Shown one piece after another: positions 1-64,000 of a stretch of DNA of 64,000 bases; the first letter of the stretch is position 1; each line of letters begins with the position of its first letter. A model generated the notes under the pieces. It was not told where the DNA came from. It saw nothing but the letters and a program-made list of their open reading frames with translations, and searched no databases. The translations under genes and the position numbers were made by a program. The DNA comes from a virus: IMG/VR virus record IMGVR_UViG_3300047369_000650, positions 113,536 to 177,535 of that record. One strand, given 5' to 3'.

Positions 1-100
1 GTTTTCTGAAGAAGATATGAAAAATATGGAACAAGATGTAGAAGACGAAAATAAAGAAAAAGCGGATGAGATAGATAATATTGAATCTGATAACGAATAG
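1..100 (+). CDS. C-terminal fragment of an acidic protein (partial)
   Basis: An open frame enters the window at its left edge and ends at TAG 98-100. The 32 visible residues are very rich in Glu and Asp and end in SDNE. The start lies outside the window, so the function cannot be judged. It sits 15 bases before the large fibre gene and is probably part of the same late structural operon. Confidence 0.55.
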   Translation, partial: FSEEDMKNMEQDVEDENKEKADEIDNIESDNE

Positions 101-115
101 CTCGAAGTTTAAATA

Positions 116-3100
116 ATGTATGATTTAGTTTCCTATATCACGAACAAAGGGCAAAGAGGGACAATAGATCCCTCTAGTTCCCCTGGCGTAATTGCTAGAA
201 CGATTGATTATGATACCGTTTGGGTTGAGTTTTCGGTCGACTTAGAAACTCCACCTAATCCAGATTATATTCGTGGTTGGTTTTTTACCGATGAAACATT
301 ACCTGGTTATAGTTTTTTTCCTAATTCTTCAGCCATACAAACTGGAACTAATCCACCAGATAAAAAGTTATATACGTCTAATGTTCCAGTTAGACTATAT
401 CTTGATGAAGACACAATAATTGATCCTCAAGGAAATAGAGTATTAGATTTTAGATTAAGTACTGCAGTTGCTCAATCTGAAAGTTCTTTAAAAAATGGGC
501 AGTGGATAGAAAGCACAGCCGCCGATATTATATTTACAATATATGCAAATGGTAATCCTGCGCAAGTATTTTTAGATGTGTTGCCAGTGGACGAATTTGA
601 ATCTGATTTTGGTTCACCAACAAATAGTCTTACTATAGATTCCGCATATATTAATGGAATGAGAGTTGACTCAGCTCATATTAGACATTTAGCATATGTG
701 AATCTTATTGAAGGTGATTCTGCTCAATTTGAACATATTGCCACAAATACTTTGGCAGCTAACACTCTTATCACAGATTTAGAAATTAATGGTCAGAAAA
801 TATATGGTGTTGGATCAGCACTTAGCGGTAATACATTAGATTTAGATTACGACGAGCCAACTGATAGAGACAATAGTGTAGCAATTACTTCGTTACAATC
901 TATACATAATTTTTTAGATGTCAATAATAGCGAAACCGGAAATTATTGGGCACTATATAACAATTTAAATGCATATACTGATACTATTAATAAAAATAAT
1001 GCCATTTTTAGTATTGATGAAACTGGTGCTGTTGTAGCAAAATCTCTTGAAGTCAACCAGTATATTTTAGATAGTGGCGGATTAAAATGGTCTAAAGATA
1101 GTAATGTAAAAATATACTATGATAGCGATGTTCAAGCTTGGAGAATAGAACCAGATTTATTTGGTTATGCAGACTCTGTAACACCAGGCGCTGATTCAGA
1201 CTTATCTTTATCTTCAGATAATTTACTTTTAAATCTTTCTGGAAAAGATGGACAATTCTTATCTTATGGAGAAGCATCTGAAGCATATTATTTAGATTAT
1301 GCACTTAAAACTGGTAGATTTATATTTGACGATGATCAGTTAAATGAAGAAAAAGAGTTTATTCCAGACACTCAACTTGAGTCTATGGATTCTCAGGGTA
1401 AGTACAAATACTACGATCAGTTCAGTAATTTTTCTCACTATAATATAAGAGAATTTGATAGTGATCCCGTTGAAAATTTTACCTTTCCTTTTAATGATTC
1501 AGACGCTCAAGTATTAAGATATGACGAAATCACTAATAGCATTTATAGTGATTTTGCACCAAGAACATTTGCTGGTTTTATATCACCTAAAAGATATAAC
1601 TCATATAATATAAAAGCAACATTTAGTTCTACTACAGCTACAGATTTTCCAATATTTCTAGTAGTAGCACAGCTAAAAATAAGAGGTAGAGAATATACTA
1701 TTAGTGCTTTTAGGAGACCAAAAGGCATTCTTCAAGAGCATAGTGATTATTTAGAGCTTGACCATATTGCTGTAAACCCACCTTCATGGGGCTTAGTTTA
1801 CAACTACGGACAATCAGATGAATATTACTTTGATTTTGATTGGGTGACAAGAGGAATGGCACCAGCACCAGTTACACCAACATTTGATGGGCAATCTACT
1901 AGCGATTGGGTTTCTGCTGGTCAGACAACTGTATGGGGATATAAAGATAATAATATATTATTTGTTGCAACAAATCAATTTGGTTCTACAGATATAGAAA
2001 ATCCAGAATTAAAAACTGTAATTTTATTAAATATAGAAGAAGAAATAGCAGCGGGCAGTACATTTTTAGAGCCGTTTTTAAATGCAGAAACATCTTATGG
2101 ATTTGGTACACAAAACCAGACTAATGCTGTTATAACAAACATTTTATTTACAACCGAAGATAACGATAAAAATATATTTGATTTAAAAAATGATTTAATT
2201 TATACCTTTGTTTCAGATAGAGAAAAAGATGAATTTGGGGTTAATTCTTCTGGATATTATATTTTAGATAGTAGTGTCGGTGTTGATCAAGTAATGAATA
2301 CTGGTAGACTATTTTATAATGATAGATCAAAAATACTATACTGGAAAGATCCAGATAATTCGTATCAGCTTATAAAAGAAGTTGATTTAAGTGGCTTACC
2401 TCAAAGTTCTGCATATGTAGAAATGAGGGGAACCGGATTAAATAATAATTCTCCAGCATATCTTTACATCGATAACGAAACAGAATATTTTGAGTTTAAT
2501 CAAAATCCTATTTTATTAAAAGGTTATCATGGGCATGGTAGAGGATTAAATCTTACTACATTTGATACTGTCGGCACAAAACTTTCTTCGACTACATTTG
2601 ATACACACGGATCAGACTCAAATTCCACTTTACTTTCTGATGCAATTAATAATATGACTAATGGTCATATTGGTGCAATAACATCATATGATGCTTGGAT
2701 AGCAAATGTAAATGATACTCTCAGAACTACTGCCTTCGACCAAGGATTAATGAAACTCTATAATGCACCAACAAGTCCTATTAGAAATCCGTATGCTGCA
2801 GTATTTCAGAAAACCGGTATTAATGGGACCGTAAAAGCACATGAAATAAGTAGTGATGATTCTTCAGCTTCTCTATATGCAGATTTAACATTTAGTATTA
2901 CAAGAGGCACATTTCACACATATGGTCCAGAGCAGCCAAACTCTTTATCGTCTTGGAACGGTAAAAGAGAGGCTTGGATAGATGAAAATCATAATACTAA
3001 AATTAATAATACTCTTATGCTTACCGAAGGTAGATATAAAGGTATGGCATTTGAAGGAACATCTTTTACTGCTAGTGGTATTAATGAAGATAGTGCTAGA

Positions 3101-6100
3101 ATTTATCTTACATCAGAAGAAGATTCTCAGAGAACAATGGTTCTTAAAGTTGGAGATAATCTTAGTGATAAGATAGCATTTGAAGTTCCTGATAATGATG
3201 GCGTATTACAAAACGGGTTTATAAATTTTCATAGAGGTAATTTACATATTGTATTTGATCAAACACCACAACTAGGTGGCGATTTAGATGTACAACAGTT
3301 TAGAATGTATAGAGAAAATTTAAATAATGAAATGATTGATCTTGGTTATACTTTAGGTTACGGTAGTAATAGTATAGCAATTTCGGCACGGCAAAGTATA
3401 TTTAATTTCTTAGACAATAATAATAACGAAGAAGATAATTTCTTTGGTATATTTTCCAATAAAAATGCTAATTTAGAAGCCACAACTGTAGATGATGCTG
3501 TTTTTGCTGTTATGGAAGACGGGTCTATAAAATTTAATTTCGAAGATTCTTCGACTACCATAACAGAAATAGGGACTAGTACCGGAAGACAAGAGGGTTT
3601 AACAACCGATGACGTTCCGGAAGGACCATCAGGATTAAATCTATATTTTGATTCTGCTAGAATGTTTATAGCACTAAAGCACGAAAATACTAATAATAAC
3701 TCTGTATATGATGCTGCCGGTGGCGGTATAGGTAATATTAATGTTAATCAAGCAACTAAAACAATTGAATTTGAAGGTATTACTAATACAGATGGATTAC
3801 CAGAAGGTGCTAATAATTTATACTTTACAGACGAAAGAGCACAAGATGCTGTTGGTAATATTATGTCTGGTGATGATGATATATTAGTTACTTATACTGA
3901 TAATGGCGGCGCAGCGGGCACTATAGAAATAACATCGACACTTACGCAAGGATCGGTATTTGGATTACAAACTAAGTATGAATTACAGGGCGATGGAACA
4001 GCATCTAATAATGGACAAATAAAATTAAATATTGATTCTAATGGGGTCTCAAGAACTGAAACTATTACAGTTACTGGTCTTAATGGAATCAATATTGATG
4101 GTTCTGGTACAAACTCATTAGTAGTTGATGCAGGTTCTTTAGTTAAAACTTATTCAGTATCAAGCGGTGATGTAACGGGCGGATCTAAACTAATTCTCAC
4201 TGAAACTGATGTTGATAATAATACGGTAGATGATCAGGTTAGCTTTTTAGGTGCCGATGGTATTTCAGTATCTCAAGCCTCTGATGCAATAACAATATCT
4301 GGAATTGATCTTCAAGCTGTAAGTACGATTACAGCAAATCAGACTGGTGGTAATAGTTTTATAACTTTAAATGATTCTAGCCCTGTTGCTGGAATTACTA
4401 CAACTAATTTAGGTGTTACTGGAGCAAACGGTATTGAAATTAGTGTTGATAGTAATGGTGCAGGTAATGCTACTTTGGGTATCAGTGCAGCCGCTCTTCA
4501 AATTACTTCTACGCTACAAGCTAATGCATCTGCTGCCGGTGTTGATACTAGAATTACTTTTACCGAAACAGATGCTGCATCAAATTCTACAGCACAATTT
4601 ATAGAATTTACTGGTACTGGCGGTATAACAGTTTCGTCTATAGCACCAGCCGGTGTTCATGACGGAATAATAACAATTGGTGCGGATAGTATGCACCACC
4701 CAAATACTACATATATTGCCAAGTTTGCTGATCCGCCTGGTGTTACAGAGAATGAAGTTGATTTTAAATTAATACACCAAGGTCCAGATAGTGGCGAAGA
4801 TACAACACTAAAGATTAAATCTGTCGATGGTATTTTAACAAGAGAATCTGATGGAGAACTTGTTATTGGTGCAATAGTTCAGATTGAACAGATTAATAAC
4901 GAGACAATTACATTTTCAACTGATGCAACTGATGCTGCAATTTCTCTTGGCACTACAACCGAGTTTACAACAAATAGTTCTACATCAGAAACAATTACAA
5001 TTAATCATGGTGCTACAGGATCTGGCGCTGCCCAAACTTCTGCAAATAGTGGTCAAACTGTTATACAGAATATTTCACTGGATAAATTTGGCCATGTACA
5101 ATCAATTACTAATGGTACAGTTGTTGGTCAATATCTTATGGCTGCAACTGGTGTTAATGAAGCCAATCTAAGATTTGATACTCAGGCTAATGGACAAAGT
5201 GGTTCTGCACAAGATGTAACCCTTAAGGGTGGTGGGGCTGTTGTAGTAAGGTACGTAAACTCAACAGAAATAGAAATTGATGTAGATAGTTCACAGTTTG
5301 CGCTTGGTTCTATAGGTGGTCATACCGACGTAGATATTACTACGAACGCACCAACTAATGGTCAAGCTTTAAAATGGAATGGAACAAATTTTGTTCCTGG
5401 CGATGTTGCTGTTTCTCTTGCAATGGATGATCTTTCAGATGTTAGTACAGCGGGTATAACTAATGGTCAAGCTATAATTTATAATGGAACATCTTTTGTT
5501 GCAGGTGATGCAGGAGAGACATATACCGCAGGAACTGGACTTTCTCTTGATGTAAATAATGAATTTACTAATACCGCCCCTGATCAAACAGTATCTTTAA
5601 CAGGTAGTGGAGCAACATCTGTCAGTGGAACATATCCTAGCTTTACTATTAGTAGCACAGATACGAACACTGACACAACATATTCAGCTGGTAACGGCAT
5701 TAGTTTAAGCGGTACCACATTTAGTGTTGGTGCTGGTAGTGGATTAACTCAAACTACGGGCGGCTTAGGAATGTCTGGGTCTTACACTGGTAATTTCCTT
5801 CTTACTGGCGCCTTTACAGCAACTGGAGATATTACTGCATTCGGAACATCTGATAAAAGATTAAAGACTAATATTTCTGTAATTGATAATGCTTTAGATA
5901 AGATAAATAAAATTTCTGGATATACATTTAACTGGAATGAATTAGCGGAAGATAAAGATCAAACTCTTAGAGAGGCTGGAGTTTTAGCCCAAGAAGTTGA
6001 AGAAGTATTACCAGAAGTTACTACAACAAGAGAAGATGGGTATAAAGCTGTTAGATATGAAAAACTGGTTCCATTATTAATTGAAGCAATTAAAGAACTT

Positions 6101-6136
6101 TCCGAAAAAGTTGAAAGACTTGAAAGGGAAAAATAA
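116..6136 (+). CDS. Giant tail fibre with C-terminal S74-type intramolecular chaperone
   Basis: This 2006-residue protein is low in complexity and rich in Asn, Ser, Thr and Gly, as expected for a trimeric beta-structured phage fibre. The last ~100 residues carry a peptidase S74 / endosialidase chaperone domain (TSDKRLKTNIS, then GYTFNW, then AGVLAQEVEEVLPE) and end in a short coiled coil. In known fibres this domain folds the trimer and then cleaves itself off. Two internal copies of a ~55-residue module (IHNFLDVNN near residue 265 and IFNFLDNNN near residue 1095) indicate internal duplication. Residues ~1250-1850 contain repeated Thr/Gly-rich segments. The stop codon overlaps the ATG of the next gene, so the two are translationally coupled. 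The exact T4 counterpart (gp34, gp36 or gp37 type) cannot be assigned. Confidence 0.85.
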   Translation: MYDLVSYITNKGQRGTIDPSSSPGVIARTIDYDTVWVEFSVDLETPPNPDYIRGWFFTDETLPGYSFFPNSSAIQTGTNPPDKKLYTSNVPVRLYLDEDTIIDPQGNRVLDFRLSTAVAQSESSLKNGQWIESTAADIIFTIYANGNPAQVFLDVLPVDEFESDFGSPTNSLTIDSAYINGMRVDSAHIRHLAYVNLIEGDSAQFEHIATNTLAANTLITDLEINGQKIYGVGSALSGNTLDLDYDEPTDRDNSVAITSLQSIHNFLDVNNSETGNYWALYNNLNAYTDTINKNNAIFSIDETGAVVAKSLEVNQYILDSGGLKWSKDSNVKIYYDSDVQAWRIEPDLFGYADSVTPGADSDLSLSSDNLLLNLSGKDGQFLSYGEASEAYYLDYALKTGRFIFDDDQLNEEKEFIPDTQLESMDSQGKYKYYDQFSNFSHYNIREFDSDPVENFTFPFNDSDAQVLRYDEITNSIYSDFAPRTFAGFISPKRYNSYNIKATFSSTTATDFPIFLVVAQLKIRGREYTISAFRRPKGILQEHSDYLELDHIAVNPPSWGLVYNYGQSDEYYFDFDWVTRGMAPAPVTPTFDGQSTSDWVSAGQTTVWGYKDNNILFVATNQFGSTDIENPELKTVILLNIEEEIAAGSTFLEPFLNAETSYGFGTQNQTNAVITNILFTTEDNDKNIFDLKNDLIYTFVSDREKDEFGVNSSGYYILDSSVGVDQVMNTGRLFYNDRSKILYWKDPDNSYQLIKEVDLSGLPQSSAYVEMRGTGLNNNSPAYLYIDNETEYFEFNQNPILLKGYHGHGRGLNLTTFDTVGTKLSSTTFDTHGSDSNSTLLSDAINNMTNGHIGAITSYDAWIANVNDTLRTTAFDQGLMKLYNAPTSPIRNPYAAVFQKTGINGTVKAHEISSDDSSASLYADLTFSITRGTFHTYGPEQPNSLSSWNGKREAWIDENHNTKINNTLMLTEGRYKGMAFEGTSFTASGINEDSARIYLTSEEDSQRTMVLKVGDNLSDKIAFEVPDNDGVLQNGFINFHRGNLHIVFDQTPQLGGDLDVQQFRMYRENLNNEMIDLGYTLGYGSNSIAISARQSIFNFLDNNNNEEDNFFGIFSNKNANLEATTVDDAVFAVMEDGSIKFNFEDSSTTITEIGTSTGRQEGLTTDDVPEGPSGLNLYFDSARMFIALKHENTNNNSVYDAAGGGIGNINVNQATKTIEFEGITNTDGLPEGANNLYFTDERAQDAVGNIMSGDDDILVTYTDNGGAAGTIEITSTLTQGSVFGLQTKYELQGDGTASNNGQIKLNIDSNGVSRTETITVTGLNGINIDGSGTNSLVVDAGSLVKTYSVSSGDVTGGSKLILTETDVDNNTVDDQVSFLGADGISVSQASDAITISGIDLQAVSTITANQTGGNSFITLNDSSPVAGITTTNLGVTGANGIEISVDSNGAGNATLGISAAALQITSTLQANASAAGVDTRITFTETDAASNSTAQFIEFTGTGGITVSSIAPAGVHDGIITIGADSMHHPNTTYIAKFADPPGVTENEVDFKLIHQGPDSGEDTTLKIKSVDGILTRESDGELVIGAIVQIEQINNETITFSTDATDAAISLGTTTEFTTNSSTSETITINHGATGSGAAQTSANSGQTVIQNISLDKFGHVQSITNGTVVGQYLMAATGVNEANLRFDTQANGQSGSAQDVTLKGGGAVVVRYVNSTEIEIDVDSSQFALGSIGGHTDVDITTNAPTNGQALKWNGTNFVPGDVAVSLAMDDLSDVSTAGITNGQAIIYNGTSFVAGDAGETYTAGTGLSLDVNNEFTNTAPDQTVSLTGSGATSVSGTYPSFTISSTDTNTDTTYSAGNGISLSGTTFSVGAGSGLTQTTGGLGMSGSYTGNFLLTGAFTATGDITAFGTSDKRLKTNISVIDNALDKINKISGYTFNWNELAEDKDQTLREAGVLAQEVEEVLPEVTTTREDGYKAVRYEKLVPLLIEAIKELSEKVERLEREK

Positions 6137-7359
6137 TGCCATTTATACCAAACACCGGAGCTATATCATTTAATAATAACATAGAAGATGTATTTGAAGA
6201 TCAGTCAACTCCTGCAATGAGTTTATCAGAGTTTTATAGAAATGGAACTAATGTTCAAACAGCTATATCCGCAACTAATGTTATAACTAATTCTGTAGTT
6301 ACATCTGGAATCCCTACAAGCGGTCAAATTAGTTTTAGCGATTTTAGAAATCAAGGATTTAATACTATACCGGTATCGGCAATATTTGATAGAAGTAATG
6401 TTACACTTGGTTCAAATGTTACTTTTACTGTACCAGCCAACGTCACCCAAATATCTGCTGTTTGTGTAGGCGCTGGAGGCGGCGGAGGAGGTAATTCATC
6501 TACTTCATTTACTGGAGCATCTGCAGGCGGTGGGGGCGGTACAGTCTATGGTAATATTTCAGTATCTCCAGGTGATACTTTTACTGTAGTGGTCGGCGCG
6601 GGTGGTGCTGGCGGAACAAGTTCCGGAGCAGATGGGTCTGATGGTGGTGATACTTATATTCTTGACTCGAGTGGTTCTACAAGACTAATTGCATATGGCG
6701 GTGAGGGCGGACTAACTGATGTAAACAATAACACTGCAGGTGGTGCCGGTGGTATGAGTGGCGGCTCTGATAAAACGGGCGGAGGTACTGGTGGCCGCGG
6801 CGGTTCTAGTTCAACAGCTATCCCACATAAATCTCCAGGTGGTGGTGGTGCAGGTGGTTATCAGAGTTCTGGTGGTCGTGGTTGGCATGCGGATGGATCC
6901 CCGTCGGCTGGTACTGGCTTTGCAGGTGGTGGTGGGGGTGGCTCAAGAACACAGTCAAGTTCTTCAAATAATGGGTTTCCAGAAGATTTTCAAGCTGGTG
7001 GCGCTACTGGAATATACGGTATGGGTGATGGTGGGCAAGCATTCATCAACTCACCGCTTGGTGTACATGTGCAATACTCAAGACACGGAAGCAATTGGAA
7101 ATCAGCAGCTTTCTTTGCTGGTCCGTTAGGACCATCAAGCGGTGCAGGTTCGATAACTCCACCAACTTCTGGTTCAGCTAATCATCCATCATTTAGCGGT
7201 CAAGCTGCTTCACCTGGCGGTGGTGGTGCTGGTATTATTCAAAGTACTATTGGTCATGGACAAAAAGGCGGTGATGGGGCTGTAAGAATTGTTTGGGGCA
7301 ATCAAAGTAATGGAGCAACAAGGCAATATCCCGATTATGATGATGTATTGGGAGATTAA
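6136..7359 (+). CDS. Glycine-rich adhesin-like tail protein
   Basis: 407 residues. The first ~95 residues (FIPNTGAISF, then LSEFYRNG, then SGQISFSDFRNQ) look like a fibre-attachment region. Residues ~115-385 are dominated by runs of glycine (GAGGGGGG, GGAGG, PGGGGAG) separated by variable loops. This layout recalls the polyglycine-rich gp38 adhesins that cap the long tail fibres of T2-like phages, which also lie directly downstream of the distal fibre gene. The start ATG overlaps the stop of the giant fibre. Role as receptor-binding tip is inference from composition and position. Confidence 0.6.
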   Translation: MPFIPNTGAISFNNNIEDVFEDQSTPAMSLSEFYRNGTNVQTAISATNVITNSVVTSGIPTSGQISFSDFRNQGFNTIPVSAIFDRSNVTLGSNVTFTVPANVTQISAVCVGAGGGGGGNSSTSFTGASAGGGGGTVYGNISVSPGDTFTVVVGAGGAGGTSSGADGSDGGDTYILDSSGSTRLIAYGGEGGLTDVNNNTAGGAGGMSGGSDKTGGGTGGRGGSSSTAIPHKSPGGGGAGGYQSSGGRGWHADGSPSAGTGFAGGGGGGSRTQSSSSNNGFPEDFQAGGATGIYGMGDGGQAFINSPLGVHVQYSRHGSNWKSAAFFAGPLGPSSGAGSITPPTSGSANHPSFSGQAASPGGGGAGIIQSTIGHGQKGGDGAVRIVWGNQSNGATRQYPDYDDVLGD

Positions 7360-7378
7360 AAGTCAAAAACTTAATTTA

Positions 7379-7387
7379 TATAAATAA
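7379..7387 (+). promoter_or_regulatory. T4-type late promoter (head operon)
   Basis: The nonamer TATAAATAA matches the T4 late promoter consensus recognised by gp55-bound host RNA polymerase, which is encoded in this window. It lies 22 bases before the gp67 start and would drive gp67 to gp23. Confidence 0.8.
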
Positions 7388-7408
7388 TCTAAAATATGGA
7401 GAATAATT

Positions 7409-7738
7409 ATGGATGATGAATTAAATAATGTTACAGATGTTTCAGACGAAAACATCGAAAGTCTTGAAGATATTGATACAGTAGATACATCTGCTGAAGA
7501 AGATACAAGTGATGAACCAGAAGTAGAACTAGATCCAATCGAAGCGATGATATCGTCTATTGAGGATAAAGATTTTGTAAATTCTTCAAATATTTTTAAT
7601 AATTTGGTTTCTGATAAATTAGCAGATGCAATTGATAATAAAAGAATTGAATTAGCTAATAGATTATATAATAACGCACCTGAAGAAGTAGATGCAGAAG
7701 TAGATATGGAAGTAGAAGTAGAAGATGAAATCGTTTAA
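7409..7738 (+). CDS. gp67: Prohead core protein, gp67-like
   Basis: 109 residues with acidic tails at both ends. The central segment (SIEDKDFVNSSNIF, then DKLADAIDNKRIELANRLY) lines up with the conserved part of T4 gp67, which reads as a short helix, a DL/DF pair, then an IDxI...IA repeat. gp67 is an internal core component of the prohead that is degraded by the gp21 protease. Position also fits: it is the first gene of the block followed by gp68-like, gp21, gp22 and gp23, the T4 order 67-68-21-22-23. A late promoter lies just upstream. Confidence 0.75.
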   Translation: MDDELNNVTDVSDENIESLEDIDTVDTSAEEDTSDEPEVELDPIEAMISSIEDKDFVNSSNIFNNLVSDKLADAIDNKRIELANRLYNNAPEEVDAEVDMEVEVEDEIV

Positions 7739-7919
7739 AACTTTAAAAGCCAGCTTAGATGAATCTAAGAAGATGAAAGTTAAAGGCATTGCAATTGAGA
7801 TTGTAAAGGTCAAAAATAAGTTTCAGGCTAAAGTTGATGGTGACGTTTTAGATACTTATGCTTCGGAAAAAGAAGCTGAGAAAATGGCGAAAGAATTCGT
7901 CAAACAGTATAAAGGATAA
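7725..7919 (+). CDS. gp68: Small prohead core protein, gp68-like by position
   Basis: 64 residues, basic, beginning MKSFKTLKASLDESKK and overlapping gp67 by 14 bases. T4 places gene 68 between 67 and 21 and this gene occupies that slot, although it is much shorter than T4 gp68 (about 140 residues). The C-terminal half (ASEKEAEKMAKEFVKQY) is a likely helix. Assignment rests mainly on order and the basic N-terminus. Confidence 0.5.
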   Translation: MKSFKTLKASLDESKKMKVKGIAIEIVKVKNKFQAKVDGDVLDTYASEKEAEKMAKEFVKQYKG

Positions 7920-7923
7920 AACT

Positions 7924-8577
7924 ATGAAGCTTATTGCGGAATACAATGATCAAGAACTATCTTATGTTACCGAAGAGGTAGATGAGAGTGGTAAGAAAAA
8001 CTATGTGATCGAAGGTATCTTCGCACAAGCTGAAAGTAAGAATAGAAACGGCAGAATCTACCCTAGAGGTATTATGGAGTCTGCAGTTCATAAATTTGCG
8101 ACTGAACAAGTTGCAACTAAGAGAGCGGTTGGAGAGTTAAATCATCCAGAAGGACCAACTGTTAACTTAGATAAGGTTTCGCATCGCATTACCGAGATGA
8201 CTTGGGAAGGTAATAATGTGATGGGGAAAGCGCTTATATTAGATACTCCAATGGGAAACATTGTAAAAGGTCTCCTCGATGGTGGTGTTCAACTAGGCGT
8301 TTCAACTCGTGGTATGGGAAGTCTTGAGAATCGTAATGGGACAATGTATGTAAAGGAAGACTTTATGTTAAACACTGTCGACATTGTACAAGATCCATCT
8401 GCTCCAGAAGCTTTCGTTAATGGGATTATGGAAGGTGTAGAGTGGGTTTGGAACAATGGTGTTATTCAACCTCAAGATATTGAAGAAATTGAGACTGAAA
8501 TTAAAAAAGCTCCGCGTGCTGATATGCATTTAGTGCAGGAACGTGAGTTTAAGAATTTCCTCTCGTTGCTCAAATAA
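7924..8577 (+). CDS. gp21: Prohead maturation protease gp21
   Basis: 217 residues, matching the U35-type (T4 gp21) protease family. The predicted catalytic His lies in GELNHP (H74) and the nucleophilic Ser in GVSTRG (S127), with the family's NRNGRIYP segment near residue 41. The enzyme cleaves core, scaffold and capsid proteins after capsid assembly. ATG 7924 was chosen because it gives the family N-terminus; an upstream in-frame extension would overlap the gp68-like gene by about 60 bases. Scaffold and capsid follow immediately. Confidence 0.92.
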   Translation: MKLIAEYNDQELSYVTEEVDESGKKNYVIEGIFAQAESKNRNGRIYPRGIMESAVHKFATEQVATKRAVGELNHPEGPTVNLDKVSHRITEMTWEGNNVMGKALILDTPMGNIVKGLLDGGVQLGVSTRGMGSLENRNGTMYVKEDFMLNTVDIVQDPSAPEAFVNGIMEGVEWVWNNGVIQPQDIEEIETEIKKAPRADMHLVQEREFKNFLSLLK

Positions 8578-8591
8578 AAGAGGAGTCAAAC

Positions 8592-9644
8592 ATGACTGAT
8601 CAAATACAAGACCAGGAAGTTGAGCTCGATGAAGCAGCGGAAGTTGTGGACGAAGCTCATGATCCTAAAAATGCAGAAGCTCAATCAGTCGACAGTGTCG
8701 ATAAAGCAGCTAAAGCAGTAACAAAACAGGCGCCAATTCCGAAAACAAAAGCGGGAATGGTTAATGCTATGTACGGTAAGCTACAAGCAATGAAAAAAGC
8801 GGATCTTCAAGCGTCATATAAAACTATGATGGGCGAAGAAGTTGAAATCGAAGATGAGATTGTTGTCTCAGAACATAAAGAAGACCTTCAAGCACTTATT
8901 GCTAACGAAGAGGGTCTTGCGGAAGGTTTCAAAGAAAAAGCCGCTACAATTTTTGAAGCAGCTGTTAATTCAAAAGTGAATGAAGCAGTAGCTAAGAAAG
9001 AAGCTGAACTCGAAGCAACTATTGCTGAAAGAGTAACAGCCCTTGAAGAGCATTATGCAACAGAAATTGAAGAAGGTCTCAACGAAACACGTGGAGAGCT
9101 TGTTGAGAAAATCGACAGCTATCTAAACTATGTAGTTGAAACTTGGATGGAAGAAAACAAATTGGCTGTAGAAGCTGGTTTGAGAACAGAGATTGCAGAA
9201 ACATTCATGAACAATTTGAAAGACTTGTTTACTGAATCTTATATCGAAGTTCCAGAATCCAAAATTGATCTTGTGGACGATTTGGTAGAGCAAGTTGAAG
9301 AGCTTGAAAGCCAATTGAATTCACAAACAGAGAAAAACATGGAAATGTCAGAATCTGTAAAATCAATGAAAAAAGAAGTTTGCATTCGTGAAGCTTCTAA
9401 AGACCTAGCAGAAACACAAGTTGAAAAACTTAGAAGTCTTGCTGAAAGTGTTGACTTTACAACCGAAGAAGATTTTGCTTCAAAAATCTCTACACTTAAA
9501 GAATCATATTTTGCTCAGAAACCTGTAGAAACTACAGAAGCACCAGTAGAAATGGTTAATGAAAGTGTTGTAGAAGAAGAAGCTGATGAAACAGAAATTT
9601 CAAGCAACATGGATAAATATCTCTCAGCATTGAGAACATCTTAA
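8592..9644 (+). CDS. gp22: Capsid scaffold protein gp22
   Basis: 350 residues, strongly acidic and largely helical, with long coiled-coil stretches (residues ~100-290). It lies between the gp21 protease and the gp23 capsid protein, as in T4, with an AGAGGAGTCAA leader 5' of its ATG. Scaffolding proteins of this family form the prohead core and are degraded by gp21. Sequence similarity is diffuse, as is normal for gp22, so position carries much of the weight. Confidence 0.88.
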   Translation: MTDQIQDQEVELDEAAEVVDEAHDPKNAEAQSVDSVDKAAKAVTKQAPIPKTKAGMVNAMYGKLQAMKKADLQASYKTMMGEEVEIEDEIVVSEHKEDLQALIANEEGLAEGFKEKAATIFEAAVNSKVNEAVAKKEAELEATIAERVTALEEHYATEIEEGLNETRGELVEKIDSYLNYVVETWMEENKLAVEAGLRTEIAETFMNNLKDLFTESYIEVPESKIDLVDDLVEQVEELESQLNSQTEKNMEMSESVKSMKKEVCIREASKDLAETQVEKLRSLAESVDFTTEEDFASKISTLKESYFAQKPVETTEAPVEMVNESVVEEEADETEISSNMDKYLSALRTS

Positions 9645-9663
9645 TTTAAGGGGACAAAAGAAA

Positions 9664-10995
9664 ATGTCTAATACATATAAAAATCTCACAGAGAAATGGG
9701 CACCAGTGCTCAACGAAGAATCAGCAGGTAAAATCGATGATTCTTACAGAAAATCAGTAACAGCTGTAGTTCTTGAGAATCAAGAAAAAGCTCTTGCTGA
9801 GCAGCGTCAAGCAGAGCAAGGTTTCTTGTCAGAAAACGCTCCATCAAATAACACCGGTTCAGTAGGTAACTGGGATCCAATCCTTATCTCACTTGTACGT
9901 CGTGCAATGCCAAACATGATGGCTTATGATGTATGTGGTGTGCAGCCAATGACTGGACCAACAGGCTTGATCTTCGCAATGAAGTCACGCTATGGTGCAG
10001 GTGCAACAACCTCAACTGAAGCTCTATATAACGAAGCAAATACTGCTTGGGGCGGAGATTCAACAGGTGCTAACGGTTCAGCAGGTCCATCAGGTCTTTC
10101 TGGTGTAACTGATGCTGCAGCAGATGGTTCACTCGATAATGACCGTGTAGCTAACGGCTTTGCTGGTGGTATGCCATTAACAGATGGTGAAGCACTTGGT
10201 AATACATCATCTACTTTCAACGAAATGGGTTTCACCATTGAAAAAGCAACTGTGTCTGCAAAAACACGTGCGTTGAAAGCAGAGTATAGCCTAGAGCTAG
10301 CACAAGACTTGAAAGCAATTCATGGTCTTGATGCAGAATCAGAATTGGCAAATATCTTGTCAACAGAGATTCTTGCGGAAATCAACCGTGAAGTAATCCG
10401 TACAATTAACTCACAAGCTAAGACTGGTGCTGCTACAGCTCAAACCGCTCTTAATGGTGTGTTTGATCTTGCAAACGATGCTGATGGCCGTTGGTCAGTA
10501 GAGAAGTTTAAAGGTCTTATGGTACAAATCGAGCGTGAAGCAAATACAATTGCTAAAGAAACTCGTAGAGGCCGCGGTAACTTCATCATCACATCATCAG
10601 ACGTAGCATCATGCTTGTCTGCAACAGGTATGCTTGATTATGCTCCGGCATTAGCAACTAACCTAAATGTAGATGATACAGGTAATACTTTTGCTGGTGT
10701 TCTTAACGGACGCACAAAAGTATATATCGATCCATATGCAACAACCGATTATGTAACCGTAGGTTATAAAGGTACTAATGCATATGACGCCGGTGTATTC
10801 TATTGCCCATATGTACCACTAACTATGGTACGTGCCGTAGGTGAGAATGACTTCCAGCCAAAAATCGGGTTTAAAACTCGTTACGGCATGGTATCAAACC
10901 CATTCGTAGGTGCAAACCCAGCGAGCGGTCTTGCTGCAGCAAAAACCAATCAGTACTACAGAATCTTCCGTGTGGATAACATCCTTAACGCATAA
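9664..10995 (+). CDS. gp23: Major capsid protein gp23
   Basis: 443 residues with the diagnostic marine T4-like capsid block LISLVRRAMPN then YDVCGVQPMTGPTG at residues ~77-105, and the conserved end PASGLAAAKTNQYYR. A likely gp21 cleavage site is FLSE/NAP at residue 57, which would remove the N-terminal ~57 residues as in other T4-like gp23 proteins. Codon use looks richer in GC than the neighbours, as expected for a highly expressed gene. A factor-independent terminator follows at 11038-11063. Confidence 0.97.
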   Translation: MSNTYKNLTEKWAPVLNEESAGKIDDSYRKSVTAVVLENQEKALAEQRQAEQGFLSENAPSNNTGSVGNWDPILISLVRRAMPNMMAYDVCGVQPMTGPTGLIFAMKSRYGAGATTSTEALYNEANTAWGGDSTGANGSAGPSGLSGVTDAAADGSLDNDRVANGFAGGMPLTDGEALGNTSSTFNEMGFTIEKATVSAKTRALKAEYSLELAQDLKAIHGLDAESELANILSTEILAEINREVIRTINSQAKTGAATAQTALNGVFDLANDADGRWSVEKFKGLMVQIEREANTIAKETRRGRGNFIITSSDVASCLSATGMLDYAPALATNLNVDDTGNTFAGVLNGRTKVYIDPYATTDYVTVGYKGTNAYDAGVFYCPYVPLTMVRAVGENDFQPKIGFKTRYGMVSNPFVGANPASGLAAAKTNQYYRIFRVDNILNA

Positions 10996-11006
10996 GATTT
11001 AAATAT

Positions 11007-11033
11007 AAAAAAAGGGAGGGGTTCAACCCTCCC
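11007..11033 (-). terminator. Factor-independent terminator of the minus-strand gene
   Basis: A 7-bp GC stem (GGGAGGG 11014-11020 with CCCTCCC 11027-11033) is followed on the minus strand by a run of seven T residues (A run at 11007-11013 on the plus strand). It would end the transcript of the minus gene at 11062-11412. Confidence 0.7.
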
Positions 11034-11037
11034 AACT

Positions 11038-11063
11038 AAGCTCCATTCGTGGGGCTTTTTTTT
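11038..11063 (+). terminator. Factor-independent terminator after gp23
   Basis: Stem AAGCTCC (11038-11044) pairs with GGGGCTT (11051-11057, one G-U pair) around the loop ATTCGT, followed by eight T residues. It ends the capsid operon. The T run abuts the stop of the convergent minus gene. Confidence 0.8.
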
Positions 11064-11412
11064 ATGCCATCTTATTAGACATTTTCTTTAACCATTGAAA
11101 CATGATTTTATCTGCCCACTCAGGATTTTTATTTTTTAAGATTTCAAGAGGAGCACCCTCAGGGCCTTCTTTTTTGCGGGCTTCTACATATTCTTCAATA
11201 GTAAAGCTTTTAATTAATTCTTTTAGAAATTTAGCCTTGGTGAAAGGACCGTTATACTTAAACCGAGCTATGAATAATTCCATTGGCATACCTACACGTG
11301 ATGGGTGACAGTTAGGAGCAACTTGATCCCAAGTGGGTTGACCTTCATAAGTACCAGTGTACTCAAGATAACCACCGTGAAAAGTAAATTTAGATTTATC
11401 AAACTTAGTCAT
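11062..11412 (-). CDS. Conserved hypothetical protein, minus strand, early-type promoter
   Basis: 116 residues, no recognised family; mixed charge with a C-terminal helical half (WADKIMFQWLKKMSNK). It is the only minus-strand gene in the left half and is convergent with gp23, the two separated by back-to-back terminators. Its promoter is a minus-strand copy of the TTTTAGGGGTTTACA element shared with other small genes in this window, so it is probably early-expressed within a late-gene neighbourhood. Confidence 0.65.
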   Translation of the reverse strand: MTKFDKSKFTFHGGYLEYTGTYEGQPTWDQVAPNCHPSRVGMPMELFIARFKYNGPFTKAKFLKELIKSFTIEEYVEARKKEGPEGAPLEILKNKNPEWADKIMFQWLKKMSNKMA

Positions 11413-11484
11413 ATCTTTCTCCGATTCTATTTACTCTTACAACATATACTAAAAAACATCACTTGTAAACCCCTAAAATGCACT
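11413..11484 (-). promoter_or_regulatory. Early promoter of the TTTTAGGGGTTTACA family, minus-strand copy
   Basis: Read on the minus strand: TGCATTTTAGGGG, then -35 TTTACA (11464-11469), a 17-bp spacer, -10 TATGTT (11441-11446), then a leader containing AGAATCGGAGA just before the ATG. Six further copies occur on the plus strand at 34.2, 34.5, 44.8, 58.5, 61.5 and 61.9 kb. Confidence 0.8.
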
Positions 11485-11493
11485 TTTTTTCAA

Positions 11494-11502
11494 TATAAAT
11501 AG
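11494..11502 (+). promoter_or_regulatory. T4-type late promoter
   Basis: TATAAATAG, 24 bases before the ATG of the tail-tube-like gene at 11526. Confidence 0.75.
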
Positions 11503-11525
11503 ATATAACTTCAACGGAGAGGCAT

Positions 11526-12023
11526 ATGGCAGACCTTACTGAAAATTTTAACTTTTTACAGGCTAGCAACTTTAAGGTTGTTATAGATAGAAAAAAGTAT
11601 GGTAATTTAGAATTTTTTGCTCAAAGAGTTATCCACCCTGGAGTAACAGTTACTGCACCTATAGTACCATTTAAACGTATTCAAAGTATTGCTGTTCCAG
11701 GAGATACAATCGGTGTTGATGATTTAGCATTTGATGTATTAGTAGATGAGAATATGACAAGCTATACTGAGGTTTATAATTGGTTAGAAAGTCTTGTAGT
11801 CACTCCGTCAAATAATAAAAATAAAATAATAGCAGATGACGAAAACGTTGTTGATATAACATTGTCTATACTAAGTAGTCATAATAATGTTGTTAAAAAA
11901 ATTAGATATATAGACTGTGTAGTAACAAACATAGGAACACTATTATTAGAAGCATCTGGTACCGAAACTCCAGTTATTACCTTTCCGGTAAACTTTAAAA
12001 TATCATACTTTGAATTAGTATAG
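11526..12023 (+). CDS. Tail-tube-fold virion protein (T4-like structural protein)
   Basis: 165 residues. The pattern NFKVVIDR, EFFAQRVIHPGV, PGDTIGVDDLAFDVLVDENM and NWLESLV resembles structural proteins of marine T4-like phages that share the tail tube or tube-initiator fold: a beta-rich body with a PGD turn and a following DEx...W helix. It is not the canonical gp19 sequence. It has its own late promoter, consistent with a virion role. Tube, tube-initiator or baseplate assignment remains open. Confidence 0.55.
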   Translation: MADLTENFNFLQASNFKVVIDRKKYGNLEFFAQRVIHPGVTVTAPIVPFKRIQSIAVPGDTIGVDDLAFDVLVDENMTSYTEVYNWLESLVVTPSNNKNKIIADDENVVDITLSILSSHNNVVKKIRYIDCVVTNIGTLLLEASGTETPVITFPVNFKISYFELV

Positions 12024-12066
12024 ATACTATTAATATTGAAATTTATTTATTATGGAGATGCACTTG

Positions 12067-12513
12067 TTGAATCTTGAAGATATACTTAATGATTGGAAAA
12101 AAGACTGTATAATTGATGAAAGCCATTTGGATAAATCATCAATTGATATAGCAAAACTTCACGCAAAATATTTACAACTTCTTTCTATTTCTAAACTACA
12201 GCTAAAAAAGACTGAGTTAAAGCAGAAAATTTTACTCAAAGATAAGTGGTTATATTATAATGATAAAATGACCCAAGAGCAAATTGAAGAGAAAGGTTGG
12301 GAATACGATCCTTTTAACGGAATGAAAGTCATGAAAGGTGATATGAATCACTACTATGATTCCGATATAGATATTCAAAAGAGTGAAGAAAGAGTAACTT
12401 ATTATAAAACCTTAGTTGAAACACTACAAGAAATTGTAACCAATATTAATTGGAAACATCAGACTATAGGTAATATCATAAAATGGAAACAATTTGAAGC
12501 TGGTGGTTTTTAG
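12067..12513 (+). CDS. uvsY: Recombination mediator UvsY
   Basis: About 148 residues. The beginning (NLEDILNDWKKDCIIDESHL) aligns with the T4 UvsY N-terminus (RLEDLQEELKKD...ID) and the end (IIKWKQFEAGGF) with its C-terminus (...RAFEAGK). UvsY loads the UvsX recombinase onto gp32-coated single-stranded DNA. The proposed start is TTG 12067, nine bases after GGAG (12054-12057); TTG 12064 or ATG 12052 are alternatives, but ATG 12052 has no ribosome site. Its stop overlaps the GTG start of uvsW. Confidence 0.85.
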   Translation: MNLEDILNDWKKDCIIDESHLDKSSIDIAKLHAKYLQLLSISKLQLKKTELKQKILLKDKWLYYNDKMTQEQIEEKGWEYDPFNGMKVMKGDMNHYYDSDIDIQKSEERVTYYKTLVETLQEIVTNINWKHQTIGNIIKWKQFEAGGF

Positions 12514-14021
12514 TGGATATAGTTAAAGTACAGAAGAAAGATCATGCTAATATGATTATTGGGTGCGATTGGGGTATTGCTCAAGAGCTATCTGATTATT
12601 TTTCTTTTTTTGTTCCTGGTTATAAATTTATGCCTCTATATAAAAATAAGGTATGGGATGGCAAGATAAGATTATTTAATGTGAATAACTGCGAGTTATC
12701 ATGTGGGCTTATATCTTATGTAAAAGATTTCTGTGAAAAAAGAAATTATCCGTTAGAATATGAAAAAAGTAAATACGGTTTACCCGAATCATATAATAAA
12801 ATAGATCCTAATAAGATTATGGAATTTATAAAAAGTCTTGATCTAAAAAGTAAAGGCGAACCTATATCCATAAGAGATTACCAATTTAATGCTATCTGTG
12901 AAGGTCTACAAAGAAAAAGATCCATACTATTATCGCCTACGGGTTCGGGTAAATCTTTAATTCTATATTGTTTGGCTAAGTATTGGCTTCAGATGCTTAC
13001 AGATGGATTTAATTATCCTAGAGCAGGTAAGGTTTTAATCATTGTTCCTACAACATCTTTAGTTGAACAAATGTATGGAGACTTTGCAGATTATGGACAA
13101 AATCCTACTGGTATGCATAAAATCTATTCAGGTAAAGATAAAGAATTTGATAGTGCTATCTGTATAAGCACATGGCAATCCATTTATAAAATGCCACCCG
13201 CTTGGTTTGATCAGTTTGGTATGATTTTAGGTGATGAGTGTCACGGTTTTAAATCCAAATCACTTACTAATATTATGAATAAATGTAAACTAGCAGAATA
13301 TCGCTATGGTACTACTGGCACACTTGATGGAACACAAACGCACCAATTGGTATTAGAGGGTCTTTTTGGAAAGGTAATGAAAGTTACTACGACTAGAACT
13401 TTACAAGATAATCAAACTCTTGCTGATTTAGAAATTCTTATGATTCAACTACAATATAGTGAAGAGATAAAAAAGCAAATGGTCGGTCTACAATATCAGG
13501 ATGAAATAGACTACATTGTAAAATATGAACAAAGAAATAAATTTATAAGAAATCTTGCTCTGGATCAAAAAGGTAATACTTTAGTTTTATTTCAGTTTGT
13601 GGAGAAGCACGGAAAGCCTCTTTTTGAGCTGATAAATAGTAAGGCTAAAGAAGGAAGAAAAGTATTTTTTGTAAGTGGTGCTACAGAAACATCTGATAGG
13701 GAAGCTATTAGAAAAATAACAGAGGGTCAGAAAGATGCTATCATCGTCGCTAGTCTTGGTACTTTTAGTACTGGTATTAACATACGGAACTTGCATAATA
13801 TCATATTTGCTTCTCCGTCAAAATCCCAGATCAAAGTTCTCCAGTCTATTGGGAGGGGATTACGGAAATCAGAGGATGGAACGACTACTAAACTCTATGA
13901 TATATCAGATGATTTCCAACACAAATCAAGAAAAAACTATGCACTCCTTCACAGCGAAGAAAGATTAAAGATTTATAAAAAAGAAAAGTTTAAATTTAAA
14001 TTTTACAAGGTTTCAATATGA
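12513..14021 (+). CDS. uvsW: DNA/RNA helicase UvsW
   Basis: 502 residues, an SF2 helicase of the T4 UvsW type that unwinds branched recombination intermediates and R-loops. Walker A SPTGSGKS lies at residues ~142-149, the DECH box near residue 239, and a C-terminal helicase half carries SIGRGLRK (motif VI). The N-terminal ~100 residues match the small UvsW DNA-binding domain (YKFMPLYKNKVWDGKIRLF). The start is GTG 12513 within TAGTG, overlapping uvsY. UvsY-UvsW adjacency is conserved in T4-like phages. Confidence 0.92.
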   Translation: MDIVKVQKKDHANMIIGCDWGIAQELSDYFSFFVPGYKFMPLYKNKVWDGKIRLFNVNNCELSCGLISYVKDFCEKRNYPLEYEKSKYGLPESYNKIDPNKIMEFIKSLDLKSKGEPISIRDYQFNAICEGLQRKRSILLSPTGSGKSLILYCLAKYWLQMLTDGFNYPRAGKVLIIVPTTSLVEQMYGDFADYGQNPTGMHKIYSGKDKEFDSAICISTWQSIYKMPPAWFDQFGMILGDECHGFKSKSLTNIMNKCKLAEYRYGTTGTLDGTQTHQLVLEGLFGKVMKVTTTRTLQDNQTLADLEILMIQLQYSEEIKKQMVGLQYQDEIDYIVKYEQRNKFIRNLALDQKGNTLVLFQFVEKHGKPLFELINSKAKEGRKVFFVSGATETSDREAIRKITEGQKDAIIVASLGTFSTGINIRNLHNIIFASPSKSQIKVLQSIGRGLRKSEDGTTTKLYDISDDFQHKSRKNYALLHSEERLKIYKKEKFKFKFYKVSI

Positions 14022-14440
14022 TCGATATAAACAATGTTAAACAATTAAAAATAGCAGACGGTTCTGAAATTATTTGTGAAATAATGGAAGAGCTTGAAGA
14101 AGATATCGTTGTAAGAGGTGCTTTTAGAATAGCCAGAGTAGATTTGGATAACGAAAGAAGTTATTATATGTTTAAGCCATGGATGACTTATGTTGAAGAA
14201 TCAGATCATTTTATAACAATTAATCTATATCATCTAATAGCAGCTACTGTACCATCTAAAGATATTTTGGATCAGTATGAGAATGCTATAGAAAAAATCA
14301 GTGAAGCGGTATCAGAAAGAAATGATAGTCTTGATGAAATACCAGAAGAAGAAATAAAAGAAAAATTAAGTTTAACAAATGATTCAGAAGTTGATAATGT
14401 GCTTAAGTTTAATTTTATTGATAAAACTAAGCTTCATTAG
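14018..14440 (+). CDS. Conserved hypothetical protein with Sm-like N-terminal fold
   Basis: 140 residues; ATGA overlap with uvsW. Residues 5-80 (VKQLKIADGSEIICEIME, then VRGAFRIARVD) have the strand pattern of Sm/LSm-like small barrels found downstream of uvsW in marine T4-like phages, followed by an acidic, helical C-terminus. RNA binding is only a possibility. Confidence 0.55.
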   Translation: MIDINNVKQLKIADGSEIICEIMEELEEDIVVRGAFRIARVDLDNERSYYMFKPWMTYVEESDHFITINLYHLIAATVPSKDILDQYENAIEKISEAVSERNDSLDEIPEEEIKEKLSLTNDSEVDNVLKFNFIDKTKLH

Positions 14441-14533
14441 TATTCCCTATCCTCAACTAACTACTCTTTTATTATATACTAGATTCGTGCAACTGTAAAC
14501 CAAAAAGTGATGCGATAACAATAAAAATAGTTG

Positions 14534-14562
14534 TTTACATCTATTGTTAATTAGTTTATAAT
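14534..14562 (+). promoter_or_regulatory. Early sigma70-type promoter for gp55-47-46
   Basis: -35 TTTACA (14534-14539), 17-bp spacer, -10 TATAAT (14557-14562), 24 bases before the gp55 ATG. The same spacing recurs at every early promoter in the window. Confidence 0.75.
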
Positions 14563-14585
14563 ATATATGTAAAAGGTTTATATTT

Positions 14586-15188
14586 ATGGCAAAAGCAAAA
14601 AAAACAAAAAACATACACTACATTAATAATTCAGAATTTTCATTGGCTATCGTGGAATATGTAAAAGAAGTTACAATAGCTAAAGAAACCGAAGAAAAAC
14701 TTCCAGTAGTACCTGACTATATTGCTCGTAGTTTTCTTCAGATAGCAGAAAATTTATCTCACAAGTCTAATTTTATTCGGTATACATATCGAGAAGAAAT
14801 GGTTATGGACGCGGTAGAAAATTGTCTGAAAGCTATAGAAAATTATAATATTAATGCTACAACTAGAACAGGTAAGCCAAATGCCTTCGCTTATTTTACT
14901 CAGATTATTTGGTACGCTTTCTTGCGTAGAATTACTAAAGAAAAGAAACAGCAAGAGATTAAAGAAAAATATTTAGCACAATCTGGGATTGATGCTTTTC
15001 TTGTTACAGAACTTGGTACTGATGATGCATCATCTCAAGTAGCTAACCACTTTATTGATACACTTAAAGATAGAATTGATAAAGTAAAAGCTTATGATAC
15101 AGAAATTAAAACTTTTTCAAAAGAAACAAAAAATAGAAAGAAAAGAGCCGTTAACGTAGATTCAGATCTATCTGACTTTTTGGAATAA
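14586..15188 (+). CDS. gp55: Late-transcription sigma factor gp55
   Basis: 200 residues. HYINNSEF, the central EEMVMDAVENCLKAIENYN and the following AYFTQIIWYAFLRRITKEKK align with T4 gp55 ([44 protein letters not shown]). The extreme C-terminus, DLSDFLE, matches the sliding-clamp-binding tail (SLDFLY in T4), which lets gp45 activate late transcription. Together with the TATAAATA promoters this shows a T4-type late programme. It is directly followed by gp47. Confidence 0.93.
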   Translation: MAKAKKTKNIHYINNSEFSLAIVEYVKEVTIAKETEEKLPVVPDYIARSFLQIAENLSHKSNFIRYTYREEMVMDAVENCLKAIENYNINATTRTGKPNAFAYFTQIIWYAFLRRITKEKKQQEIKEKYLAQSGIDAFLVTELGTDDASSQVANHFIDTLKDRIDKVKAYDTEIKTFSKETKNRKKRAVNVDSDLSDFLE

Positions 15189-15194
15189 TATATA

Positions 15195-16256
15195 ATGAAA
15201 ATAGCAGTATTGAATGATACTCACTGTGGTATCAGAAACAGCTCTGATGTGTTTTTAAATAACGCAGCAGATTTTTATGAAAACATCTTTTTCCCGTATT
15301 GTAAAGAACATGATATTAAGCAAATTATTCATCTTGGTGATTATTATGATAATCGTAAGTTTATTAATTTCAGAGCTTTAAATCACAACCGTAAACATTT
15401 TCTGTCACACCTTCGTGACTATGGGATGTCTATGGACATTATACCTGGTAACCATGATACCTACTATAAGAATACAAATGATTTAAATAGTCTAAAAGAA
15501 CTCTTAGGTCATTTTATGAACGAAATTAATATTATTATGGAACCTCGTGTTCTGGAATATGATTCTCTTAAGATAGCAATGTTACCTTGGATCACTCAAG
15601 AAAATCACGATAAGTCTATGGAGTTTATTAAGAACTGTAAAGCAGACTGGTTAGGTGGTCATCTTGAATTAAGTGGATTTGAGATGATGAGAGGCATAGA
15701 AAATAAACATGGTATGGATCATAAACTTTTCTCACGTTTTGAGAAAGTTTTATCTGGACATTTTCACACTAAATCAGTAAAAGATAATATTACATATCTA
15801 GGCACGCAGATGGAATTCTTTTGGTCTGATGCTCATGATAATAAACATTTCCACGTAATAGATACAGAGACTCGTGAAATGGAAGCGATTAGAAATCCAT
15901 ACACACTATATGAAAAGATTGTGTATGATGATTCCAGACAAAGTTATTCAGACTTTAATGTGGACCATTTAGATCATAAATTTGTAAAAATAGTTGTAAT
16001 TAATAAGTCTGACCTCTTTACATTTGATCGTTTAGTTGATAGAATACAGAATAGAAAGATTCATGAACTAAAGATTGCAGAAAACTTTAATGAGTTTATT
16101 GGAGAGAATGTCGAAGATGAAAGTATATCAATGGAAGATACTGAAATTCTATTAGATAGTTATGTTGATGCAGTTGACACGGATCTGGATAAAGATAAAA
16201 TAAAAGTAAATATGAGGAAACTTCTTACAGAAGCACAATCAATGGAAATAGTTTAG
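15195..16256 (+). CDS. gp47: Recombination endonuclease subunit gp47 (Mre11/SbcD-like)
   Basis: 353 residues with metallophosphoesterase motifs in order: NDTHCG (residue ~7), HLGDYYDNR (~46), PGNHDTY (~91), GGHLE and SGHFHT. With gp46 it forms the Rad50/Mre11-like exonuclease that resects DNA ends for recombination-dependent replication. Length agrees with T4 gp47 (339). Its stop overlaps the start of a 38-residue gene lying between gp47 and gp46. Confidence 0.95.
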   Translation: MKIAVLNDTHCGIRNSSDVFLNNAADFYENIFFPYCKEHDIKQIIHLGDYYDNRKFINFRALNHNRKHFLSHLRDYGMSMDIIPGNHDTYYKNTNDLNSLKELLGHFMNEINIIMEPRVLEYDSLKIAMLPWITQENHDKSMEFIKNCKADWLGGHLELSGFEMMRGIENKHGMDHKLFSRFEKVLSGHFHTKSVKDNITYLGTQMEFFWSDAHDNKHFHVIDTETREMEAIRNPYTLYEKIVYDDSRQSYSDFNVDHLDHKFVKIVVINKSDLFTFDRLVDRIQNRKIHELKIAENFNEFIGENVEDESISMEDTEILLDSYVDAVDTDLDKDKIKVNMRKLLTEAQSMEIV

Positions 16257-16372
16257 TGCCCAAACAAGAAAGAATACACTGCCTATCTAAGAAATGGGAA
16301 AAAGCTTATAAGAAAGCAGCCAAGAAAAAAGATAGACAGAAATCTAAGAAACAAATAAGGCAAAAAGAATGA
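16256..16372 (+). CDS. Tiny highly basic protein between gp47 and gp46
   Basis: A 38-residue frame with GTG start 16256 overlapping the gp47 TAG (TAGTG) and stop TGA 16370-16372 overlapping the gp46 ATG (ATGA). Nearly half the residues are Lys or Arg (KKAAKKKDRQKSKKQIRQK). The double overlap supports real, coupled translation. Function unknown; binding nucleic acid or bridging the two nuclease subunits is possible. Confidence 0.6.
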   Translation: MPKQERIHCLSKKWEKAYKKAAKKKDRQKSKKQIRQKE

Positions 16373-18087
16373 TTATTTTTAAATCTATTCGATATAAAAA
16401 CTTTTTATCGACTGGTAATAATTGGACAACTATTAGTCTTAACAGAACAAAATCAACTCTTATAGTAGGTCAAAACGGTGCAGGAAAGTCAACTATTCTT
16501 GATGCACTTTCTTTTGCGCTATTTGGTAAGCCGCATCGTAATATTAATAAACCTCAGTTAGTTAATACTATTAATAATAAAGATAGTATTGTAGAGGTTG
16601 AATTTATTATAGGTAAAGCACTCTTCAAGGTTGTTCGTGGTATAAAGCCACAAATATTTGAAATATGGAAAAACGGCGTGATGATTAATCAATCTTCTCA
16701 TGCCAAAGAGTACCAGAAGGTCCTTGAGCAAAATATTATTAAGCTAAATCATAAAAGCTTTCATCAAATTGTTGTGCTAGGTTCTTCATCTTTTATTCCT
16801 TTTATGCAACTACCAGCACAGCATAGAAGAGATGTTATCGAGGATCTTCTGGACATTAATGTGTTTTCAAAGATGAATACTTTGATAAAAGAAAAGAATA
16901 GCACACTAAAAGAAAAGCTGAAAGATAATGCATATCAGCTTGACATTCTAAAGAATAAACTAGAGTCTCAAAGAAAATATATTAGAGATATTACACAGAT
17001 TAATGAGGATGAGATTAGTGATAAAAAGAAAAAAATCTCAGAGGTCGAAAGTGAAATCAAGCAATTACATAATAGTAATGCCGAATGTAGCGCTTTTAAT
17101 GAAGCAAATGCCGAAGAGGTATCAAAGCAACTCAAAGAAGCAAATAATAAAAAACAAATCATTTTACAAGATAAGGCCAGTGCCACATCAGAAATTAAAA
17201 CAATCGTTGGCGATTCTAAATTTTATGAACAGAATGACACCTGTCCGACCTGTTCACAAGAAATCGAACCAGATTTTAAAAAGAGGAAAATACACGAATG
17301 TAAGCAAAAAGCACTACAAACTAAAGAAACCCTTGAAAGAATACAATCGGAAGCTAATGATGTAGCAACTTTAATAGATGTGTGGAACAACAAAGCTGAA
17401 GAAGTTAAAGATAATAATAATTTAATTAATACCAATAATAAACTTATAAGCTCGCATCAAAAACATATCGATGGTTTAAATTTAGATATACAGAGACTTA
17501 GCTCCAGAGAAGGTGATATAGGAGAAGCTAACGAAGAACTTCATACTATGAATGAAGAAAGAAACGAGTTAATGGAGCACAAATTAACTCTTAATGAAGA
17601 ATATTCATATAATACTGTTATGGCTGAAATGTTAAAAGATACGGGTATTAAAACAAAAGTTATTAAACAATACATTCCCGTAATTAATAAATTAGTAAAT
17701 CAATATCTTCAAGTTCTTGATTTCTTTGTGCACTTTAATTTAGATGAAAGCTTTCAAGAAACTATTAGATCACGTCATAGAGATGCCTTCTCATATGATT
17801 CTTTCTCAGAAGGAGAGAAGCAAAGAATTGATCTGGCTCTATTGTTTACTTGGCGCATGATTGCTAAGATGAAAAATTCTGTAGCCACTAATTTACTCAT
17901 ATTAGATGAAACCTTTGATTCATCTTTGGATCATGACGGTGTTGATAATCTAATGAAAATTTTACATACTCTTGATGATAATACAAATGTGTTCGTAATC
18001 TCTCATAAAGGAGAAATACTTGATGGAAAATTTGAAGAAAAGCTGGAGTTTAAGAAAGAAAAAAACTTTAGTAAGATGGTGGCATAA
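16369..18087 (+). CDS. gp46: Recombination endonuclease subunit gp46 (Rad50/SbcC-like)
   Basis: 572 residues. Walker A GQNGAGKST at residues 34-42, a zinc-hook CPTC near residue 292 flanked by coiled coils, ABC signature FSEGEKQR near 480 and Walker B LLILDETFDS near 510. It provides the ATPase that moves DNA to the gp47 nuclease. The stop overlaps the PEPCK start (TAATG). Confidence 0.95.
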   Translation: MIIFKSIRYKNFLSTGNNWTTISLNRTKSTLIVGQNGAGKSTILDALSFALFGKPHRNINKPQLVNTINNKDSIVEVEFIIGKALFKVVRGIKPQIFEIWKNGVMINQSSHAKEYQKVLEQNIIKLNHKSFHQIVVLGSSSFIPFMQLPAQHRRDVIEDLLDINVFSKMNTLIKEKNSTLKEKLKDNAYQLDILKNKLESQRKYIRDITQINEDEISDKKKKISEVESEIKQLHNSNAECSAFNEANAEEVSKQLKEANNKKQIILQDKASATSEIKTIVGDSKFYEQNDTCPTCSQEIEPDFKKRKIHECKQKALQTKETLERIQSEANDVATLIDVWNNKAEEVKDNNNLINTNNKLISSHQKHIDGLNLDIQRLSSREGDIGEANEELHTMNEERNELMEHKLTLNEEYSYNTVMAEMLKDTGIKTKVIKQYIPVINKLVNQYLQVLDFFVHFNLDESFQETIRSRHRDAFSYDSFSEGEKQRIDLALLFTWRMIAKMKNSVATNLLILDETFDSSLDHDGVDNLMKILHTLDDNTNVFVISHKGEILDGKFEEKLEFKKEKNFSKMVA

Positions 18088-19280
18088 TGCCTAATATCAA
18101 AATAACAACAGAACCTACAGGTAGAAGCCCAGAAAATAAATATTTCTTTGGCTCTAAAACAAAATATCTTGATCTTGATCGACCCAAGTATAATAAAATA
18201 GGTAATGAAGAAGATTATAAAGTAATGCATATGCGTATGGATCTAATGGATTATTCGCATAATCTTGTTTTTTATGCTGCTGGAATGTGCTTTCGTGTAG
18301 AGACTAATGATGATAGACACGCACAGTTTGTTCGTAATATGTTTCCAGTAGTAGATAATCCTTTACAATATACTGCTGATTGGACAATTATTCATAATAC
18401 TGAAATGGTGGTAGATAACCCATATATTTATGTCCATTTAGATGAATGTGTTATGTTAATTGGTGGTACTACATTTCTTGGTGAAATTAAAAAAGGCGTG
18501 TTTAGTATTATAAGTTTTGAATTACCAGTAAACGGTACTTTACCTATGCATTGTAGTGCTTTTACTTATGATAATACAACTAATCTAATGTTTGGATTAA
18601 GCGGTACAGGTAAGACCACATTAAGTAGTGATCCCGACTATAAATTAATTAGTGATGATGAAGTTTATTGGGCTCAAGATGGTATTCGCATGGTAGAAAC
18701 GGGTTGCTATGCTAAGAGTGAAGGCCTTAGCCCAGAGACACATCCTACAATCTTTTATGCAGTTGAAGATGCTAGAAATAAAGACTGTCTGGTAGTAGAA
18801 AATCCAGGTGTTCCAAATGCCAGATTAAGTTATCCAATCACTTCGGTTGAGAATGCATATCATGGAAATAAAAATTTTACTCATCCAGATAATATATTTT
18901 TCTTAACTATGGATGTAACTGGAAAGTTTCCAGCGGTAAGTAAAATTACAAACGGTACTATTAGGAGATTCTTTGAGACTGGTTATACAAGCCAGATGCC
19001 AGGAACTGAAGCCGGTACTAATGAAATTAAGAAAATATTTAGCCCCTGTTATGGTTCGCCGTTCATGCCTAGAAAGGTAAGTGAATATAGTGATCTTCTA
19101 ATGCAGAAGATACACGCAAATAACTGTAATGTATATTTAATAAACACTGGAATGGATAAATCTGGCAATAGACACGGTCTTGATTTTACTCGGCAGTGTG
19201 TAAAATCTGCTATAAAAACCGGAACTATAGCGGACGATAGTAAAGTTTGTTTAGAAATATTAGAAGAATTAATAAACTAA
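18087..19280 (+). CDS. pckA: ATP-type phosphoenolpyruvate carboxykinase (auxiliary metabolic gene)
   Basis: 397 residues, collinear with ATP-dependent PEPCK, which interconverts oxaloacetate plus ATP and phosphoenolpyruvate plus CO2 plus ADP. All key positions are visible: TGRSPENK (R13, substrate binding), KKG (K135/K136, metal), MHCSA (H155), P-loop GLSGTGKT (170-177), ISDDE (D190/D191, metal), NARLSYPI (R246), and the adenine-site region NTGMDKSGNR. Compared with bacterial enzymes of about 540 residues it lacks part of the N-terminal domain and roughly the last 80 residues, with no frameshift. It is translationally coupled to gp46 and lies upstream of the gp45 promoter, so it should be expressed with the replication genes. 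Confidence 0.9.
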   Translation: MPNIKITTEPTGRSPENKYFFGSKTKYLDLDRPKYNKIGNEEDYKVMHMRMDLMDYSHNLVFYAAGMCFRVETNDDRHAQFVRNMFPVVDNPLQYTADWTIIHNTEMVVDNPYIYVHLDECVMLIGGTTFLGEIKKGVFSIISFELPVNGTLPMHCSAFTYDNTTNLMFGLSGTGKTTLSSDPDYKLISDDEVYWAQDGIRMVETGCYAKSEGLSPETHPTIFYAVEDARNKDCLVVENPGVPNARLSYPITSVENAYHGNKNFTHPDNIFFLTMDVTGKFPAVSKITNGTIRRFFETGYTSQMPGTEAGTNEIKKIFSPCYGSPFMPRKVSEYSDLLMQKIHANNCNVYLINTGMDKSGNRHGLDFTRQCVKSAIKTGTIADDSKVCLEILEELIN

Positions 19281-19284
19281 TATG

Positions 19285-19313
19285 TTTACAACATTAACAA
19301 TATATGATATAAT
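19285..19313 (+). promoter_or_regulatory. Early promoter for gp45
   Basis: TTTACA (19285-19290), 17 bp, TATAAT (19308-19313); GGAG-containing ribosome site and ATG follow at 19348. Confidence 0.75.
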
Positions 19314-19347
19314 TAACTATATTTTATGAAACGGAGAAATAGATATA

Positions 19348-20022
19348 ATGGAACTTAGTGACTCTACACTTTCAATTTTAAAGAATTATGCTTCGGTAAA
19401 TTCTAATCTAGTTATTAATGAAGGTAGTACGCTTCAGACTATTTCTGAAGCAAAGAATATTCTTTCAAAAGCAGAGATTAAGGAAAGTTTTCCAAAAACA
19501 TTTGGAGTTTATGATCTAAATGAATTTCTAGGTGTTTTAGGTTTAGTTGACTCGCCTCGTCTTAACTTTGAAGAAAATTATGTTATCATTGGTGATTCTA
19601 CTGGTAGATCAAAAGTAAAGTATTTTTATTCTGATACCGAAATGCTTACAACACCATCTAAAGAAGTGAAGATGCCGGATACTGATGTAAGATTTACTCT
19701 TGATGGAGATACTCTTGGTAAAGTTAAGCGAGCAGCTTCAGCTCTTGGACACAGTGAACTTCATGTCTCACCTAGCGGATCTGCAGTAAGTTTAACTGTT
19801 ACATCTTCCGAAAATTCTACAGCAAATAGTTTCTCTATTGATGTGGAAGGTAGTTCATCCAGTGATAAATACAACTTTGTCTTTAATATTTCTAATTTAA
19901 AGATTGACCAAGGAGATTATGAAGTAGAGATTTCTTCAAAATTAATTTCAAAATTTACCAAATCAGGAAGTGATCTTATGTATTGGATCGCTCTTGAAAA
20001 GACATCAACATACGGAGAATAA
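19348..20022 (+). CDS. gp45: Sliding clamp gp45
   Basis: 224 residues, close to T4 gp45 (228). It begins MELSDSTLSILKNYASVNSN as in the family and has the two-lobe clamp pattern (FLGVLGLVDSPRL; LKIDQGDYEVEIS). The trimeric clamp tethers DNA polymerase and activates late transcription through gp55. It is followed by a small gene and then gp44. Confidence 0.93.
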   Translation: MELSDSTLSILKNYASVNSNLVINEGSTLQTISEAKNILSKAEIKESFPKTFGVYDLNEFLGVLGLVDSPRLNFEENYVIIGDSTGRSKVKYFYSDTEMLTTPSKEVKMPDTDVRFTLDGDTLGKVKRAASALGHSELHVSPSGSAVSLTVTSSENSTANSFSIDVEGSSSSDKYNFVFNISNLKIDQGDYEVEISSKLISKFTKSGSDLMYWIALEKTSTYGE

Positions 20023-20025
20023 TAA

Positions 20026-20226
20026 ATGTCTGATAATGAAGATACAAAACGTGCAATGGAATTACTAAACCAAGTTTCTCGTAGCTCTATTGCTATTATT
20101 GATACTATTACTCAGAGAGGTGGTTTTCGAGGTGAAGAACTTTCCACTATCGGAAACTTACGTGATCAATGCACACAAGGTGTTCAAATCGTAGAAAGCT
20201 GGAAGCAAGAACAAGCTGAAGATTAA
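20026..20226 (+). CDS. Hypothetical protein between gp45 and gp44
   Basis: 66 residues, predicted all-helical (MELLNQVSRSSIAIIDTITQRG; IGNLRDQCTQGVQIVESW). No family recognised. It begins 3 bases after gp45 and precedes gp44 by 22 bases, so it is co-expressed with the clamp and clamp loader. Confidence 0.65.
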   Translation: MSDNEDTKRAMELLNQVSRSSIAIIDTITQRGGFRGEELSTIGNLRDQCTQGVQIVESWKQEQAED

Positions 20227-20248
20227 TTCTTAAGGATAAAACTATATT

Positions 20249-21187
20249 ATGAATAATGATTTTTTATGGGTGGAAAAATACCGCCCAGCGACTATTGAAG
20301 ATACTATCCTAACACCTAATCTAAAAACAATTTTTAAGAATATTATCAAGACCGGAGAGCTGCCAAATATGCTCTTTTCTGGTACTGCCGGTCTTGGTAA
20401 GACAACCGTAGCCAAAGCGTTATGTAACGAATTGGATCTTGATTATATTTTGGTTAACGGTTCAGAAGAAGGTAATATTGATACTCTTAGAACTAAGATT
20501 AAACAATTTGCATCTTCTGTCTCCCTGCAAGGTGGGTATAAAGTAGTTATTCTTGATGAGGCTGATTACTTAAATCCCCAGAGCACCCAACCCGCCTTGC
20601 GGGGTTTTATAGAAGAATTTTCTAATAACTGTAGATTTATTCTTACCTGTAATTTTAAAAATAGAATTATTGAACCACTTCATTCACGGTGTTCTGTGTA
20701 TGAATTCAATACTTCTAAAAAAGATATGGCACCACTAGCTGCTCAAATGATGGCTAGACTTCAGAATATTCTTAAATCTGAGAATGTAGAATTTGAGAAT
20801 AAAGTTCTTGCTGAACTTATTATGAAATATGGCCCAGACTGGCGGCGTATTTTAAATGAAGCGCAAAGATATTCTATTGGTGGTAAGATTGACTCTGGTA
20901 TTCTTGTTAATATTGGAGACCAATCTTTTAAGAGTCTTATGGATTTTCTAAAAGCAAAAGATTTTAAGAAAATGCGTTCATGGGTTGTAAATAATATTGA
21001 TACCGATGCATCTTCTATCTTTAGAGGAATCTATGATAGAATGTCTGATTCTGTAAAACCACAATCTATTCCTCAAGTCGTTCTCATTCTAGCCGACTAT
21101 CAGTATAAGAATGCATTTGTAGCAGATCACGAACTTAATGTTGTGGCTTGTATGACAGAACTTATGGCAAATGTGGAGTTTCAATGA
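20249..21187 (+). CDS. gp44: Clamp loader large subunit gp44
   Basis: 312 residues, AAA+ clamp loader ATPase. WVEKYRP at the N-terminus, Walker A SGTAGLGKTT near residue 44, Walker B LDEADYL near 100, and the SRC motif (LHSRCSVYEF) near 147. With gp62 it opens and loads gp45. Its stop overlaps a short membrane-peptide gene. Confidence 0.95.
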   Translation: MNNDFLWVEKYRPATIEDTILTPNLKTIFKNIIKTGELPNMLFSGTAGLGKTTVAKALCNELDLDYILVNGSEEGNIDTLRTKIKQFASSVSLQGGYKVVILDEADYLNPQSTQPALRGFIEEFSNNCRFILTCNFKNRIIEPLHSRCSVYEFNTSKKDMAPLAAQMMARLQNILKSENVEFENKVLAELIMKYGPDWRRILNEAQRYSIGGKIDSGILVNIGDQSFKSLMDFLKAKDFKKMRSWVVNNIDTDASSIFRGIYDRMSDSVKPQSIPQVVLILADYQYKNAFVADHELNVVACMTELMANVEFQ

Positions 21188-21297
21188 ATATAGAAATTAT
21201 AGTTTATAATATTATTTTTTGGTTTTCATATTATTGGATATGTTCTTTACCGGAACGTGTAATTCAAAAACAGATAGATGGGGCTAAAGATGTCTAA
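21184..21297 (+). CDS. Small membrane peptide after gp44
   Basis: 37 residues with ATGA overlap with the gp44 stop. It has one hydrophobic segment (IIVYNIIFWFSYYWICSL) followed by a charged tail, and its end overlaps the dexA start. The coupling at both ends supports it as a gene; function unknown. Confidence 0.45.
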   Translation: MNIEIIVYNIIFWFSYYWICSLPERVIQKQIDGAKDV

Positions 21298-21883
21298 TTC
21301 AATTATTTTTGACTTTGAAACATTATCTACAAATAGATATAATTGTGTTGTAGTTTCGTTGGCTGCTCTTAAGTTTTCAGAAGATAATTTTACTTCTGGA
21401 AATGGGTATTCATTTAATGAACTAGTAGAATCTGCAAAGCTTATTAAATTTGATGTTCAAGATCAAGTAAAAAATCATAATCGGGTTATTGATAAGAAAA
21501 CATTAGAATGGTGGAACGAGCAAGGTTCCGAAGCAAAGAAACAGTTAATTCCCTCCGATCGAGATCAATCTATTACAGAACTTTATGATTTCTTTATTTC
21601 TACAATTGCTGATATGACCTTTAAAAGTAAAGTATATACAAGAGGTAATAATTTTGATCCTATTATATTTGAAAATATTATGGATCAACTTCATAAACCT
21701 CATCCATATTCTTTTTGGCAACTACGAGATACTAGATCAATAATAGAAGGTCTGTCTTGGGGTAGCGGATTAAAAAATAGTTTTATGCCCGAAGGCTGCG
21801 ATAACTTTATTCATCATGATCCAATTCACGATATAGCAGTAGACGTTATGAGAATGCAAACATTAGTAAGGGCTATATCATGA
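21290..21883 (+). CDS. dexA: Exonuclease DexA-like (DEDD 3'-5' exonuclease)
   Basis: About 197 residues. IFDFETLS at the N-terminus supplies the D-x-E catalytic pair; LEWWNEQGSEAKKQLIPSD, FWQLRDTRSIIE and HHDPIHDIAVDV align with T4 exonuclease A (EWWKNQSPEARKNIAPSD, FWNQRDIRTRIE, HDSIHDCAKDI). ATG 21290 is chosen because GGGG sits 7 bases upstream and the product begins as T4 DexA does; 21278 is an in-frame alternative. Its stop overlaps gp62. In T4, dexA is elsewhere; here it is inside the clamp-loader operon. Confidence 0.85.
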   Translation: MSNSIIFDFETLSTNRYNCVVVSLAALKFSEDNFTSGNGYSFNELVESAKLIKFDVQDQVKNHNRVIDKKTLEWWNEQGSEAKKQLIPSDRDQSITELYDFFISTIADMTFKSKVYTRGNNFDPIIFENIMDQLHKPHPYSFWQLRDTRSIIEGLSWGSGLKNSFMPEGCDNFIHHDPIHDIAVDVMRMQTLVRAIS

Positions 21884-22260
21884 ATCATTTTGATTATTTA
21901 AATAGTATTAACTATTCTAAAGAAAATATTATGCACGATAATCTTGATGAGAAAGCATATAATTCTTTTATGGTTAATCGTGGTTTATCTTATTTCAATG
22001 ATACAGTTATCTATGCAAATGAGATGAATAGATATGCTCATATAGATTCTAAGTTACAATATGATTTTCTCAGAACTCTAATTAGAAAACGTAAAAGATT
22101 TTCAAAGTGGACAAAGGAAGATAAAAATTCAGATATTGACTTAATAAAAGAATATTATGGCTATTCTAAAGAAAAAGCATTTCAAGTTTTGCCATTATTA
22201 TCTAAAGAACAACTTACGTTTATTAGTAAAAAGTTAAGTAAGGGTGGTAGAAAACCCTAA
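21880..22260 (+). CDS. gp62: Clamp loader small subunit gp62
   Basis: 126 residues (T4: 187). The family signature YFNDTVIYANEMNRY is present near residue 38, with a Lys/Arg-rich centre (RKRKRFSKW) and an end resembling gp62 (VLPLLSKEQL). It partners gp44. ATGA overlap with dexA. Confidence 0.85.
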   Translation: MNHFDYLNSINYSKENIMHDNLDEKAYNSFMVNRGLSYFNDTVIYANEMNRYAHIDSKLQYDFLRTLIRKRKRFSKWTKEDKNSDIDLIKEYYGYSKEKAFQVLPLLSKEQLTFISKKLSKGGRKP

Positions 22261-22271
22261 AAGTTATATAT

Positions 22272-22280
22272 TATAAATAG
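22272..22280 (+). promoter_or_regulatory. Late-type promoter upstream of regA
   Basis: TATAAATAG, 61 bases before the regA ATG and 11 bases after the gp62 stop. A small inverted repeat (CATGA 22287-22291 with TCATG) follows it. Confidence 0.6.
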
Positions 22281-22341
22281 TTTTATCATGAAAAGAATCA
22301 TGTATTATAACTATAATAATAAATTTACGTGAGTTGAAGAT

Positions 22342-22758
22342 ATGAATGAAGTCAATAATGAGTTAGTGAAATGGACCCCAGAAACTATGTTAGAAGTTTC
22401 TCTTAATGAACCTGATGATTTTTTAAAGGTTAGAGAAACACTTACACGCATCGGCGTTGCATCTCGAAAAGAAAAGAAATTATTTCAGTCTTGCCATATA
22501 TTACATAAGCAAGGCAGATATTTTATAGTTCATTTTAAAGAACTGTTTTTATTAGATGGTAAAAAATCTAATTTAGAAGAAGGCGATGTTGCTCGTAGAA
22601 ATACAATCGCCACTCTTATGTCTGATTGGGGCTTGGTTACAATCCAAGATGAAAGTAAAGCGCAGCCTTTATCACCCTTAAGACAAATTAAAATCATTCC
22701 GTTTAAAGATAAACAGGAATGGGAACTATGTCCAAAATATAATATTGGACGTAAATAG
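22342..22758 (+). CDS. regA: Translational repressor RegA
   Basis: 138 residues. VSLNEPDDFLKVRETLTRIG, LFQSCHILHKQGRYFIVHFKE and the end EWELCPKYNIGRK match T4 RegA almost motif by motif (KKPEDFLKVKETLTRMG; YQSCHILQKKGLYYIVHFKE; EWKLVPKYTIGN). RegA represses translation of many early mRNAs, including its own, by binding AU-rich start regions. It lies next to gp62, as in T4. Confidence 0.93.
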   Translation: MNEVNNELVKWTPETMLEVSLNEPDDFLKVRETLTRIGVASRKEKKLFQSCHILHKQGRYFIVHFKELFLLDGKKSNLEEGDVARRNTIATLMSDWGLVTIQDESKAQPLSPLRQIKIIPFKDKQEWELCPKYNIGRK

Positions 22759-22793
22759 AATAGCAGCTATTCACTAGAGTAATAGCTCATCAT

Positions 22794-22802
22794 TATAAAT
22801 AA
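22794..22802 (+). promoter_or_regulatory. T4-type late promoter for hsp20
   Basis: TATAAATAA, 60 bases upstream of the Hsp20 ATG. An inverted repeat at 22801-22832 overlaps the expected start point. Confidence 0.75.
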
Positions 22803-22832
22803 TAGTGGATGCAGTTTTACTGGTCCACTATT
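22801..22832 (+). repeat. Inverted repeat in the hsp20 leader
   Basis: AATAGTGGA (22801-22809) is perfectly complementary to TCCACTATT (22824-22832), with an inner CAGT/ACTG stem. It is not followed by a T run, so it is not a simple terminator; it could be a leader hairpin or an operator. Confidence 0.5.
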
Positions 22833-22861
22833 AATTCTTGCTTGACAAAAAGGAGAAAACA

Positions 22862-23332
22862 ATGACAGGCATACAAACACTTTTTCCACGTTCATCTTTT
22901 GTTGGCTTTGACCATCTGTTTAACGAGTTAGAATATACAGCTAAACATTCAAAAGATCATTATCCTCCACATAATATTATTAAAACTGATGAGAATGATT
23001 ATCTTATTGAACTTGCTGTTGCGGGATTTTCTAAAGATGAACTATCTGTTGAGGTTAAAGATAGAACTTTAACGGTAGTGGGAGAACACGTCTCAAGGGG
23101 TCGTGAGTTTATTCACCGTGGAATTTCCACAAAGAAATTTAAACGCACATTCCGGCTGTCTGAGCACGTACAAGTGCACGGAGCAGATATTCAAGACGGC
23201 ATACTTGCAATCGAACTGAAGTATGTTGTCCCAGAAAATCAGCGTCCTCGTAAAATCAATATTGGTAAAAACGAGGAAAACAATGACACAAGCAATACTA
23301 ACAGCCCACAGTTACTCAACGAGGGCAATTGA
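22862..23332 (+). CDS. hsp20: Small heat-shock protein (Hsp20/IbpA family)
   Basis: 156 residues with an alpha-crystallin domain at ~40-135: ELAVAGFSKDELSVEVKDRTLTV, the REFIHRGIS turn, FKRTFRLSEHV and the final ADIQDGILAIEL. Hsp20 holdases are common in marine T4-like phages and probably protect folding during capsid production. ATG 22862 has AGGAG 9 bases upstream; an in-frame start at 22838 is less likely. The last ~50 bases overlap the next gene. Confidence 0.9.
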   Translation: MTGIQTLFPRSSFVGFDHLFNELEYTAKHSKDHYPPHNIIKTDENDYLIELAVAGFSKDELSVEVKDRTLTVVGEHVSRGREFIHRGISTKKFKRTFRLSEHVQVHGADIQDGILAIELKYVVPENQRPRKINIGKNEENNDTSNTNSPQLLNEGN

Positions 23333-23537
23333 ATCCATTATAGAAGCGTTTAGAACTTTTAAACATCATCGTTCAGAACGTAAAGTTATTAAAGCAACAG
23401 AAAGAGAATTAGGCAAATTATCGGATTATGATTTAGCAGATATTGGTCTTACACGTGGTGACATTTATACTGTTGCCCGCCGTAAATCAACTATCGAAAA
23501 CGCTAGAACTAATAACAATCTAAGAGGTTGGGTCTAA
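23283..23537 (+). CDS. DUF1127 (YjiS-like) small protein
   Basis: 84 residues. The C-terminal half, LGKLSDYDLADIGLTRGDI, is the diagnostic DUF1127 motif (L..LSD.DL.DIGL.R.DI), a family abundant in Alphaproteobacteria and implicated there in RNA turnover and stress or phosphate responses. ATG 23283 follows GAGGAAAACA and overlaps hsp20. Its stop overlaps the next ATG. A regulator of host metabolism is a reasonable inference; acquisition from the host is likely. Confidence 0.8.
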   Translation: MTQAILTAHSYSTRAIESIIEAFRTFKHHRSERKVIKATERELGKLSDYDLADIGLTRGDIYTVARRKSTIENARTNNNLRGWV

Positions 23538-23713
23538 TGACAGCTTTAGTAGCAAACTATGTCTTCTCACCCTTGTCGGGTTTGTGGTCTTCATTCGATC
23601 GGTTTACGCAGACGATTGGATACTCCAGAGCGGCAGCGGAGCTCGCAAGAATGGGGCTTCACGAGGAGTCTCGGAAGTGCATGATGGAAATACAAAAATT
23701 ACATGATAATTAG
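23537..23713 (+). CDS. Small alphaproteobacterial-type hypothetical protein
   Basis: 58 residues from ATG 23537 (TAATG overlap with DUF1127; TTG 23528 is an in-frame alternative). The C-terminus YSRAAAELARMGLHEESRKCMMEI resembles small helical proteins found beside DUF1127 genes in marine Alphaproteobacteria. Codon use here is clearly richer in GC than its neighbours, suggesting recent transfer. Confidence 0.6.
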   Translation: MTALVANYVFSPLSGLWSSFDRFTQTIGYSRAAAELARMGLHEESRKCMMEIQKLHDN

Positions 23714-23720
23714 TAATCCA

Positions 23721-23729
23721 TATAAATAA
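23721..23729 (+). promoter_or_regulatory. T4-type late promoter of the auxiliary island
   Basis: TATAAATAA, 60 bases before the first phasin-like gene. Downstream genes to DoxX are closely packed with no other clear promoter, so this is the likely source of their transcript. Confidence 0.75.
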
Positions 23730-23733
23730 GCAC

Positions 23734-23755
23734 AGAGGGCGGGAGATCGCCCTCT
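23734..23755 (+). promoter_or_regulatory. GC-rich 5'-terminal hairpin in the island leader
   Basis: AGAGGGCG (23734-23741) pairs perfectly with CGCCCTCT (23748-23755) around GGAGAT. T4 late promoters start about six bases after TATAAATA, which places the first transcribed base at 23734, exactly the first base of the stem. No T run follows. A stabilising 5' hairpin is the likely role. Confidence 0.6.
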
Positions 23756-23789
23756 TAGTCACACACAACACACAAAATAGGAGATGTAA

Positions 23790-23990
23790 ATGATTTTTAC
23801 ATACAAACAATTTATGGACCATAATAAAACTTTCTATGAAGAAATGGTCGACTTAAAAGTAGCCGGATGGGATACTTTTAGCAAAGCAGCAAATGCTTAC
23901 ACTTTTAACTTTTATAAAGATCAACTTAAAGCTATGGACGAAGCTGTTCATAAGCTTGCAACAGATATGAAGGGTTACGTCAATGACTAA
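23790..23990 (+). CDS. Small phasin-like helical protein A
   Basis: 66 residues, amphipathic helix throughout (FMDHNKTFYEEMVDLKVAGWDTFSKAAN). Composition and spacing of aromatic residues resemble short phasins, which coat polyhydroxyalkanoate granules in Alphaproteobacteria, but similarity is weak. Good ribosome site (AGGAGA). Overlaps the next gene by 8 bases. Confidence 0.5.
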   Translation: MIFTYKQFMDHNKTFYEEMVDLKVAGWDTFSKAANAYTFNFYKDQLKAMDEAVHKLATDMKGYVND

Positions 23991-24204
23991 TAAGAACCCA
24001 TTTGAAATTAGAGCAGACATGCTCAAACTAGCAAAAGATTACATGGATCAGCAGTATAGTATGAATGTACAGCTGATGAATGATATGTACGAACAAGGCA
24101 AGAAAAACTACGAAGAAGTACAAGAAGCATATAAAATGTATTCTATGGATGATTTAATGAATAAAGCAAAAGAAATGTATTCTTTTGTATCAGATAAAAA
24201 ATAG
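23983..24204 (+). CDS. Small phasin-like helical protein B
   Basis: 73 residues beginning NPFEIRADMLKLAKDYMDQQY, then Met-, Tyr- and Lys-rich amphipathic helices to the end. The NPFE opening is typical of phasin-family proteins and of small conserved proteins in marine T4-like phages. It forms a pair with the preceding gene. Function unproven. Confidence 0.5.
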   Translation: MTNKNPFEIRADMLKLAKDYMDQQYSMNVQLMNDMYEQGKKNYEEVQEAYKMYSMDDLMNKAKEMYSFVSDKK

Positions 24205-24212
24205 GGAAAAAT

Positions 24213-25268
24213 ATGAAAAAATTTTTAGTTTTTATTACTGCAGCCATGATGGCTACTACTGTCTTTGCGGCAGATAAAGTAAAAGTCGGATTTATTTATG
24301 TTGGACCAACCGGGGATCATGGTTGGACATATAGACATGATATCGGTCGTCAACAGGTAGAAAACGAATTTGGTGACCGTGTTGAAACCACATTTGTTGA
24401 AAGTGTTCCAGAAGGAGCTGATGCTGAACGTGTATTAACACAAATGGCAATGCAAGGAGCTGACATTATCTTTGCTACATCTTTCGGTTATATGGATCCA
24501 GTAATGAACGTGGCTGAAAAATTTCCAGATGTAAAATTTGAACACGCAACTGGTTATAAAATGTCCGATAATGTTGCTAACTACGGATTACGTTTATATC
24601 AAGCTAGGCATGTTCAAGGCGTTATTGCAGGTATGATGACAAAAACCAATAAGATTTGTTATGTCGCCTCGTTCCCAATTCCAGAAGTTATGCGTGAAAT
24701 TAATACATATTATTTAGGTGCAAAGAAGTATAATCCTGATGTAGAGATTGCTATTACATGGGTATACACGTGGTATGATCCAGGTAAAGAAAAAGATGCT
24801 GCAGTAGCTATGATTCAACAGGGTTGTGATGTATTAGCACAGCATACGGATTCCCCCGCGCCTTTACAGGCAGCACAAGAAGCCGGTATTGTAGGATTTG
24901 GCCAAGCATCAGATCAAGCTAAGTTTGCGCCAAAAGCACAGTTGACGGCATCTATTGATAACTGGGGCCCATATTATATCGCTAAAGTAGGTCAAGTACT
25001 TGATGGTACATGGACATCAGGTGATTATTTTGGTACTATGGACGAAGGTGCAGTTCAAATGGCACCGTTTGCAAATATGCCACCTATGATAGCTGAAGAA
25101 GCTCAACGTATTAAGAATGCTATTTCTAGCGGAGAACTTCATGGTTTCACTGGTCCGATTAATAAGCAAGATGGAACACCATTCTTAGCAGAAGGTGAAG
25201 TTGCAACTCGTGCTCAACTAGATACAATGATGTTCTATGTTGAAGGTATTGACGCAAAGATGCCTTAA
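24213..25268 (+). CDS. BMP-family (PnrA-like) periplasmic substrate-binding protein
   Basis: 351 residues. A Sec signal peptide (residues 1-19, ending VFAA) without a lipobox is followed by a complete BMP fold: VGFIYVGPTGDHGWTYRHD, FVESVPEGADAERVL, FATSFGYMDPV, ASFPIPEVMREIN, AQHTDSPAPLQAA and LHGFTGPINKQDG. Family members bind purine nucleosides or related ligands for ABC importers. No transporter permease or ATPase is nearby, so it would act with host components. It closely resembles proteins of marine Alphaproteobacteria and lies under the island's late promoter. Confidence 0.88.
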   Translation: MKKFLVFITAAMMATTVFAADKVKVGFIYVGPTGDHGWTYRHDIGRQQVENEFGDRVETTFVESVPEGADAERVLTQMAMQGADIIFATSFGYMDPVMNVAEKFPDVKFEHATGYKMSDNVANYGLRLYQARHVQGVIAGMMTKTNKICYVASFPIPEVMREINTYYLGAKKYNPDVEIAITWVYTWYDPGKEKDAAVAMIQQGCDVLAQHTDSPAPLQAAQEAGIVGFGQASDQAKFAPKAQLTASIDNWGPYYIAKVGQVLDGTWTSGDYFGTMDEGAVQMAPFANMPPMIAEEAQRIKNAISSGELHGFTGPINKQDGTPFLAEGEVATRAQLDTMMFYVEGIDAKMP

Positions 25269-25271
25269 TCG

Positions 25272-25355
25272 GTGCCCGATTGGATAATACTAGCAGGGCT
25301 ATCTCTAACTTTGACGGCCCTGTTTCTCATTTTTGATAGGAAAAACGATGATTAG
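25272..25355 (+). CDS. Very small membrane peptide
   Basis: 27 residues from GTG 25272, four bases after the BMP stop, with one hydrophobic segment (WIILAGLSLTLTALFLIF) and a charged end (DRKNDD). Its end overlaps the next ATG. Evidence is limited to position and the clear membrane segment. Confidence 0.4.
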   Translation: MPDWIILAGLSLTLTALFLIFDRKNDD

Positions 25356-25638
25356 TTTTATTTACAGTAGTTGGAATGTGGTGATGGATCACAATCTCAA
25401 TCCATTAAGTAATATTCCGGATTTAAATACACGACATATGATTATGCAAGTATTAGCATGGATGTGGTGTATTGTATTTGGTATTCTTGTAGGAAGTATG
25501 TGGGCAGGTCTTTATAGTATGATAGCACATTCATTGTTGTTAGGTGCTATTGCTATTACTGTGGCTACATTTGAAATGGCCAAACGTAAGCCATACGGTT
25601 TTTACAGCGGCAGGGGTCCTGGTGGCGAGCACGAATAA
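25348..25638 (+). CDS. Membrane protein of unknown function
   Basis: 96 residues from ATG 25348, which has AGGA 7 bases upstream (TTG 25333 is an in-frame alternative). Two transmembrane segments (VLAWMWCIVFGILVGSMWAG; MIAHSLLLGAIAITVATF) are followed by a basic, glycine-rich tail (RKPYGFYSGRGPGGEHE). No family recognised. It sits between the BMP protein and the electron-transfer genes. Confidence 0.65.
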   Translation: MISFIYSSWNVVMDHNLNPLSNIPDLNTRHMIMQVLAWMWCIVFGILVGSMWAGLYSMIAHSLLLGAIAITVATFEMAKRKPYGFYSGRGPGGEHE

Positions 25639-25646
25639 TAACTCAT

Positions 25647-25826
25647 ATGCATATAATAAGAAATAAAGAAGGCGATATTATTGCACTATCTTCAAAAAAG
25701 GAAGATGCTATTAATATTGCCGATAAAAAAATGGATAAAGCTGATTATATTTTGGAAGAAATATTAGACAGCATACAACTTAGAGAAATTTACAGAGTTT
25801 ATTACGGAAAAATAAATAATGACTGA
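25647..25826 (+). CDS. Small hypothetical protein
   Basis: 59 residues (MHIIRNKEGDIIALSSKKED...YYGKINND), charged and helical after a short strand pair. It ends in an 8-base overlap with the CoxIV-like gene. No family recognised; resembles small phage proteins that begin with a short strand pair. Confidence 0.55.
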   Translation: MHIIRNKEGDIIALSSKKEDAINIADKKMDKADYILEEILDSIQLREIYRVYYGKINND

Positions 25827-26025
25827 TGAAGAAGTAAGAGCTGCAGCTCAGAAAGAAGCGGAAAAAACATTTGCTGATTTTATGCTTTGGAGTAAAAGAA
25901 CCACATATGCTGCAATTGCAATGCTTTTAATTGTAGCATCATGTAACTTTGGGGTAGAGGACGACACCTATCCTGCCTATAACGGCGAACAATATAATCC
26001 GTCCAATCTTAATGTAAAGAAATAA
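25819..26025 (+). CDS. aa3-type cytochrome c oxidase subunit IV-like single-span protein
   Basis: 68 residues. EKTFADFMLWSKRTTYAAIAML is the pattern of the small bacterial aa3 oxidase subunit IV (acidic start, TFxxFxxW, then one transmembrane helix), a family found mainly in Alphaproteobacteria. The helix ends in IVASCNFG, which could also be read as a lipobox, and is followed by an extra ~25-residue polar tail not typical of the family. Location directly upstream of a pseudoazurin and DoxX supports a respiratory role. Moderately sure. Confidence 0.55.
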   Translation: MTDEEVRAAAQKEAEKTFADFMLWSKRTTYAAIAMLLIVASCNFGVEDDTYPAYNGEQYNPSNLNVKK

Positions 26026-26039
26026 AGATAGGAAAATCT

Positions 26040-26456
26040 ATGAAGAATCTAATTATAGCAAGTATTATGGCACTTCTCACTACTTCAGTATTTGCTGAAG
26101 ATATAACAATTGAAATGTTAAATAAACGTGAAGATGGCGCTAAGATGGTATATTCTCAAGACATTGCACGTATTGATGTAGGAGATACAATTACTTGGGT
26201 ACCGACACAAAAAGGACATAATGTAGAATTTATTGCAGGTCCTGATGGATGGAAAGCGCCAAAAAAATCAAAACTTAGCAAAGAAGTTTCTATTACTTTT
26301 GACACACCAGGAGTGTATCTATATCAATGTTCACCACATAAAACAATGGGTATGATTGCTATTGTGGTAGTAGGCGATGGAGACAATGATATCTCAAAGG
26401 CTAAAGTAAAAGGTAAGTCAAAAAAAGTATTTAAGGCTTTATTGGCTGAACTATAA
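26040..26456 (+). CDS. Pseudoazurin (periplasmic type I blue copper protein)
   Basis: 138 residues. Signal peptide 1-19 (ends VFAE), then a cupredoxin domain: IEMLNKREDGAKMVYSQD, VGDTITWVPTQKGHNVE, FDTPGVYLYQCSPHKTMGM. All four copper ligands are present with exact pseudoazurin spacing: H60, C97, H100 and M105. The C-terminal two-helix tail typical of pseudoazurins follows. Pseudoazurins shuttle electrons in the periplasm from the bc1 complex to copper or cytochrome enzymes such as nitrite or nitrous oxide reductases or terminal oxidases. The stop overlaps doxX. Confidence 0.92.
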   Translation: MKNLIIASIMALLTTSVFAEDITIEMLNKREDGAKMVYSQDIARIDVGDTITWVPTQKGHNVEFIAGPDGWKAPKKSKLSKEVSITFDTPGVYLYQCSPHKTMGMIAIVVVGDGDNDISKAKVKGKSKKVFKALLAEL

Positions 26457-26863
26457 TGATTAAAAAACTAGTTAACAAAATCCCAGAGTTTTGTATGACT
26501 CATTGGTTACTTAGAATACCTCTTATTGTTGTATTTTTGCAGCAAGGGCTTTCTAAGTGGCCTATTGATGTAAATGATTCTCCAGTAGAATTAACACTAT
26601 TAGTTTGGACATTCGTTGTACTAGGCGAGCTAGGTGGTGCCATCGGTCTTATTGTTGGTGGTATATTAGATTATATTAAAAAACTAAAAGAGTTTGGTGA
26701 TATTATTACACGTTTCTCCGGTATTACTATGGCAAGTATTATGACTGGAGTTATTTGGACTGGAGAACCCGAAAGCTTTACTGATGTGTTATTATATGAT
26801 AATCTTCATGTATTACTATGGGTAGGCTGTATGTACTTTGCCCTTAGAGGTAATCGTTCGTGA
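26456..26863 (+). CDS. DoxX-like four-helix membrane protein
   Basis: 135 residues with four predicted transmembrane helices. RIPLIVVFLQQGLSKWP and LGELGGAIGLIVGG match the DoxX family (R near helix 1, G-x-x-K, then E-x-x-G in helix 2). DoxX proteins are associated with quinone or thiosulfate oxidation and redox stress membranes. TAATG overlap with pseudoazurin and GTGA overlap with the next peptide show strict coupling. Confidence 0.75.
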   Translation: MIKKLVNKIPEFCMTHWLLRIPLIVVFLQQGLSKWPIDVNDSPVELTLLVWTFVVLGELGGAIGLIVGGILDYIKKLKEFGDIITRFSGITMASIMTGVIWTGEPESFTDVLLYDNLHVLLWVGCMYFALRGNRS

Positions 26864-26958
26864 ATCCACAAAAGCGTACTGTTTACATTATGCTATGGAC
26901 TTGTGTTATATTTCACTTTGTGATTATACCTATCTGGATGTGGAGTCTAGGGTTATAG
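26860..26958 (+). CDS. Small membrane peptide coupled to doxX
   Basis: 32 residues, GTG start within GTGA of the doxX stop. One hydrophobic segment (VYIMLWTCVIFHFVIIPIWMW). The frame is short, but overlap and hydrophobicity are consistent with a real peptide. It competes with an alternative frame described in the next entry. Confidence 0.4.
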   Translation: MNPQKRTVYIMLWTCVIFHFVIIPIWMWSLGL

Positions 26959-27125
26959 TAAGATATAAAAGATTTATTAAATGGTACCGTGTTCTTAGAA
27001 AAGACGGTAATACCATGGGCGTATGTAATGTAGGTCCATGGTATAGTCGTTATAGTAAGCTCAATTGTATATGCTGGGCTTGGGCTAATTCTGGTACGCA
27101 CACTATAGATGGTAAAAATTTATAG
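26895..27125 (+). CDS. Possible Cys/Trp-rich small protein, frame uncertain
   Basis: An open frame (up to 76 residues from ATG 26895) whose second half reads KWYRVLRKDGNTMGVCNVGPWYSR and CICWAWANSGTHT, which looks coding. Its first half overlaps the membrane peptide in another frame. The true start may be later and non-standard. It ends just before the gene 43 promoter. Confidence 0.3.
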   Translation: MDLCYISLCDYTYLDVESRVIVRYKRFIKWYRVLRKDGNTMGVCNVGPWYSRYSKLNCICWAWANSGTHTIDGKNL

Positions 27126-27154
27126 TTTACAAACATCTCATAATATGTTATAAT
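27126..27154 (+). promoter_or_regulatory. Early promoter for gene 43
   Basis: TTTACA (27126-27131), 17 bp, TATAAT (27149-27154). Confidence 0.75.
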
Positions 27155-27177
27155 AATTCCAACTGGAGGTTATTAAT

Positions 27178-29760
27178 TTGAATTCATTCTACACTTCTGT
27201 GAACCGTTATGGTAATTCTATTCTTTATCGTGGATATTCCCCTAATGGTTCGCCAATTAATCAACGTTATAAATTTAAACCAAAATTCTGGGTAGCATCT
27301 AAGGATCCAACAGAGATAAAATCCTTTGATGGTGGCAACATAAGCCCTATAGAATTTGAAAATATGCGTGAAGCTAAAGAGTTTCTTGAACAATATTCAG
27401 AAATGGATGGCGTAAAGATATATGGCACACGTAATTATATACATCAGTTTATTACAGATAAGTTTCCTGATGATATTAAATTTAATCCGAGTAGTATAAA
27501 TGTAGTAAACTTTGATATAGAGGTTGCCTCAGATGATGGGTTTCCAACTCCAGATGCTGCAGCATATCCAATTATATCTATTGCTCTTAAATCCAGTAAA
27601 TCTTCGATATATCAAGTGTGGGGTTTAGATGACTATGATCCATCTAAAACAGAAATCAATTTAGATGGTGGTCAGATACAGTATCATCAGTTTGACTCTG
27701 AACCAGCAATGATGGCTTCGTTTCTAACTTACTGGACTAAAAATTATCCTGATATTATTACTGGCTGGAATACTAGATTCTTTGATGTTCCTTATCTTGT
27801 TAATCGTATTAAAATTATTGGTACGGAAGAAGCCGCTAACAAGTTATCTCCATGGAAACTTGTTAATGAAAGAAATACTACAATCATGGGTCGACCTCAG
27901 GTTAACCATGAGATTGTTGGTATTCAACAAGCAGATTATCTTGAACTATTTAAAAAGTTTGGATATTCATATGGAACACAAGAATCATATAAACTAGATC
28001 ATGTGGCCCATACTGTTCTTGGAGAAAAGAAACTTTCCTATGAAGAACATGGTAATCTCTATACATTATACAAACAAGATCATCAGAAGTTTATTGACTA
28101 TAATATCAGAGATGTTCAGCTAATTGATAAGATGGATGCTAAGATGGGTCTTATTAACTTAGCAATGACTATGGCATATAGAGCAGGTACTAATCTTTCC
28201 GAGACATTTGGTACAACATCTATCTGGGAATCAATTCTCTATCGTAGATTACTCTCAAAGAATATTGTGTCACCAGTAGAGCAGATTCAGAGAGTTGCTT
28301 ATGAAAATAATTCTAATCCAAATATTATCGAGGGTGGCTATGTAAAAGATCCTCAAGTTGGTGCACACGACTGGGTAGTATCATTTGATTTAAATTCTCT
28401 GTATCCAAATATTATTGTTCAGTCTAACATATCTCCAGAGACTATTATTCGTAACAAAACATGGAGAACATTTCAGCAAGGTGTTGATCACTATTTAAAC
28501 GGAACAGATAAAGCTGATAGTGAATATTCTATCTGCGCAAGTGGAGTGCCTTTCTCGAGAGAAAAGCAAGGGGTAATTCCAGAACTCATTGTTGATTACT
28601 ATTCAGAAAGAAGTGTTATCAAGAAAAAGATGTTGGATGCTAAGTCACAATATGAAAAGACAAAATCATCATATCTTGAAGCAGAAATCAATCAGCTAGA
28701 AAATAACCAGATGTCAATTAAGATTTTACTTAATTCTCTTTATGGTGCTCTTGCAAATAAACATTTTAAATACTTTGATAATGCCCTAGCCGAGAGTGTA
28801 ACACTTACTGGTCAGCTTTCTATTAAATGGGCAGAGCGTGCTATTAATCAAGAGATGAATAAAATTCTTAAGACTGATGATTTTGATTATGTTATTGCTA
28901 TTGATACAGATTCAGTTTATATTAATTTCGGTCCTCTTGTAACCAAATTAAAACCAAAAGATCCTGTAAAGGCTATTGACAAACTATGTCAAGATCATTT
29001 TGAAAAGATTATTGCTAAAGCATATGATGGTTTATATCATAGGCTTAATGGCTATACTCCACGCATGGAAATGGGTAGAGAAGTTATTGCTGATCGTGGT
29101 ATATGGACTGCAAAAAAACGCTATATACTTAACGTACACAATAACGAAGGTGTTCAATATGCAGAACCTAAACTAAAAATGATGGGTATCGAGGCTATTA
29201 AATCATCAACTCCTGAAGTAGTCCGAGATAAGTTTAAAGAAATATTTAAGGTTATTATTACTAGTACTGAAGCAGAAACTCGTAGATATATTAATGACTT
29301 TAAAGCAAAATTTAAATCTCTACCACCTGAAGCTGTTGCATTTCCACGTGGAGTTTCTGATATTAGTAAGTTTTCACATAAGAAGAATATCTATTGTAAT
29401 TCTAATAATTCTAAACAATGGTCATCGGGTAGTCAGACAGCAACAATAAAAACAACGCCTATTCATGTTCGTGGTGCTCTTTTGTATAATCATCATGTTA
29501 AAGATAAGGCGCTAGATAAGAAGTACATTATGATACAAAACGGAGAAAAGATTAAATTTACATATATGAAGCTTCCGAATCCTATTCGTGAAAATGTAAT
29601 TTCTTTTCCGGATTACTTACCCGAAGAATTAAATCTGCATAAATATGTAGACTATGAGATGCAATTTGAAAAAACTTTTATTGAACCGCTTAATCCTATT
29701 CTTGAAGCCGTTGGTTGGTCTGTCAAGGATGTGCAAACACTGGAGGACTTTTTTGGATGA
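27178..29760 (+). CDS. gp43: DNA polymerase gp43 (family B)
   Basis: 860 residues. Exonuclease residues are seen in NFDIEVASDD (D113, E115); polymerase motif A SFDLNSLYPNII near 403, motif B LLNSLYGALANKHF near 514, and motif C AIDTDSVY near 575. Length is close to T4 gp43 (898). TTG 27178 is the start, with GGAGG eight bases upstream; no ATG fits. The C-terminus LEDFFG matches the clamp-binding tail of T4 polymerase (LDDLFDF type). Its stop overlaps the next gene. Confidence 0.96.
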   Translation: MNSFYTSVNRYGNSILYRGYSPNGSPINQRYKFKPKFWVASKDPTEIKSFDGGNISPIEFENMREAKEFLEQYSEMDGVKIYGTRNYIHQFITDKFPDDIKFNPSSINVVNFDIEVASDDGFPTPDAAAYPIISIALKSSKSSIYQVWGLDDYDPSKTEINLDGGQIQYHQFDSEPAMMASFLTYWTKNYPDIITGWNTRFFDVPYLVNRIKIIGTEEAANKLSPWKLVNERNTTIMGRPQVNHEIVGIQQADYLELFKKFGYSYGTQESYKLDHVAHTVLGEKKLSYEEHGNLYTLYKQDHQKFIDYNIRDVQLIDKMDAKMGLINLAMTMAYRAGTNLSETFGTTSIWESILYRRLLSKNIVSPVEQIQRVAYENNSNPNIIEGGYVKDPQVGAHDWVVSFDLNSLYPNIIVQSNISPETIIRNKTWRTFQQGVDHYLNGTDKADSEYSICASGVPFSREKQGVIPELIVDYYSERSVIKKKMLDAKSQYEKTKSSYLEAEINQLENNQMSIKILLNSLYGALANKHFKYFDNALAESVTLTGQLSIKWAERAINQEMNKILKTDDFDYVIAIDTDSVYINFGPLVTKLKPKDPVKAIDKLCQDHFEKIIAKAYDGLYHRLNGYTPRMEMGREVIADRGIWTAKKRYILNVHNNEGVQYAEPKLKMMGIEAIKSSTPEVVRDKFKEIFKVIITSTEAETRRYINDFKAKFKSLPPEAVAFPRGVSDISKFSHKKNIYCNSNNSKQWSSGSQTATIKTTPIHVRGALLYNHHVKDKALDKKYIMIQNGEKIKFTYMKLPNPIRENVISFPDYLPEELNLHKYVDYEMQFEKTFIEPLNPILEAVGWSVKDVQTLEDFFG

Positions 29761-30467
29761 ATTATATATTTGACGTAGACGGTACTTTAACACCAAGCCG
29801 TATGCGGATAGATAAAGAATTTAAGGAATTCTTTTTAGAATTTATAAAGAAAAATAATGTTTATCTTGCTACAGGATCAGATTATATAAAAACAGTAGAA
29901 CAACTTGGAACAGAAATCTGTGAGAGTGTTACTAAGTGTTATAACTGTTGTGGTAACAGCGTTTGGCAAAACGGAGAAGAAATATTTAGATCCGATTGGA
30001 CGCTGTCGCACGAATTAGATAAATGGTTAAAAAAAGAACTAAAGAAAAGTAAATTTGATATAAGAACTGGTAATCATATTGAGCAAAGACCCGGCTTGGT
30101 AAATTTTAGCATTGTCGGTAGAAATGCCTCCTTTGAAGAAAGATTTATCTACACTCAATGGGATGAACAGGTAGAAGAAAGAAAAACAATTGCTAGAGAA
30201 TTTAATCAACAGTTTGCATATTACAAAGCTCAAGTAGCAGGTGAGACAGGTCTTGATATTATGCCTATAGGATATGATAAAAGACAAATTGCCGATGATA
30301 TTGAAGGTCCAATAATATTCTTTGGTGATAAAATGGCTCATGGTGGTAACGATTATCCATTAGCTGAAGTAATACAGTATAGAGAAAATTCTTGGAATTA
30401 TGAAGTAAAGTCTTGGAAAGACACCCATAAAATATTAATTAGTTTATCATATAATGGTTTACAATAA
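29757..30467 (+). CDS. Eukaryotic-type phosphomannomutase (HAD superfamily)
   Basis: 236 residues from ATG 29757 (ATGA overlap with gp43). FDVDGTLTPSR holds the nucleophile D6 and acid D8; ATGSDYIKTVEQLG, GLVNFSIVGRNASFEER, GLDIMPIGYDK and IIFFGDKMAHGGNDYPL match the PMM family (PF03332) in order. The family interconverts mannose-6-P and mannose-1-P (or glucose phosphates), feeding GDP-sugar synthesis. This branch is mainly eukaryotic and rare in bacteria. It starts a sugar and nucleotide gene run. Confidence 0.8.
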   Translation: MNYIFDVDGTLTPSRMRIDKEFKEFFLEFIKKNNVYLATGSDYIKTVEQLGTEICESVTKCYNCCGNSVWQNGEEIFRSDWTLSHELDKWLKKELKKSKFDIRTGNHIEQRPGLVNFSIVGRNASFEERFIYTQWDEQVEERKTIAREFNQQFAYYKAQVAGETGLDIMPIGYDKRQIADDIEGPIIFFGDKMAHGGNDYPLAEVIQYRENSWNYEVKSWKDTHKILISLSYNGLQ

Positions 30468-30486
30468 GTAAAATATAGTGTATAAT
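30458..30486 (+). promoter_or_regulatory. Early promoter for the cupin gene
   Basis: TTTACA (30458-30463), 17 bp, TATAAT (30481-30486); -35 overlaps the end of the phosphomannomutase gene. Confidence 0.7.
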
Positions 30487-30507
30487 AATACTATAGAGGA
30501 GAAAAAA

Positions 30508-30867
30508 ATGAAAGCTGGTAAAGTATGGGGAACAACTGAACTGATTGAAGCTAATGGCGCTTTAGAATTTCATCGTATTGAAATGGAAGAAGGTGGTGTA
30601 TGCTCTAAGCACTTACATCGCTATAAGTGGAATGGTTTTTATGTAGAATCTGGAAAGATGCTTATTCGTACATGGCAACGTGATTACGATTTAGTTGATG
30701 TTACTATTCTTGATGAAGGCGATTATCATAAAGTTAAACCTGGTCTTTATCATCAATTTGAGTGTCTTCAAGAAGGTGTGGCTTACGAGCTATATTGGGC
30801 AGAGTTTAATCATAATGATATTGAACGTGAAAGTGTAGGATATCATATGGATGATGTAGATGACTGA
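30508..30867 (+). CDS. Single-domain cupin protein
   Basis: 119 residues from ATG 30508 (AGGAG upstream). Cupin motif 1 is SKHLHRYKWNGFYVESGKM and motif 2 is KPGLYHQFECL, giving likely metal ligands H (HLH) and H (YHQF). Many small cupins of this sort are sugar isomerases or epimerases or dioxygenases. It is flanked by sugar-phosphate genes. Substrate unknown. Confidence 0.7.
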   Translation: MKAGKVWGTTELIEANGALEFHRIEMEEGGVCSKHLHRYKWNGFYVESGKMLIRTWQRDYDLVDVTILDEGDYHKVKPGLYHQFECLQEGVAYELYWAEFNHNDIERESVGYHMDDVDD

Positions 30868-31024
30868 TTCTTTTTCTGATGTAACAAGAGTAGAAGTTAT
30901 TGATAATAATGGTCGATCATATACTAAAAATTGGGTAGATAGTGTAGAAATACAACTTCAAGATGACGGAAAAACTCTTAAATTATTTGTACACTATGAT
31001 GATGAGGAGATATCAGATGACTGA
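30860..31024 (+). CDS. Small acidic hypothetical protein
   Basis: 54 residues, overlapping the cupin by 8 bases and the next gene by 8 bases. Beta-rich then acidic (VRVEVIDNNG absent; visible: TRVEVIDNNGRSYTKNW, LKLFVHYDDEE). No family recognised; coupling supports it. Confidence 0.5.
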   Translation: MTDSFSDVTRVEVIDNNGRSYTKNWVDSVEIQLQDDGKTLKLFVHYDDEEISDD

Positions 31025-31304
31025 GTATGTAGTATTAACAGCAATTCAACAATTTAGAACACGTTATGTGGTTCCAGTAGAAGATATGGAAGACTGTGAT
31101 CCTGAAACATTTATTAAAGATTCTGTTACTTTTGGCGAAGTAAAAGAGTTTAGCCAATTAGATTTAAAAGAAAATATAATCGATGTTCAAATATATGATG
31201 AGAATAATCTTTTAGATTTATTCGACAAAGATAATGATTATCTTTCTGGATGGACTAAAGAACAAAAAATAAAATGGATTAGAAATTGGGAAGAAGGTCT
31301 ATGA
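31017..31304 (+). CDS. Hypothetical protein
   Basis: 95 residues from ATG 31017, beginning MTEYVVLTAIQQFRTRYVVP, a form common in small T4-like phage proteins with an N-terminal strand pair and acidic C-terminus. The upstream in-frame codons overlap the preceding gene and are probably not used. ATGA overlap with the nucleotidyltransferase gene. Confidence 0.6.
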   Translation: MTEYVVLTAIQQFRTRYVVPVEDMEDCDPETFIKDSVTFGEVKEFSQLDLKENIIDVQIYDENNLLDLFDKDNDYLSGWTKEQKIKWIRNWEEGL

Positions 31305-31714
31305 GAGTAGGATTAACTGCTAGCACATTTGATTTATTGCATGCAGGTCACATAATGATGTTAAGAGAAGCTAAGTCACAATGTGATTGGCTTATTGCTG
31401 CTTTACAAGTAGATCCTAGCTATGATCGAAAAGAAAAAAATTCTCCTATTCAAACTATTGTTGAGAGACAAGCACAGCTTGAAGCAGTAAAATATGTTGA
31501 TGAAGTTATTATATATTGTACAGAGGCAGATCTACTTGATATAATTAATATGTATCCAATTAATGTTAGAATACTAGGTGAAGAATATAGAACACAAAAT
31601 TTTACAGGTAAAGATGAATGCCGTAATAGAGGCATTGACTTGTATTTTAATAAGCGTGATCATAGATTTAGTTCAAGTGGATTAAGAAATCGTGTTTGTG
31701 ACAATCATAAATAA
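31301..31714 (+). CDS. Cytidylyltransferase-like nucleotidyltransferase
   Basis: 137 residues. TASTFDLLHAGHIMML contains the HxGH signature of the nucleotidyltransferase superfamily and HRFSSSGLRNR the C-terminal [S/T]SxLR motif. Size and motifs suit glycerol-3-phosphate cytidylyltransferase (TagD) or ADP-heptose synthase relatives, which activate phosphorylated sugars or alcohols to nucleotide derivatives. Neighbours are sugar enzymes. Confidence 0.75.
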   Translation: MRVGLTASTFDLLHAGHIMMLREAKSQCDWLIAALQVDPSYDRKEKNSPIQTIVERQAQLEAVKYVDEVIIYCTEADLLDIINMYPINVRILGEEYRTQNFTGKDECRNRGIDLYFNKRDHRFSSSGLRNRVCDNHK

Positions 31715-31717
31715 TAC

Positions 31718-31746
31718 TTTACAAATTGATCAAAATAGGATATAAT
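31718..31746 (+). promoter_or_regulatory. Early promoter for mazG-like gene, apparently leaderless
   Basis: TTTACA (31718-31723), 17 bp, TATAAT (31741-31746). The ATG used below is at 31753, six bases after the -10, so the transcript would start at or next to the start codon. Confidence 0.65.
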
Positions 31747-31752
31747 ATAAAA

Positions 31753-32046
31753 ATGATTTATGAAGAAAAAATTATTCAGTGGCACTATGATAGAAATCTT
31801 ATTGAAGGTTCTACAGATAAAGATCAGTATATGAAACTTATTCAAGAAATGGGTGAACTATCAGATAATATCTGTAAGGGTAAAGATATTAGAGATGACT
31901 GCGGAGATATTATGGTTGTTCTTATTAATATCATGGAAAGAAATAATATCAGTCTTGAAGAATGTCTTGAAGTAGCCTATAACGATATTAAGGACCGTAA
32001 AGGTAAGATGGTAGATGGTGTCTTCGTAAAAGAAGGTGATAGTTAA
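31753..32046 (+). CDS. MazG-like nucleotide pyrophosphohydrolase
   Basis: 97 residues. IQEMGELSDNICKGKDIRDDCGDIMVVLINI carries the two acidic helices (E-x-x-E-like, then D-x-x-GD) of the MazG / all-alpha NTP-PPase fold. These enzymes remove pyrophosphate from NTPs or dNTPs. Phage MazG proteins are common in marine T4-like genomes. An in-frame TTG/ATT region upstream of the -10 cannot be used. Confidence 0.75.
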   Translation: MIYEEKIIQWHYDRNLIEGSTDKDQYMKLIQEMGELSDNICKGKDIRDDCGDIMVVLINIMERNNISLEECLEVAYNDIKDRKGKMVDGVFVKEGDS

Positions 32047-32981
32047 TGCAACCAAAATATCCAATTTATATTATCTCTAAGGGTAGAGCCGACTCACGGC
32101 TTACCTCTAAAACTCTTGATGAGATTAGAGTACCATATAAAATTGTTATTGAAGAAAGTGAGTTTGATGATTATAATAAAGGCATTTCAGCCGATAAGAT
32201 TCTAACTCTACCGCCCGGATTTAGAGAAAATCCAAAGTATGCAATTCCAGATAATAAAGGTAGAATCGGCGGTTCTATTCCAGCACGCAACTTTGTCTGG
32301 GATCATTCTATTAAAGAAGGTCATGAGCGTCATTGGATTATGGATGATAATATCAAACATTTCTATAGACTGCATAAAAACCAAAAGACTAAAGTGACAT
32401 CTGGTACAGTAATTAGATTGTGTGAAGACTTTACAGATCGCTATAAAAATGTTAAAATGTCTGGTATGAACTATCAGTATTTTGCTCCAGCTTCTCAGAA
32501 GAAAAGACCATACACACTTAATACTAGAATTTATTCCTGTATTTTATTATCTAATGATATTAAACATAGATGGCGTGGTAAATATAATGAAGATACCGAT
32601 CTGAGTTTAAATATTCTAAAAGATGATTGGTGTACAATTCTATTTAATGCCTTCTTGTGTGGTAAGATTACAACTCTTGTTATGGGTGGTGGTAATACAG
32701 ATAATGTGTATGTGGATGGAGATAATCGTTTACAATTTGCACAAGCACTTGTAGAACAACATCCAGACTTGGTTAAAGTTGTTCAAAGATATAATAGATG
32801 GCATCACCACGTTGATTATAGCCCATTTAAAAAGAATAAACTTATTTATCGTGATGACTATGTAATTAAAAGTGGTACTAATGAGTATGGTATGAAATTA
32901 CATGCATTAACTATGGATCAATATAAAAAAGCAACAACAGAATTTGGAAATGCGGAGAACCCTTATTATGAGCAAACCTAA
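32046..32981 (+). CDS. TAGT-type glycosyltransferase 1 (GREB1-like, DNA base modification)
   Basis: 311 residues. PIYIISKGRADSRLTSKTLDEI, VIEESEFDDYNKG, IPARNFVWDHS and HWIMDDNIKHFYR match the family of TET-associated glycosyltransferases described in phages, which are predicted to add sugars to modified bases in DNA. Catalytic candidates are the Arg in SKGR and the DDN triad. TAATG overlap with mazG-like. A second family member is encoded at 35.5 kb. No TET/JBP oxygenase is visible in this window. Confidence 0.75.
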   Translation: MQPKYPIYIISKGRADSRLTSKTLDEIRVPYKIVIEESEFDDYNKGISADKILTLPPGFRENPKYAIPDNKGRIGGSIPARNFVWDHSIKEGHERHWIMDDNIKHFYRLHKNQKTKVTSGTVIRLCEDFTDRYKNVKMSGMNYQYFAPASQKKRPYTLNTRIYSCILLSNDIKHRWRGKYNEDTDLSLNILKDDWCTILFNAFLCGKITTLVMGGGNTDNVYVDGDNRLQFAQALVEQHPDLVKVVQRYNRWHHHVDYSPFKKNKLIYRDDYVIKSGTNEYGMKLHALTMDQYKKATTEFGNAENPYYEQT

Positions 32982-33249
32982 AGGCGCTAACTTATTTGTA
33001 TTAGATGGACAAGAAGATGATCTTGACCCTATGGGCTGGGATGACATGCCAGAATTTGAACAAGAAAATCGTGAAGATTATGCTGCTATTGTGATGCGAT
33101 TTAGAACAGAAGAAGATTTAAAAGAATTTGCACAAAAGATTGGTCAACCAAATCTTACTAGAAAATCACGTGGTACATTCTACCCTGCTGTTGATTTTAA
33201 TGAAGCTAATCTTCTACGTTGGATGGATGAAGATCAAATACAGAGTTAA
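32968..33249 (+). CDS. Conserved phage hypothetical protein
   Basis: 93 residues from ATG 32968, overlapping the glycosyltransferase end by 14 bases (TTG 32944 is an alternative). AAIVMRFRTEEDLKEFAQKIGQPNLTRKSRGTFYPAVD is a pattern seen in many phage proteins encoded beside DNA-modification or recombination genes. Function unknown. Confidence 0.6.
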   Translation: MSKPKGANLFVLDGQEDDLDPMGWDDMPEFEQENREDYAAIVMRFRTEEDLKEFAQKIGQPNLTRKSRGTFYPAVDFNEANLLRWMDEDQIQS

Positions 33250-33251
33250 TT

Positions 33252-34190
33252 ATGGAAGTTTCTGCAACATTCTTTAAATCTATATATGATAATAAAACTC
33301 ATAAGAACATGAGTTTTTCTGGCTTTCCTCAGTTTGAGGAATTTCTATATAAACTATCTGAAAGAAAATTAGAAGATAAAAAAGCTGCTCAGCTCATATC
33401 ACCAGCAACTTATATTAAAGATACTACAAGAGCAAATAAAAATGTAGTTGACTGGGCTGGATGGGCAGCTATGGATGTAGATGACCATGAGTTTAAAGGA
33501 GATTTAAAAGATGATCTTATTCGTATCTATGGTAAGTACTATTTTGTTTGCTATAGTACTGCTAGCAGCAGAGAAAGTTTACCAAAGTTTCGTTTGGTCT
33601 TCCCACTTACAGAAAGAGTTAGAGGAGATAATATCAGACATTTTTGGTACGCACTCAACACAGAACTCCAAGCAATCGGCGATGCGCAAACTAAGGATCT
33701 ATCACGAATGTATTATATCCCTGGTTCGTACTCTGGCGCTTTCAACTTTATTTTTACTAATACTGGCGGTAGTTATATAAACCCTCGAGAGTTAATGGCG
33801 AGTCATTCATATCAAGAAAAAAAGACCGGTACGTTCTTAGATAGATTACCAACAGAGATGCAAAAATCTATCATAGAATATCGTAAGAATAAAATGGAGA
33901 ATACTGGTGTTAGTTGGTCTAACTATGAAGATTGTCCATTCGTAAATAAAAATCTTATCAGAGATTTTAAGAATATAGCATATGTTGATAATACTGGAAG
34001 ATATGCTATGGTTTATAAGATTATGGTTTCAATAGCAAGTAGTGCAATTAAAAAAGAATATCCTATAAACACATTTGAGATTGTAGAACTAATTAAGCAA
34101 CTAGATGCCGATACAGCTAAGAGATATGAGAATAGACCTCTTAATGTAGAAGCGGATCGTGCTATAGAATATGCATACAGAAATATTTAA
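33252..34190 (+). CDS. Primase-polymerase of the archaeo-eukaryotic (AEP) type
   Basis: 312 residues. GWAAMDVDDHEF contains the hhhDhD metal motif (D75, D77), followed by VCYSTASSRESLPKFRLVFPLTERV and DLSRMYYIPGSY, the sequence of motifs in mobile-element AEP primases. The usual His of motif II is replaced by Ser in YSTASS, so activity should be tested. The C-terminal ~100 residues are helical. T4 uses a DnaG-type primase (gp61), which is not present in this window; this protein may substitute for it or act in repair. Confidence 0.6.
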   Translation: MEVSATFFKSIYDNKTHKNMSFSGFPQFEEFLYKLSERKLEDKKAAQLISPATYIKDTTRANKNVVDWAGWAAMDVDDHEFKGDLKDDLIRIYGKYYFVCYSTASSRESLPKFRLVFPLTERVRGDNIRHFWYALNTELQAIGDAQTKDLSRMYYIPGSYSGAFNFIFTNTGGSYINPRELMASHSYQEKKTGTFLDRLPTEMQKSIIEYRKNKMENTGVSWSNYEDCPFVNKNLIRDFKNIAYVDNTGRYAMVYKIMVSIASSAIKKEYPINTFEIVELIKQLDADTAKRYENRPLNVEADRAIEYAYRNI

Positions 34191-34197
34191 AAAAAAT

Positions 34198-34266
34198 CAT
34201 TTTAGGGGTTTACAAGTGATATGTTTTATGTTATGTTGTAAGAGTAAATAGAATCGGAGACTTCTT
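34198..34266 (+). promoter_or_regulatory. Early promoter of the TTTTAGGGGTTTACA family
   Basis: ATCATTTTAGGGG, -35 TTTACA (34209-34214), 17 bp, -10 TATGTT (34232-34237), leader AAGAGTAAATAGAATCGGAGA. The palindrome half upstream is degenerate here. Confidence 0.8.
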
Positions 34267-34548
34267 ATGGCTTACTATACTTACACAAAAGATCCTATCG
34301 GTTGTTTTGTTGAGAAAGATACCGGCAATTACTTTGAGTATTCACTTAACGATGAACCTATTTCAGGTTTTTCCGAAGACTTTCCCCATAAAGTTTGGGT
34401 AGGTGGCGGCGGTGTATGCGGCATGACGGGTTATAGATTTGCTCATGTTAAAAAGACTGTTGCTGTGATCGTTGTAGACGAAGACGAGTTTGGTCTTCCC
34501 GTTACTGAAAAGTGGTATGTTAAAAATCATAACCAATATGCACTTTAG
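34267..34548 (+). CDS. Small early hypothetical protein
   Basis: 93 residues, YTYTKDPIGCFVEKDTG start, a Gly-rich turn (VWVGGGGVCGMTG) and a beta-rich second half. No family recognised. It is driven by a shared-element early promoter, and its stop codon lies inside the next copy of the same element. Confidence 0.65.
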   Translation: MAYYTYTKDPIGCFVEKDTGNYFEYSLNDEPISGFSEDFPHKVWVGGGGVCGMTGYRFAHVKKTVAVIVVDEDEFGLPVTEKWYVKNHNQYAL

Positions 34549-34612
34549 GGATTTACAAACTCCTAAAAATATGGTATGTTGATTATATAAAGAGAATCCG
34601 AAAGGAACTAAA
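34541..34612 (+). promoter_or_regulatory. Early promoter of the TTTTAGGGGTTTACA family (variant)
   Basis: Variant GCACTTTAGGGATTTACA with -35 34552-34557, 17 bp, -10 TATGTT (34575-34580) and leader AAAGAGAATCCGAAAGG. The TAG of the upstream gene is embedded in the element. Confidence 0.7.
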
Positions 34613-35122
34613 ATGTTTAACGTTGCTACAAATCTTACAAAAGTTGGAACTTACCTCGGATATTTTACAATTCAAGAGCATACAACAAACGTAAATAATA
34701 ATAAGCCTTCTCGTACTTATGAAAAGCTTGTATTTACAAAAGCCGATGGTATGGAGACTCGTGATTTTAAAGCTATGGGTGATATTGTATACGGTATGTA
34801 TGTTAACGGCAATCTTGTTAAGATTGGCAAAGCGGGTTCAACAAACGGTTGGGCTGGACGTATCGGTACCTACGGTGTTGATCCAAAAGGCGAAGCAACT
34901 AATCGTAAAATTATTACACATCTAAAAGAAGATTTTACATATGAAACACGTGTAGAAGTATATGGGATTTCAGTTCCTCGTATTCACTCAGAATATTTCT
35001 GCCCAGTAACGCGTGAAACAGTTTCTATTGAACTTCCACAGAACCATCAAGTAGAAACTCATTTAACTATTGAAGCAGAAGCAGAAGGCGAAGATCTGAT
35101 ATTCTGCACACAGAAAGTTTAA
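34613..35122 (+). CDS. Hypothetical protein with possible GIY-YIG-like core
   Basis: 169 residues. The centre (IVYGMYVNGNLVKIGKAGS, then WAGRIGTYG, then NRKIITHLKE) resembles the strand-helix arrangement of GIY-YIG-type proteins (Y..Y..G..VKIG...R...Y), but the classic GIY and the later Glu/Asn are not secure. Otherwise unknown; early promoter upstream. Confidence 0.5.
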   Translation: MFNVATNLTKVGTYLGYFTIQEHTTNVNNNKPSRTYEKLVFTKADGMETRDFKAMGDIVYGMYVNGNLVKIGKAGSTNGWAGRIGTYGVDPKGEATNRKIITHLKEDFTYETRVEVYGISVPRIHSEYFCPVTRETVSIELPQNHQVETHLTIEAEAEGEDLIFCTQKV

Positions 35123-35124
35123 TT

Positions 35125-35490
35125 ATGGCTAAAGTAGTATATGGTACAGATATATATGGAGATGATGTAAAGCTTTATGATTATAAAGATACACCTTCAT
35201 GCGAAATCTGTAATAATAAATTCAGAGGTGGCACCATTGATAAAAAAGGTAGTAGAAAAACCGATTTGCTTACCGATGTTGAAAAGGCTATTAGAAATAA
35301 ACAAAGACACAGCTATGGTCATTTGCGTAAAATTACAGTCGATAAAATCTTAATGGGTCACATGAAACAACCAAGACCATCTGGATTAAAACCTAATCAA
35401 GTCTTTGCGTGTGAATGTTGTTATAATGTACATATAAGTACGATAAGAATGTTAAAAGAAAAAGAATTAAATACATTACCGGGTCTTTAA
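35125..35490 (+). CDS. Putative zinc-binding protein
   Basis: 121 residues with two Cys pairs (CEICNNKF near residue 28 and CECCY near 100), which probably bind one zinc ion. The basic region between (EKAIRNKQRHSYGHLRK) suggests nucleic acid contact. Two bases after the previous gene. No family recognised. Confidence 0.6.
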   Translation: MAKVVYGTDIYGDDVKLYDYKDTPSCEICNNKFRGGTIDKKGSRKTDLLTDVEKAIRNKQRHSYGHLRKITVDKILMGHMKQPRPSGLKPNQVFACECCYNVHISTIRMLKEKELNTLPGL

Positions 35491-35517
35491 TTCCTAAAAC
35501 AAATAAATGGTTAGGTG

Positions 35518-36354
35518 ATGAGTAAAGAAAAATTTTATAATTTTTTTAATGATTTCTATAAAGAAGAAATTATTAACGTTGTAAAGTATCCAATATATAT
35601 TCCTTCTAAGGGAAGGCCTACCTGTGTCACAGCTAAAGTTTTAGAAGAAAGTGGGCTCAACTATTTAATTGTAGTTGAGCCTCAAGACTATGAACAATAC
35701 TCTATTTATCATAAACATGATAAGATGATCTGCTTAGAAAAAGACAATCAAGGAATACCATATGTAAGAAACTTTTGTAAAGAACATTCTGATGCAAAAT
35801 ATCATTGGCAGTTTGATGATAATATAAGATCGTTTAAAGTAAGAAAAGATGATAAGAACATAAAAGAGGATCCATCTAAACTAATATCCATAATAGAAAC
35901 TTTTACGAATCATTTTGAAAATATCGGCATATCTGGATTTTCTCATGATATTTTTGCTTGGACTAAAAAGTATCCTATAGATATAAACAAACAATGCTAT
36001 AGTGGTGTTCTTGTTAATAATAATATTAATATAAAATGGAGAGATAATGTCGTAGAGGATACAGATTATTCTTTACAAGTATTATCAAAAGAATATTGTA
36101 CATTGCTATTTAATACGCTGTTAATAGTTAAAGAAGCCACAAAAAAAGGTAACGGTGGTAATGATAATTCCGACAGTTGGCGACTAAATAGATCGTTAGG
36201 ATTACAAAATTATTGGCCAGAAGCAAACTTTAAAATAACTCGAGAGTACGGTAGGGTTAAGATAAAACCTTCTCAAATATGGAAAAAGTTTACTCATATG
36301 CCTAAAGGTTCTAATATAGATTTTAATGATAATGATTTATCCGAATTTTTTTAG
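35518..36354 (+). CDS. TAGT-type glycosyltransferase 2 (GREB1-like, DNA base modification)
   Basis: 278 residues. KYPIYIPSKGRPTCVTAKVLEES, VVEPQDYEQYS, IPYVRNFCKEHS and HWQFDDNIRSF are a close match to the family and to the first copy at 32.0 kb, indicating divergence after duplication or separate gain. GTG 35515 directly precedes the chosen ATG 35518. The N-terminal ~20 residues are a helical extension absent in the first copy. Confidence 0.72.
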   Translation: MSKEKFYNFFNDFYKEEIINVVKYPIYIPSKGRPTCVTAKVLEESGLNYLIVVEPQDYEQYSIYHKHDKMICLEKDNQGIPYVRNFCKEHSDAKYHWQFDDNIRSFKVRKDDKNIKEDPSKLISIIETFTNHFENIGISGFSHDIFAWTKKYPIDINKQCYSGVLVNNNINIKWRDNVVEDTDYSLQVLSKEYCTLLFNTLLIVKEATKKGNGGNDNSDSWRLNRSLGLQNYWPEANFKITREYGRVKIKPSQIWKKFTHMPKGSNIDFNDNDLSEFF

Positions 36355-36383
36355 TTTACAATACCTCTATAATAGTGTATAAT
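36355..36383 (+). promoter_or_regulatory. Early promoter for the sugar-nucleotide genes
   Basis: TTTACA (36355-36360), 17 bp, TATAAT (36378-36383), immediately after the second glycosyltransferase gene. Confidence 0.75.
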
Positions 36384-36406
36384 AGAGATATAAAGGAGAA
36401 TAAAAT

Positions 36407-37363
36407 ATGTCACATATAACAGTAACTGGCGGCGCCGGTTTTATTGCTTACCATCTTATACAAAAGCTAGTTGACGAAGGTCATACTGTAACAGCATTTG
36501 ATAACTTTAATGATTACTATGATGTTGATCTAAAAGAAGATAGAGCAAACAATTTAAAGAATCTTGGTGTTGAAGTGCACCGTCTTGATCTAAAATCAAA
36601 AGAACCTTTACGTTTTTTTCTTGCTGCTCATAAACCTGATGCCGTTATTCATTTAGCTGCATATGCAGGTGTACGACACTCGTTAGAAGAACCACAAACA
36701 TATATTGATAATAATGTTACTGGTACTCAAAATCTAATCGAAGCTTGTGTGGATGCTAATGTTGAAAACGTAATATATGCATCAACATCATGTACTATGG
36801 CTGGTAATGAATTACCCTGGAAAGAAGATGAGAAATGTGGTTATCAATTAAATCCATATGGCTATACTAAATTTACTAATGAAGCACAGTTTATGTCTAG
36901 TTCAATTATCAGGACAGTTGGGCTCCGTTTCTTTACTGTTTACGGTCCTTGGGGTCGCCCTGATATGGCACTCTTTGATTTTACTAAAAATATTGTTGCT
37001 GGTAAGGAAATTGAACTATTTAACTATGGCGATATGATTCGTGACTTTACATATGTTGATGATATTGTAAACGGTATTGTTATTGTTTTAAATCAATCTT
37101 TATCTCAAACTGAAGAATTTAATGAAATATATAACATTGGTTGTGGAGAACAAGTAAAGCTAGTTGATTTCGTTGATCACATTGAAAATAATCTTGACCG
37201 TAAAGCTAAACGTAAACTTGTGCCAATACACCCAGCTGATACTCAAGCTACTTGGTCTGATACAACTAAACTACAAAAACTTGGTTATAAACCTACAGTT
37301 TCAATTGCCGAAGGTGTGGAAAAATTTATTTCTTGGTATAAACTATATTATGGAGTAAACTAA
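36407..37363 (+). CDS. NAD-dependent UDP-glucuronate 4-epimerase-like protein
   Basis: 318 residues, extended short-chain dehydrogenase fold. TGGAGFIAYHL binds NAD; HLAAYAGVRHSLEEP, the catalytic YGYTK, RFFTVYGPWGRPDMALFDF and GDMIRDFTYVDDIV are those of the CapI/LspL class, which interconverts UDP-GlcA and UDP-GalA. The next enzyme gene encodes a UDP-sugar dehydrogenase, the step that makes UDP-GlcA. Confidence 0.85.
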   Translation: MSHITVTGGAGFIAYHLIQKLVDEGHTVTAFDNFNDYYDVDLKEDRANNLKNLGVEVHRLDLKSKEPLRFFLAAHKPDAVIHLAAYAGVRHSLEEPQTYIDNNVTGTQNLIEACVDANVENVIYASTSCTMAGNELPWKEDEKCGYQLNPYGYTKFTNEAQFMSSSIIRTVGLRFFTVYGPWGRPDMALFDFTKNIVAGKEIELFNYGDMIRDFTYVDDIVNGIVIVLNQSLSQTEEFNEIYNIGCGEQVKLVDFVDHIENNLDRKAKRKLVPIHPADTQATWSDTTKLQKLGYKPTVSIAEGVEKFISWYKLYYGVN

Positions 37364-37488
37364 TGCTTTACAAAACCGTTGCATTATATTATAATATATC
37401 AGTAGAAGAATTAATTAATAGGCTTGTAAATAATGGCGAGCCTCTTATATGCAAATATTACAAGGAAGTTTATCCCGATGGGTTCTAA
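37363..37488 (+). CDS. Small protein between epimerase and dehydrogenase
   Basis: 41 residues from ATG 37363 (TAATG overlap with the epimerase stop) to TAA 37486-37488, overlapping the dehydrogenase start by 11 bases. MLYKTVALYYNISVEELINRLVNNG looks like a small helical regulator or DNA-binding fragment. An early promoter lies inside it. Confidence 0.45.
   Translation: MLYKTVALYYNISVEELINRLVNNGEPLICKYYKEVYPDGF
37367..37395 (+). promoter_or_regulatory. Internal early promoter for the UDP-sugar dehydrogenase
   Basis: TTTACA (37367-37372), 17 bp, TATAAT (37390-37395), located within the 41-residue gene. Confidence 0.65.
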
Positions 37489-38317
37489 ATTAAAGATTGC
37501 AATTGTTGGACATGGTTTTGTCGGTAAAGCTATTGATCACGGTTTTAATGATTATAACTGTACCAAAATCATCATTGATCCTAAATATGGAAATAGTGTC
37601 GATAGTATTAAATCACTAGATGTAGATGTTTCTTTTGTGGCTGTTCCAACCCCTATGGGTAAAGATGGTGAGATTGATTCATCTATTGTGGTAGAAACTG
37701 TAAAAAAACTTAAACAACGGCGTAGTGGCATTATAGTAATTAAATCCACAGTAACACCTGATATTATTAAATCTCTTACTAGAGGAGGTGGCACAAGTTC
37801 AAGAGTTGTCTATAACCCAGAATTCCTAACAGAAGTTAATGCTAATTCTGATTTTATAAATCCTGATATGCATGTGTTTGGTGGACATAAAGAAACTACA
37901 CTACGATTAGAAGAAATCTATAAAGAATATAGTTTATGCAAACCATGTCCAGCCTTTCATATGTCTGCTACAGAAGCCAGCTTTGTTAAGTATGGTCTTA
38001 ACTGTTTTCTTGCTACCAAAGTTTTATGGTTTAATCAATTCTATGATGTGGTAGAAAAGTTTGGTGGAAATTTCGGTCATATAGTAAATGCTATTGGTAC
38101 AGATCCACGTATTGGTACATCACATACTAGAGCGCCAGGCTTTGATGGTAAACGCGGCTATGGTGGTGCTTGTTTCCCAAAAGATACATCCGCATTTAAT
38201 ACTTTTTCAAACCAAGAGTTTAGCGTTTTAAACGAGGTTATTCGTGTAAATAATGAATATAGAAAAGAGTATGAAAAAGATTCTCGTGAGCTAGAGCAAA
38301 ACGTAAGCTATGCTTGA
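37478..38317 (+). CDS. UDP-glucose/GDP-mannose 6-dehydrogenase family enzyme
   Basis: 279 residues from ATG 37478 (AAGGAAG upstream). IAIVGHGFVGKAI is the NAD site, VPTPMGKDGEID and STVTPDIIKSL follow, YNPEFLTEVNA and the catalytic Cys in YGGACFPKD are all present. Full-length enzymes are about 400-450 residues; this one lacks much of the C-terminal domain. Converts UDP-Glc to UDP-GlcA (or GDP-Man to GDP-ManA). The upstream in-frame extension to 37433 is unlikely because it overlaps the small gene. Confidence 0.82.
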   Translation: MGSKLKIAIVGHGFVGKAIDHGFNDYNCTKIIIDPKYGNSVDSIKSLDVDVSFVAVPTPMGKDGEIDSSIVVETVKKLKQRRSGIIVIKSTVTPDIIKSLTRGGGTSSRVVYNPEFLTEVNANSDFINPDMHVFGGHKETTLRLEEIYKEYSLCKPCPAFHMSATEASFVKYGLNCFLATKVLWFNQFYDVVEKFGGNFGHIVNAIGTDPRIGTSHTRAPGFDGKRGYGGACFPKDTSAFNTFSNQEFSVLNEVIRVNNEYRKEYEKDSRELEQNVSYA

Positions 38318-38459
38318 ATTATTAATATATGCTATTTGTATATATCTGATAATAATATTACTACAGATTTTATTTAAACCACTAATTGCAATATTAGTAA
38401 TTTTTATTACACTATTTTTATTAGAAAAATATGATATTTTTTATATACATCTATTGTAA
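38310..38459 (+). CDS. Small two-span membrane peptide
   Basis: 49 residues, ATG 38310 overlapping the dehydrogenase stop. Almost wholly hydrophobic (LLIYAICIYLIIILLQILF; LIAILVIFITLFLL). The uvsX promoter overlaps its end. Function unknown. Confidence 0.45.
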   Translation: MLELLIYAICIYLIIILLQILFKPLIAILVIFITLFLLEKYDIFYIHLL

Positions 38460-38472
38460 TTTGGTTTATAAT
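38444..38472 (+). promoter_or_regulatory. Early promoter for uvsX
   Basis: TATACA (38444-38449), 17 bp, TATAAT (38467-38472). The spacer is nearly identical in sequence to that of the gp55 promoter (TCTATTGT..ATT.GTT). Confidence 0.7.
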
Positions 38473-38504
38473 ATATAAATTAATACTATACAGAGGAGTA
38501 TTGT

Positions 38505-39551
38505 ATGTCAATTATGGACAAACTCAAGAAGAATTCAAAACTATCCCACACATCGATTCTTTCTGAGTCTAAATTTTTTACTGAAAAAGATATGGTTCCA
38601 ACAGATGTCCCTATGATTAATGTTGCACTATCTGGTTCGGTAGATGGTGGGTTAGCCCCAGGTCTTACAGTTCTTGCGGGACCTTCTAAACACTTTAAAA
38701 CTTCCTTTGCCTTACTTATGGCAGCTGCCTATTTAAAGGCATATCCAGATGCAGTAATGCTATTCTATGATTCAGAGTTTGGATCACCTCAGAGTTATTT
38801 TGAACAATTCGGTGTTGATACATCTCGTGTTCTTCATACACCAATTACTAATGTTGAAGAATTAAAATTTGACTTAATTGGTCAACTAGAAGAATTAGAT
38901 AGAAACGATAAAGTTGTAGTTGTTATTGATTCTATTGGTAACTTAGCATCAAAGAAAGAATTAGAAGACGCTAAGAATGAAAAGTCTGTAGCAGATATGT
39001 CTCGTGCAAAAGCACTTAAAGGCTTATTCCGTATGAGTACACCATATCTTGCTATGAAGAATATTCCACTTATTGCAGTAAATCATACATATCAAGAGAT
39101 TGGTTTATTTCCTAAAGCTATTGTATCTGGCGGAACTGGTATATACTATAGTGCAGATAATATTTGGATTATTGGTCGCCAACAAGATAAGAAAGGTACC
39201 GAGATTCAAGGTTATCACTTTGTGATTAATGTGGAGAAATCACGATATGTTAAAGAAAAGTCAAAGATTCCTATTACTGTGTCTTGGGAAGGTGGTGTCA
39301 AGTCTTATTCTGGCTTGCTCGATTGTGCTCTTGCTGGTGGTTATGCTGTTAAGCCTTCCAATGGCTGGTATGCTACTGTTGATCAATCTTCTGGAGAAGT
39401 TGGACCTAAAGTTCGGTACGATGGAACTCTTGATAAGTCCTTCTGGGATCCGATCTTTGCTGAAACGGATTTTAAAGATTTCCTAAAGAAGCAATATAGC
39501 ATCGGTCATCAGTCTCTTGTTGAAATGGATGAAATTGTGGTTGAAGAGTAA
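38505..39551 (+). CDS. uvsX: Recombinase UvsX (RecA-like)
   Basis: 348 residues. Walker A GPSKHFKTS near residue 60, YDSEFGSP near 90, Walker B VVVIDSIGNLASK near 140, and NHTYQEIGLFPKAIVSGGTG are typical of T4-like UvsX. It catalyses strand exchange with UvsY. Shorter than T4 UvsX (391). Stop overlaps the next gene. Confidence 0.95.
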   Translation: MSIMDKLKKNSKLSHTSILSESKFFTEKDMVPTDVPMINVALSGSVDGGLAPGLTVLAGPSKHFKTSFALLMAAAYLKAYPDAVMLFYDSEFGSPQSYFEQFGVDTSRVLHTPITNVEELKFDLIGQLEELDRNDKVVVVIDSIGNLASKKELEDAKNEKSVADMSRAKALKGLFRMSTPYLAMKNIPLIAVNHTYQEIGLFPKAIVSGGTGIYYSADNIWIIGRQQDKKGTEIQGYHFVINVEKSRYVKEKSKIPITVSWEGGVKSYSGLLDCALAGGYAVKPSNGWYATVDQSSGEVGPKVRYDGTLDKSFWDPIFAETDFKDFLKKQYSIGHQSLVEMDEIVVEE

Positions 39552-39865
39552 TGGGCAAGTATGTAGAAAATAAAGATTACGAACTAATATCAGATGAAAA
39601 TATTAATGAAGTATGGAATGTTAGAATACTTGAAGGAGAGTTTAACGAGGTTGTAATTCGTTACGGTTCTATTCGTGTTGATGGTAAGACTCCAGAAAAT
39701 GACGAAGAACTGGATTTACATTTTGACTTTGAAGTTATCTCAGCACCAGATGAAGACCTTACGGCAGAAGATATTGGTTTACAATTAGCTGCGGGTGATT
39801 TATTATATAGTATATTAGAATCTTCCATAGAAAACAAAGAAGAAATCCATTTAAAAGAGGTGTAA
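39551..39865 (+). CDS. Conserved hypothetical protein between uvsX and gp41
   Basis: 104 residues, acidic, beta-rich (VRILEGEFNEVVIRYGSIRVDG) with a helical C-terminus. The same position between uvsX and gene 41 is occupied by similar proteins in marine T4-like phages. Coupled to uvsX by TAATG. Confidence 0.7.
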   Translation: MGKYVENKDYELISDENINEVWNVRILEGEFNEVVIRYGSIRVDGKTPENDEELDLHFDFEVISAPDEDLTAEDIGLQLAAGDLLYSILESSIENKEEIHLKEV

Positions 39866-39867
39866 AT

Positions 39868-41244
39868 TTGAACACTAATATAGAACAAGTTGTTCTTAAA
39901 AATATTCTTACTAATGAAAAATATATGCGAAAGGTTCTTCCTTTCGTAAAACCCGATTACTTTGAAGGTGTCTATAAGATGCTATTTAAACAAGCAGGAA
40001 TGTTTGTTGCAAAGTATAATAAACTTCCAACAGCGGAAGCATTTAAGATTGAAATTGATCAGGCTGATAACTATAATGACGAACAGTATAGACATGCTGT
40101 TGAAATTATTCCTAGTTTATTTGAAGAAGAAGCGTCTGATGAAACTTGGTTAAATGATACTACAGAAAAATGGTGTCAAGACCGTGCTTTATATAATGCT
40201 GTTATGGAATCAATCTCCATCATTGATGGCAAACATCAGAGTTTAACAAAAAATGCTTTACCGGATATTCTCACGAAAGCGCTCGGCGTCTCGTTCGACC
40301 CCAACATCGGTCACGACTATATTGAAAACTTTGAAGAGCGATTTGAATTCTACCACCGTGACGAAGAAAGATTACCTTTCGATCTTGACTACTTTAACAA
40401 GATTACAAAGGGAGGTATTCCAAACAAAAGTCTTAATGTCTGTCTTGCTGGTACTGGTGTTGGTAAATCTTTATTTATGTGTCACTGTGCTGCTGCTAAT
40501 CTAAATCAAGGTAAGAATGTTTTATATCTTACTATGGAGATGGCAGAAGAAAGAATAGCAGAACGAATTGATGCTAACTTACTTGATATACCAATTGATC
40601 AGCTAGAACATCTTAGTAAAGAGATGTTTGCAGAACGAGTCAGGGGTCTTTCATCTAAAACAAATGGTAAACTTATTATTAAAGAATATCCGACTGGATC
40701 AGCTCACGCTGGTCACTTTCGTGCTTTATTAAATGAGTTAAAATTAAAGAAATCATTTGAACCTGATATCATTTATATTGATTATTTGAATATCTGTTCT
40801 TCAAGTAGAATGAAAGGAATGGGTGGTGCAATTAACTCATACAACTACATTAAAGCAATTGCTGAAGAACTACGAGGTCTTGCGGTGGAGTTTGACTTAC
40901 CGATCGTTACTGCAACGCAGACGACTAGGTCTGGTTATAGTAACTCGGATATTGGGCTTGAAGATACGTCCGAGTCTTTTGGATTACCCGCTACCGCAGA
41001 CCTCATGTTCGCCCTTATCTCTACAGAAGAACTTGAGGGAATGGGACAACTCGCAGTCAAACAATTAAAGAATAGATATAATGATCCTACATATAAGAAG
41101 CGGTTTGTGATTGGTATAGATAGATCAAAGATGAGATTATTTGATGCTCATGAAGGCGAGCAAACATTAATAGATGATACTCCAGTATTTGATAAAACAA
41201 ATAATGGTATAAATGCAAAGAAATTTGAAGGTTTTAAATTATAA
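39868..41244 (+). CDS. gp41: Replicative helicase gp41 (DnaB-like)
   Basis: 458 residues. Walker A LAGTGVGKSLFM near residue 193, TMEMAEERIAERIDANLL, Walker B IIYIDYLNIC near 305 and TATQTTRSGYSNSD are DnaB-family motifs. TTG 39868 is the start, with AGAGGTG upstream. Part of the T4 primosome; the primase partner may be outside the window or the AEP protein at 33.2 kb. Confidence 0.94.
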   Translation: MNTNIEQVVLKNILTNEKYMRKVLPFVKPDYFEGVYKMLFKQAGMFVAKYNKLPTAEAFKIEIDQADNYNDEQYRHAVEIIPSLFEEEASDETWLNDTTEKWCQDRALYNAVMESISIIDGKHQSLTKNALPDILTKALGVSFDPNIGHDYIENFEERFEFYHRDEERLPFDLDYFNKITKGGIPNKSLNVCLAGTGVGKSLFMCHCAAANLNQGKNVLYLTMEMAEERIAERIDANLLDIPIDQLEHLSKEMFAERVRGLSSKTNGKLIIKEYPTGSAHAGHFRALLNELKLKKSFEPDIIYIDYLNICSSSRMKGMGGAINSYNYIKAIAEELRGLAVEFDLPIVTATQTTRSGYSNSDIGLEDTSESFGLPATADLMFALISTEELEGMGQLAVKQLKNRYNDPTYKKRFVIGIDRSKMRLFDAHEGEQTLIDDTPVFDKTNNGINAKKFEGFKL

Positions 41245-41255
41245 GGAATTAAATC

Positions 41256-41540
41256 ATGGCTAAAAGTAAAGGCGGAAAATCAAGTGGGAATGTTTCTCAG
41301 GGCATTCATTCAAATGTAAGTAAAACTATTCGTAAAGAAATGCGAAGAGATTACCTTAATTCACAGATGCGAGTATTAAATCAACAAAAGGCTTTACGTC
41401 AAGGTAAAGACATTGTTATGACAATTGAAAATCCAAATAAAGCAGAAACAAATAAACCTTTTATTCGTCAGAGAATTTCTGGTAAATCATACATTGATTA
41501 TATGAAAAATAAAACCTATGTTATGAAAGAAGTACAATGA
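41256..41540 (+). CDS. Basic hypothetical protein after gp41
   Basis: 94 residues, very basic (KGGKSSGNVSQGIHSNVSKTIRKEMRRDY). It contains no recognised domain; DNA binding is plausible given charge and location. Confidence 0.65.
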   Translation: MAKSKGGKSSGNVSQGIHSNVSKTIRKEMRRDYLNSQMRVLNQQKALRQGKDIVMTIENPNKAETNKPFIRQRISGKSYIDYMKNKTYVMKEVQ

Positions 41541-41710
41541 GCGAGAATACATACTATTGTACAATGAAGGGGTTACTACCGGCATTTTTAGTTATAGTTT
41601 TTATTATTATCGGCATACCAATTCTTGCACTTATGGCTATGGTCGGGCTTGAAGAGTATGCTCGCTATTGTAATGTGAGCTGGTTGCCTTGTTTTGGTAT
41701 TAGCCGATGA
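41537..41710 (+). CDS. Small single-span membrane protein
   Basis: 57 residues, coupled at both ends (ATGA overlaps). One transmembrane helix (LLPAFLVIVFIIIGIPILALMAM) and three Cys in total. Function unknown. Confidence 0.55.
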   Translation: MSENTYYCTMKGLLPAFLVIVFIIIGIPILALMAMVGLEEYARYCNVSWLPCFGISR

Positions 41711-41943
41711 CTGATTATAATAATGATGAATTTAAAGCCTGCTACAATAAAGTTATAAATGCGGTAAATAGTATGGTAGAAAATAATAATGAACCTTTAA
41801 TGATTGCAGCCGTTCTTACAACAACAGGATTAAGTTTATATCGGTCTTTATTACCCGAAGAGGATTATGATAAAATGCTAGAAGTTATGGTTGAATTTAA
41901 AGATGATATTAATTCATATCAACATAGAGGATATTTAAATTGA
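41707..41943 (+). CDS. Conserved hypothetical protein
   Basis: 78 residues, helical (NKVINAVNSMVENN; LLPEEDYDKMLEVMVEF). Similar small proteins precede thyX in marine T4-like phages. Overlaps both neighbours. Confidence 0.6.
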   Translation: MTDYNNDEFKACYNKVINAVNSMVENNNEPLMIAAVLTTTGLSLYRSLLPEEDYDKMLEVMVEFKDDINSYQHRGYLN

Positions 41944-42629
41944 AAGTTAGATTATTGGCATATAGCCAACCGATGAAACATGTGCACTCTGGAGAGCCAG
42001 GGATTATGGGTTTAGATAATATTCAAGATCTGATTGCATATTGCGCTAGAGTGTCAAATCCCGGCAACCAAGCCAATACTAAAACAACACCAAAGCTTTT
42101 ATCATATTTAATTAAACATAAGCATTGGTCTCCATTTGAAATGGCTTCAGCCACAATGGAGATTGAGACTACAAGAGACATTGCTCGTCAGTTTCTTCGG
42201 CATAGATCATTTTCTTTCCAAGAATTTTCACAGAGATATGCAGATCCAAATGATATGGGAGAAGCATTTGTTATTCGTGAAGCCAGACTTCAAGACGAAA
42301 AGAATCGGCAAAATAGTATAAAGAATGATGATACTGCTCTTGAAGCTTGGTGGCATGCACAACAGCAGTTTATGATTGATCATACTAAAAGAATTTACAA
42401 AGAAGCAAGAGAAAGGGGTATTGCAAAAGAACAAGCAAGAGCCATTTTACCAGAAGGTAATACGGTTTCTCGTTTATATGCGAATGGTACTATTAGATCA
42501 TGGATTCATTATATTGAGCTACGTTCAGCAAACGGAACTCAACAAGAACATATGGATCTAGCAATAGAAACTGCAAAAGCAATTGCTCAGATTTATCCTT
42601 CAGTAGAAAATTTTATTCAAGAGGAGTAG
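41940..42629 (+). CDS. thyX: Flavin-dependent thymidylate synthase ThyX
   Basis: 229 residues from TTG 41940 (TTGA overlap). The ThyX signature RHRx7S is at residues 87-97 (RHRSFSFQEFS), preceded by KHKHWSPFEMA and followed by RAILPEGNTVSRLYANG. It methylates dUMP to dTMP using FAD and methylenetetrahydrofolate. ThyX rather than ThyA is usual in marine phages. Confidence 0.94.
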   Translation: MKVRLLAYSQPMKHVHSGEPGIMGLDNIQDLIAYCARVSNPGNQANTKTTPKLLSYLIKHKHWSPFEMASATMEIETTRDIARQFLRHRSFSFQEFSQRYADPNDMGEAFVIREARLQDEKNRQNSIKNDDTALEAWWHAQQQFMIDHTKRIYKEARERGIAKEQARAILPEGNTVSRLYANGTIRSWIHYIELRSANGTQQEHMDLAIETAKAIAQIYPSVENFIQEE

Positions 42630-42633
42630 ACCA

Positions 42634-42852
42634 ATGGGAAGAAAACTTTCAACTTATTATTCGGATCACGGAAAGGGTTACTGTGAAATCCATTTTGATT
42701 TTAAAGAAGAATATGGTTATATAAAATACTTTGATAATAATGAAAAGTTATTTTTTACTGAAGATTATAGAAATAAATCAATGCAATATATAGAAGATGC
42801 CGCCGAAAATTGGGCTCTCGGTATTAAACTTCTTGAATCAGAATATCATTGA
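42634..42852 (+). CDS. Small hypothetical protein
   Basis: 72 residues, beta-rich (YCEIHFDFKEEYGYIKYFDNNEKLFF) and then helical (YIEDAAENWALGIKLL). A recurrent phage small-protein pattern. Function unknown. Confidence 0.6.
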   Translation: MGRKLSTYYSDHGKGYCEIHFDFKEEYGYIKYFDNNEKLFFTEDYRNKSMQYIEDAAENWALGIKLLESEYH

Positions 42853-42857
42853 CACTT

Positions 42858-43025
42858 ATGGCATTTCAATCTAGTAAAGAAATTATTTGGCATATAACTT
42901 GTTCTAGCTGCAAATTTTACTTTACTCTTCCTACTATGGAAGAAAAATATATGATTGATAGAGGTCAGTTACACTGTCCTGGATGTGGAAAAAAGCAAGG
43001 CGTAAAGATAATAAAAAGCGATTAA
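42858..43025 (+). CDS. Small zinc-ribbon protein
   Basis: 55 residues with CSSC (residues 15-18) and CPGC (40-43) knuckles, a classical zinc ribbon. It follows the previous gene by five bases and precedes the phosphoribosyltransferase by one. Probable nucleic acid or protein adaptor. Confidence 0.6.
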   Translation: MAFQSSKEIIWHITCSSCKFYFTLPTMEEKYMIDRGQLHCPGCGKKQGVKIIKSD

Positions 43026-43026
43026 T

Positions 43027-43698
43027 ATGCATAACACACATGGTTTTGAAGAAGAAGAAAATGAACACGATGTCGTAGACAAAGTGTATAGTGATATAAA
43101 ACCAAGAAAGCAACCCAGTAAATGGGTTGCTAATCTTAAAAATATGTCTGGTGAAAAATATAAAATATCTGGTATGTTAGATAGTATAGAATATCAAGCT
43201 GCTGAATATATAGAATATCTTGAAAGTTTAGTGAATAAATATCATCTAGCAAATGATGCTTTTACAGGAGGTTTACCAGTGGCATATAGAACTAGCGCAA
43301 ACTTATTTGAATCCGGAGAATTTATAAGTCATGCGGGTTTAAAACTTAATTGGAAGCTTGAGTGCGATGCCATTAAACCTGAAGAGTGGCACGTACTTGC
43401 TAAGATGATAAAAGAATATGAACACCAGCCTTGGCAAAAAGCAGTAGGTATTCCAACTGGTGGTTGGGCCTTAGGTAATGCACTTGACAAATATTCTACT
43501 GGAAATCCTAATGATCCAATTCTTATTGCAGATGATGTATATACAACAGGAACAAGCTTTAAAGAATTTGTACAAGCTTCATATTCAGATGTTGCAACTA
43601 TACAATGGTGTGTATTTGCAAGACAGCCCACAATAGGCAAAGTAAAGGCTCTATTTACTATGCCAGATAAAGGTAGACACGGATCTATTTGGGAATAG
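43027..43698 (+). CDS. Phosphoribosyltransferase-domain protein
   Basis: 223 residues. DPILIADDVYTTGTSFKEF near residue 155-173 is a PRPP-binding loop (D-D-x-x-x-T-G-T-S), and VGIPTGGWALGNAL a pyrophosphate-binding loop. The N-terminal ~70 residues are a helical extension. Such proteins salvage nucleobases; related phage versions are annotated orotate phosphoribosyltransferase-like. Substrate unknown. Confidence 0.75.
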   Translation: MHNTHGFEEEENEHDVVDKVYSDIKPRKQPSKWVANLKNMSGEKYKISGMLDSIEYQAAEYIEYLESLVNKYHLANDAFTGGLPVAYRTSANLFESGEFISHAGLKLNWKLECDAIKPEEWHVLAKMIKEYEHQPWQKAVGIPTGGWALGNALDKYSTGNPNDPILIADDVYTTGTSFKEFVQASYSDVATIQWCVFARQPTIGKVKALFTMPDKGRHGSIWE

Positions 43699-43708
43699 GA
43701 GATATATT

Positions 43709-44266
43709 ATGAAATATTATAGATTAGAACCATCAGTTAAAAAATCTGTTATTGAATGGCATTCATTTAAGAGAAAAGATGCCGACGGTAATACAATTTT
43801 TCTCCGTAAAGAATTAGGCTGGAGATACGGAGCATGGTTAATTAGTGTACCAGAGACAGATGAAGAAATTAAAGAATATCTTTCTGATAAAGGAGATTAT
43901 GAATCATTTCAGGAATATCTTGTAGACTATTATGGCGAAGATGATATGATTACAGAAGAAACCAAATTAGAAGATTATCTGCTTCCTAAAATAGATGAAG
44001 ACTTTGTTGACATTAGTGAAGATTATGAAGATGCAGAAATGTTAGAAACCTGGGATGGATGTTGGGAAGACTGGTCACTTATTGGAACCGAACTTGATGA
44101 AATATCAGAAGAACAGCAAGAACAATGGATAGAAGATGCTACAGCAGCGTATGATGAAGATTATGAAGATGGAGTAGAAGGATTAGGTTGGGAATTTATA
44201 GACTGCTTCTATGAAATGCATTGTCATCCAGAAATTACACCATGTGATAAAAATGGCAATACTTAA
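43709..44266 (+). CDS. Very acidic hypothetical protein
   Basis: 185 residues with Asp and Glu in about one third of positions and repeated WED/DED motifs. Such proteins can mimic DNA and inhibit nucleases or restriction systems, but no family is recognised and this is speculative. Overlaps the methyltransferase-like gene by 14 bases. Confidence 0.6.
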   Translation: MKYYRLEPSVKKSVIEWHSFKRKDADGNTIFLRKELGWRYGAWLISVPETDEEIKEYLSDKGDYESFQEYLVDYYGEDDMITEETKLEDYLLPKIDEDFVDISEDYEDAEMLETWDGCWEDWSLIGTELDEISEEQQEQWIEDATAAYDEDYEDGVEGLGWEFIDCFYEMHCHPEITPCDKNGNT

Positions 44267-44759
44267 TGTTTTAAAGACTATAGGTCGTAATGAAGAAAGT
44301 GACGAATGTTATACTCCAATTAATCAAGTTAAACCTTTATTACAATATCTTGATAATAGTAAAACATATTATGAGCCAACATCTGGAATATCATCTAATA
44401 TAGTAAAAGCTTTTACCGAAAATGGATATGATATGAAGTCCAGTAACGGTAAAGACTTTTTTGAGTGTACTGCAGATGATGTATATGATGGTATAGTAAC
44501 TAACCCACCGTATAGTAAAAAAGATAAATTTATAAAACACTGCTATAATCTTAAAAAACCATTTGCTTTACTACTTCCCGTATCATCATTTCAAGGTGTA
44601 AGAAGGGGTAAACAGTTCATAGAGCACGGTATGTCCGCAATAGTTTATAATCACAGAGTTGATTTTACTGGTGGTGATAATCCGCATTTTGGCGTTGCAT
44701 GGTTTGTGCATGGTTTTTTACCACCCAATCAAATATTTTGGGTCGATAATAAATTTTAA
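44253..44759 (+). CDS. DNA N6-adenine methyltransferase-like protein
   Basis: 168 residues from ATG 44253. YYEPTSGISSNIVKAF resembles the SAM-binding motif I, and TNPPYSKKDKFIKH is a catalytic [D/N]PPY motif of amino-methyltransferases. FALLLPVSSF follows as expected. It is short for a full enzyme and lacks an obvious target-recognition domain, so it may be a solitary modifier of phage DNA. Confidence 0.7.
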   Translation: MAILNVLKTIGRNEESDECYTPINQVKPLLQYLDNSKTYYEPTSGISSNIVKAFTENGYDMKSSNGKDFFECTADDVYDGIVTNPPYSKKDKFIKHCYNLKKPFALLLPVSSFQGVRRGKQFIEHGMSAIVYNHRVDFTGGDNPHFGVAWFVHGFLPPNQIFWVDNKF

Positions 44760-44760
44760 A

Positions 44761-44840
44761 AAAATGCATTTTAGGGGTTTACATTCTATCTGAAATATAC
44801 TATATTAGTAGTATAAAGAGAATCGGATAGGAGATATATT
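44761..44840 (+). promoter_or_regulatory. Early promoter of the TTTTAGGGGTTTACA family with perfect palindrome
   Basis: AAAATGCATTTT (44761-44772), AGGGG, -35 TTTACA (44778-44783), 17 bp, -10 TATATT (44801-44806), leader AAAGAGAATCGGA. Confidence 0.85.
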
Positions 44841-45224
44841 ATGGGTACTGCATCAATGATCGGAATTTACAATGACGACGGTTCAGTTACTGCGACATAC
44901 TGCCACTATGATGGCTACCTTTCTTATAATGGCCAGCTTTTAGTTAAGTCATACAACACTCCTGAAGCTGCAAAAGCAGTTGCAAATGCTGGCTATATTT
45001 CAGGCTTAACATCTGACCTTGATCACGATTTAAGAGCAGCGGTTCATAACGACGAACCAAAAGTTTATAACTCAGTAAAAACTTTTCTGGAGTGTGGCGA
45101 TAAGCACGCAGGAGCTGATTATCTTTACTTGTTTGATGGAGAAGCGTGGTTTTATACCGACACATATACTCCTCGCAACAAGCGGAGCTTTGAAGAAGTT
45201 GAAATGAATTTGGAAACTGTATAA
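44841..45224 (+). CDS. Conserved phage hypothetical protein
   Basis: 127 residues beginning MGTASMIGIYNDDGSVTATYCHYDGYLSYNG, a form found in many T4-like phages. It is controlled by a shared-element early promoter. The stop overlaps the hydrolase start. Function unknown. Confidence 0.7.
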   Translation: MGTASMIGIYNDDGSVTATYCHYDGYLSYNGQLLVKSYNTPEAAKAVANAGYISGLTSDLDHDLRAAVHNDEPKVYNSVKTFLECGDKHAGADYLYLFDGEAWFYTDTYTPRNKRSFEEVEMNLETV

Positions 45225-45781
45225 TGAAACTTCGTAATTTTATATCAGGTGTTCTTAATGGTATTACTGCAACGGCTCTTATTGCCGTTGCGGCTACTCA
45301 ACTATATGCTACCGAAAATAGCTGGAGTCGTAAAGAAATTGTTAGAATTACGCATAATGATGTTTATTGTCTTCAACAAAATATTTTCTTTGAAGCAAGA
45401 AACCAAACCGTTGAGGGCCAAGTTGCAGTAGCTTGGGTTACACTTAATCGTCTTGATAATGATATCTACCCTGATACAATTTGTGGTGTTGTAAAGCAAG
45501 CTAAACGTGATTCTTCTGGTAAAGTTATTCGTAATATGTGCCATTTTAGCTGGTACTGTGATGGAAAGTCTGATCGTATACCTACTAATAAAATATCACA
45601 AGCAGCCTGGAAACAAGCTGGTATTGTTGCTCAAGTTGTATTAATGGATAGAATGGCTGGATATATATTTAAAGACCCTACATATGGTTCTATAATGTAT
45701 CACTCAATTAAAGTATCTCCTTATTGGAGAACTGCATATGATCTTGTAACTAAGGTTGATGACCATATTTTTTATAAATGA
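45224..45781 (+). CDS. SleB-type cell wall hydrolase (secreted)
   Basis: 185 residues. A hydrophobic N-terminal signal (ISGVLNGITATALIAVAATQLYA) precedes a Hydrolase_2/SleB domain: CLQQNIFFEARNQTVEGQVAVAWVTLNR, YPDTICGVVKQA, CHFSWYCDG and VSPYW. The Glu in FFEAR is the likely catalytic acid. SleB-type enzymes cleave peptidoglycan. The signal suggests Sec export, so it could act as a signal-arrest-release type endolysin. It is under an early-type promoter unless a late one is outside view. Confidence 0.82.
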   Translation: MKLRNFISGVLNGITATALIAVAATQLYATENSWSRKEIVRITHNDVYCLQQNIFFEARNQTVEGQVAVAWVTLNRLDNDIYPDTICGVVKQAKRDSSGKVIRNMCHFSWYCDGKSDRIPTNKISQAAWKQAGIVAQVVLMDRMAGYIFKDPTYGSIMYHSIKVSPYWRTAYDLVTKVDDHIFYK

Positions 45782-45788
45782 GGAAAGA

Positions 45789-46073
45789 ATGAAAAATAAA
45801 ATTGACTATCGTTTTGACGAAGAAAAATATATTACGGAATTTAAAGAGTATGTAGATGCTACCTATAATCAGCACTATTCTCAAAATAAATTCCAATCAA
45901 CTGAAGTAATTATGGATCGTGGTCATGGTACTGGTTTCTGTATGGGGAATGTAGATAAATATTCCAATAGATATGGTAAGAAAGGTACTGCAGCAGATGC
46001 TCGTAAGGACCTTATGAAAGTATTACACTATGCTCTATTACAACTATATGTGCATGACAATGAACTTGGATAA
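45789..46073 (+). CDS. DUF3310 (SaV-like) protein
   Basis: 94 residues from ATG 45789. GTGFCMGNVDKYSNRYGKKG...DARKDLMKVLHYAL fits DUF3310 (x-GF-x-x-GN-x-x-KY-x-x-R-x-GKK), a domain of phage nucleotide-metabolism proteins. Overlaps the next gene. Confidence 0.75.
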   Translation: MKNKIDYRFDEEKYITEFKEYVDATYNQHYSQNKFQSTEVIMDRGHGTGFCMGNVDKYSNRYGKKGTAADARKDLMKVLHYALLQLYVHDNELG

Positions 46074-46389
46074 TTACGCAGCTCAGATCTTTGATGATAA
46101 TAAAAACATGATGGTACCTTGGTATCTCATGGCATCATATGCTTACTATAAAGAAGATGATCCTATATTAAGTGATGCACTATTTGATGATATGGGTAAA
46201 AAACTCCTAGAAAACTGGGATAACATTACGCATTTGCATAAAGAATATATCACCAAAGATGAGCTAGTTGCTGGTAGCTTTTTAGGTAAATATCCTAGTA
46301 GAATACCCGACTCTTTAAGAGAATTAAGAAAAGTTGATCCTAATACTAAAATTGAAAAAAAAGAAGTGACATTGGAAGATTTTTTCTAA
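46060..46389 (+). CDS. Conserved phage protein resembling NAD-ligase subdomain Ia
   Basis: 109 residues from ATG 46060 (earlier in-frame starts overlap more of DUF3310). YAYYKEDDPILSDALFDDMGKKL resembles the N-terminal Ia domain of NAD-dependent DNA ligase (Y...D.PxISDAxYD), followed by KEYITKDELVAGSFLGKYPSR. The catalytic domain is absent, so it is not a ligase on its own. Similar stand-alone proteins occur in marine T4-like phages. Confidence 0.6.
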   Translation: MNLDNYAAQIFDDNKNMMVPWYLMASYAYYKEDDPILSDALFDDMGKKLLENWDNITHLHKEYITKDELVAGSFLGKYPSRIPDSLRELRKVDPNTKIEKKEVTLEDFF

Positions 46390-46390
46390 T

Positions 46391-46567
46391 ATGAAACAAG
46401 AAATTTTTAAACATAATAGTACAAATTTTCTTCGTAATAAAAGAAGAAATGAACTTATTAGAAAGAAACGGAAAGAAGAATATCAGAGAAAATCTGGAAC
46501 ATTCTTACTTAAAACTGAAGAAACATCTTTACAGTTTAATATTGATTCTGACCATATTAAACTGTAA
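46391..46567 (+). CDS. Small basic hypothetical protein
   Basis: 58 residues, with a strongly basic centre (RNKRRNELIRKKRKEEYQRK). One base after the previous stop. Function unknown; ends 74 bases before the tmRNA acceptor piece. Confidence 0.55.
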   Translation: MKQEIFKHNSTNFLRNKRRNELIRKKRKEEYQRKSGTFLLKTEETSLQFNIDSDHIKL

Positions 46568-46603
46568 CATATTTACTACATTGTATTAATGATTAATAAA
46601 TGG

Positions 46604-46632
46604 TTTACTTATTACTCATTATATGATACTAT
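46604..46632 (+). promoter_or_regulatory. Promoter for the tmRNA
   Basis: TTTACT (46604-46609), 17 bp, TACTAT (46627-46632), with a second possible -10 TATAAT at 46632-46637. It follows the window's early promoter pattern and ends just before the acceptor piece. Confidence 0.6.
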
Positions 46633-46640
46633 ATAATCTG

Positions 46641-47055
46641 TAAACGTTGAAGCGACGTAGACACATACTGGACTTGGGGGCAGTACCCAACGCTTCCACC
46701 ATAAGCGCATTGAGGAATTTATGAAGTATAAAATGGTTGTTAAAACGGGTGATAAAATCTTTGTTAAGGCAAGAAGTAAAAATAAAGAACACTTGGAAAA
46801 TAGAGCAATTGCTTTAACTAAAAAGAAACCATATATGACTGTATATGTAGTATCAGAAGATACAAGAATATAGTGTGCTTATGCTGGGAGCGAACTAGGA
46901 TCGACAGGTGTGAAAGTGAAGTGGAGTTTATCGTGGTGACCTACGTTATTCGGTCAAAAACTACAAATGCAAACGATAATTTTGCACCATCTGGTTACGC
47001 ACTAGCTGCCTAACACAGGGGGTTGGCCACTTACCTAGCAACAGAAAATGTGGCA
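46641..47055 (+). ncRNA. ssrA: Permuted two-piece tmRNA (alphaproteobacterial type)
   Basis: The CCA-bearing acceptor piece comes first (about 46641-46701) and the coding piece second (about 46886-47055). T arm: TTGGG (46674-46678), 7-base loop, CCCAA (46686-46690). Acceptor strand CGCTTCC (46691-46697) followed by ACCA pairs with GGGAGCG (46886-46892) as a 7-bp stem with one G-U. Helix 2: CACATACTG (46662-46670) pairs with CAGGTGTG (46905-46912) with one bulged A. GGATCGACAGG is the conserved D-like segment. The reading frame GCA 46969 to TAA 47011-47013 encodes the tag ANDNFAPSGYALAA. tmRNA rescues stalled ribosomes and tags products for proteolysis. The outer limits of both pieces are estimates. 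Confidence 0.93.
46721..46873 (+). CDS. Small protein gene inside the tmRNA intervening segment
   Basis: 50 residues from ATG 46721, with GAGG seven bases upstream, ending TAG 46871-46873. MKYKMVVKTGDKIFVKARS...YMTVYVVSEDTRI is basic and probably a strand-helix-strand fold. It lies entirely between the acceptor piece (ends 46701) and the coding piece (starts 46886), in RNA that would be removed during tmRNA maturation. Confidence 0.6.
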   Translation: MKYKMVVKTGDKIFVKARSKNKEHLENRAIALTKKKPYMTVYVVSEDTRI

Positions 47056-47090
47056 TATAAATTAATACTAAAAATAGGGAAATAAAAAAA

Positions 47091-47870
47091 ATGAAGAATT
47101 TTCTTCTTACTTCTTGTGCAGTGTTTGCTTTAGCAGGTAGTGCATATGCTGCGGATGTTTCTGGTTCTGTAAAACTAGAAGCAACGCAAAACGCATCTGA
47201 CGATTGGGTCGGAAAAAATACAGTAGCATTAAGTTTCGGCGCCAATGAGCCTGATGTTGGTGCATTTGGATCAGTCGGTCTTGAAATGGTAGATGGTGGA
47301 ACAGTTGCGCTTGATGCATGGTCTCTAGGTACTGCAGTAAACGGTATTTCAGTTTCTCTTGGTGATCAAGGAGATTTGTTTCCAGGTGCCGGTCTTGAAG
47401 TTGTAGGTGATGATACACTTGCAGATCCAGCATCATCTGAAAGTATTATCGTGTCAATCGGTAACGCTTCTTTCATGGCAGCAGTAACAGATTATAAAAC
47501 AGACTTAACAGAGCTAGAGAATGTTCAGCTTGGATATTCTGCTGAAGTAAGTGCTATTGATGTTGGTGTAGCAATTGATTATAATATGGATACTGAAGAA
47601 ATGGCTTATGGTGCCGATGTAGGCGCTGAAATTCAAGGTGCTGGAATTGGTGCAGTAGTAACTTATGCAGCCGAAGAGTTTGCTTATGAGGCATCTGCTT
47701 CTTACTCTGGGGTTACTGCATTTGTTAATGGCGATGACGAAGAAATGGCTCAAAATGTAGGCGGACAAGTTGCTGCTGAATTTGGCGGTCTAAATCTTTT
47801 TGCTGAAACATCATATAATCTTGATAATGAAGAATGGACTCCAGCCGTAGGTGCTAGCTTTAACTTCTAA
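47091..47870 (+). CDS. Outer-membrane porin-like beta barrel
   Basis: 259 residues. Signal peptide 1-20 (ends AYAA), then alternating amphipathic strands rich in Gly, Ala, Asp and Glu, and a final Phe (VGASFNF), the outer membrane insertion signal. Resembles small alphaproteobacterial porins. As a phage gene it could alter outer-membrane permeability, receptor display or superinfection exclusion. TATAAATT at 47055 may be a weak late promoter. A strong terminator follows. Confidence 0.75.
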   Translation: MKNFLLTSCAVFALAGSAYAADVSGSVKLEATQNASDDWVGKNTVALSFGANEPDVGAFGSVGLEMVDGGTVALDAWSLGTAVNGISVSLGDQGDLFPGAGLEVVGDDTLADPASSESIIVSIGNASFMAAVTDYKTDLTELENVQLGYSAEVSAIDVGVAIDYNMDTEEMAYGADVGAEIQGAGIGAVVTYAAEEFAYEASASYSGVTAFVNGDDEEMAQNVGGQVAAEFGGLNLFAETSYNLDNEEWTPAVGASFNF

Positions 47871-47922
47871 GCTAAATACTATTGTCTATGACAACAAAAG
47901 GTTCACTGCTTAATAGGTGCGT

Positions 47923-47948
47923 GGGGGGTCATGGTTAGCCCCCCTTTT
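47923..47948 (+). terminator. Factor-independent terminator after the porin
   Basis: GGGGGG (47923-47928) pairs with CCCCCC (47939-47944) around TCATGGTTAG, followed by TTTT. Confidence 0.75.
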
Positions 47949-47968
47949 CTATTAAGAAAGGATATACT

Positions 47969-48322
47969 ATGAAAAATTTAATTGTAAGCATTTTATTATG
48001 CTTTGCAACACCACTTTTTTCTCAAGAAAGCAGTGCTAAAATTTTAACAATGGGTGTACCTTGCGATAAAACACAAAATGTGTTTAATATATTGGAAGAA
48101 GCAAAAGAAGGATTACTTTTTTCTGGTGGCGGTCTAATAGCCGAAGCAACCACAAGGCAAGTTTATCCAACAGCAACTATGGTTTTTGTAAATCAAGAAA
48201 CCGGAAATTGGTCTGTTATAGCATCCTTTGGTGATGGTACTAGTTGTCTAATTATGCCTGGAAAAAACTTTACACCATATAGTGGTAAACAGCCTTGGGA
48301 TGAAGAGAAAGATGGATTGTAA
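47969..48322 (+). CDS. Secreted protein of unknown function
   Basis: 117 residues. Signal peptide 1-19 (LIVSILLCFATPLFSQ), then a small domain with two Cys (VPCDKT; TSCLIMPGKNF). Conserved in style with secreted proteins of other marine T4-like phages. It begins a run of exported proteins and its stop overlaps the next start. Confidence 0.65.
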   Translation: MKNLIVSILLCFATPLFSQESSAKILTMGVPCDKTQNVFNILEEAKEGLLFSGGGLIAEATTRQVYPTATMVFVNQETGNWSVIASFGDGTSCLIMPGKNFTPYSGKQPWDEEKDGL

Positions 48323-48501
48323 TGTGGACATTAGTTTTTATATATTTGTATAATACAGAACCTTTTGTTGTAAAGTATGATACTTATGAATCTATGTATG
48401 ATTGTTTTGGTCAACGTGAAGTTCTTGCTTTTGAAGTAGGCGGAAAAGATGGGTATTTCCCATCTGGTCAACAAGCTTTATGTATTTACACAGATAAATA
48501 G
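48322..48501 (+). CDS. Small hypothetical protein
   Basis: 59 residues from ATG 48322 (TAATG). MWTLVFIYLYNTEPFVVKYDTY, later CFGQREVL and LCIYTDK; two Cys could form a disulfide. Coupled to the preceding secreted protein. Confidence 0.55.
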   Translation: MWTLVFIYLYNTEPFVVKYDTYESMYDCFGQREVLAFEVGGKDGYFPSGQQALCIYTDK

Positions 48502-48532
48502 AAAAGTATTTAATGATTTGGAGTGTAACATT

Positions 48533-49075
48533 GTGAAACATTATGTAATATTATTTATTTTATTAATAATGGGATCTACTGCTTTTGCAGAACCTATTGT
48601 AACGGAATCTACAAGTAACAGTACAGTTGACTCAAATATAGATTCTACGACAACCGTATATTCTCCACCACCAACTGCAGTATCACCATCTATTAGCGCA
48701 ACTAATTCTGATTTATGTACTGTAGGTGTTGCTGGTGCCGTACAAACGCAGATACTTGGTATTTCAGCTGGTAGTACAGTAAGAGATATGAATTGTGAAA
48801 AATTAAAGAATGCAAAAACTTTATATGATATGGGAATGAAAGTTGCTGCAGTATCTGTAATGTGCCAAGATAAACGTGTCTTTGATGCTATGATGCAAGC
48901 CGGCACACCATGTCCATTTGATGGAATGATAGGTGAATCAGCAAAGGCTGCTTGGCAAGAAAATAAAGATATGCAGCCAGGAAGTAATTTTAAGAAAGAA
49001 ATGGATGATGCAGATAAGAAGACTCTTTGGGGCATTGGTGGTTTGGGTGGTCTCCTGCTCCTCCTCTTACTCTAA
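48533..49075 (+). CDS. Secreted protein with C-terminal hydrophobic anchor
   Basis: 180 residues from GTG 48533 (GGAG nine bases upstream), giving signal peptide HYVILFILLIMGSTAFAE. The central domain has conserved Cys residues (LCTVGVAGAVQTQ; MNCEKL; VMCQDKRVFD; TPCPFDG). The extreme C-terminus (GIGGLGGLLLLLLL) is a membrane anchor. In-frame sequence upstream of GTG 48533 is out of translation context. Overlaps the next gene by 71 bases. Confidence 0.65.
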   Translation: MKHYVILFILLIMGSTAFAEPIVTESTSNSTVDSNIDSTTTVYSPPPTAVSPSISATNSDLCTVGVAGAVQTQILGISAGSTVRDMNCEKLKNAKTLYDMGMKVAAVSVMCQDKRVFDAMMQAGTPCPFDGMIGESAKAAWQENKDMQPGSNFKKEMDDADKKTLWGIGGLGGLLLLLLL

Positions 49076-49874
49076 TGGTATAGTATCCGGTACTACAAAT
49101 AATGCTGCAGCCAGTGGTTTAAATTGGAGTATGAGTGGCATATTGCCAAGTGAAACGGGTCTTATTGTAAACGGAATGATCTATAGATATACCGCAGAAA
49201 AAATAACAGAAGATGATATGAAAGTGCATATTCGTAATGAAGATACTTTATCTGATGGATATATTTTTTCTAATACCGATAATTGGAGTGGCGGCCCGGG
49301 AGGAACAATAAATAAAGTTGTACCTATAGATAGAATTTCTGGAACACGATTTGGTGATGGAGAAATATCAATTGAGGGTAGTGGTAATATAAAAGACCCT
49401 ACTGTGGTATATAGTTATCAATTTGATCCATGTGCTGTAGTCTTAAGTGATCCAAGTTGCCCTGGGTATGCAGAAGCTTTAGCCGCATTATTAGCAGAGC
49501 AGGCGCTTTTAAATCCTATTGAAACGGAAATAGAAAATCCCTATGATAATAAAGAAGTTCAAAATATATTAGACAGTGAAGTAGAAATTAAAGAAGAATT
49601 TAAAACAACCGAAAATGCCGAAAGTGAAGAAGAAAACAGTTTAGACACTAATAGTGAAATGCTTGATAAATATGCCGGACAGTTAGATTTGATGGAAGCA
49701 TATAGTGTACAAGAGCAGGGTTTAAATCAATATTACATTGTGAATATACCAGGTGGAATATATGAAGAAACGATAAAATTAGAACCTAACCAATTAGCTG
49801 ATAATAATCGTGCACTAAGAAATTTTTCATCGGATACACTACATCGTAGAATAGTTAGATCACAATATGAATAA
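49005..49874 (+). CDS. Probable lipoprotein in the secreted-protein cluster
   Basis: About 289 residues. If translation starts at ATG 49005 or 49008 the product opens MQIRRLFGALVVWVVSCSSS, a lipoprotein signal with lipobox VVSC. The mature part is Asn/Gly-rich, then acidic (EEFKTTENAESEEEN) and ends near NQYYIVNIPGGIY. The first 71 bases overlap the previous gene in another frame. The start is uncertain. Confidence 0.55.
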   Translation: MMQIRRLFGALVVWVVSCSSSYSNGIVSGTTNNAAASGLNWSMSGILPSETGLIVNGMIYRYTAEKITEDDMKVHIRNEDTLSDGYIFSNTDNWSGGPGGTINKVVPIDRISGTRFGDGEISIEGSGNIKDPTVVYSYQFDPCAVVLSDPSCPGYAEALAALLAEQALLNPIETEIENPYDNKEVQNILDSEVEIKEEFKTTENAESEEENSLDTNSEMLDKYAGQLDLMEAYSVQEQGLNQYYIVNIPGGIYEETIKLEPNQLADNNRALRNFSSDTLHRRIVRSQYE

Positions 49875-49909
49875 ATAGTAATAGAAAATAATAAATAGGA
49901 ACAAAAAAA

Positions 49910-50410
49910 ATGTTCAGAATAATTTTAACTTTAAGTGCTGTTTTAGGTATGACAAGTATAGTCTTTGCTGAGAATGTCCCGATTACGGGTACTGTAGAAT
50001 CCAAGTGTTCGGTATCAACTGAAGTTGATGGTGTGTATGGTACACCCCAGCCATATAAACTAAGTACAGCAACTTCTGATGGCGGTGTTCTACCTAAGAT
50101 CAGATTTGATACTTCACAAGCCGGTTATTATCTAGCAAGAATTACCGTGCCATCAAGCTTTTCTTCAAGTCCGAGTTTAAGTGATACTGTTGAATGGACT
50201 GGCTCAACTTCAGTAGAGTCTATGAGCGATACTGGTATGTCTGGCTATGAAGCAGCAAAAGTAACTTATGGCAATACAACTGACTATGATTTAACGGTAG
50301 CTGGTTCTGTTTGGATTAATGTATCCTCAACTGCAACATACGGTGTTGACACATCTATGCCACAAGGCGAATATACTGCAATCGTAGTTGCAGAGTGCAT
50401 AGCTCAATAA
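49910..50410 (+). CDS. Secreted pilin-like (spore coat U / fimbrial Ig) protein
   Basis: 166 residues. Signal peptide 1-20, then VPITGTVESKCSV at the start and YTAIVVAECIAQ at the end, so that two Cys flank a beta-rich Ig-like domain, the arrangement of chaperone-usher pilins and SCPU proteins. No usher is present. The next gene looks like a partner chaperone. Similarity is structural rather than strong. Confidence 0.5.
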   Translation: MFRIILTLSAVLGMTSIVFAENVPITGTVESKCSVSTEVDGVYGTPQPYKLSTATSDGGVLPKIRFDTSQAGYYLARITVPSSFSSSPSLSDTVEWTGSTSVESMSDTGMSGYEAAKVTYGNTTDYDLTVAGSVWINVSSTATYGVDTSMPQGEYTAIVVAECIAQ

Positions 50411-50429
50411 TTGATTAGAAAAGTTTGTT

Positions 50430-50807
50430 ATGAAATATATTATATTATTTCTTGCATTATTTGTAAGCCCAGTTTACTCACATGAGATGACTCCAACATA
50501 TCCGGTTTTTGATCAATCATATGTTTCTGGGCTATCTAAAACTAGTGTTAAATTATTTAATCGGCGTGATGATGTTAGATTTTATAAAATAGATGTTTAT
50601 GATAGAGAATGGAATAAAGTACAATTTGCAACTGAGAATCAATTAGTTATCGTAAATTATCTTGAAACTAAAACTATAGATATTTATGTGAGAAATAGAG
50701 ATAGAATAAAAATCGAGTTTATTTGTACTGAATCTAAACTCGTGAAAGGTGAAGTGAAATCTACTGGAGTGTCTTCTAGGATATGTTCCAGAATAAAGAG
50801 AGATTAA
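50430..50807 (+). CDS. Secreted protein resembling a pilus chaperone N-domain
   Basis: 125 residues. Signal peptide 1-17 (ALFVSPVYS), then strands SKTSVKLFNRRDDVRFYKIDVYD and LVIVNYLETKTIDIYVRNRDRIKIEF that fit the first Ig domain of PapD-like chaperones. The second domain is missing. Follows the pilin-like gene by 19 bases. Confidence 0.45.
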   Translation: MKYIILFLALFVSPVYSHEMTPTYPVFDQSYVSGLSKTSVKLFNRRDDVRFYKIDVYDREWNKVQFATENQLVIVNYLETKTIDIYVRNRDRIKIEFICTESKLVKGEVKSTGVSSRICSRIKRD

Positions 50808-50809
50808 AT

Positions 50810-51211
50810 GTGAGATTATTTTTTATTATATTATTATTTTTAAGTGGAGTTGCCTATGCTGATTCCTCTTCTTTGAATCTAGCCATACCTAATGCATCTC
50901 AAGGTTACGGTAATGATAGAATTAAAGCTGGCGACTTGGATTGTACTAATTCAATAGGATCGGCATCTTCTTTTGAATTTGGTGTTACGGGCATTATACA
51001 AAGAGAAGATGATCCTTTTAGTCAAGACTATGGTACGGGTAGAGCTGGAGATGTTGGAGTATATGGTAGAATAGTTATACCGATTGGTGGACCCAAAGAA
51101 AGAATAAATTGTAATGATCTTTATGAACTTGAGTTAAGAAAAAAGAAATTAGAAGTTATGAAACTTGAAAGAGAATTGCAACAGTTAAGAGAATTGCAGT
51201 TTGAGAATTAG
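50810..51211 (+). CDS. Secreted marine-phage conserved protein with C-terminal helix
   Basis: 133 residues from GTG 50810, giving signal RLFFIILLFLSGVAYA. RIKAGDLDCTNSIGSASSFEFGVTG, GVYGRIVIPIGG and the C-terminal coiled coil CNDLYELELRKKKLEVMKLERELQ are a combination found in marine T4-like phage proteins, probably virion or periplasmic. ATG 50783 is an in-frame alternative that would overlap the preceding gene. Confidence 0.6.
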   Translation: MRLFFIILLFLSGVAYADSSSLNLAIPNASQGYGNDRIKAGDLDCTNSIGSASSFEFGVTGIIQREDDPFSQDYGTGRAGDVGVYGRIVIPIGGPKERINCNDLYELELRKKKLEVMKLERELQQLRELQFEN

Positions 51212-51220
51212 GAGATAAAA

Positions 51221-51406
51221 ATGGTGGACGAACCCGAAGGTAAGTTTGAAATGGCAATAAGAGTTTTAGGAAACGAATTAGTTGCTATTAAGATGGTAGT
51301 AGATGATTTTAAAATGAAATGGGTAGTTATAGGATTATTTGCAATGCTTGCAATTCTATGGGCTGGATCTGAATTTGGTCCAGCATTAATGCAAACATTT
51401 AACTAG
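51221..51406 (+). CDS. Small single-span membrane protein
   Basis: 61 residues with one transmembrane helix near the C-terminus (WVVIGLFAMLAILWAGSEFG) and an amphipathic N-terminal helix. GGAG ribosome site. It precedes a coiled-coil membrane protein and may partner it. Confidence 0.6.
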   Translation: MVDEPEGKFEMAIRVLGNELVAIKMVVDDFKMKWVVIGLFAMLAILWAGSEFGPALMQTFN

Positions 51407-51414
51407 GTGTTTAG

Positions 51415-52230
51415 ATGGCAGAAATCGAGTTTGGTGGATTAAAATTTTCTGGTGGTAAAATGGTTGCTGTTCTTACAGCACTATCCACTCTTGGTGGAGC
51501 TGCCTGGGGAGGGTTTGAAATCTATAAAGATTATATGGATATGAAAGAAATTATCCAAAATATTGATATAGATGAAATCCAATCAGCAAATGCTCTACAA
51601 TTACAAAAACTTGAAGATGCAATAAGCTATACACAAGATATCAAAGTTGATATTAAAGCCGATATTAATAGACTTGAAGTTTTAATTACCGCAATTGAAA
51701 CTAAAACAAATAATGTTAAAATACGTGTAGATGATCAGATGACAACTATGGATGCTACAGTAAGAAATCTAAAGAATGACGTATATACAAAACTTGATAC
51801 TTTTGAAGAAAGATTAAGAACGACATTAAAAGATAATCAAACAACAATGTCTAATATTCGTAGTGATATAGCAACTCAACTAGATACATCGCAAGAAAGA
51901 CAACGCATTGCTTTAGCCGAAAATCAGAATACAATGGCAGATATGCGTGATAATATTAATACACAATTAGAATTATCTGAAAATAGAATTAAAGATACAC
52001 AATCAAGTATAGATGATGTGCTTGAAGGTATTAGAAACGAAATGAATCAGCTGCAAAAAGATGTTACCAAGAGCATACGTGAAGTTGAATCAACTATAAG
52101 AGAATCCGAAAAAGATGTTCGTGATACTATGAGACAAACTGAGTCAAGAATAGACGAAGATATGCGAATATTGGATAAAGATATTAGAGAAACTTTGCAA
52201 GAAGCATTAGATAACCCGTTAGCAGAATGA
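51415..52230 (+). CDS. Membrane-anchored long coiled-coil protein
   Basis: 271 residues. A short N-terminal hydrophobic helix (MVAVLTALSTLGGAAWGGF) is followed by ~220 residues of continuous coiled coil with degenerate repeats (IRSDIATQLDTSQER; MRDNINTQLELSENR; VESTIRESEKDVRDTMRQTES). Such proteins may span the periplasm or form a virion rod. No enzymatic motif. Stop overlaps a possible upstream start of the next gene. Confidence 0.65.
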   Translation: MAEIEFGGLKFSGGKMVAVLTALSTLGGAAWGGFEIYKDYMDMKEIIQNIDIDEIQSANALQLQKLEDAISYTQDIKVDIKADINRLEVLITAIETKTNNVKIRVDDQMTTMDATVRNLKNDVYTKLDTFEERLRTTLKDNQTTMSNIRSDIATQLDTSQERQRIALAENQNTMADMRDNINTQLELSENRIKDTQSSIDDVLEGIRNEMNQLQKDVTKSIREVESTIRESEKDVRDTMRQTESRIDEDMRILDKDIRETLQEALDNPLAE

Positions 52231-52277
52231 TACACGATATTCGCCCAGACTGGCATAATCATATAATGGAGAGTAAA

Positions 52278-52505
52278 ATGAGTATGAGACCAATTTTAAT
52301 TAAAGCTTTTAGATCGCACGCCCAAGGTCATATTGACAAGCATGTAGCTAATGTTGAAGTATATCTTCACAATCCTGTAGGCGTAGGAGAACACCCTGAT
52401 ATTATGGAAGCCATTGAAACCGAAATGGAAGAAGTAGCAAAATATCACGATATGTTAGAAATGTTGGATAAGTATTTCGATGATCCAAGTAACGGAAACC
52501 GCTAA
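52278..52505 (+). CDS. Conserved marine T4-like phage protein
   Basis: 75 residues from ATG 52278 (GGAGAG upstream; ATG 52227 or 52266 are in-frame alternatives). RPILIKAFRSHAQGHIDKHVANVEVYLHNPVGVGEHPDIMEAIETEM is a well-kept pattern in marine T4-like phages. Overlaps the IscA-like gene. Function unknown. Confidence 0.7.
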   Translation: MSMRPILIKAFRSHAQGHIDKHVANVEVYLHNPVGVGEHPDIMEAIETEMEEVAKYHDMLEMLDKYFDDPSNGNR

Positions 52506-52761
52506 AGAATATCTTAAAAGAATAGGTAAACCCAACGTATCTTTGACCGTAAAAGGTGGAGGATGCGCTGGGTTTCAGTACGAATGGGGTATCACAGATA
52601 AAGAACCCACTATAGAAAATTTGTGGTTAGATCCATTAGCCGAGATGTTTGTTTTCGGCTGTACTGTAGATTATGTAGAAGAACTTGGCGGTTCTTACTT
52701 AAAAGTTGTAAATCCTAATGCTACAGCTTCTTGTGGTTGTGGAGAAAGTTTTGGGGTTTAA
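52480..52761 (+). CDS. A-type iron-sulfur cluster carrier (IscA/HesB-like)
   Basis: 93 residues. The three cluster-binding cysteines are present: GGGCAGFQY (C29) and SCGCGESF (C85, C87). A-type carriers deliver Fe-S clusters to apoproteins. HesB-like genes are recurrent in marine T4-like phages. Confidence 0.88.
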   Translation: MIQVTETAKEYLKRIGKPNVSLTVKGGGCAGFQYEWGITDKEPTIENLWLDPLAEMFVFGCTVDYVEELGGSYLKVVNPNATASCGCGESFGV

Positions 52762-52766
52762 AGTGT

Positions 52767-52788
52767 TTTTCTATATAAATATAGAAAA
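52767..52788 (+). promoter_or_regulatory. Late promoter within a perfect 10-bp inverted repeat
   Basis: TATAAATAT (52774-52782) lies inside the palindrome TTTTCTATAT-AA-ATATAGAAAA. It is 30 bases before the fibre gene at 52812. Confidence 0.7.
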
Positions 52789-52811
52789 GAATTAATTATT
52801 AAGGATTAGAA

Positions 52812-53366
52812 ATGGCAACTTATTCGTCAATTAGATCAGCTATTGATTTAACTGCTGTTGATCAGAATATTATTCCAAATGTTGACAGTTCATATAATCT
52901 CGGAAGCCCGACTCATAAATGGAAAGACATGTATCTTTCTGGTGGTACTTTACATATAGGCGGCGTTGTGATTAAGGAAGATGCTGCTAATCCTGGAAAA
53001 ATTAAATTTGAAGATTCGGCAGGCGCTAGTGCATTTGCTGCTGGTGGTGGAATTGAAAAAGATTACAGATATAATGGAATTTTATATCCTCAAAACGGAT
53101 CTTCAAAATTATATATGACATCAACTACAACATTGAATGAAGTAATTGCTAATCTTGAGATAGCACCTTCTGGCGGAGATGTCGATCTTAGATTAAATAA
53201 AAATGGTTCTTCAGCGGCAACTCTTACAATAGCTGATAGTTCTACAACGACAACAATAACACCAAATATATCCTTTGTTTCGGGCGACTATATTACTGTA
53301 GATATAACTTCAGTAGGTACATTGACTGCTGGAACTAATTTGTATATGGCACTAAAATTTAGTTAG
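52812..53366 (+). CDS. Tail fibre-like structural protein
   Basis: 184 residues. IIPNVDSSYNLGSPTHKWKDMYLSGGTLHIGG is a typical phage fibre motif (NLG...KWKD.YLSG), followed by an Ser/Thr-rich beta domain. Its late promoter and neighbours support a virion role. Confidence 0.7.
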   Translation: MATYSSIRSAIDLTAVDQNIIPNVDSSYNLGSPTHKWKDMYLSGGTLHIGGVVIKEDAANPGKIKFEDSAGASAFAAGGGIEKDYRYNGILYPQNGSSKLYMTSTTTLNEVIANLEIAPSGGDVDLRLNKNGSSAATLTIADSSTTTTITPNISFVSGDYITVDITSVGTLTAGTNLYMALKFS

Positions 53367-53377
53367 GGAAAAATAAA

Positions 53378-54619
53378 ATGTACATAAGATATACACCAGA
53401 TCCACAATCTACTACAAGAACCGGTGGTGTAATAAGAGACATTGCACGTGCAATTAGTAGTAGCAGTATTTCGAGTCATGAGTTTAGTGATGGAATTTCT
53501 GATAATAATACTATTGAGGGAACTTTGTCTCACGGTTGGGCTTTAGATTCAAGAGATACTATTTCTACCGATGCAACCCCTGCACAAAATGATATGAAAT
53601 ATAGATTATATAATAATACAGCCGTAACCGGAGTTAAAAAAGCTTTTGCCCTTAGACCCAATGGTACTATTACACACTCAACTATTTATAATGGAACACA
53701 CTATAATGCTAATGGTAGCGGTCCTGCTATTTTTCCTCTTATGGCATATGAAGCTACTGAAGAATACGAAAGTTGGGGATATAACGGCAACAACGGCGGC
53801 TATTCTGCGTATAATGTATTTAAAGCTAATAACAATGCTGCAAGTAAAACTTATCATATTTTTGCCAATCAAAAATATATAATAATGGCTGGTTTCGGTT
53901 GGGGATCCGGGCCTATGATACAAGGATATATTGAAGTAGATAAAACTCCGATGCATCATAGATGGGAAGCTATTACTGGTAGAACATCACCCTCAGCCAT
54001 ATATTTTATGATGAGCGGATACAATAATAGAGTGCAAGCTAAAGCTATGGTTCATTATGGCCATGCAAACCCAGCCTCTTCCTTTGATTCAAATATGGTA
54101 CAATTTCCGGAAATGTGTGTAAATGGAGTAACAGGTGCTGCATATAAATGTGCAGCGTTCGGAGTTGTTGATGGTATAGCAAATGGATATGCTAAGTTTG
54201 ATGATGGATCAAATACCGGTACAGCAACAGGATTAGCTACTAATGGTAGAGATTATCCTATTACGAATTACCATTCATATCGTACAGCATTCTATAATCA
54301 AGCACAATGGAACGATACATATCTATTAGATGATAATGCAGAAAATGAAACCTCAAATATAAACAAGCCCACAAACTATTATCAGGATGCATCAGGCACA
54401 AAACATATACCATTATATCCTTTATTAGCAGACGCTAGTATGTGGATGTCGGGTTCCTTATTTAATTTATCTAAATATTGTCCAATATATAGTACTCTAG
54501 GTATGCAAGGTAGTTTTGGAGATACCATGACTGTAGGGTCTGATAAATATATTTACTTAGGCGCAGCTCCTGGGGATTCTTACTCAATGAAATACGGATT
54601 TTTTATGAAAGTAGAATAG
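53378..54619 (+). CDS. Structural protein of unknown function
   Basis: 413 residues, Tyr-, Asn- and Gly-rich and beta-type throughout, opening MYIRYTPDPQSTTRTGGVIRD. No catalytic motif. Lies in the fibre cluster with an 11-base gap from the previous gene and overlapping the next by one base. Likely a receptor-binding or baseplate-associated component. Confidence 0.6.
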   Translation: MYIRYTPDPQSTTRTGGVIRDIARAISSSSISSHEFSDGISDNNTIEGTLSHGWALDSRDTISTDATPAQNDMKYRLYNNTAVTGVKKAFALRPNGTITHSTIYNGTHYNANGSGPAIFPLMAYEATEEYESWGYNGNNGGYSAYNVFKANNNAASKTYHIFANQKYIIMAGFGWGSGPMIQGYIEVDKTPMHHRWEAITGRTSPSAIYFMMSGYNNRVQAKAMVHYGHANPASSFDSNMVQFPEMCVNGVTGAAYKCAAFGVVDGIANGYAKFDDGSNTGTATGLATNGRDYPITNYHSYRTAFYNQAQWNDTYLLDDNAENETSNINKPTNYYQDASGTKHIPLYPLLADASMWMSGSLFNLSKYCPIYSTLGMQGSFGDTMTVGSDKYIYLGAAPGDSYSMKYGFFMKVE

Positions 54620-54831
54620 TGGCAGAATTAAATGATAGCGCCGGATCTCCCTTTGCAAATATTTATTTTGCAACTGCGGATTCTTCAAGCCAAAATGAGT
54701 TAATACCGGCTTCAGATACCATACCTGATAATATAAATTTATTTGATGAAGTACCAGCTTCATTTGGACAAATAGGTGGTTTTGGAGAGTATGTGATAAA
54801 AGGTACTTGGGGTAGAACATGGCAGAACTAA
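54619..54831 (+). CDS. Small structural protein, tandem copy 1
   Basis: 70 residues from GTG 54619. AELNDSAGSPFANIYF and SSSQNELIPASDTIP are repeated almost exactly in the next gene; the C-terminal halves differ. Likely a structural adaptor produced by tandem duplication. Confidence 0.65.
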   Translation: MAELNDSAGSPFANIYFATADSSSQNELIPASDTIPDNINLFDEVPASFGQIGGFGEYVIKGTWGRTWQN

Positions 54832-54927
54832 ATGATAGTGCTGGATCTCCCTTTGCAAATATTTATTTTGCATTGGCAGATTCTTCAAGCCAAAATGACT
54901 TAATACAAGCTTCAGATACCATACCGC
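54619..54927 (+). repeat. Tandem DNA duplication of about 105 bp
   Basis: 54619-54726 and 54819-54926 are about 90 percent identical by eye (GGATCTCCCTTTGCAAATAT shared), offset 200 bases. Synonymous differences show the copies have diverged for some time. Confidence 0.75.
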
Positions 54928-55019
54928 AACAAATAATCATTGAAGTTGCTCCAAGCCCAGTTGGAAATGGATGGATTGGAGAATATAAAGACGGATTTAA
55001 AAAAGGAGAGAGTTGGTAA
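54819..55019 (+). CDS. Small structural protein, tandem copy 2
   Basis: 66 residues from ATG 54819. Its first 35 residues repeat copy 1 with few substitutions, then diverge (IIIEVAPSPVGNGWIGEYKDG). It overlaps the end of copy 1 by 13 bases. Confidence 0.65.
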   Translation: MAELNDSAGSPFANIYFALADSSSQNDLIQASDTIPQQIIIEVAPSPVGNGWIGEYKDGFKKGESW

Positions 55020-55020
55020 T

Positions 55021-55356
55021 ATGTCTATTAATATTCAGAAAAGTGTTGTGAAATATAGAAAGCAACTTGAGTATAGTACAGGTACTGAAACTCTTTTAAA
55101 TACTATAACCCATGCTTGGGTTCTATTTAGTGTTAGAAATGAGGAGAATGAAGAAGTTGTTAATTTTACAAGAGTTTATGCTTTGCCATCAGGCAGTTCT
55201 CCAGAATATATAGAAGAATCTAATGTTACTCAAGAGATGATTTTAAACTGGTTAGATAATTTAATTGATATAAATTCTATGCATCCATATGCAAACGATT
55301 TAATAGCAGCTAATGAAGTAGTAGAAAATCATGAAGCTATTGTAAATATGAGTTAA
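55021..55356 (+). CDS. Hypothetical protein in fibre cluster
   Basis: 111 residues from ATG 55021 (GGAGAG upstream). VVKYRKQLEYSTGTETLLNTITHAWVLFSVRNE suggests a small mixed fold of the type found in fibre chaperones or tail accessory proteins. Convergent with the minus-strand genes beyond. Function unknown. Confidence 0.6.
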   Translation: MSINIQKSVVKYRKQLEYSTGTETLLNTITHAWVLFSVRNEENEEVVNFTRVYALPSGSSPEYIEESNVTQEMILNWLDNLIDINSMHPYANDLIAANEVVENHEAIVNMS

Positions 55357-55526
55357 TCTCTAATTATTCCTATAGGACAATCTTGCCAATCCCATATCCA
55401 ATGCCTTTCTTTCATCCAAGATTTTTCTGGATGTTGATAAATGCATACTCGCACTAAAGTTGACGGTGGTTGATTATCAATATAGATCATTGTAAGTGTA
55501 GTAAAAACCAGTGGCCAGATTACCAC
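55353..55526 (-). CDS. Small minus-strand protein with N-terminal membrane segment
   Basis: 57 residues from GTG 55526 on the minus strand, overlapping the end of the preceding minus gene by seven bases. It begins with a hydrophobic segment (VIWPLVFTTLTMIYI), followed by a polar Trp-rich part (ERHWIWDWQDCPIG). The overlap favours translation; the role is unknown, possibly lysis related. Confidence 0.45.
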   Translation of the reverse strand: MVIWPLVFTTLTMIYIDNQPPSTLVRVCIYQHPEKSWMKERHWIWDWQDCPIGIIRD

Positions 55527-56002
55527 CAACCAGCGCCAAGACCAGTTAAGAATGTTCCACCACCAACAATTCCAAATCCTAATGTTATTAAGAATATGAG
55601 AAGTAAACCTTCAAAAAATGCCGCTCTTTTTTCTTGTTGTTTATAAATGGTTTCTTCACGTTCTTTTTTAATTGAACGTCTCAGCTCAACCATTTCTCTC
55701 CAGGTTCCAAAACCAAAACGAACATTTAATAGGTCTTGAAGTTGCTTTTCTTGCTCTTCAAGTTTCTTTTTGTGTATGAGTATTTCAAGAGCCTCTTGCT
55801 CAACCGAACCACCACTAAATAATTTAGTAAAGATAGGCGGATTCTTTCTTTGAGACTCTGCTCTGCTTAAATCTGCTGCGGCGCCATACCACTTTCCTAA
55901 TTGACCAACTACATCCTCTATTTCTCGTCCTGCTGCGACAAGTTTTTTCACTCCATTGAAAGCAGCCGTTGCAGCACTAATTGCTGTAATCGGATCAATC
56001 AT
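55520..56002 (-). CDS. Conserved marine T4-like membrane protein
   Basis: 160 residues: IDPITAISAATAAFNGVKKLVAAGREIED, a charged coiled-coil centre (HKKKLEEQEKQLQDLL), and one C-terminal transmembrane segment (GLLLIFLITLGFGIVGG). The N-terminal pattern recurs in marine T4-like phages. Coiled coil plus membrane anchor could suit a spanin-like or virion role. Downstream of the LamG fibre gene on the same strand. Confidence 0.65.
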   Translation of the reverse strand: MIDPITAISAATAAFNGVKKLVAAGREIEDVVGQLGKWYGAAADLSRAESQRKNPPIFTKLFSGGSVEQEALEILIHKKKLEEQEKQLQDLLNVRFGFGTWREMVELRRSIKKEREETIYKQQEKRAAFFEGLLLIFLITLGFGIVGGGTFLTGLGAGWW

Positions 56003-56029
56003 TTTTTAAAAATCTAACCTCTCTAATTA

Positions 56030-58477
56030 TTAACCTTCTAATGGTGCTGATGGAATGTTGCTGGTTTCATCGGCTGCAGTGTAGCGAGCTAGACCTTTAG
56101 TGATACGGAAGTCTTGAAGATAACCAGTAAAATATTCAGTTGAGTTTCTCCATTCGCCAATTCTAAATGTAATATCATTATCCACATCAACATCTCTTGT
56201 AGTGGAGATAATACGACTCCCATCGGCATAAACATTTACAAGACCACTGACTCTCGTAATAGCAAGATGACCCCAAGTATTTAAGGTAAATGGATTAGTC
56301 GCAGACATCCATGTTCCATCAGCCGTTCCACTATTCACGCCAATTAAAATTGTTGCAGACGCTATATAAACACTTATTGAGGGAGGAGATGACGAACTAG
56401 TTGAAGTAGTTTTTCGGAACAATGCTTTATTCCAACTGCTAGACCTTAACCACGTTTCAATAGTAAAATCATCAGTTCCAAATTTTCCCACATCAGCGGC
56501 CGCAGTAATGTAATCTCCAGTTCCATCAAAATACATTGACTTAGTATCAGCAAACTTAACCTGAGTTGTTGAACCAGTAGTATTGCCAAACATCTTTAAA
56601 TTAGAACTTTGAGACTTATCTATAATAGAGGCATCTGTGCCTTTGATATGTAATAAAGAGTTAGTAGATGATATTGGCTCAGTGGGTGGTGTGAAGTTAG
56701 ATGTATAAAGTGCCGTTCCCTTGGTAATTTTTATATCAGATAAAAATGCTGTAAGAAGTTCTGAACTTCCATTATTATTACCTATACTCATAGGTCCATA
56801 GGTAAGATTGTTAGAACTGGTTCCTGAAACTTGTTGGATTCCGTCTACAAATTGACGAAGTGTGCTTCCGCTTCTTGTAAAAGCAATGTGATGCCACTGA
56901 TTTAACTTTATAACTCCTGCTGCTGTACTTGCAACATGCCCCCCTGTATAGAAATACATATATCCAGAATTATGTATGCCCCAAACAAACTCATTTACAC
57001 TAGTTGATGCCGCGTTTCTTTGAGCAACTATGCTTTGCCATGTGGCACCCGTTGCTGGTCTATAAATCCAACCCTCCAGTGTAAAATCTCCAGTACCAAA
57101 CGTATCTGTATTATTAGAGGCCACCAAATAATCACCAGTACCATCAAAATACACAGATCCACCGTGATCGGCTGCTGAGTATCTTAAGTTGTCGTAGGGC
57201 GAGAATGGTTTTGTGGTGGGGTCGCCGCTGACTGCGATAGAGTGATTGTTAGTCGATCCGTCAGCAATGTATGGCAGGTGACATGTAAGAAGTGAAGTAT
57301 TAGTAACCGCTTCTAAAGGATCCGTAGGCCCACCAGAAGCCGGCGTGATTGCAGTACCAACTACTGCCCTTACATCCCTTATATAACCGCCAAATTGAGA
57401 GGTTACTGTATATGTACGGGAAACACCGATACCTAAATTTGTATCAGTAAAGTTTGCTGAAGAACTGTAAGTACCCCCAGAAGTACCGTCTAAGTAGATG
57501 GTTATAACGCCAGAGCTTCTAACGAGAGAAATATGATGCCATCTTTTAGTTGTACAGATTTGCGTGGAAGTGATTTGAAACCCATAATTGGTAAATAGAT
57601 AGGGCGCTCCTGTTGCCGTTACACCTAAAGCAAAACCTGTTGCAGAAGCTGTTGTCGCCCGATTATCATAAATTGCGTTATAGTCTTTTAAACTATCTAA
57701 CCAGACCCAAGCTTCTACAGTAAAATTGCCATTGCCCAAAGCTGTGCCTGTTAGTGCAAGCCAATCCCCAGACCCATCAAAGTAAGTGCTATATCCACCA
57801 TGCCGGTACGGGCTGAACGTACCGGCATGAGTATCGCCGTTTACAGTAATCGTATGATTGTTGGTTGATGAATCAGTTATGTTATTATTATCAGATGTAT
57901 CAGTTACTTTCGCTAGTAAAGTCGTATATCTACTATTTTCTATAACACTAATAAAATTAAGAGTAAAGCTTGATACTTGAGGTAGAATATTAACACCATC
58001 TGTTGCTCTAAAGGTAATAGAACCAGTCAATTCAACCCCTTCTCCAACTTCAGAAACTGTCTTTGGAGTAATCGTAAATACACTGGAATCTTGGCTAATA
58101 GTTGCCATAGAATCCATAGATCCACTAGTCACGTAATTATAAGAAATAGATAATCCATCCGGATCACTAGCTGCAAGCGTAATAACTGTCGCATCTTGCG
58201 GGCTATCTGCATCTAACTCATATGAAGCTGCTGGCTGTCCGCCAGAGTCCCATGTAGGACTTGCATTAATAAGGGCTATTCTATACCAGCCTGATCCGTT
58301 CCAAATATAAAGATTATTATTAATGACTCTCTGATCCCCAACAGTATTGCCTACTGCAGTTAAATCTTCCGTTGTAGCTACTTGTTCGATTGTGGATATA
58401 TCATCGGAAAGTCGGTCGGCTTTAATCTGACCGCTACCTGCTATTAACTGGCTAAAAAGTCTGGACTTACTTGGCAT
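56030..58477 (-). CDS. Fibre protein with three LamG-like carbohydrate-binding domains
   Basis: 815 residues. The N-terminal ~70 residues (SRLFSQLIAGSGQIKADRL, then VGDQRVINNNLYIWNGSGWY) look like a virion attachment module, followed by a cadherin-like domain (residues ~80-180). Three concanavalin A/LamG-like domains then follow, each with the signature YFDGTGDYL/W...DFTxExW...WHHIxxxRSxG...DG: about 235-370, 440-590 and 640-800. Such domains bind cell-surface glycans. A late promoter lies upstream on the minus strand. Repeats differ at the DNA level, so they are old. Confidence 0.82.
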   Translation of the reverse strand: MPSKSRLFSQLIAGSGQIKADRLSDDISTIEQVATTEDLTAVGNTVGDQRVINNNLYIWNGSGWYRIALINASPTWDSGGQPAASYELDADSPQDATVITLAASDPDGLSISYNYVTSGSMDSMATISQDSSVFTITPKTVSEVGEGVELTGSITFRATDGVNILPQVSSFTLNFISVIENSRYTTLLAKVTDTSDNNNITDSSTNNHTITVNGDTHAGTFSPYRHGGYSTYFDGSGDWLALTGTALGNGNFTVEAWVWLDSLKDYNAIYDNRATTASATGFALGVTATGAPYLFTNYGFQITSTQICTTKRWHHISLVRSSGVITIYLDGTSGGTYSSSANFTDTNLGIGVSRTYTVTSQFGGYIRDVRAVVGTAITPASGGPTDPLEAVTNTSLLTCHLPYIADGSTNNHSIAVSGDPTTKPFSPYDNLRYSAADHGGSVYFDGTGDYLVASNNTDTFGTGDFTLEGWIYRPATGATWQSIVAQRNAASTSVNEFVWGIHNSGYMYFYTGGHVASTAAGVIKLNQWHHIAFTRSGSTLRQFVDGIQQVSGTSSNNLTYGPMSIGNNNGSSELLTAFLSDIKITKGTALYTSNFTPPTEPISSTNSLLHIKGTDASIIDKSQSSNLKMFGNTTGSTTQVKFADTKSMYFDGTGDYITAAADVGKFGTDDFTIETWLRSSSWNKALFRKTTSTSSSSPPSISVYIASATILIGVNSGTADGTWMSATNPFTLNTWGHLAITRVSGLVNVYADGSRIISTTRDVDVDNDITFRIGEWRNSTEYFTGYLQDFRITKGLARYTAADETSNIPSAPLEG

Positions 58478-58508
58478 AAGGATTCTCTCATTTACATCAT
58501 AGTTGATA

Positions 58509-58517
58509 CTATTTATA
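58509..58517 (-). promoter_or_regulatory. T4-type late promoter, minus strand
   Basis: CTATTTATA on the plus strand reads TATAAATAG on the minus strand, 32 bases upstream of the LamG fibre gene start. Confidence 0.78.
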
Positions 58518-58530
58518 AAAAAAAATTAAT

Positions 58531-58612
58531 AAAATGCATTTTAGGGGTTTACAAGGTATAATTAATAATATATAATGTTTACATATTAAATGAGAAAGAA
58601 TCGGAGATAACT
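58531..58612 (+). promoter_or_regulatory. Early promoter of the TTTTAGGGGTTTACA family with perfect palindrome
   Basis: AAAATGCATTTT (58531-58542), AGGGG, -35 TTTACA (58548-58553), 17 bp, -10 TATAAT (58571-58576), leader AAAGAATCGGAGA. Confidence 0.85.
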
Positions 58613-58750
58613 ATGATGACTCACAAAGTAAAAGAAATGATTGAATTCCTAGGCGAGAACGGTATTCGTGTCTCACCAACATTTAGCCGCTATTCTGAAG
58701 AAGTGCAGCTTAAAGTATTAAATAAAATGATTCGTGAATTAGTGGCATAA
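58613..58750 (+). CDS. Small early protein
   Basis: 45 residues (second ATG at 58616 is equally possible), helical (VKEMIEFLGENG; EVQLKVLNKMIRELV). First gene behind a shared-element promoter and 11 bases upstream of the DUF932 gene. Function unknown. Confidence 0.6.
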   Translation: MMTHKVKEMIEFLGENGIRVSPTFSRYSEEVQLKVLNKMIRELVA

Positions 58751-58761
58751 GGAGATATATA

Positions 58762-59721
58762 ATGGCACATGAAGTAGAAACAATGGCATACGCTGGAGCA
58801 CTACCTTGGCACGGTCTTGGAGTACCAGTAAGTAATGATTTAACACCAGCACAGATGCAGCAAAAGGCTGGTCTTGACTGGGAAGTTGAAAAAGTTGATG
58901 CTTACATAAATGTTGGTGGAGAACAAGTACCTACAGGACAACAAGCTCTTATTCGTACTAGTGATAACACTATTCTTACAAATGTCGGAGAAAATTGGAA
59001 TCCAGTACAAAACTCTGAAGCGTTTAATTTCTTTTCAGATTATGTAATGGCTGGAGATATGGAAATGCATACAGCTGGTTCATTAAAGAATGGACAGATT
59101 GTATGGGCTTTGGCTAAAGTAAAAGAATCATTTGATGTATTCGGTAAGGAAGATCAAGTTGATTCATACATGCTTTTCTCAAATCCACACCAGTATGGAA
59201 AAGCAATCGATGTTCGGTTTACACCAATTCGTGTTGTTTGCAATAATACTCTTACATTAAGCCTTAGTCAGAAAGCTGATAAGTCTGTAAAAGTTGGCCA
59301 CCGGTCGGTCTTCAACCCAGAAATGGTAAAAGAACAACTCGGTATTGCACATGAGAAATTTGAGAAGTATAAAGAAATGGCTCAGTTCTTAGGCTCTAAG
59401 CGTTTTAAAGTTGAAGACCTTCTTAACTTCTATAATGATATCGCTCCACATAGTACTACTGAAGGGAAAGAAAAAGTTATTACTTCATATGAAGACCTTT
59501 CCCGTGGTGCTAAAATGTGTTTTGATGCACTAGAATCGCAGCCTGGTGCAGAACTTGGTGCTGGTACTTGGTGGCAAGCATTTAACTCAGTAACATATTA
59601 CACTGATCACCAGCAAGGACGGAATGCAGAAAATCGTCTTTATAATCAGTGGTTTGGATATAACCAAACACGTAAAGTAAAAGCTGCAGAATCAGCCGTA
59701 CAATATGCTAGTGCCTCCTAA
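58762..59721 (+). CDS. DUF932 phage/plasmid protein
   Basis: 319 residues. MAHEVETMAYAGALPWHGLG, WNPVQNSEAFNFFSDYV, FTPIRVVCNNTLTLSL and TWWQAFNSVTYYTDHQQGR match the DUF932 family (phage/plasmid-like TIGR03299), widespread in plasmids and large phages, function unknown, possibly DNA recombination or repair. GGAG ribosome site. A hairpin overlaps the stop. Confidence 0.88.
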   Translation: MAHEVETMAYAGALPWHGLGVPVSNDLTPAQMQQKAGLDWEVEKVDAYINVGGEQVPTGQQALIRTSDNTILTNVGENWNPVQNSEAFNFFSDYVMAGDMEMHTAGSLKNGQIVWALAKVKESFDVFGKEDQVDSYMLFSNPHQYGKAIDVRFTPIRVVCNNTLTLSLSQKADKSVKVGHRSVFNPEMVKEQLGIAHEKFEKYKEMAQFLGSKRFKVEDLLNFYNDIAPHSTTEGKEKVITSYEDLSRGAKMCFDALESQPGAELGAGTWWQAFNSVTYYTDHQQGRNAENRLYNQWFGYNQTRKVKAAESAVQYASAS

Positions 59722-59729
59722 GGCACTAG
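59708..59729 (+). terminator. Hairpin at the end of the DUF932 gene
   Basis: CTAGTGCC (59708-59715) pairs with GGCACTAG (59722-59729) around TCCTAA. Only a short T-poor tail follows, so it may protect the 3' end or act as a weak terminator. Confidence 0.5.
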
Positions 59730-59733
59730 TTAC

Positions 59734-59742
59734 TATAAATAA
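59734..59742 (+). promoter_or_regulatory. T4-type late promoter
   Basis: TATAAATAA, 31 bases before the 60-residue gene at 59773. Confidence 0.75.
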
Positions 59743-59772
59743 AGCTTATCGGGAACTATACGGGAGGCTTGA

Positions 59773-59955
59773 ATGTACGAAGTCGTAAAGGACATATCAA
59801 GTCATTTAAAACTTAGAGATTTTGCACATATGTTACAAGAAAACAATTTAACGTGTAAGATTTTGGAAGTAAAGGATACTAAAATAACGGTATCCTTTAC
59901 TGCTAGAAATAAAGAATCTTATGAAAAATTAAAAGAAATGATGGAAACCAACTAA
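59773..59955 (+). CDS. Small hypothetical protein
   Basis: 60 residues, mixed alpha-beta (LKLRDFAHMLQENNLTCKILEVKDTKITVSF). GGGAGG ribosome site and late promoter upstream. Resembles small single-domain phage proteins; no function assigned. Confidence 0.6.
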   Translation: MYEVVKDISSHLKLRDFAHMLQENNLTCKILEVKDTKITVSFTARNKESYEKLKEMMETN

Positions 59956-60006
59956 GTTTTACATAGCTGTTACACAAACTTTTTAAATCCTTAATAAATA
60001 ATTTTG

Positions 60007-60034
60007 AGGCAATGGGTAAAGCATTGCCTTTTTT
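60007..60034 (+). terminator. Factor-independent terminator
   Basis: AGGCAATG (60007-60014) pairs with CATTGCCT (60022-60029) followed by six T residues. A second hairpin GATGG/CCATC occurs at 60044-60060 in the leader of the transporter gene. Confidence 0.7.
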
Positions 60035-60078
60035 ACTGTGAGCGATGGTGTAAAGCCATCAAGCAAAGGAGAAATTAA

Positions 60079-61032
60079 ATGGAACTGCTTACAATGTGGA
60101 GTCTTATAGGCTTCCTGCTTGCTGCCTATGCAGTTATAGCAAACGATTCAGTACAAACTCTCGGTACATGGATGGCATCAAATAATGAGAGATTTAACTA
60201 TAAAACATTATGGATTGCAGCATCTGCTGTTCTATTGGCTACACTATGGTATGGTTGGTCAGTTAATGGTGGAGATATATCATATGGTCGCCTAAATAAA
60301 ATTCCATGGCAAGAAGTGCAATGGTATCATGCATTAGCACCCGCAATTCTTGTGGCATTAACAAGAGTTGGTGTGCCAGTCTCAACTTCATTTTTAGTCT
60401 TGTCTGTATTTGCATCAACATTTGTATTAGAAAAAATGTTGATGAAATCTATTATGGGGTATGGTGTTGCAGCTTTATTTGCCTACGGCATCTGGTGGTT
60501 AATCAGCACGTGGTTTGATGAAACAAAACCTGTAAATGAAGGCAATAAAGATTATTGGAGAATTGCTCAGTGGTTTGCTACTGGTGGGTTATGGTGGACT
60601 TGGCTTTCACACGATATGGCAAATATTGCGGTATTCTTACCACGCCAGGTTCCTATGGATTTAATGATATTAATATCTATAGTATTTGTTGCTGGGCTAT
60701 TCTTTATGTTTAGAGAACGTGGTGGAAAAATACAGCAGATTGTTTTAGAAAAACATAACACACGCTATGTGCGCTCGGCAACACTAATTGATTTATTCTA
60801 TTGGTTGTGTTTATATTTCTTTAAAGAACTAAATGATATTCCTATGAGTACAACCTGGGTCTTTGTCGGATTACTTGCTGGACGAGAATTAGCTATGGCA
60901 CAGTTTACAGGTAAAAAGAAAACCAAATCAGTTTTTCCATTGGTCGCAAAAGATTTTGGTAAGATGATGGTAGGGCTTGGTGCATCAGTTGCTCTTGTTT
61001 TACTAATTCACTATGTAATTAATCCACAATAA
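60079..61032 (+). CDS. PiT-family inorganic phosphate transporter
   Basis: 317 residues with about nine transmembrane segments. Both halves keep the PiT repeat signature: VIANDSVQTLGTWMAS and VGVPVSTSFLVLS in the first, LSHDMANIAVFLPR and IPMSTTWVFVGLLAGRELA in the second. It would import phosphate with cations. Phosphate acquisition genes are common in marine phages, usually PstS or PhoH; a whole permease is less usual. Flanked by terminators on both sides, so it is an independent unit whose promoter is unclear. Confidence 0.85.
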   Translation: MELLTMWSLIGFLLAAYAVIANDSVQTLGTWMASNNERFNYKTLWIAASAVLLATLWYGWSVNGGDISYGRLNKIPWQEVQWYHALAPAILVALTRVGVPVSTSFLVLSVFASTFVLEKMLMKSIMGYGVAALFAYGIWWLISTWFDETKPVNEGNKDYWRIAQWFATGGLWWTWLSHDMANIAVFLPRQVPMDLMILISIVFVAGLFFMFRERGGKIQQIVLEKHNTRYVRSATLIDLFYWLCLYFFKELNDIPMSTTWVFVGLLAGRELAMAQFTGKKKTKSVFPLVAKDFGKMMVGLGASVALVLLIHYVINPQ

Positions 61033-61051
61033 ATCAGTTTACATAAACGCT

Positions 61052-61078
61052 AAGGGGGGCATAAAGCCCCCCTTTTTT
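61052..61078 (+). terminator. Factor-independent terminator after PiT
   Basis: AAGGGGGGC (61052-61060) pairs with GCCCCCCTT (61066-61074) around ATAAA, ending in six T residues. Confidence 0.85.
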
Positions 61079-61102
61079 ATTTCCCGTATTTTCACTGGCT
61101 AA

Positions 61103-61336
61103 TTATTTTTTATTCCAAATATGCCACAAAATGGCTAAAGCAACTAAACCTACCAGACCCTGTTCACTAAAGTTACCTAGCAATCCGAGAATGTTTGCTG
61201 TAACGTTGACGTCTGGCCAAAATGGAATATTCATCCCGTCGAAAAGGATTTCAAGGACGATGCCTAGTCCGATTAGGCTTACACCTGCTTCAGCTAAAGC
61301 TCCAGCCCATGATTTTACTTTATTAAGGATTTCCAT
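61103..61336 (-). CDS. Small two-span membrane protein, holin candidate
   Basis: 77 residues, minus strand: an amphipathic N-terminus (EILNKVKSWAGALAEAG), a first hydrophobic segment (VSLIGLGIVLEILF), and a second (GLVGLVALAILWHIW) ending in NKK. Size and charge suit a class II holin. It stands alone on the minus strand with no T4 holin (gene t) similarity visible. AGGAGA ribosome site upstream. Confidence 0.5.
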   Translation of the reverse strand: MEILNKVKSWAGALAEAGVSLIGLGIVLEILFDGMNIPFWPDVNVTANILGLLGNFSEQGLVGLVALAILWHIWNKK

Positions 61337-61482
61337 CTAATATCTCCTATATTGTTTTTGGAAAAGTATGACGGTATATACTTGTATACTCGGTCATGAT
61401 TTTATTTAGCAATGTAATAATTTATATTTTGCTTACTTTTTAATCACTGTAACATAAAAGATACATAGAAAAAAAGTGCATA

Positions 61483-61558
61483 AAAATGCATTTTAGGGGT
61501 TTACAAACTATGCATAATAGTATATGTTGTAAGAGTAAATAGAATCGGAGATAAGAAA
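61483..61558 (+). promoter_or_regulatory. Early promoter of the TTTTAGGGGTTTACA family with perfect palindrome
   Basis: AAAATGCATTTT (61483-61494), AGGGG, -35 TTTACA (61500-61505), 17 bp, -10 TATGTT (61523-61528), leader AGAGTAAATAGAATCGGAGA, identical to the 34.2-kb and minus-strand copies. Confidence 0.88.
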
Positions 61559-61906
61559 ATGAAATACACAGTTTACCAAATCCGCTACACAGAAGATGAA
61601 ATCGCTGGAATCAATGCTGGTACTAAAAGCATGAAGCGTGAAATTCGTGATAATATGGCTATGGACTTCCGTGGAGAGAAAATGGTGGATCTTGTTGAAA
61701 AAGCTCTGTATGAAAATTTTTACACTGCGGTTTCTTTTATTGAAGCTACTTGTTTAGATGAAGTTTTTCAAGTTGGTAACATTGGTCCTGAAACTCAGAT
61801 TACTCGTTTGGGTCGGATGGCTTCTATCTCAGTTGGTGATCTTATCGAAGATGAAGATGGTAACCGTCACGTTGTAGCAAACTTTGGCTTTAAAGAAGTT
61901 GCATAA
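61559..61906 (+). CDS. Conserved phage hypothetical protein
   Basis: 115 residues. YQIRYTEDEIAGINAG at the start and SISVGDLIEDEDGNRHVVANFGF at the end follow a scheme seen in many small phage proteins (a beta-rich C-terminal SVGDxI module). Early promoter. Its stop overlaps the next copy of the palindrome. Confidence 0.65.
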   Translation: MKYTVYQIRYTEDEIAGINAGTKSMKREIRDNMAMDFRGEKMVDLVEKALYENFYTAVSFIEATCLDEVFQVGNIGPETQITRLGRMASISVGDLIEDEDGNRHVVANFGFKEVA

Positions 61907-61983
61907 AAATGCATTTTAGGGGTTTACAAGATCCCTAAAATATACTATATTAGTTATGTAAAGAGAATCGGAAGGATATAAAA
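61906..61983 (+). promoter_or_regulatory. Early promoter of the TTTTAGGGGTTTACA family with perfect palindrome
   Basis: AAAATGCATTTT (61906-61917), AGGGG, -35 TTTACA (61923-61928), 17 bp, -10 TATATT (61946-61951), leader AAAGAGAATCGGA. The palindrome begins at the last base of the preceding stop codon. Confidence 0.88.
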
Positions 61984-62385
61984 ATGGAATTTACTTACTC
62001 AGATGATTGTTTCTCAGACCTTCATAAAGATGTTTATGGATTTCGTCCTCGTGGTGTTCTAATGGATGAGTGGAATGATCGTACTCCTCGCCAAAAACAA
62101 GAGCTATGGAACGCTCTTTGTGATCAGCTTGAGGAGAATACTGCTCGTGAAAAAAAGATTGAAGAAATAAAAGTTGATGAATTTAAAGAGCGTATTCATC
62201 AAGCCCAGACCTGGGGTGCTCACGATTACTGGGATGCTTTACGTTGGATTACAGGTTGTGAAACTTTTTATCACATCCAAGATGTAGAACATTTTGTTTG
62301 GGAGCAAGGCATATTGTTTACTAAGTATGGTAAACAGCTTGTCGAAGACCTTACTAAAGTAGTAGAATATAAGGAGTATGCATAA
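61984..62385 (+). CDS. Hypothetical early protein
   Basis: 133 residues, helical and charged (RTPRQKQELWNALCDQLEENTAREKK). First of five coupled small genes behind a shared-element promoter. No family recognised. Confidence 0.65.
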   Translation: MEFTYSDDCFSDLHKDVYGFRPRGVLMDEWNDRTPRQKQELWNALCDQLEENTAREKKIEEIKVDEFKERIHQAQTWGAHDYWDALRWITGCETFYHIQDVEHFVWEQGILFTKYGKQLVEDLTKVVEYKEYA

Positions 62386-62462
62386 TGGGTACTGCAGTTG
62401 GTTGTGCAATTTTCTTTATTTTATTAATTTTATTTACAGCTATTATAGAAGGAGTTAAATAA
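62385..62462 (+). CDS. Very small membrane peptide
   Basis: 25 residues, start overlapping the previous stop (TAATG) and stop overlapping the next start. One hydrophobic helix (GCAIFFILLILFTAII). Coupling supports it. Confidence 0.45.
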   Translation: MGTAVGCAIFFILLILFTAIIEGVK

Positions 62463-62605
62463 TGTGGTATGTAGAAGGAATTTGGAATTGGAATACCGGT
62501 GAAAAAGAGCGGTATGAAGGATTAACAGAAGAACAGTCTCGTGCTGTTCACCAAACAATGTTTGCTTCTGGGTTTTCAATGATTCGTTCAGGAAAGATGA
62601 GCTAA
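62462..62605 (+). CDS. Small hypothetical protein
   Basis: 47 residues (MWYVEGIWNWNTGEKERYEG...), Trp-rich start; overlaps neighbours by one base at each end with a GGAG ribosome site within the preceding peptide gene. Function unknown. Confidence 0.55.
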   Translation: MWYVEGIWNWNTGEKERYEGLTEEQSRAVHQTMFASGFSMIRSGKMS

Positions 62606-62865
62606 TGGGTATTGCAGTTAATTCTTCTAGGACAGATTCTTATATCGGAACATTTTCTAAAGAAAATAAAGATGATATGGAACAGTTAGATACTGTAAGA
62701 AAAATTGTATCCAACTTAAATAAAGATTTAAGAATTGCAGGTAAAGATTATCAGTTCTATGTTAAATGTCAAGGTCGTGGATCCAGACTAGGTAATCCTA
62801 AATATAATATGTGTCTTCCTCTTAGTGTCGCAGATAAAATGGATGCATACATCTATCGAAGATAA
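62605..62865 (+). CDS. Hypothetical protein
   Basis: 86 residues, basic toward the C-terminus (FYVKCQGRGSRLGNPKYNMCLPLSVADKMDAYIYRR). Last gene of the small early operon. No family recognised. Confidence 0.6.
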   Translation: MGIAVNSSRTDSYIGTFSKENKDDMEQLDTVRKIVSNLNKDLRIAGKDYQFYVKCQGRGSRLGNPKYNMCLPLSVADKMDAYIYRR

Positions 62866-62896
62866 AATTTCCTTTTGTTTTTTTGGCATAACTTAT

Positions 62897-62925
62897 ATGG
62901 AGGTGTATTTCACCTCCATTTTTTT
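62897..62925 (+). terminator. Factor-independent terminator of the small early operon
   Basis: ATGGAGGTG (62897-62905) pairs perfectly with CACCTCCAT (62911-62919) around TATTT, followed by six T residues. A late promoter begins two bases later. Confidence 0.88.
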
Positions 62926-62926
62926 A

Positions 62927-62935
62927 TATAAATAG
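62927..62935 (+). promoter_or_regulatory. T4-type late promoter
   Basis: TATAAATAG directly after the early operon terminator and 31 bases before the structural gene start at 62966. Confidence 0.8.
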
Positions 62936-62965
62936 TATGGTAAAATATAATTGGTTGGAAATCTA

Positions 62966-63853
62966 ATGTCAAATGAACCCTCATTAAGCGATTTTTTTAA
63001 AGAGCTGGCTCTTGAAAAAGAAAAAGCTGAAGCAGAGAAAATAAGAATAGCTGAAGAAAAGGCTAATGAGCCTACATTTTCCGATTTCTTTAAACTTATT
63101 TCTGAAGAAAAAAATCAGAATATTAACTATGATGAAAAAAGATTAGAAGATGATTTAAAAGGTAAAGCTTTAGAAGTAGAGTTAACCGAGAAAGTTGAAA
63201 ATATAAATGAAAACGCATTAAATGAGGATCTACTTTCTAATTTTAAAAAGTTAAGTGAAGCTCAATCTCATAAAAGAAGCGTAAGTGAAGCTCAGCTTGG
63301 TCTATTTGGTGGCGATACAGAAGAAAATAACGACGATCCACTAACACCACTTAATCAAGAATTTGTTACACATGAAGATTTAGCAAAGCATTATAAAACA
63401 TTTATTCAAAGAGTGCAGCACCAAATGTCTACAATCGGCGGAGGTGGTGAAACTAAGCTAAGAAAATTAGATGATGTAGACCGTTCTTCAATAGCGGATA
63501 ATAAATATTTAAAATATGATGCAGCCTCTGGTAAATTTGTTTTTAGTTCAGTAACATCTTCTGCTCAAATAGCAACACATACTTATAATACAACTCTTGT
63601 TACAACTTCGACATACATAGCAACAGATGAAGATCACTATATTGGAGTAAACTATTCTGGATCTTGTACTATTACACTTCCTGTAGGAATAAGCAATGGA
63701 GAGATGCTGGTTATAAAAGATGAATCCGGATCTGCTAGTACAAATCCGATTGTTGTCTCTGGTAATGTAGACAATGATGCTGGCGGATTTACGCTTCAAA
63801 TAAATAACGGATCAATTTCACTCATTTATAGAAACGGATGGAGAATCATATGA
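62966..63853 (+). CDS. Virion structural protein with fibre-type C-terminus
   Basis: 295 residues from ATG 62966 (earlier in-frame codons at 62951 lack a ribosome site). Two copies of a PxxSDFFKxxxEEK motif at the N-terminus (PSLSDFFKELALEK; PTFSDFFKLISEEK) are followed by an acidic helical region, then LRKLDDVDRSSIADNKYLKYDAASGKFVFS and a beta domain ending NNGSISLIYRNGWRII. The C-terminal part resembles phage fibre modules. Late promoter upstream. Confidence 0.7.
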   Translation: MSNEPSLSDFFKELALEKEKAEAEKIRIAEEKANEPTFSDFFKLISEEKNQNINYDEKRLEDDLKGKALEVELTEKVENINENALNEDLLSNFKKLSEAQSHKRSVSEAQLGLFGGDTEENNDDPLTPLNQEFVTHEDLAKHYKTFIQRVQHQMSTIGGGGETKLRKLDDVDRSSIADNKYLKYDAASGKFVFSSVTSSAQIATHTYNTTLVTTSTYIATDEDHYIGVNYSGSCTITLPVGISNGEMLVIKDESGSASTNPIVVSGNVDNDAGGFTLQINNGSISLIYRNGWRII

Positions 63854-64000
63854 GTTATCTTTTTATCAATAATCAAGAAATTAAAAATGATTCTGGTAAT
63901 CCTATTCCAATCACCGGTACTGTAACTAATACCGGAGGTGATATTGCAGTTTCAAACTTCCCAGTAACTCAAACAGTAGATGGTACGGTCGCATTAGATG
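63850..64000 (+). CDS. Structural protein (partial, runs off the window)
   Basis: ATG 63850 overlaps the preceding stop (ATGA). The visible 50 residues (SYLFINNQEIKNDSGNPIPITGTV...SNFPVTQTVDGTVALD) look like the beginning of a fibre or baseplate structural protein with V-x-N-F-P repeats. The end lies beyond the window. Confidence 0.65.
   Translation, partial: MSYLFINNQEIKNDSGNPIPITGTVTNTGGDIAVSNFPVTQTVDGTVALD

Follow-up and report, generated by a model that had tools for sequence, protein, structure and literature searches.

The question raised by this locus is what lies between the two halves of a permuted tmRNA gene carried by a phage, that is, whether the intervening sequence (IVS) is a spacer to be discarded or holds a gene of its own. 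The stretch of DNA analysed, hereafter the window, comprises 64,000 nucleotides (bases 113536-177535 of a 177.5-kb IMG/VR record), and encodes T4-like DNA polymerase, clamp loader, UvsX, helicases, SbcCD-like nuclease and long tail fibre; the virus is a T4-like phage of aquatic bacteria. An earlier sequence-only reading had proposed a phage-encoded, permuted two-piece tmRNA at this site, and the proposal has been borne out by two covariance models, by ARAGORN and by the phage genes in the neighbourhood. In cmscan searches, RF04321 (tmRNA_permuted) matched 46640-47013 (+) with 110.6 bits (gathering score 47, E 1e-20), and RF01849 (alpha_tmRNA), the model with which that reading had proposed to search, matched 46605-47055 with 98.6 bits (gathering score 50, E 1e-25), so that both models score far above the gathering threshold at 46640-47055 (+). 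Independently, ARAGORN reported a permuted tmRNA with the tag ANDNFAPSGYALAA. It is the single tmRNA in the whole 177.5-kb record, and its parts are the following:

46641 to 46701, plus strand: tmRNA acceptor piece, located with RF04321, RF01849, ARAGORN and a script; 46641 is not a mapped mature 5' end.
46702 to 46885, plus strand: IVS of 184 nt, between the encoded CCA and the 5' end of the coding piece.
46886 to 47055, plus strand: tmRNA coding piece, located with RF04321, RF01849 and ARAGORN; 47055 is a covariance-model boundary.
46969 to 47013, plus strand: tag frame ANDNFAPSGYALAA (46969-47010) and its stop codon (47011-47013), given by ARAGORN and spanned by the RF04321 alignment.

The acceptor piece contains the 3' strands of the tRNA-like domain, the T arm, CGCUUCC, a discriminator A and the encoded CCA (46699-46701); the coding piece contains the GGGAGCG 5' strand of the acceptor stem, a D-like region with UCGAC, the resume site, the tag and a downstream pseudoknot region. 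The upstream position of the acceptor piece, the 7-bp acceptor stem, the T arm, the in-frame tag and the piece ends at 46701 (encoded CCA) and 46886 (GGGAGCG start) have all been recovered as first drawn. All seven pairs of the stem GGGAGCG/CGCUUCC form, the third being the G3.U70 pair of alanine identity, and compensatory changes are found in relatives (GGGGCUG/CAGCUCC and GGGGGUG/CACCUCC). The tag, in frame and with its resume site present, is hydrophobic and ends in ALAA, an LAA-type degron. Judged by these sequence features, the locus is a canonical, complete phage-borne two-piece (permuted) tmRNA gene, and the IVS at 46702-46885 would be expected to be removed during maturation. No SmpB gene is encoded in the phage record, and therefore the tmRNA would rely on the SmpB of the host.

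Phage-borne two-piece tmRNAs have been reported previously. For example, the cultured OM43 phage Melnitz (EXVC044M) has a published two-piece tmRNA of the alphaproteobacterial type and infects a gammaproteobacterium (PMC9004378). In the same work, 53 two-piece structures were counted among the tmRNAs of 402 tmRNA-bearing phages, 50 of the 53 being marine or aquatic (PMC9004378). Phage-borne permuted tmRNA is thus a known kind of gene, and its type is an unsafe guide to the host, for which the sequence-only reading had taken it. Among annotated sequences, the Melnitz SsrA is the nearest, with 76% identity over the tmRNA pieces. A glutamine riboswitch has been reported next to the Melnitz tmRNA; none was found at 44000-50000 of the window, even with permissive filters. 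The gene is also like the Caulobacter-type permuted tmRNA of alphaproteobacteria (RF01849/RF04321) in gene order, acceptor stem, T arm, resume site and ALAA tag end, although in bacteria the IVS is short (median 30 nt) and has no conserved ORF.

More is contained in 46702-46885 than the mere spacer, to be processed away, that it had first been taken for; a conserved protein gene inside it had been overlooked. The features of the IVS are these:

46702 to 46711, plus strand: 5' strand of the IVS closing stem, UAAGCGCAUU, pairing with 46872-46881, from covariation and folding.
46712 to 46715, plus strand: Shine-Dalgarno GAGG of the nested ORF, read from the sequence, immediately 3' of the 5' strand of the closing stem.
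46721 to 46873, plus strand: nested gene of 50 aa, MKYKMVVKTGDKIFVKARSKNKEHLENRAIALTKKKPYMTVYVVSEDTRI, with its stop codon (family A), conserved in viral IVSs and characterised by dN/dS.
46872 to 46881, plus strand: 3' strand of the IVS closing stem, from covariation and folding.

The family A ORF starts 5 nt past GAGG and ends 12 nt ahead of the coding piece, and so nearly fills the IVS. Protein searches of IMG/VR viral contigs have yielded 26 loci encoding family A relatives; at about 20 loci, with relatives 56-100% identical, a permuted tmRNA can be recognised and the ORF sits in its IVS. According to Rfam, the tmRNAs that harbour it are of the alpha type (L123-L127, L132) or of the beta type (L155, L161, L162, L164, L166-L168), and their IVSs are exactly 175, 184 or 185 nt long. 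Not a single indel is found across the 50 codons at protein identities down to 56%, and dN/dS is mostly 0.03-0.29 (pairwise Nei-Gojobori, pairs with unsaturated synonymous sites); two leaders (L151 and L164) have no obvious Shine-Dalgarno. On these comparisons, the ORF is evolving under selection as a protein. Family A has been seen solely in viral contigs, with no relatives among 84,980 bacterial and archaeal species genomes and none in annotated phage records. The AlphaFold2 model of the protein is confident (pLDDT 93), with a beta-beta-alpha-beta topology; no convincing match to a Pfam or PHROG family was obtained, and no significant match to solved or viral structures was found by Foldseek with this model. 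Against small phage antitoxins, Foldseek gave ATfaRel2 (TM 0.68 at E 1.8) and T4 Dmd (TM 0.63 at E 5), neither of them significant.

The ends of the IVS are conserved in another manner. The closing stem of this gene has 10 bp and a pair probability of 0.96 in the folded precursor, and the stop codon of the ORF (46871-46873) overlaps its 3' strand. Among 109 distinct viral IVSs, 92% of the closing-stem positions are paired, compared with 68 +/- 1% when partners are shuffled, and A-U, U-A, G-C and C-G alternatives occur at most positions. In a 25-gene test set, the first ~10 nt pair with nucleotides ending 4 nt before the coding piece in every ORF-bearing IVS, and when the precursors of 13 genes are folded, the closing and acceptor stems reach probabilities of 0.83-1.00 although the loop contains the ORF. 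This covariation argues that the closing stem is under selection as RNA. The ORFs are fitted closely to it: in most cases the Shine-Dalgarno is directly 3' of its 5' strand, and the stop codon either touches its 3' strand or is supplied, as UGA, by the conserved UGAU with which most IVSs end.

The nesting of a protein gene is not restricted to family A. For a wider survey, viral tmRNAs were gathered by tag sequence alone, blind to the content of the IVS, and the pieces were located by a script demanding a 7-bp acceptor stem, a T arm and CCA. Among 126 distinct viral IVSs, 36 were at least 100 nt long; a small ORF fills the IVS or runs on into the coding piece in 23 of these, and a convincing ORF is absent from the other 13. 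The longest contained ORF reached a shuffle p < 0.05 in 20 of 39 IVS clusters (family A included) vs about 2 expected; about eight of the 20 are family A and the remaining dozen are independent of it. At least five more unrelated small-protein families use the IVS slot in other phages, with ORFs of 29-78 codons. Family B is a DUF6356 protein (Pfam 4e-11) with dN/dS of 0.07-0.11; family C shows 33 synonymous differences vs nine nonsynonymous; families D and F have dN/dS of 0.13-0.34 and 0.04-0.14, respectively; and family J is a 29-residue basic peptide with dN/dS of 0.11-0.37. These values are clear signs of purifying selection on families B, C, D, F and J. Families C, D and F are hydrophobic and, from their sequences, probably membrane proteins. 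In families G (that of Melnitz), H and I the ORF extends beyond the end of the IVS into the coding piece, and H and I have more synonymous than nonsynonymous divergence, on few codons. Such overrunning of the cleavage site is found in Melnitz, L006, L063, L104/L098 and L315/L020/L107. Taken together, the excised IVS is read here as a recurrent slot in which phages would nest small protein genes.

Two of these cases deserve a description. In Melnitz (L002, MZ577097.1), the 142-nt IVS falls inside the SsrA annotation, and its ORF, which is unannotated and has a Shine-Dalgarno, continues in frame into the coding piece; relatives have a common motif, IPKYLSG in L411 and VPKYLGG in L073. Melnitz is thus comparable with the present phage as a T4-like marine phage with an alpha-type permuted tmRNA and an IVS ORF with Shine-Dalgarno (MFKWLSKTRLVVITRDYFRERNRKADAKIPKYLSG...), but its ORF is unrelated and runs into the coding piece, whereas the family A ORF stops within the IVS. 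The other is L411, where two protein genes lie within one 499-nt IVS, whose usual closing stem is not evident; the second ORF (120 aa, with a hydrophobic centre) has a 53% identical free-standing relative in Melnitz, outside any tmRNA.

Bacterial tmRNAs have been used as controls, in sets chosen irrespective of the host of the phage and which may not contain it. With the same tag pattern, 54 distinct bacterial IVSs were obtained (median 30 nt), and the only ORF-filled one is of family F, on a phage contig. This contig, PBDU01000009.1 (L252/L545, titled Euryarchaeota archaeon SP339), carries a permuted tmRNA with the family F ORF in its IVS and also encodes a phage helicase loader, a single-strand binding protein, an endolysin and a baseplate hub. 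Because such a contig, with phage genes, has been placed in an archaeal MAG, some "archaeal tmRNAs" are likely misbinned phage contigs. The second control consisted of 115 genomes drawn evenly from a single class (that containing a SAR116 alphaproteobacterium); 105 of them had a match over the cut-off and only two had spans of more than 300 nt. The long bacterial IVSs G086 and G123, examined for nested genes, contained repeats or no conserved filling ORF.

Nesting is not indispensable to family A, which is also found without a surrounding tmRNA (L128, L131 and L152/L156). In L152/L156 an ordinary gene encodes it, and the phage contig also has SbcC-like and dCMP deaminase genes. In L128, whose contig bears anti-restriction genes as well as primase/helicase and exonuclease genes unlike those of the window, the ORF lies near the primase/helicase and an anti-restriction gene; the sequence before it, CACCATAAACACATTGAGG, is the same as the end of the acceptor piece with the leader in L130. 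In L131 the ORF is preceded by a CACCA remnant. By these occurrences, family A is a gene that moves from phage to phage and that has left tmRNA genes with its leader attached. Alternatively, the insert could be a mobile element that integrates at the acceptor piece's 3' end, as many islands do at tRNA and tmRNA genes, and would then not be a nested gene retained in order to be expressed; in favour of this, tmRNA genes are known integration sites (PMC11915505) and the remnants described are present in L128 and L131. This is nevertheless very unlikely, since no integrase, direct repeat or duplicated acceptor end was seen, the insert is exactly a leader and one small ORF between the strands of the closing stem, unrelated ORFs are laid out alike, and homologous recombination between tmRNA ends is a simpler account of the exchange. 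Two further observations concern these contigs. At L131 5265-6415, the degenerate acceptor-like remnant and family A ORF are followed by an aldolase-like gene (by reading) and then by a complete beta-type tmRNA, an arrangement suggestive of a decayed tmRNA next to another that is intact. At L128 10123-10189 (-) there is a match to the type II hammerhead ribozyme (38.2 vs a gathering score of 37 bits).

Still less likely is that the tmRNA part has decayed or become a decoy, the locus being kept for the small protein. A tag-less tmRNA-like RNA that inhibits host tmRNA is known from phage DS6A (PMC11915505), but here the acceptor stem, T arm, G3.U70 pair, resume region and ALAA-ending tag are all intact, and the acceptor-stem pairs covary in relatives. 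Least likely of all is that the two-piece tmRNA is an ordinary one whose long spacer is non-coding, the ORF being a chance frame conserved by recent common ancestry: A+T-rich DNA often has short ORFs, the longest-ORF shuffle p of this IVS alone is only 0.005 and 13 of the 36 long viral IVSs have no convincing ORF, but this account is already largely refuted by dN/dS, with 50 codons free of indels down to 56% protein identity and a large synonymous excess, and family A moreover stands free in other phages (L152, L128) and unrelated Shine-Dalgarno-bearing ORFs in the same slot are likewise under purifying selection.

The locus is therefore best regarded, with high but not full confidence, as a two-piece phage tmRNA whose IVS would double as the messenger for a 50-aa phage protein. 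A single phage transcript would yield both products. As the transcript emerges, a ribosome would load at the Shine-Dalgarno of the IVS and the small protein would be made; once ribosomes are gone, the ends of the IVS would zip together through the closing and acceptor stems, and host tRNA-processing enzymes would cut 3' of the CCA and 5' of the coding piece. The two mature pieces, charged with alanine and together with host SmpB, would then rescue stalled ribosomes and add the ANDNFAPSGYALAA degradation tag. The ribosome-binding site and the stop codon adjoin or overlap the closing stem, so that translation of the ORF and folding of the precursor would be mutually exclusive in time. The slot may tolerate inserts because it is excised anyway, and so phages would put small cargo genes there. 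With regard to the cargo of the present phage, the restriction of family A to phages and its neighbours in L128 suggest a small host-takeover or anti-defence factor as the most likely function, a guess that could equally well prove wrong.

It is conceivable, though doubtful, that the arrangement is also a regulatory device, in which translation of the IVS would exclude maturation of the tmRNA, so that tmRNA output would sense free ribosomes, and in which overrunning ORFs would limit themselves. Where an ORF overruns the cleavage site, the cut precursor would be a stop-less messenger, whose product would be tagged for degradation via the same tmRNA. A comparable self-limiting loop is that of ArfA, which is made from a stop-less mRNA and repressed by trans-translation (PMC10107115).

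Other genes inside tmRNA genes have been described. For example, there are tmRNA genes with group I introns carrying homing-endonuclease genes (PMC11915505), which are similar in that a protein gene lies within RNA cut from a tmRNA precursor; here, by contrast, the IVS lies between permuted pieces and the proteins are tiny and, by family search, not endonucleases. A homing-endonuclease gene in a group I intron was considered for this locus and rejected, as the Rfam scan gave no intron family and no endonuclease family was matched. Another example is the permuted tmRNA of GCA-2688965, with a tRNA-Ala gene in its IVS and described as unique (PMC11915505); it shares with the present cases a gene in the IVS, but it is one tRNA gene against many recurring protein families. 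Single IVS cases, one with a tRNA gene and one with a repetitive element, are mentioned as notable in the tmRNA database paper of 2025 (PMC11915505). The open-access literature yielded no earlier account of a permuted tmRNA with protein genes in its IVS, older subscription papers being outside the search. What is new is therefore the nesting of protein genes in this IVS, phage-borne two-piece tmRNA being already known. The spacer of permuted tmRNAs, hitherto treated as waste, would be a recurrent home of small phage protein genes, hidden by annotation under the "SsrA" feature even in a cultured phage such as Melnitz. This is of significance because one gene would give both a ribosome-rescue RNA and a protein, because a competition of translation with maturation of the tmRNA would be built in, and because the slot is a place where small host-takeover proteins could be mined.

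Finally, two genes border the tmRNA in the window. Just upstream (46030-46389, +) is a 119-aa ORF that matches only the N-terminal domain of NAD-dependent DNA ligase, the catalytic domain not being found. Directly downstream (47091-47870, +) is a gene for a 259-aa protein with no Pfam or PHROG match; it has a signal-peptide-like start, MKNFLLTSCAVFALAGSAYAAD, and is perhaps secreted or located in the outer membrane.
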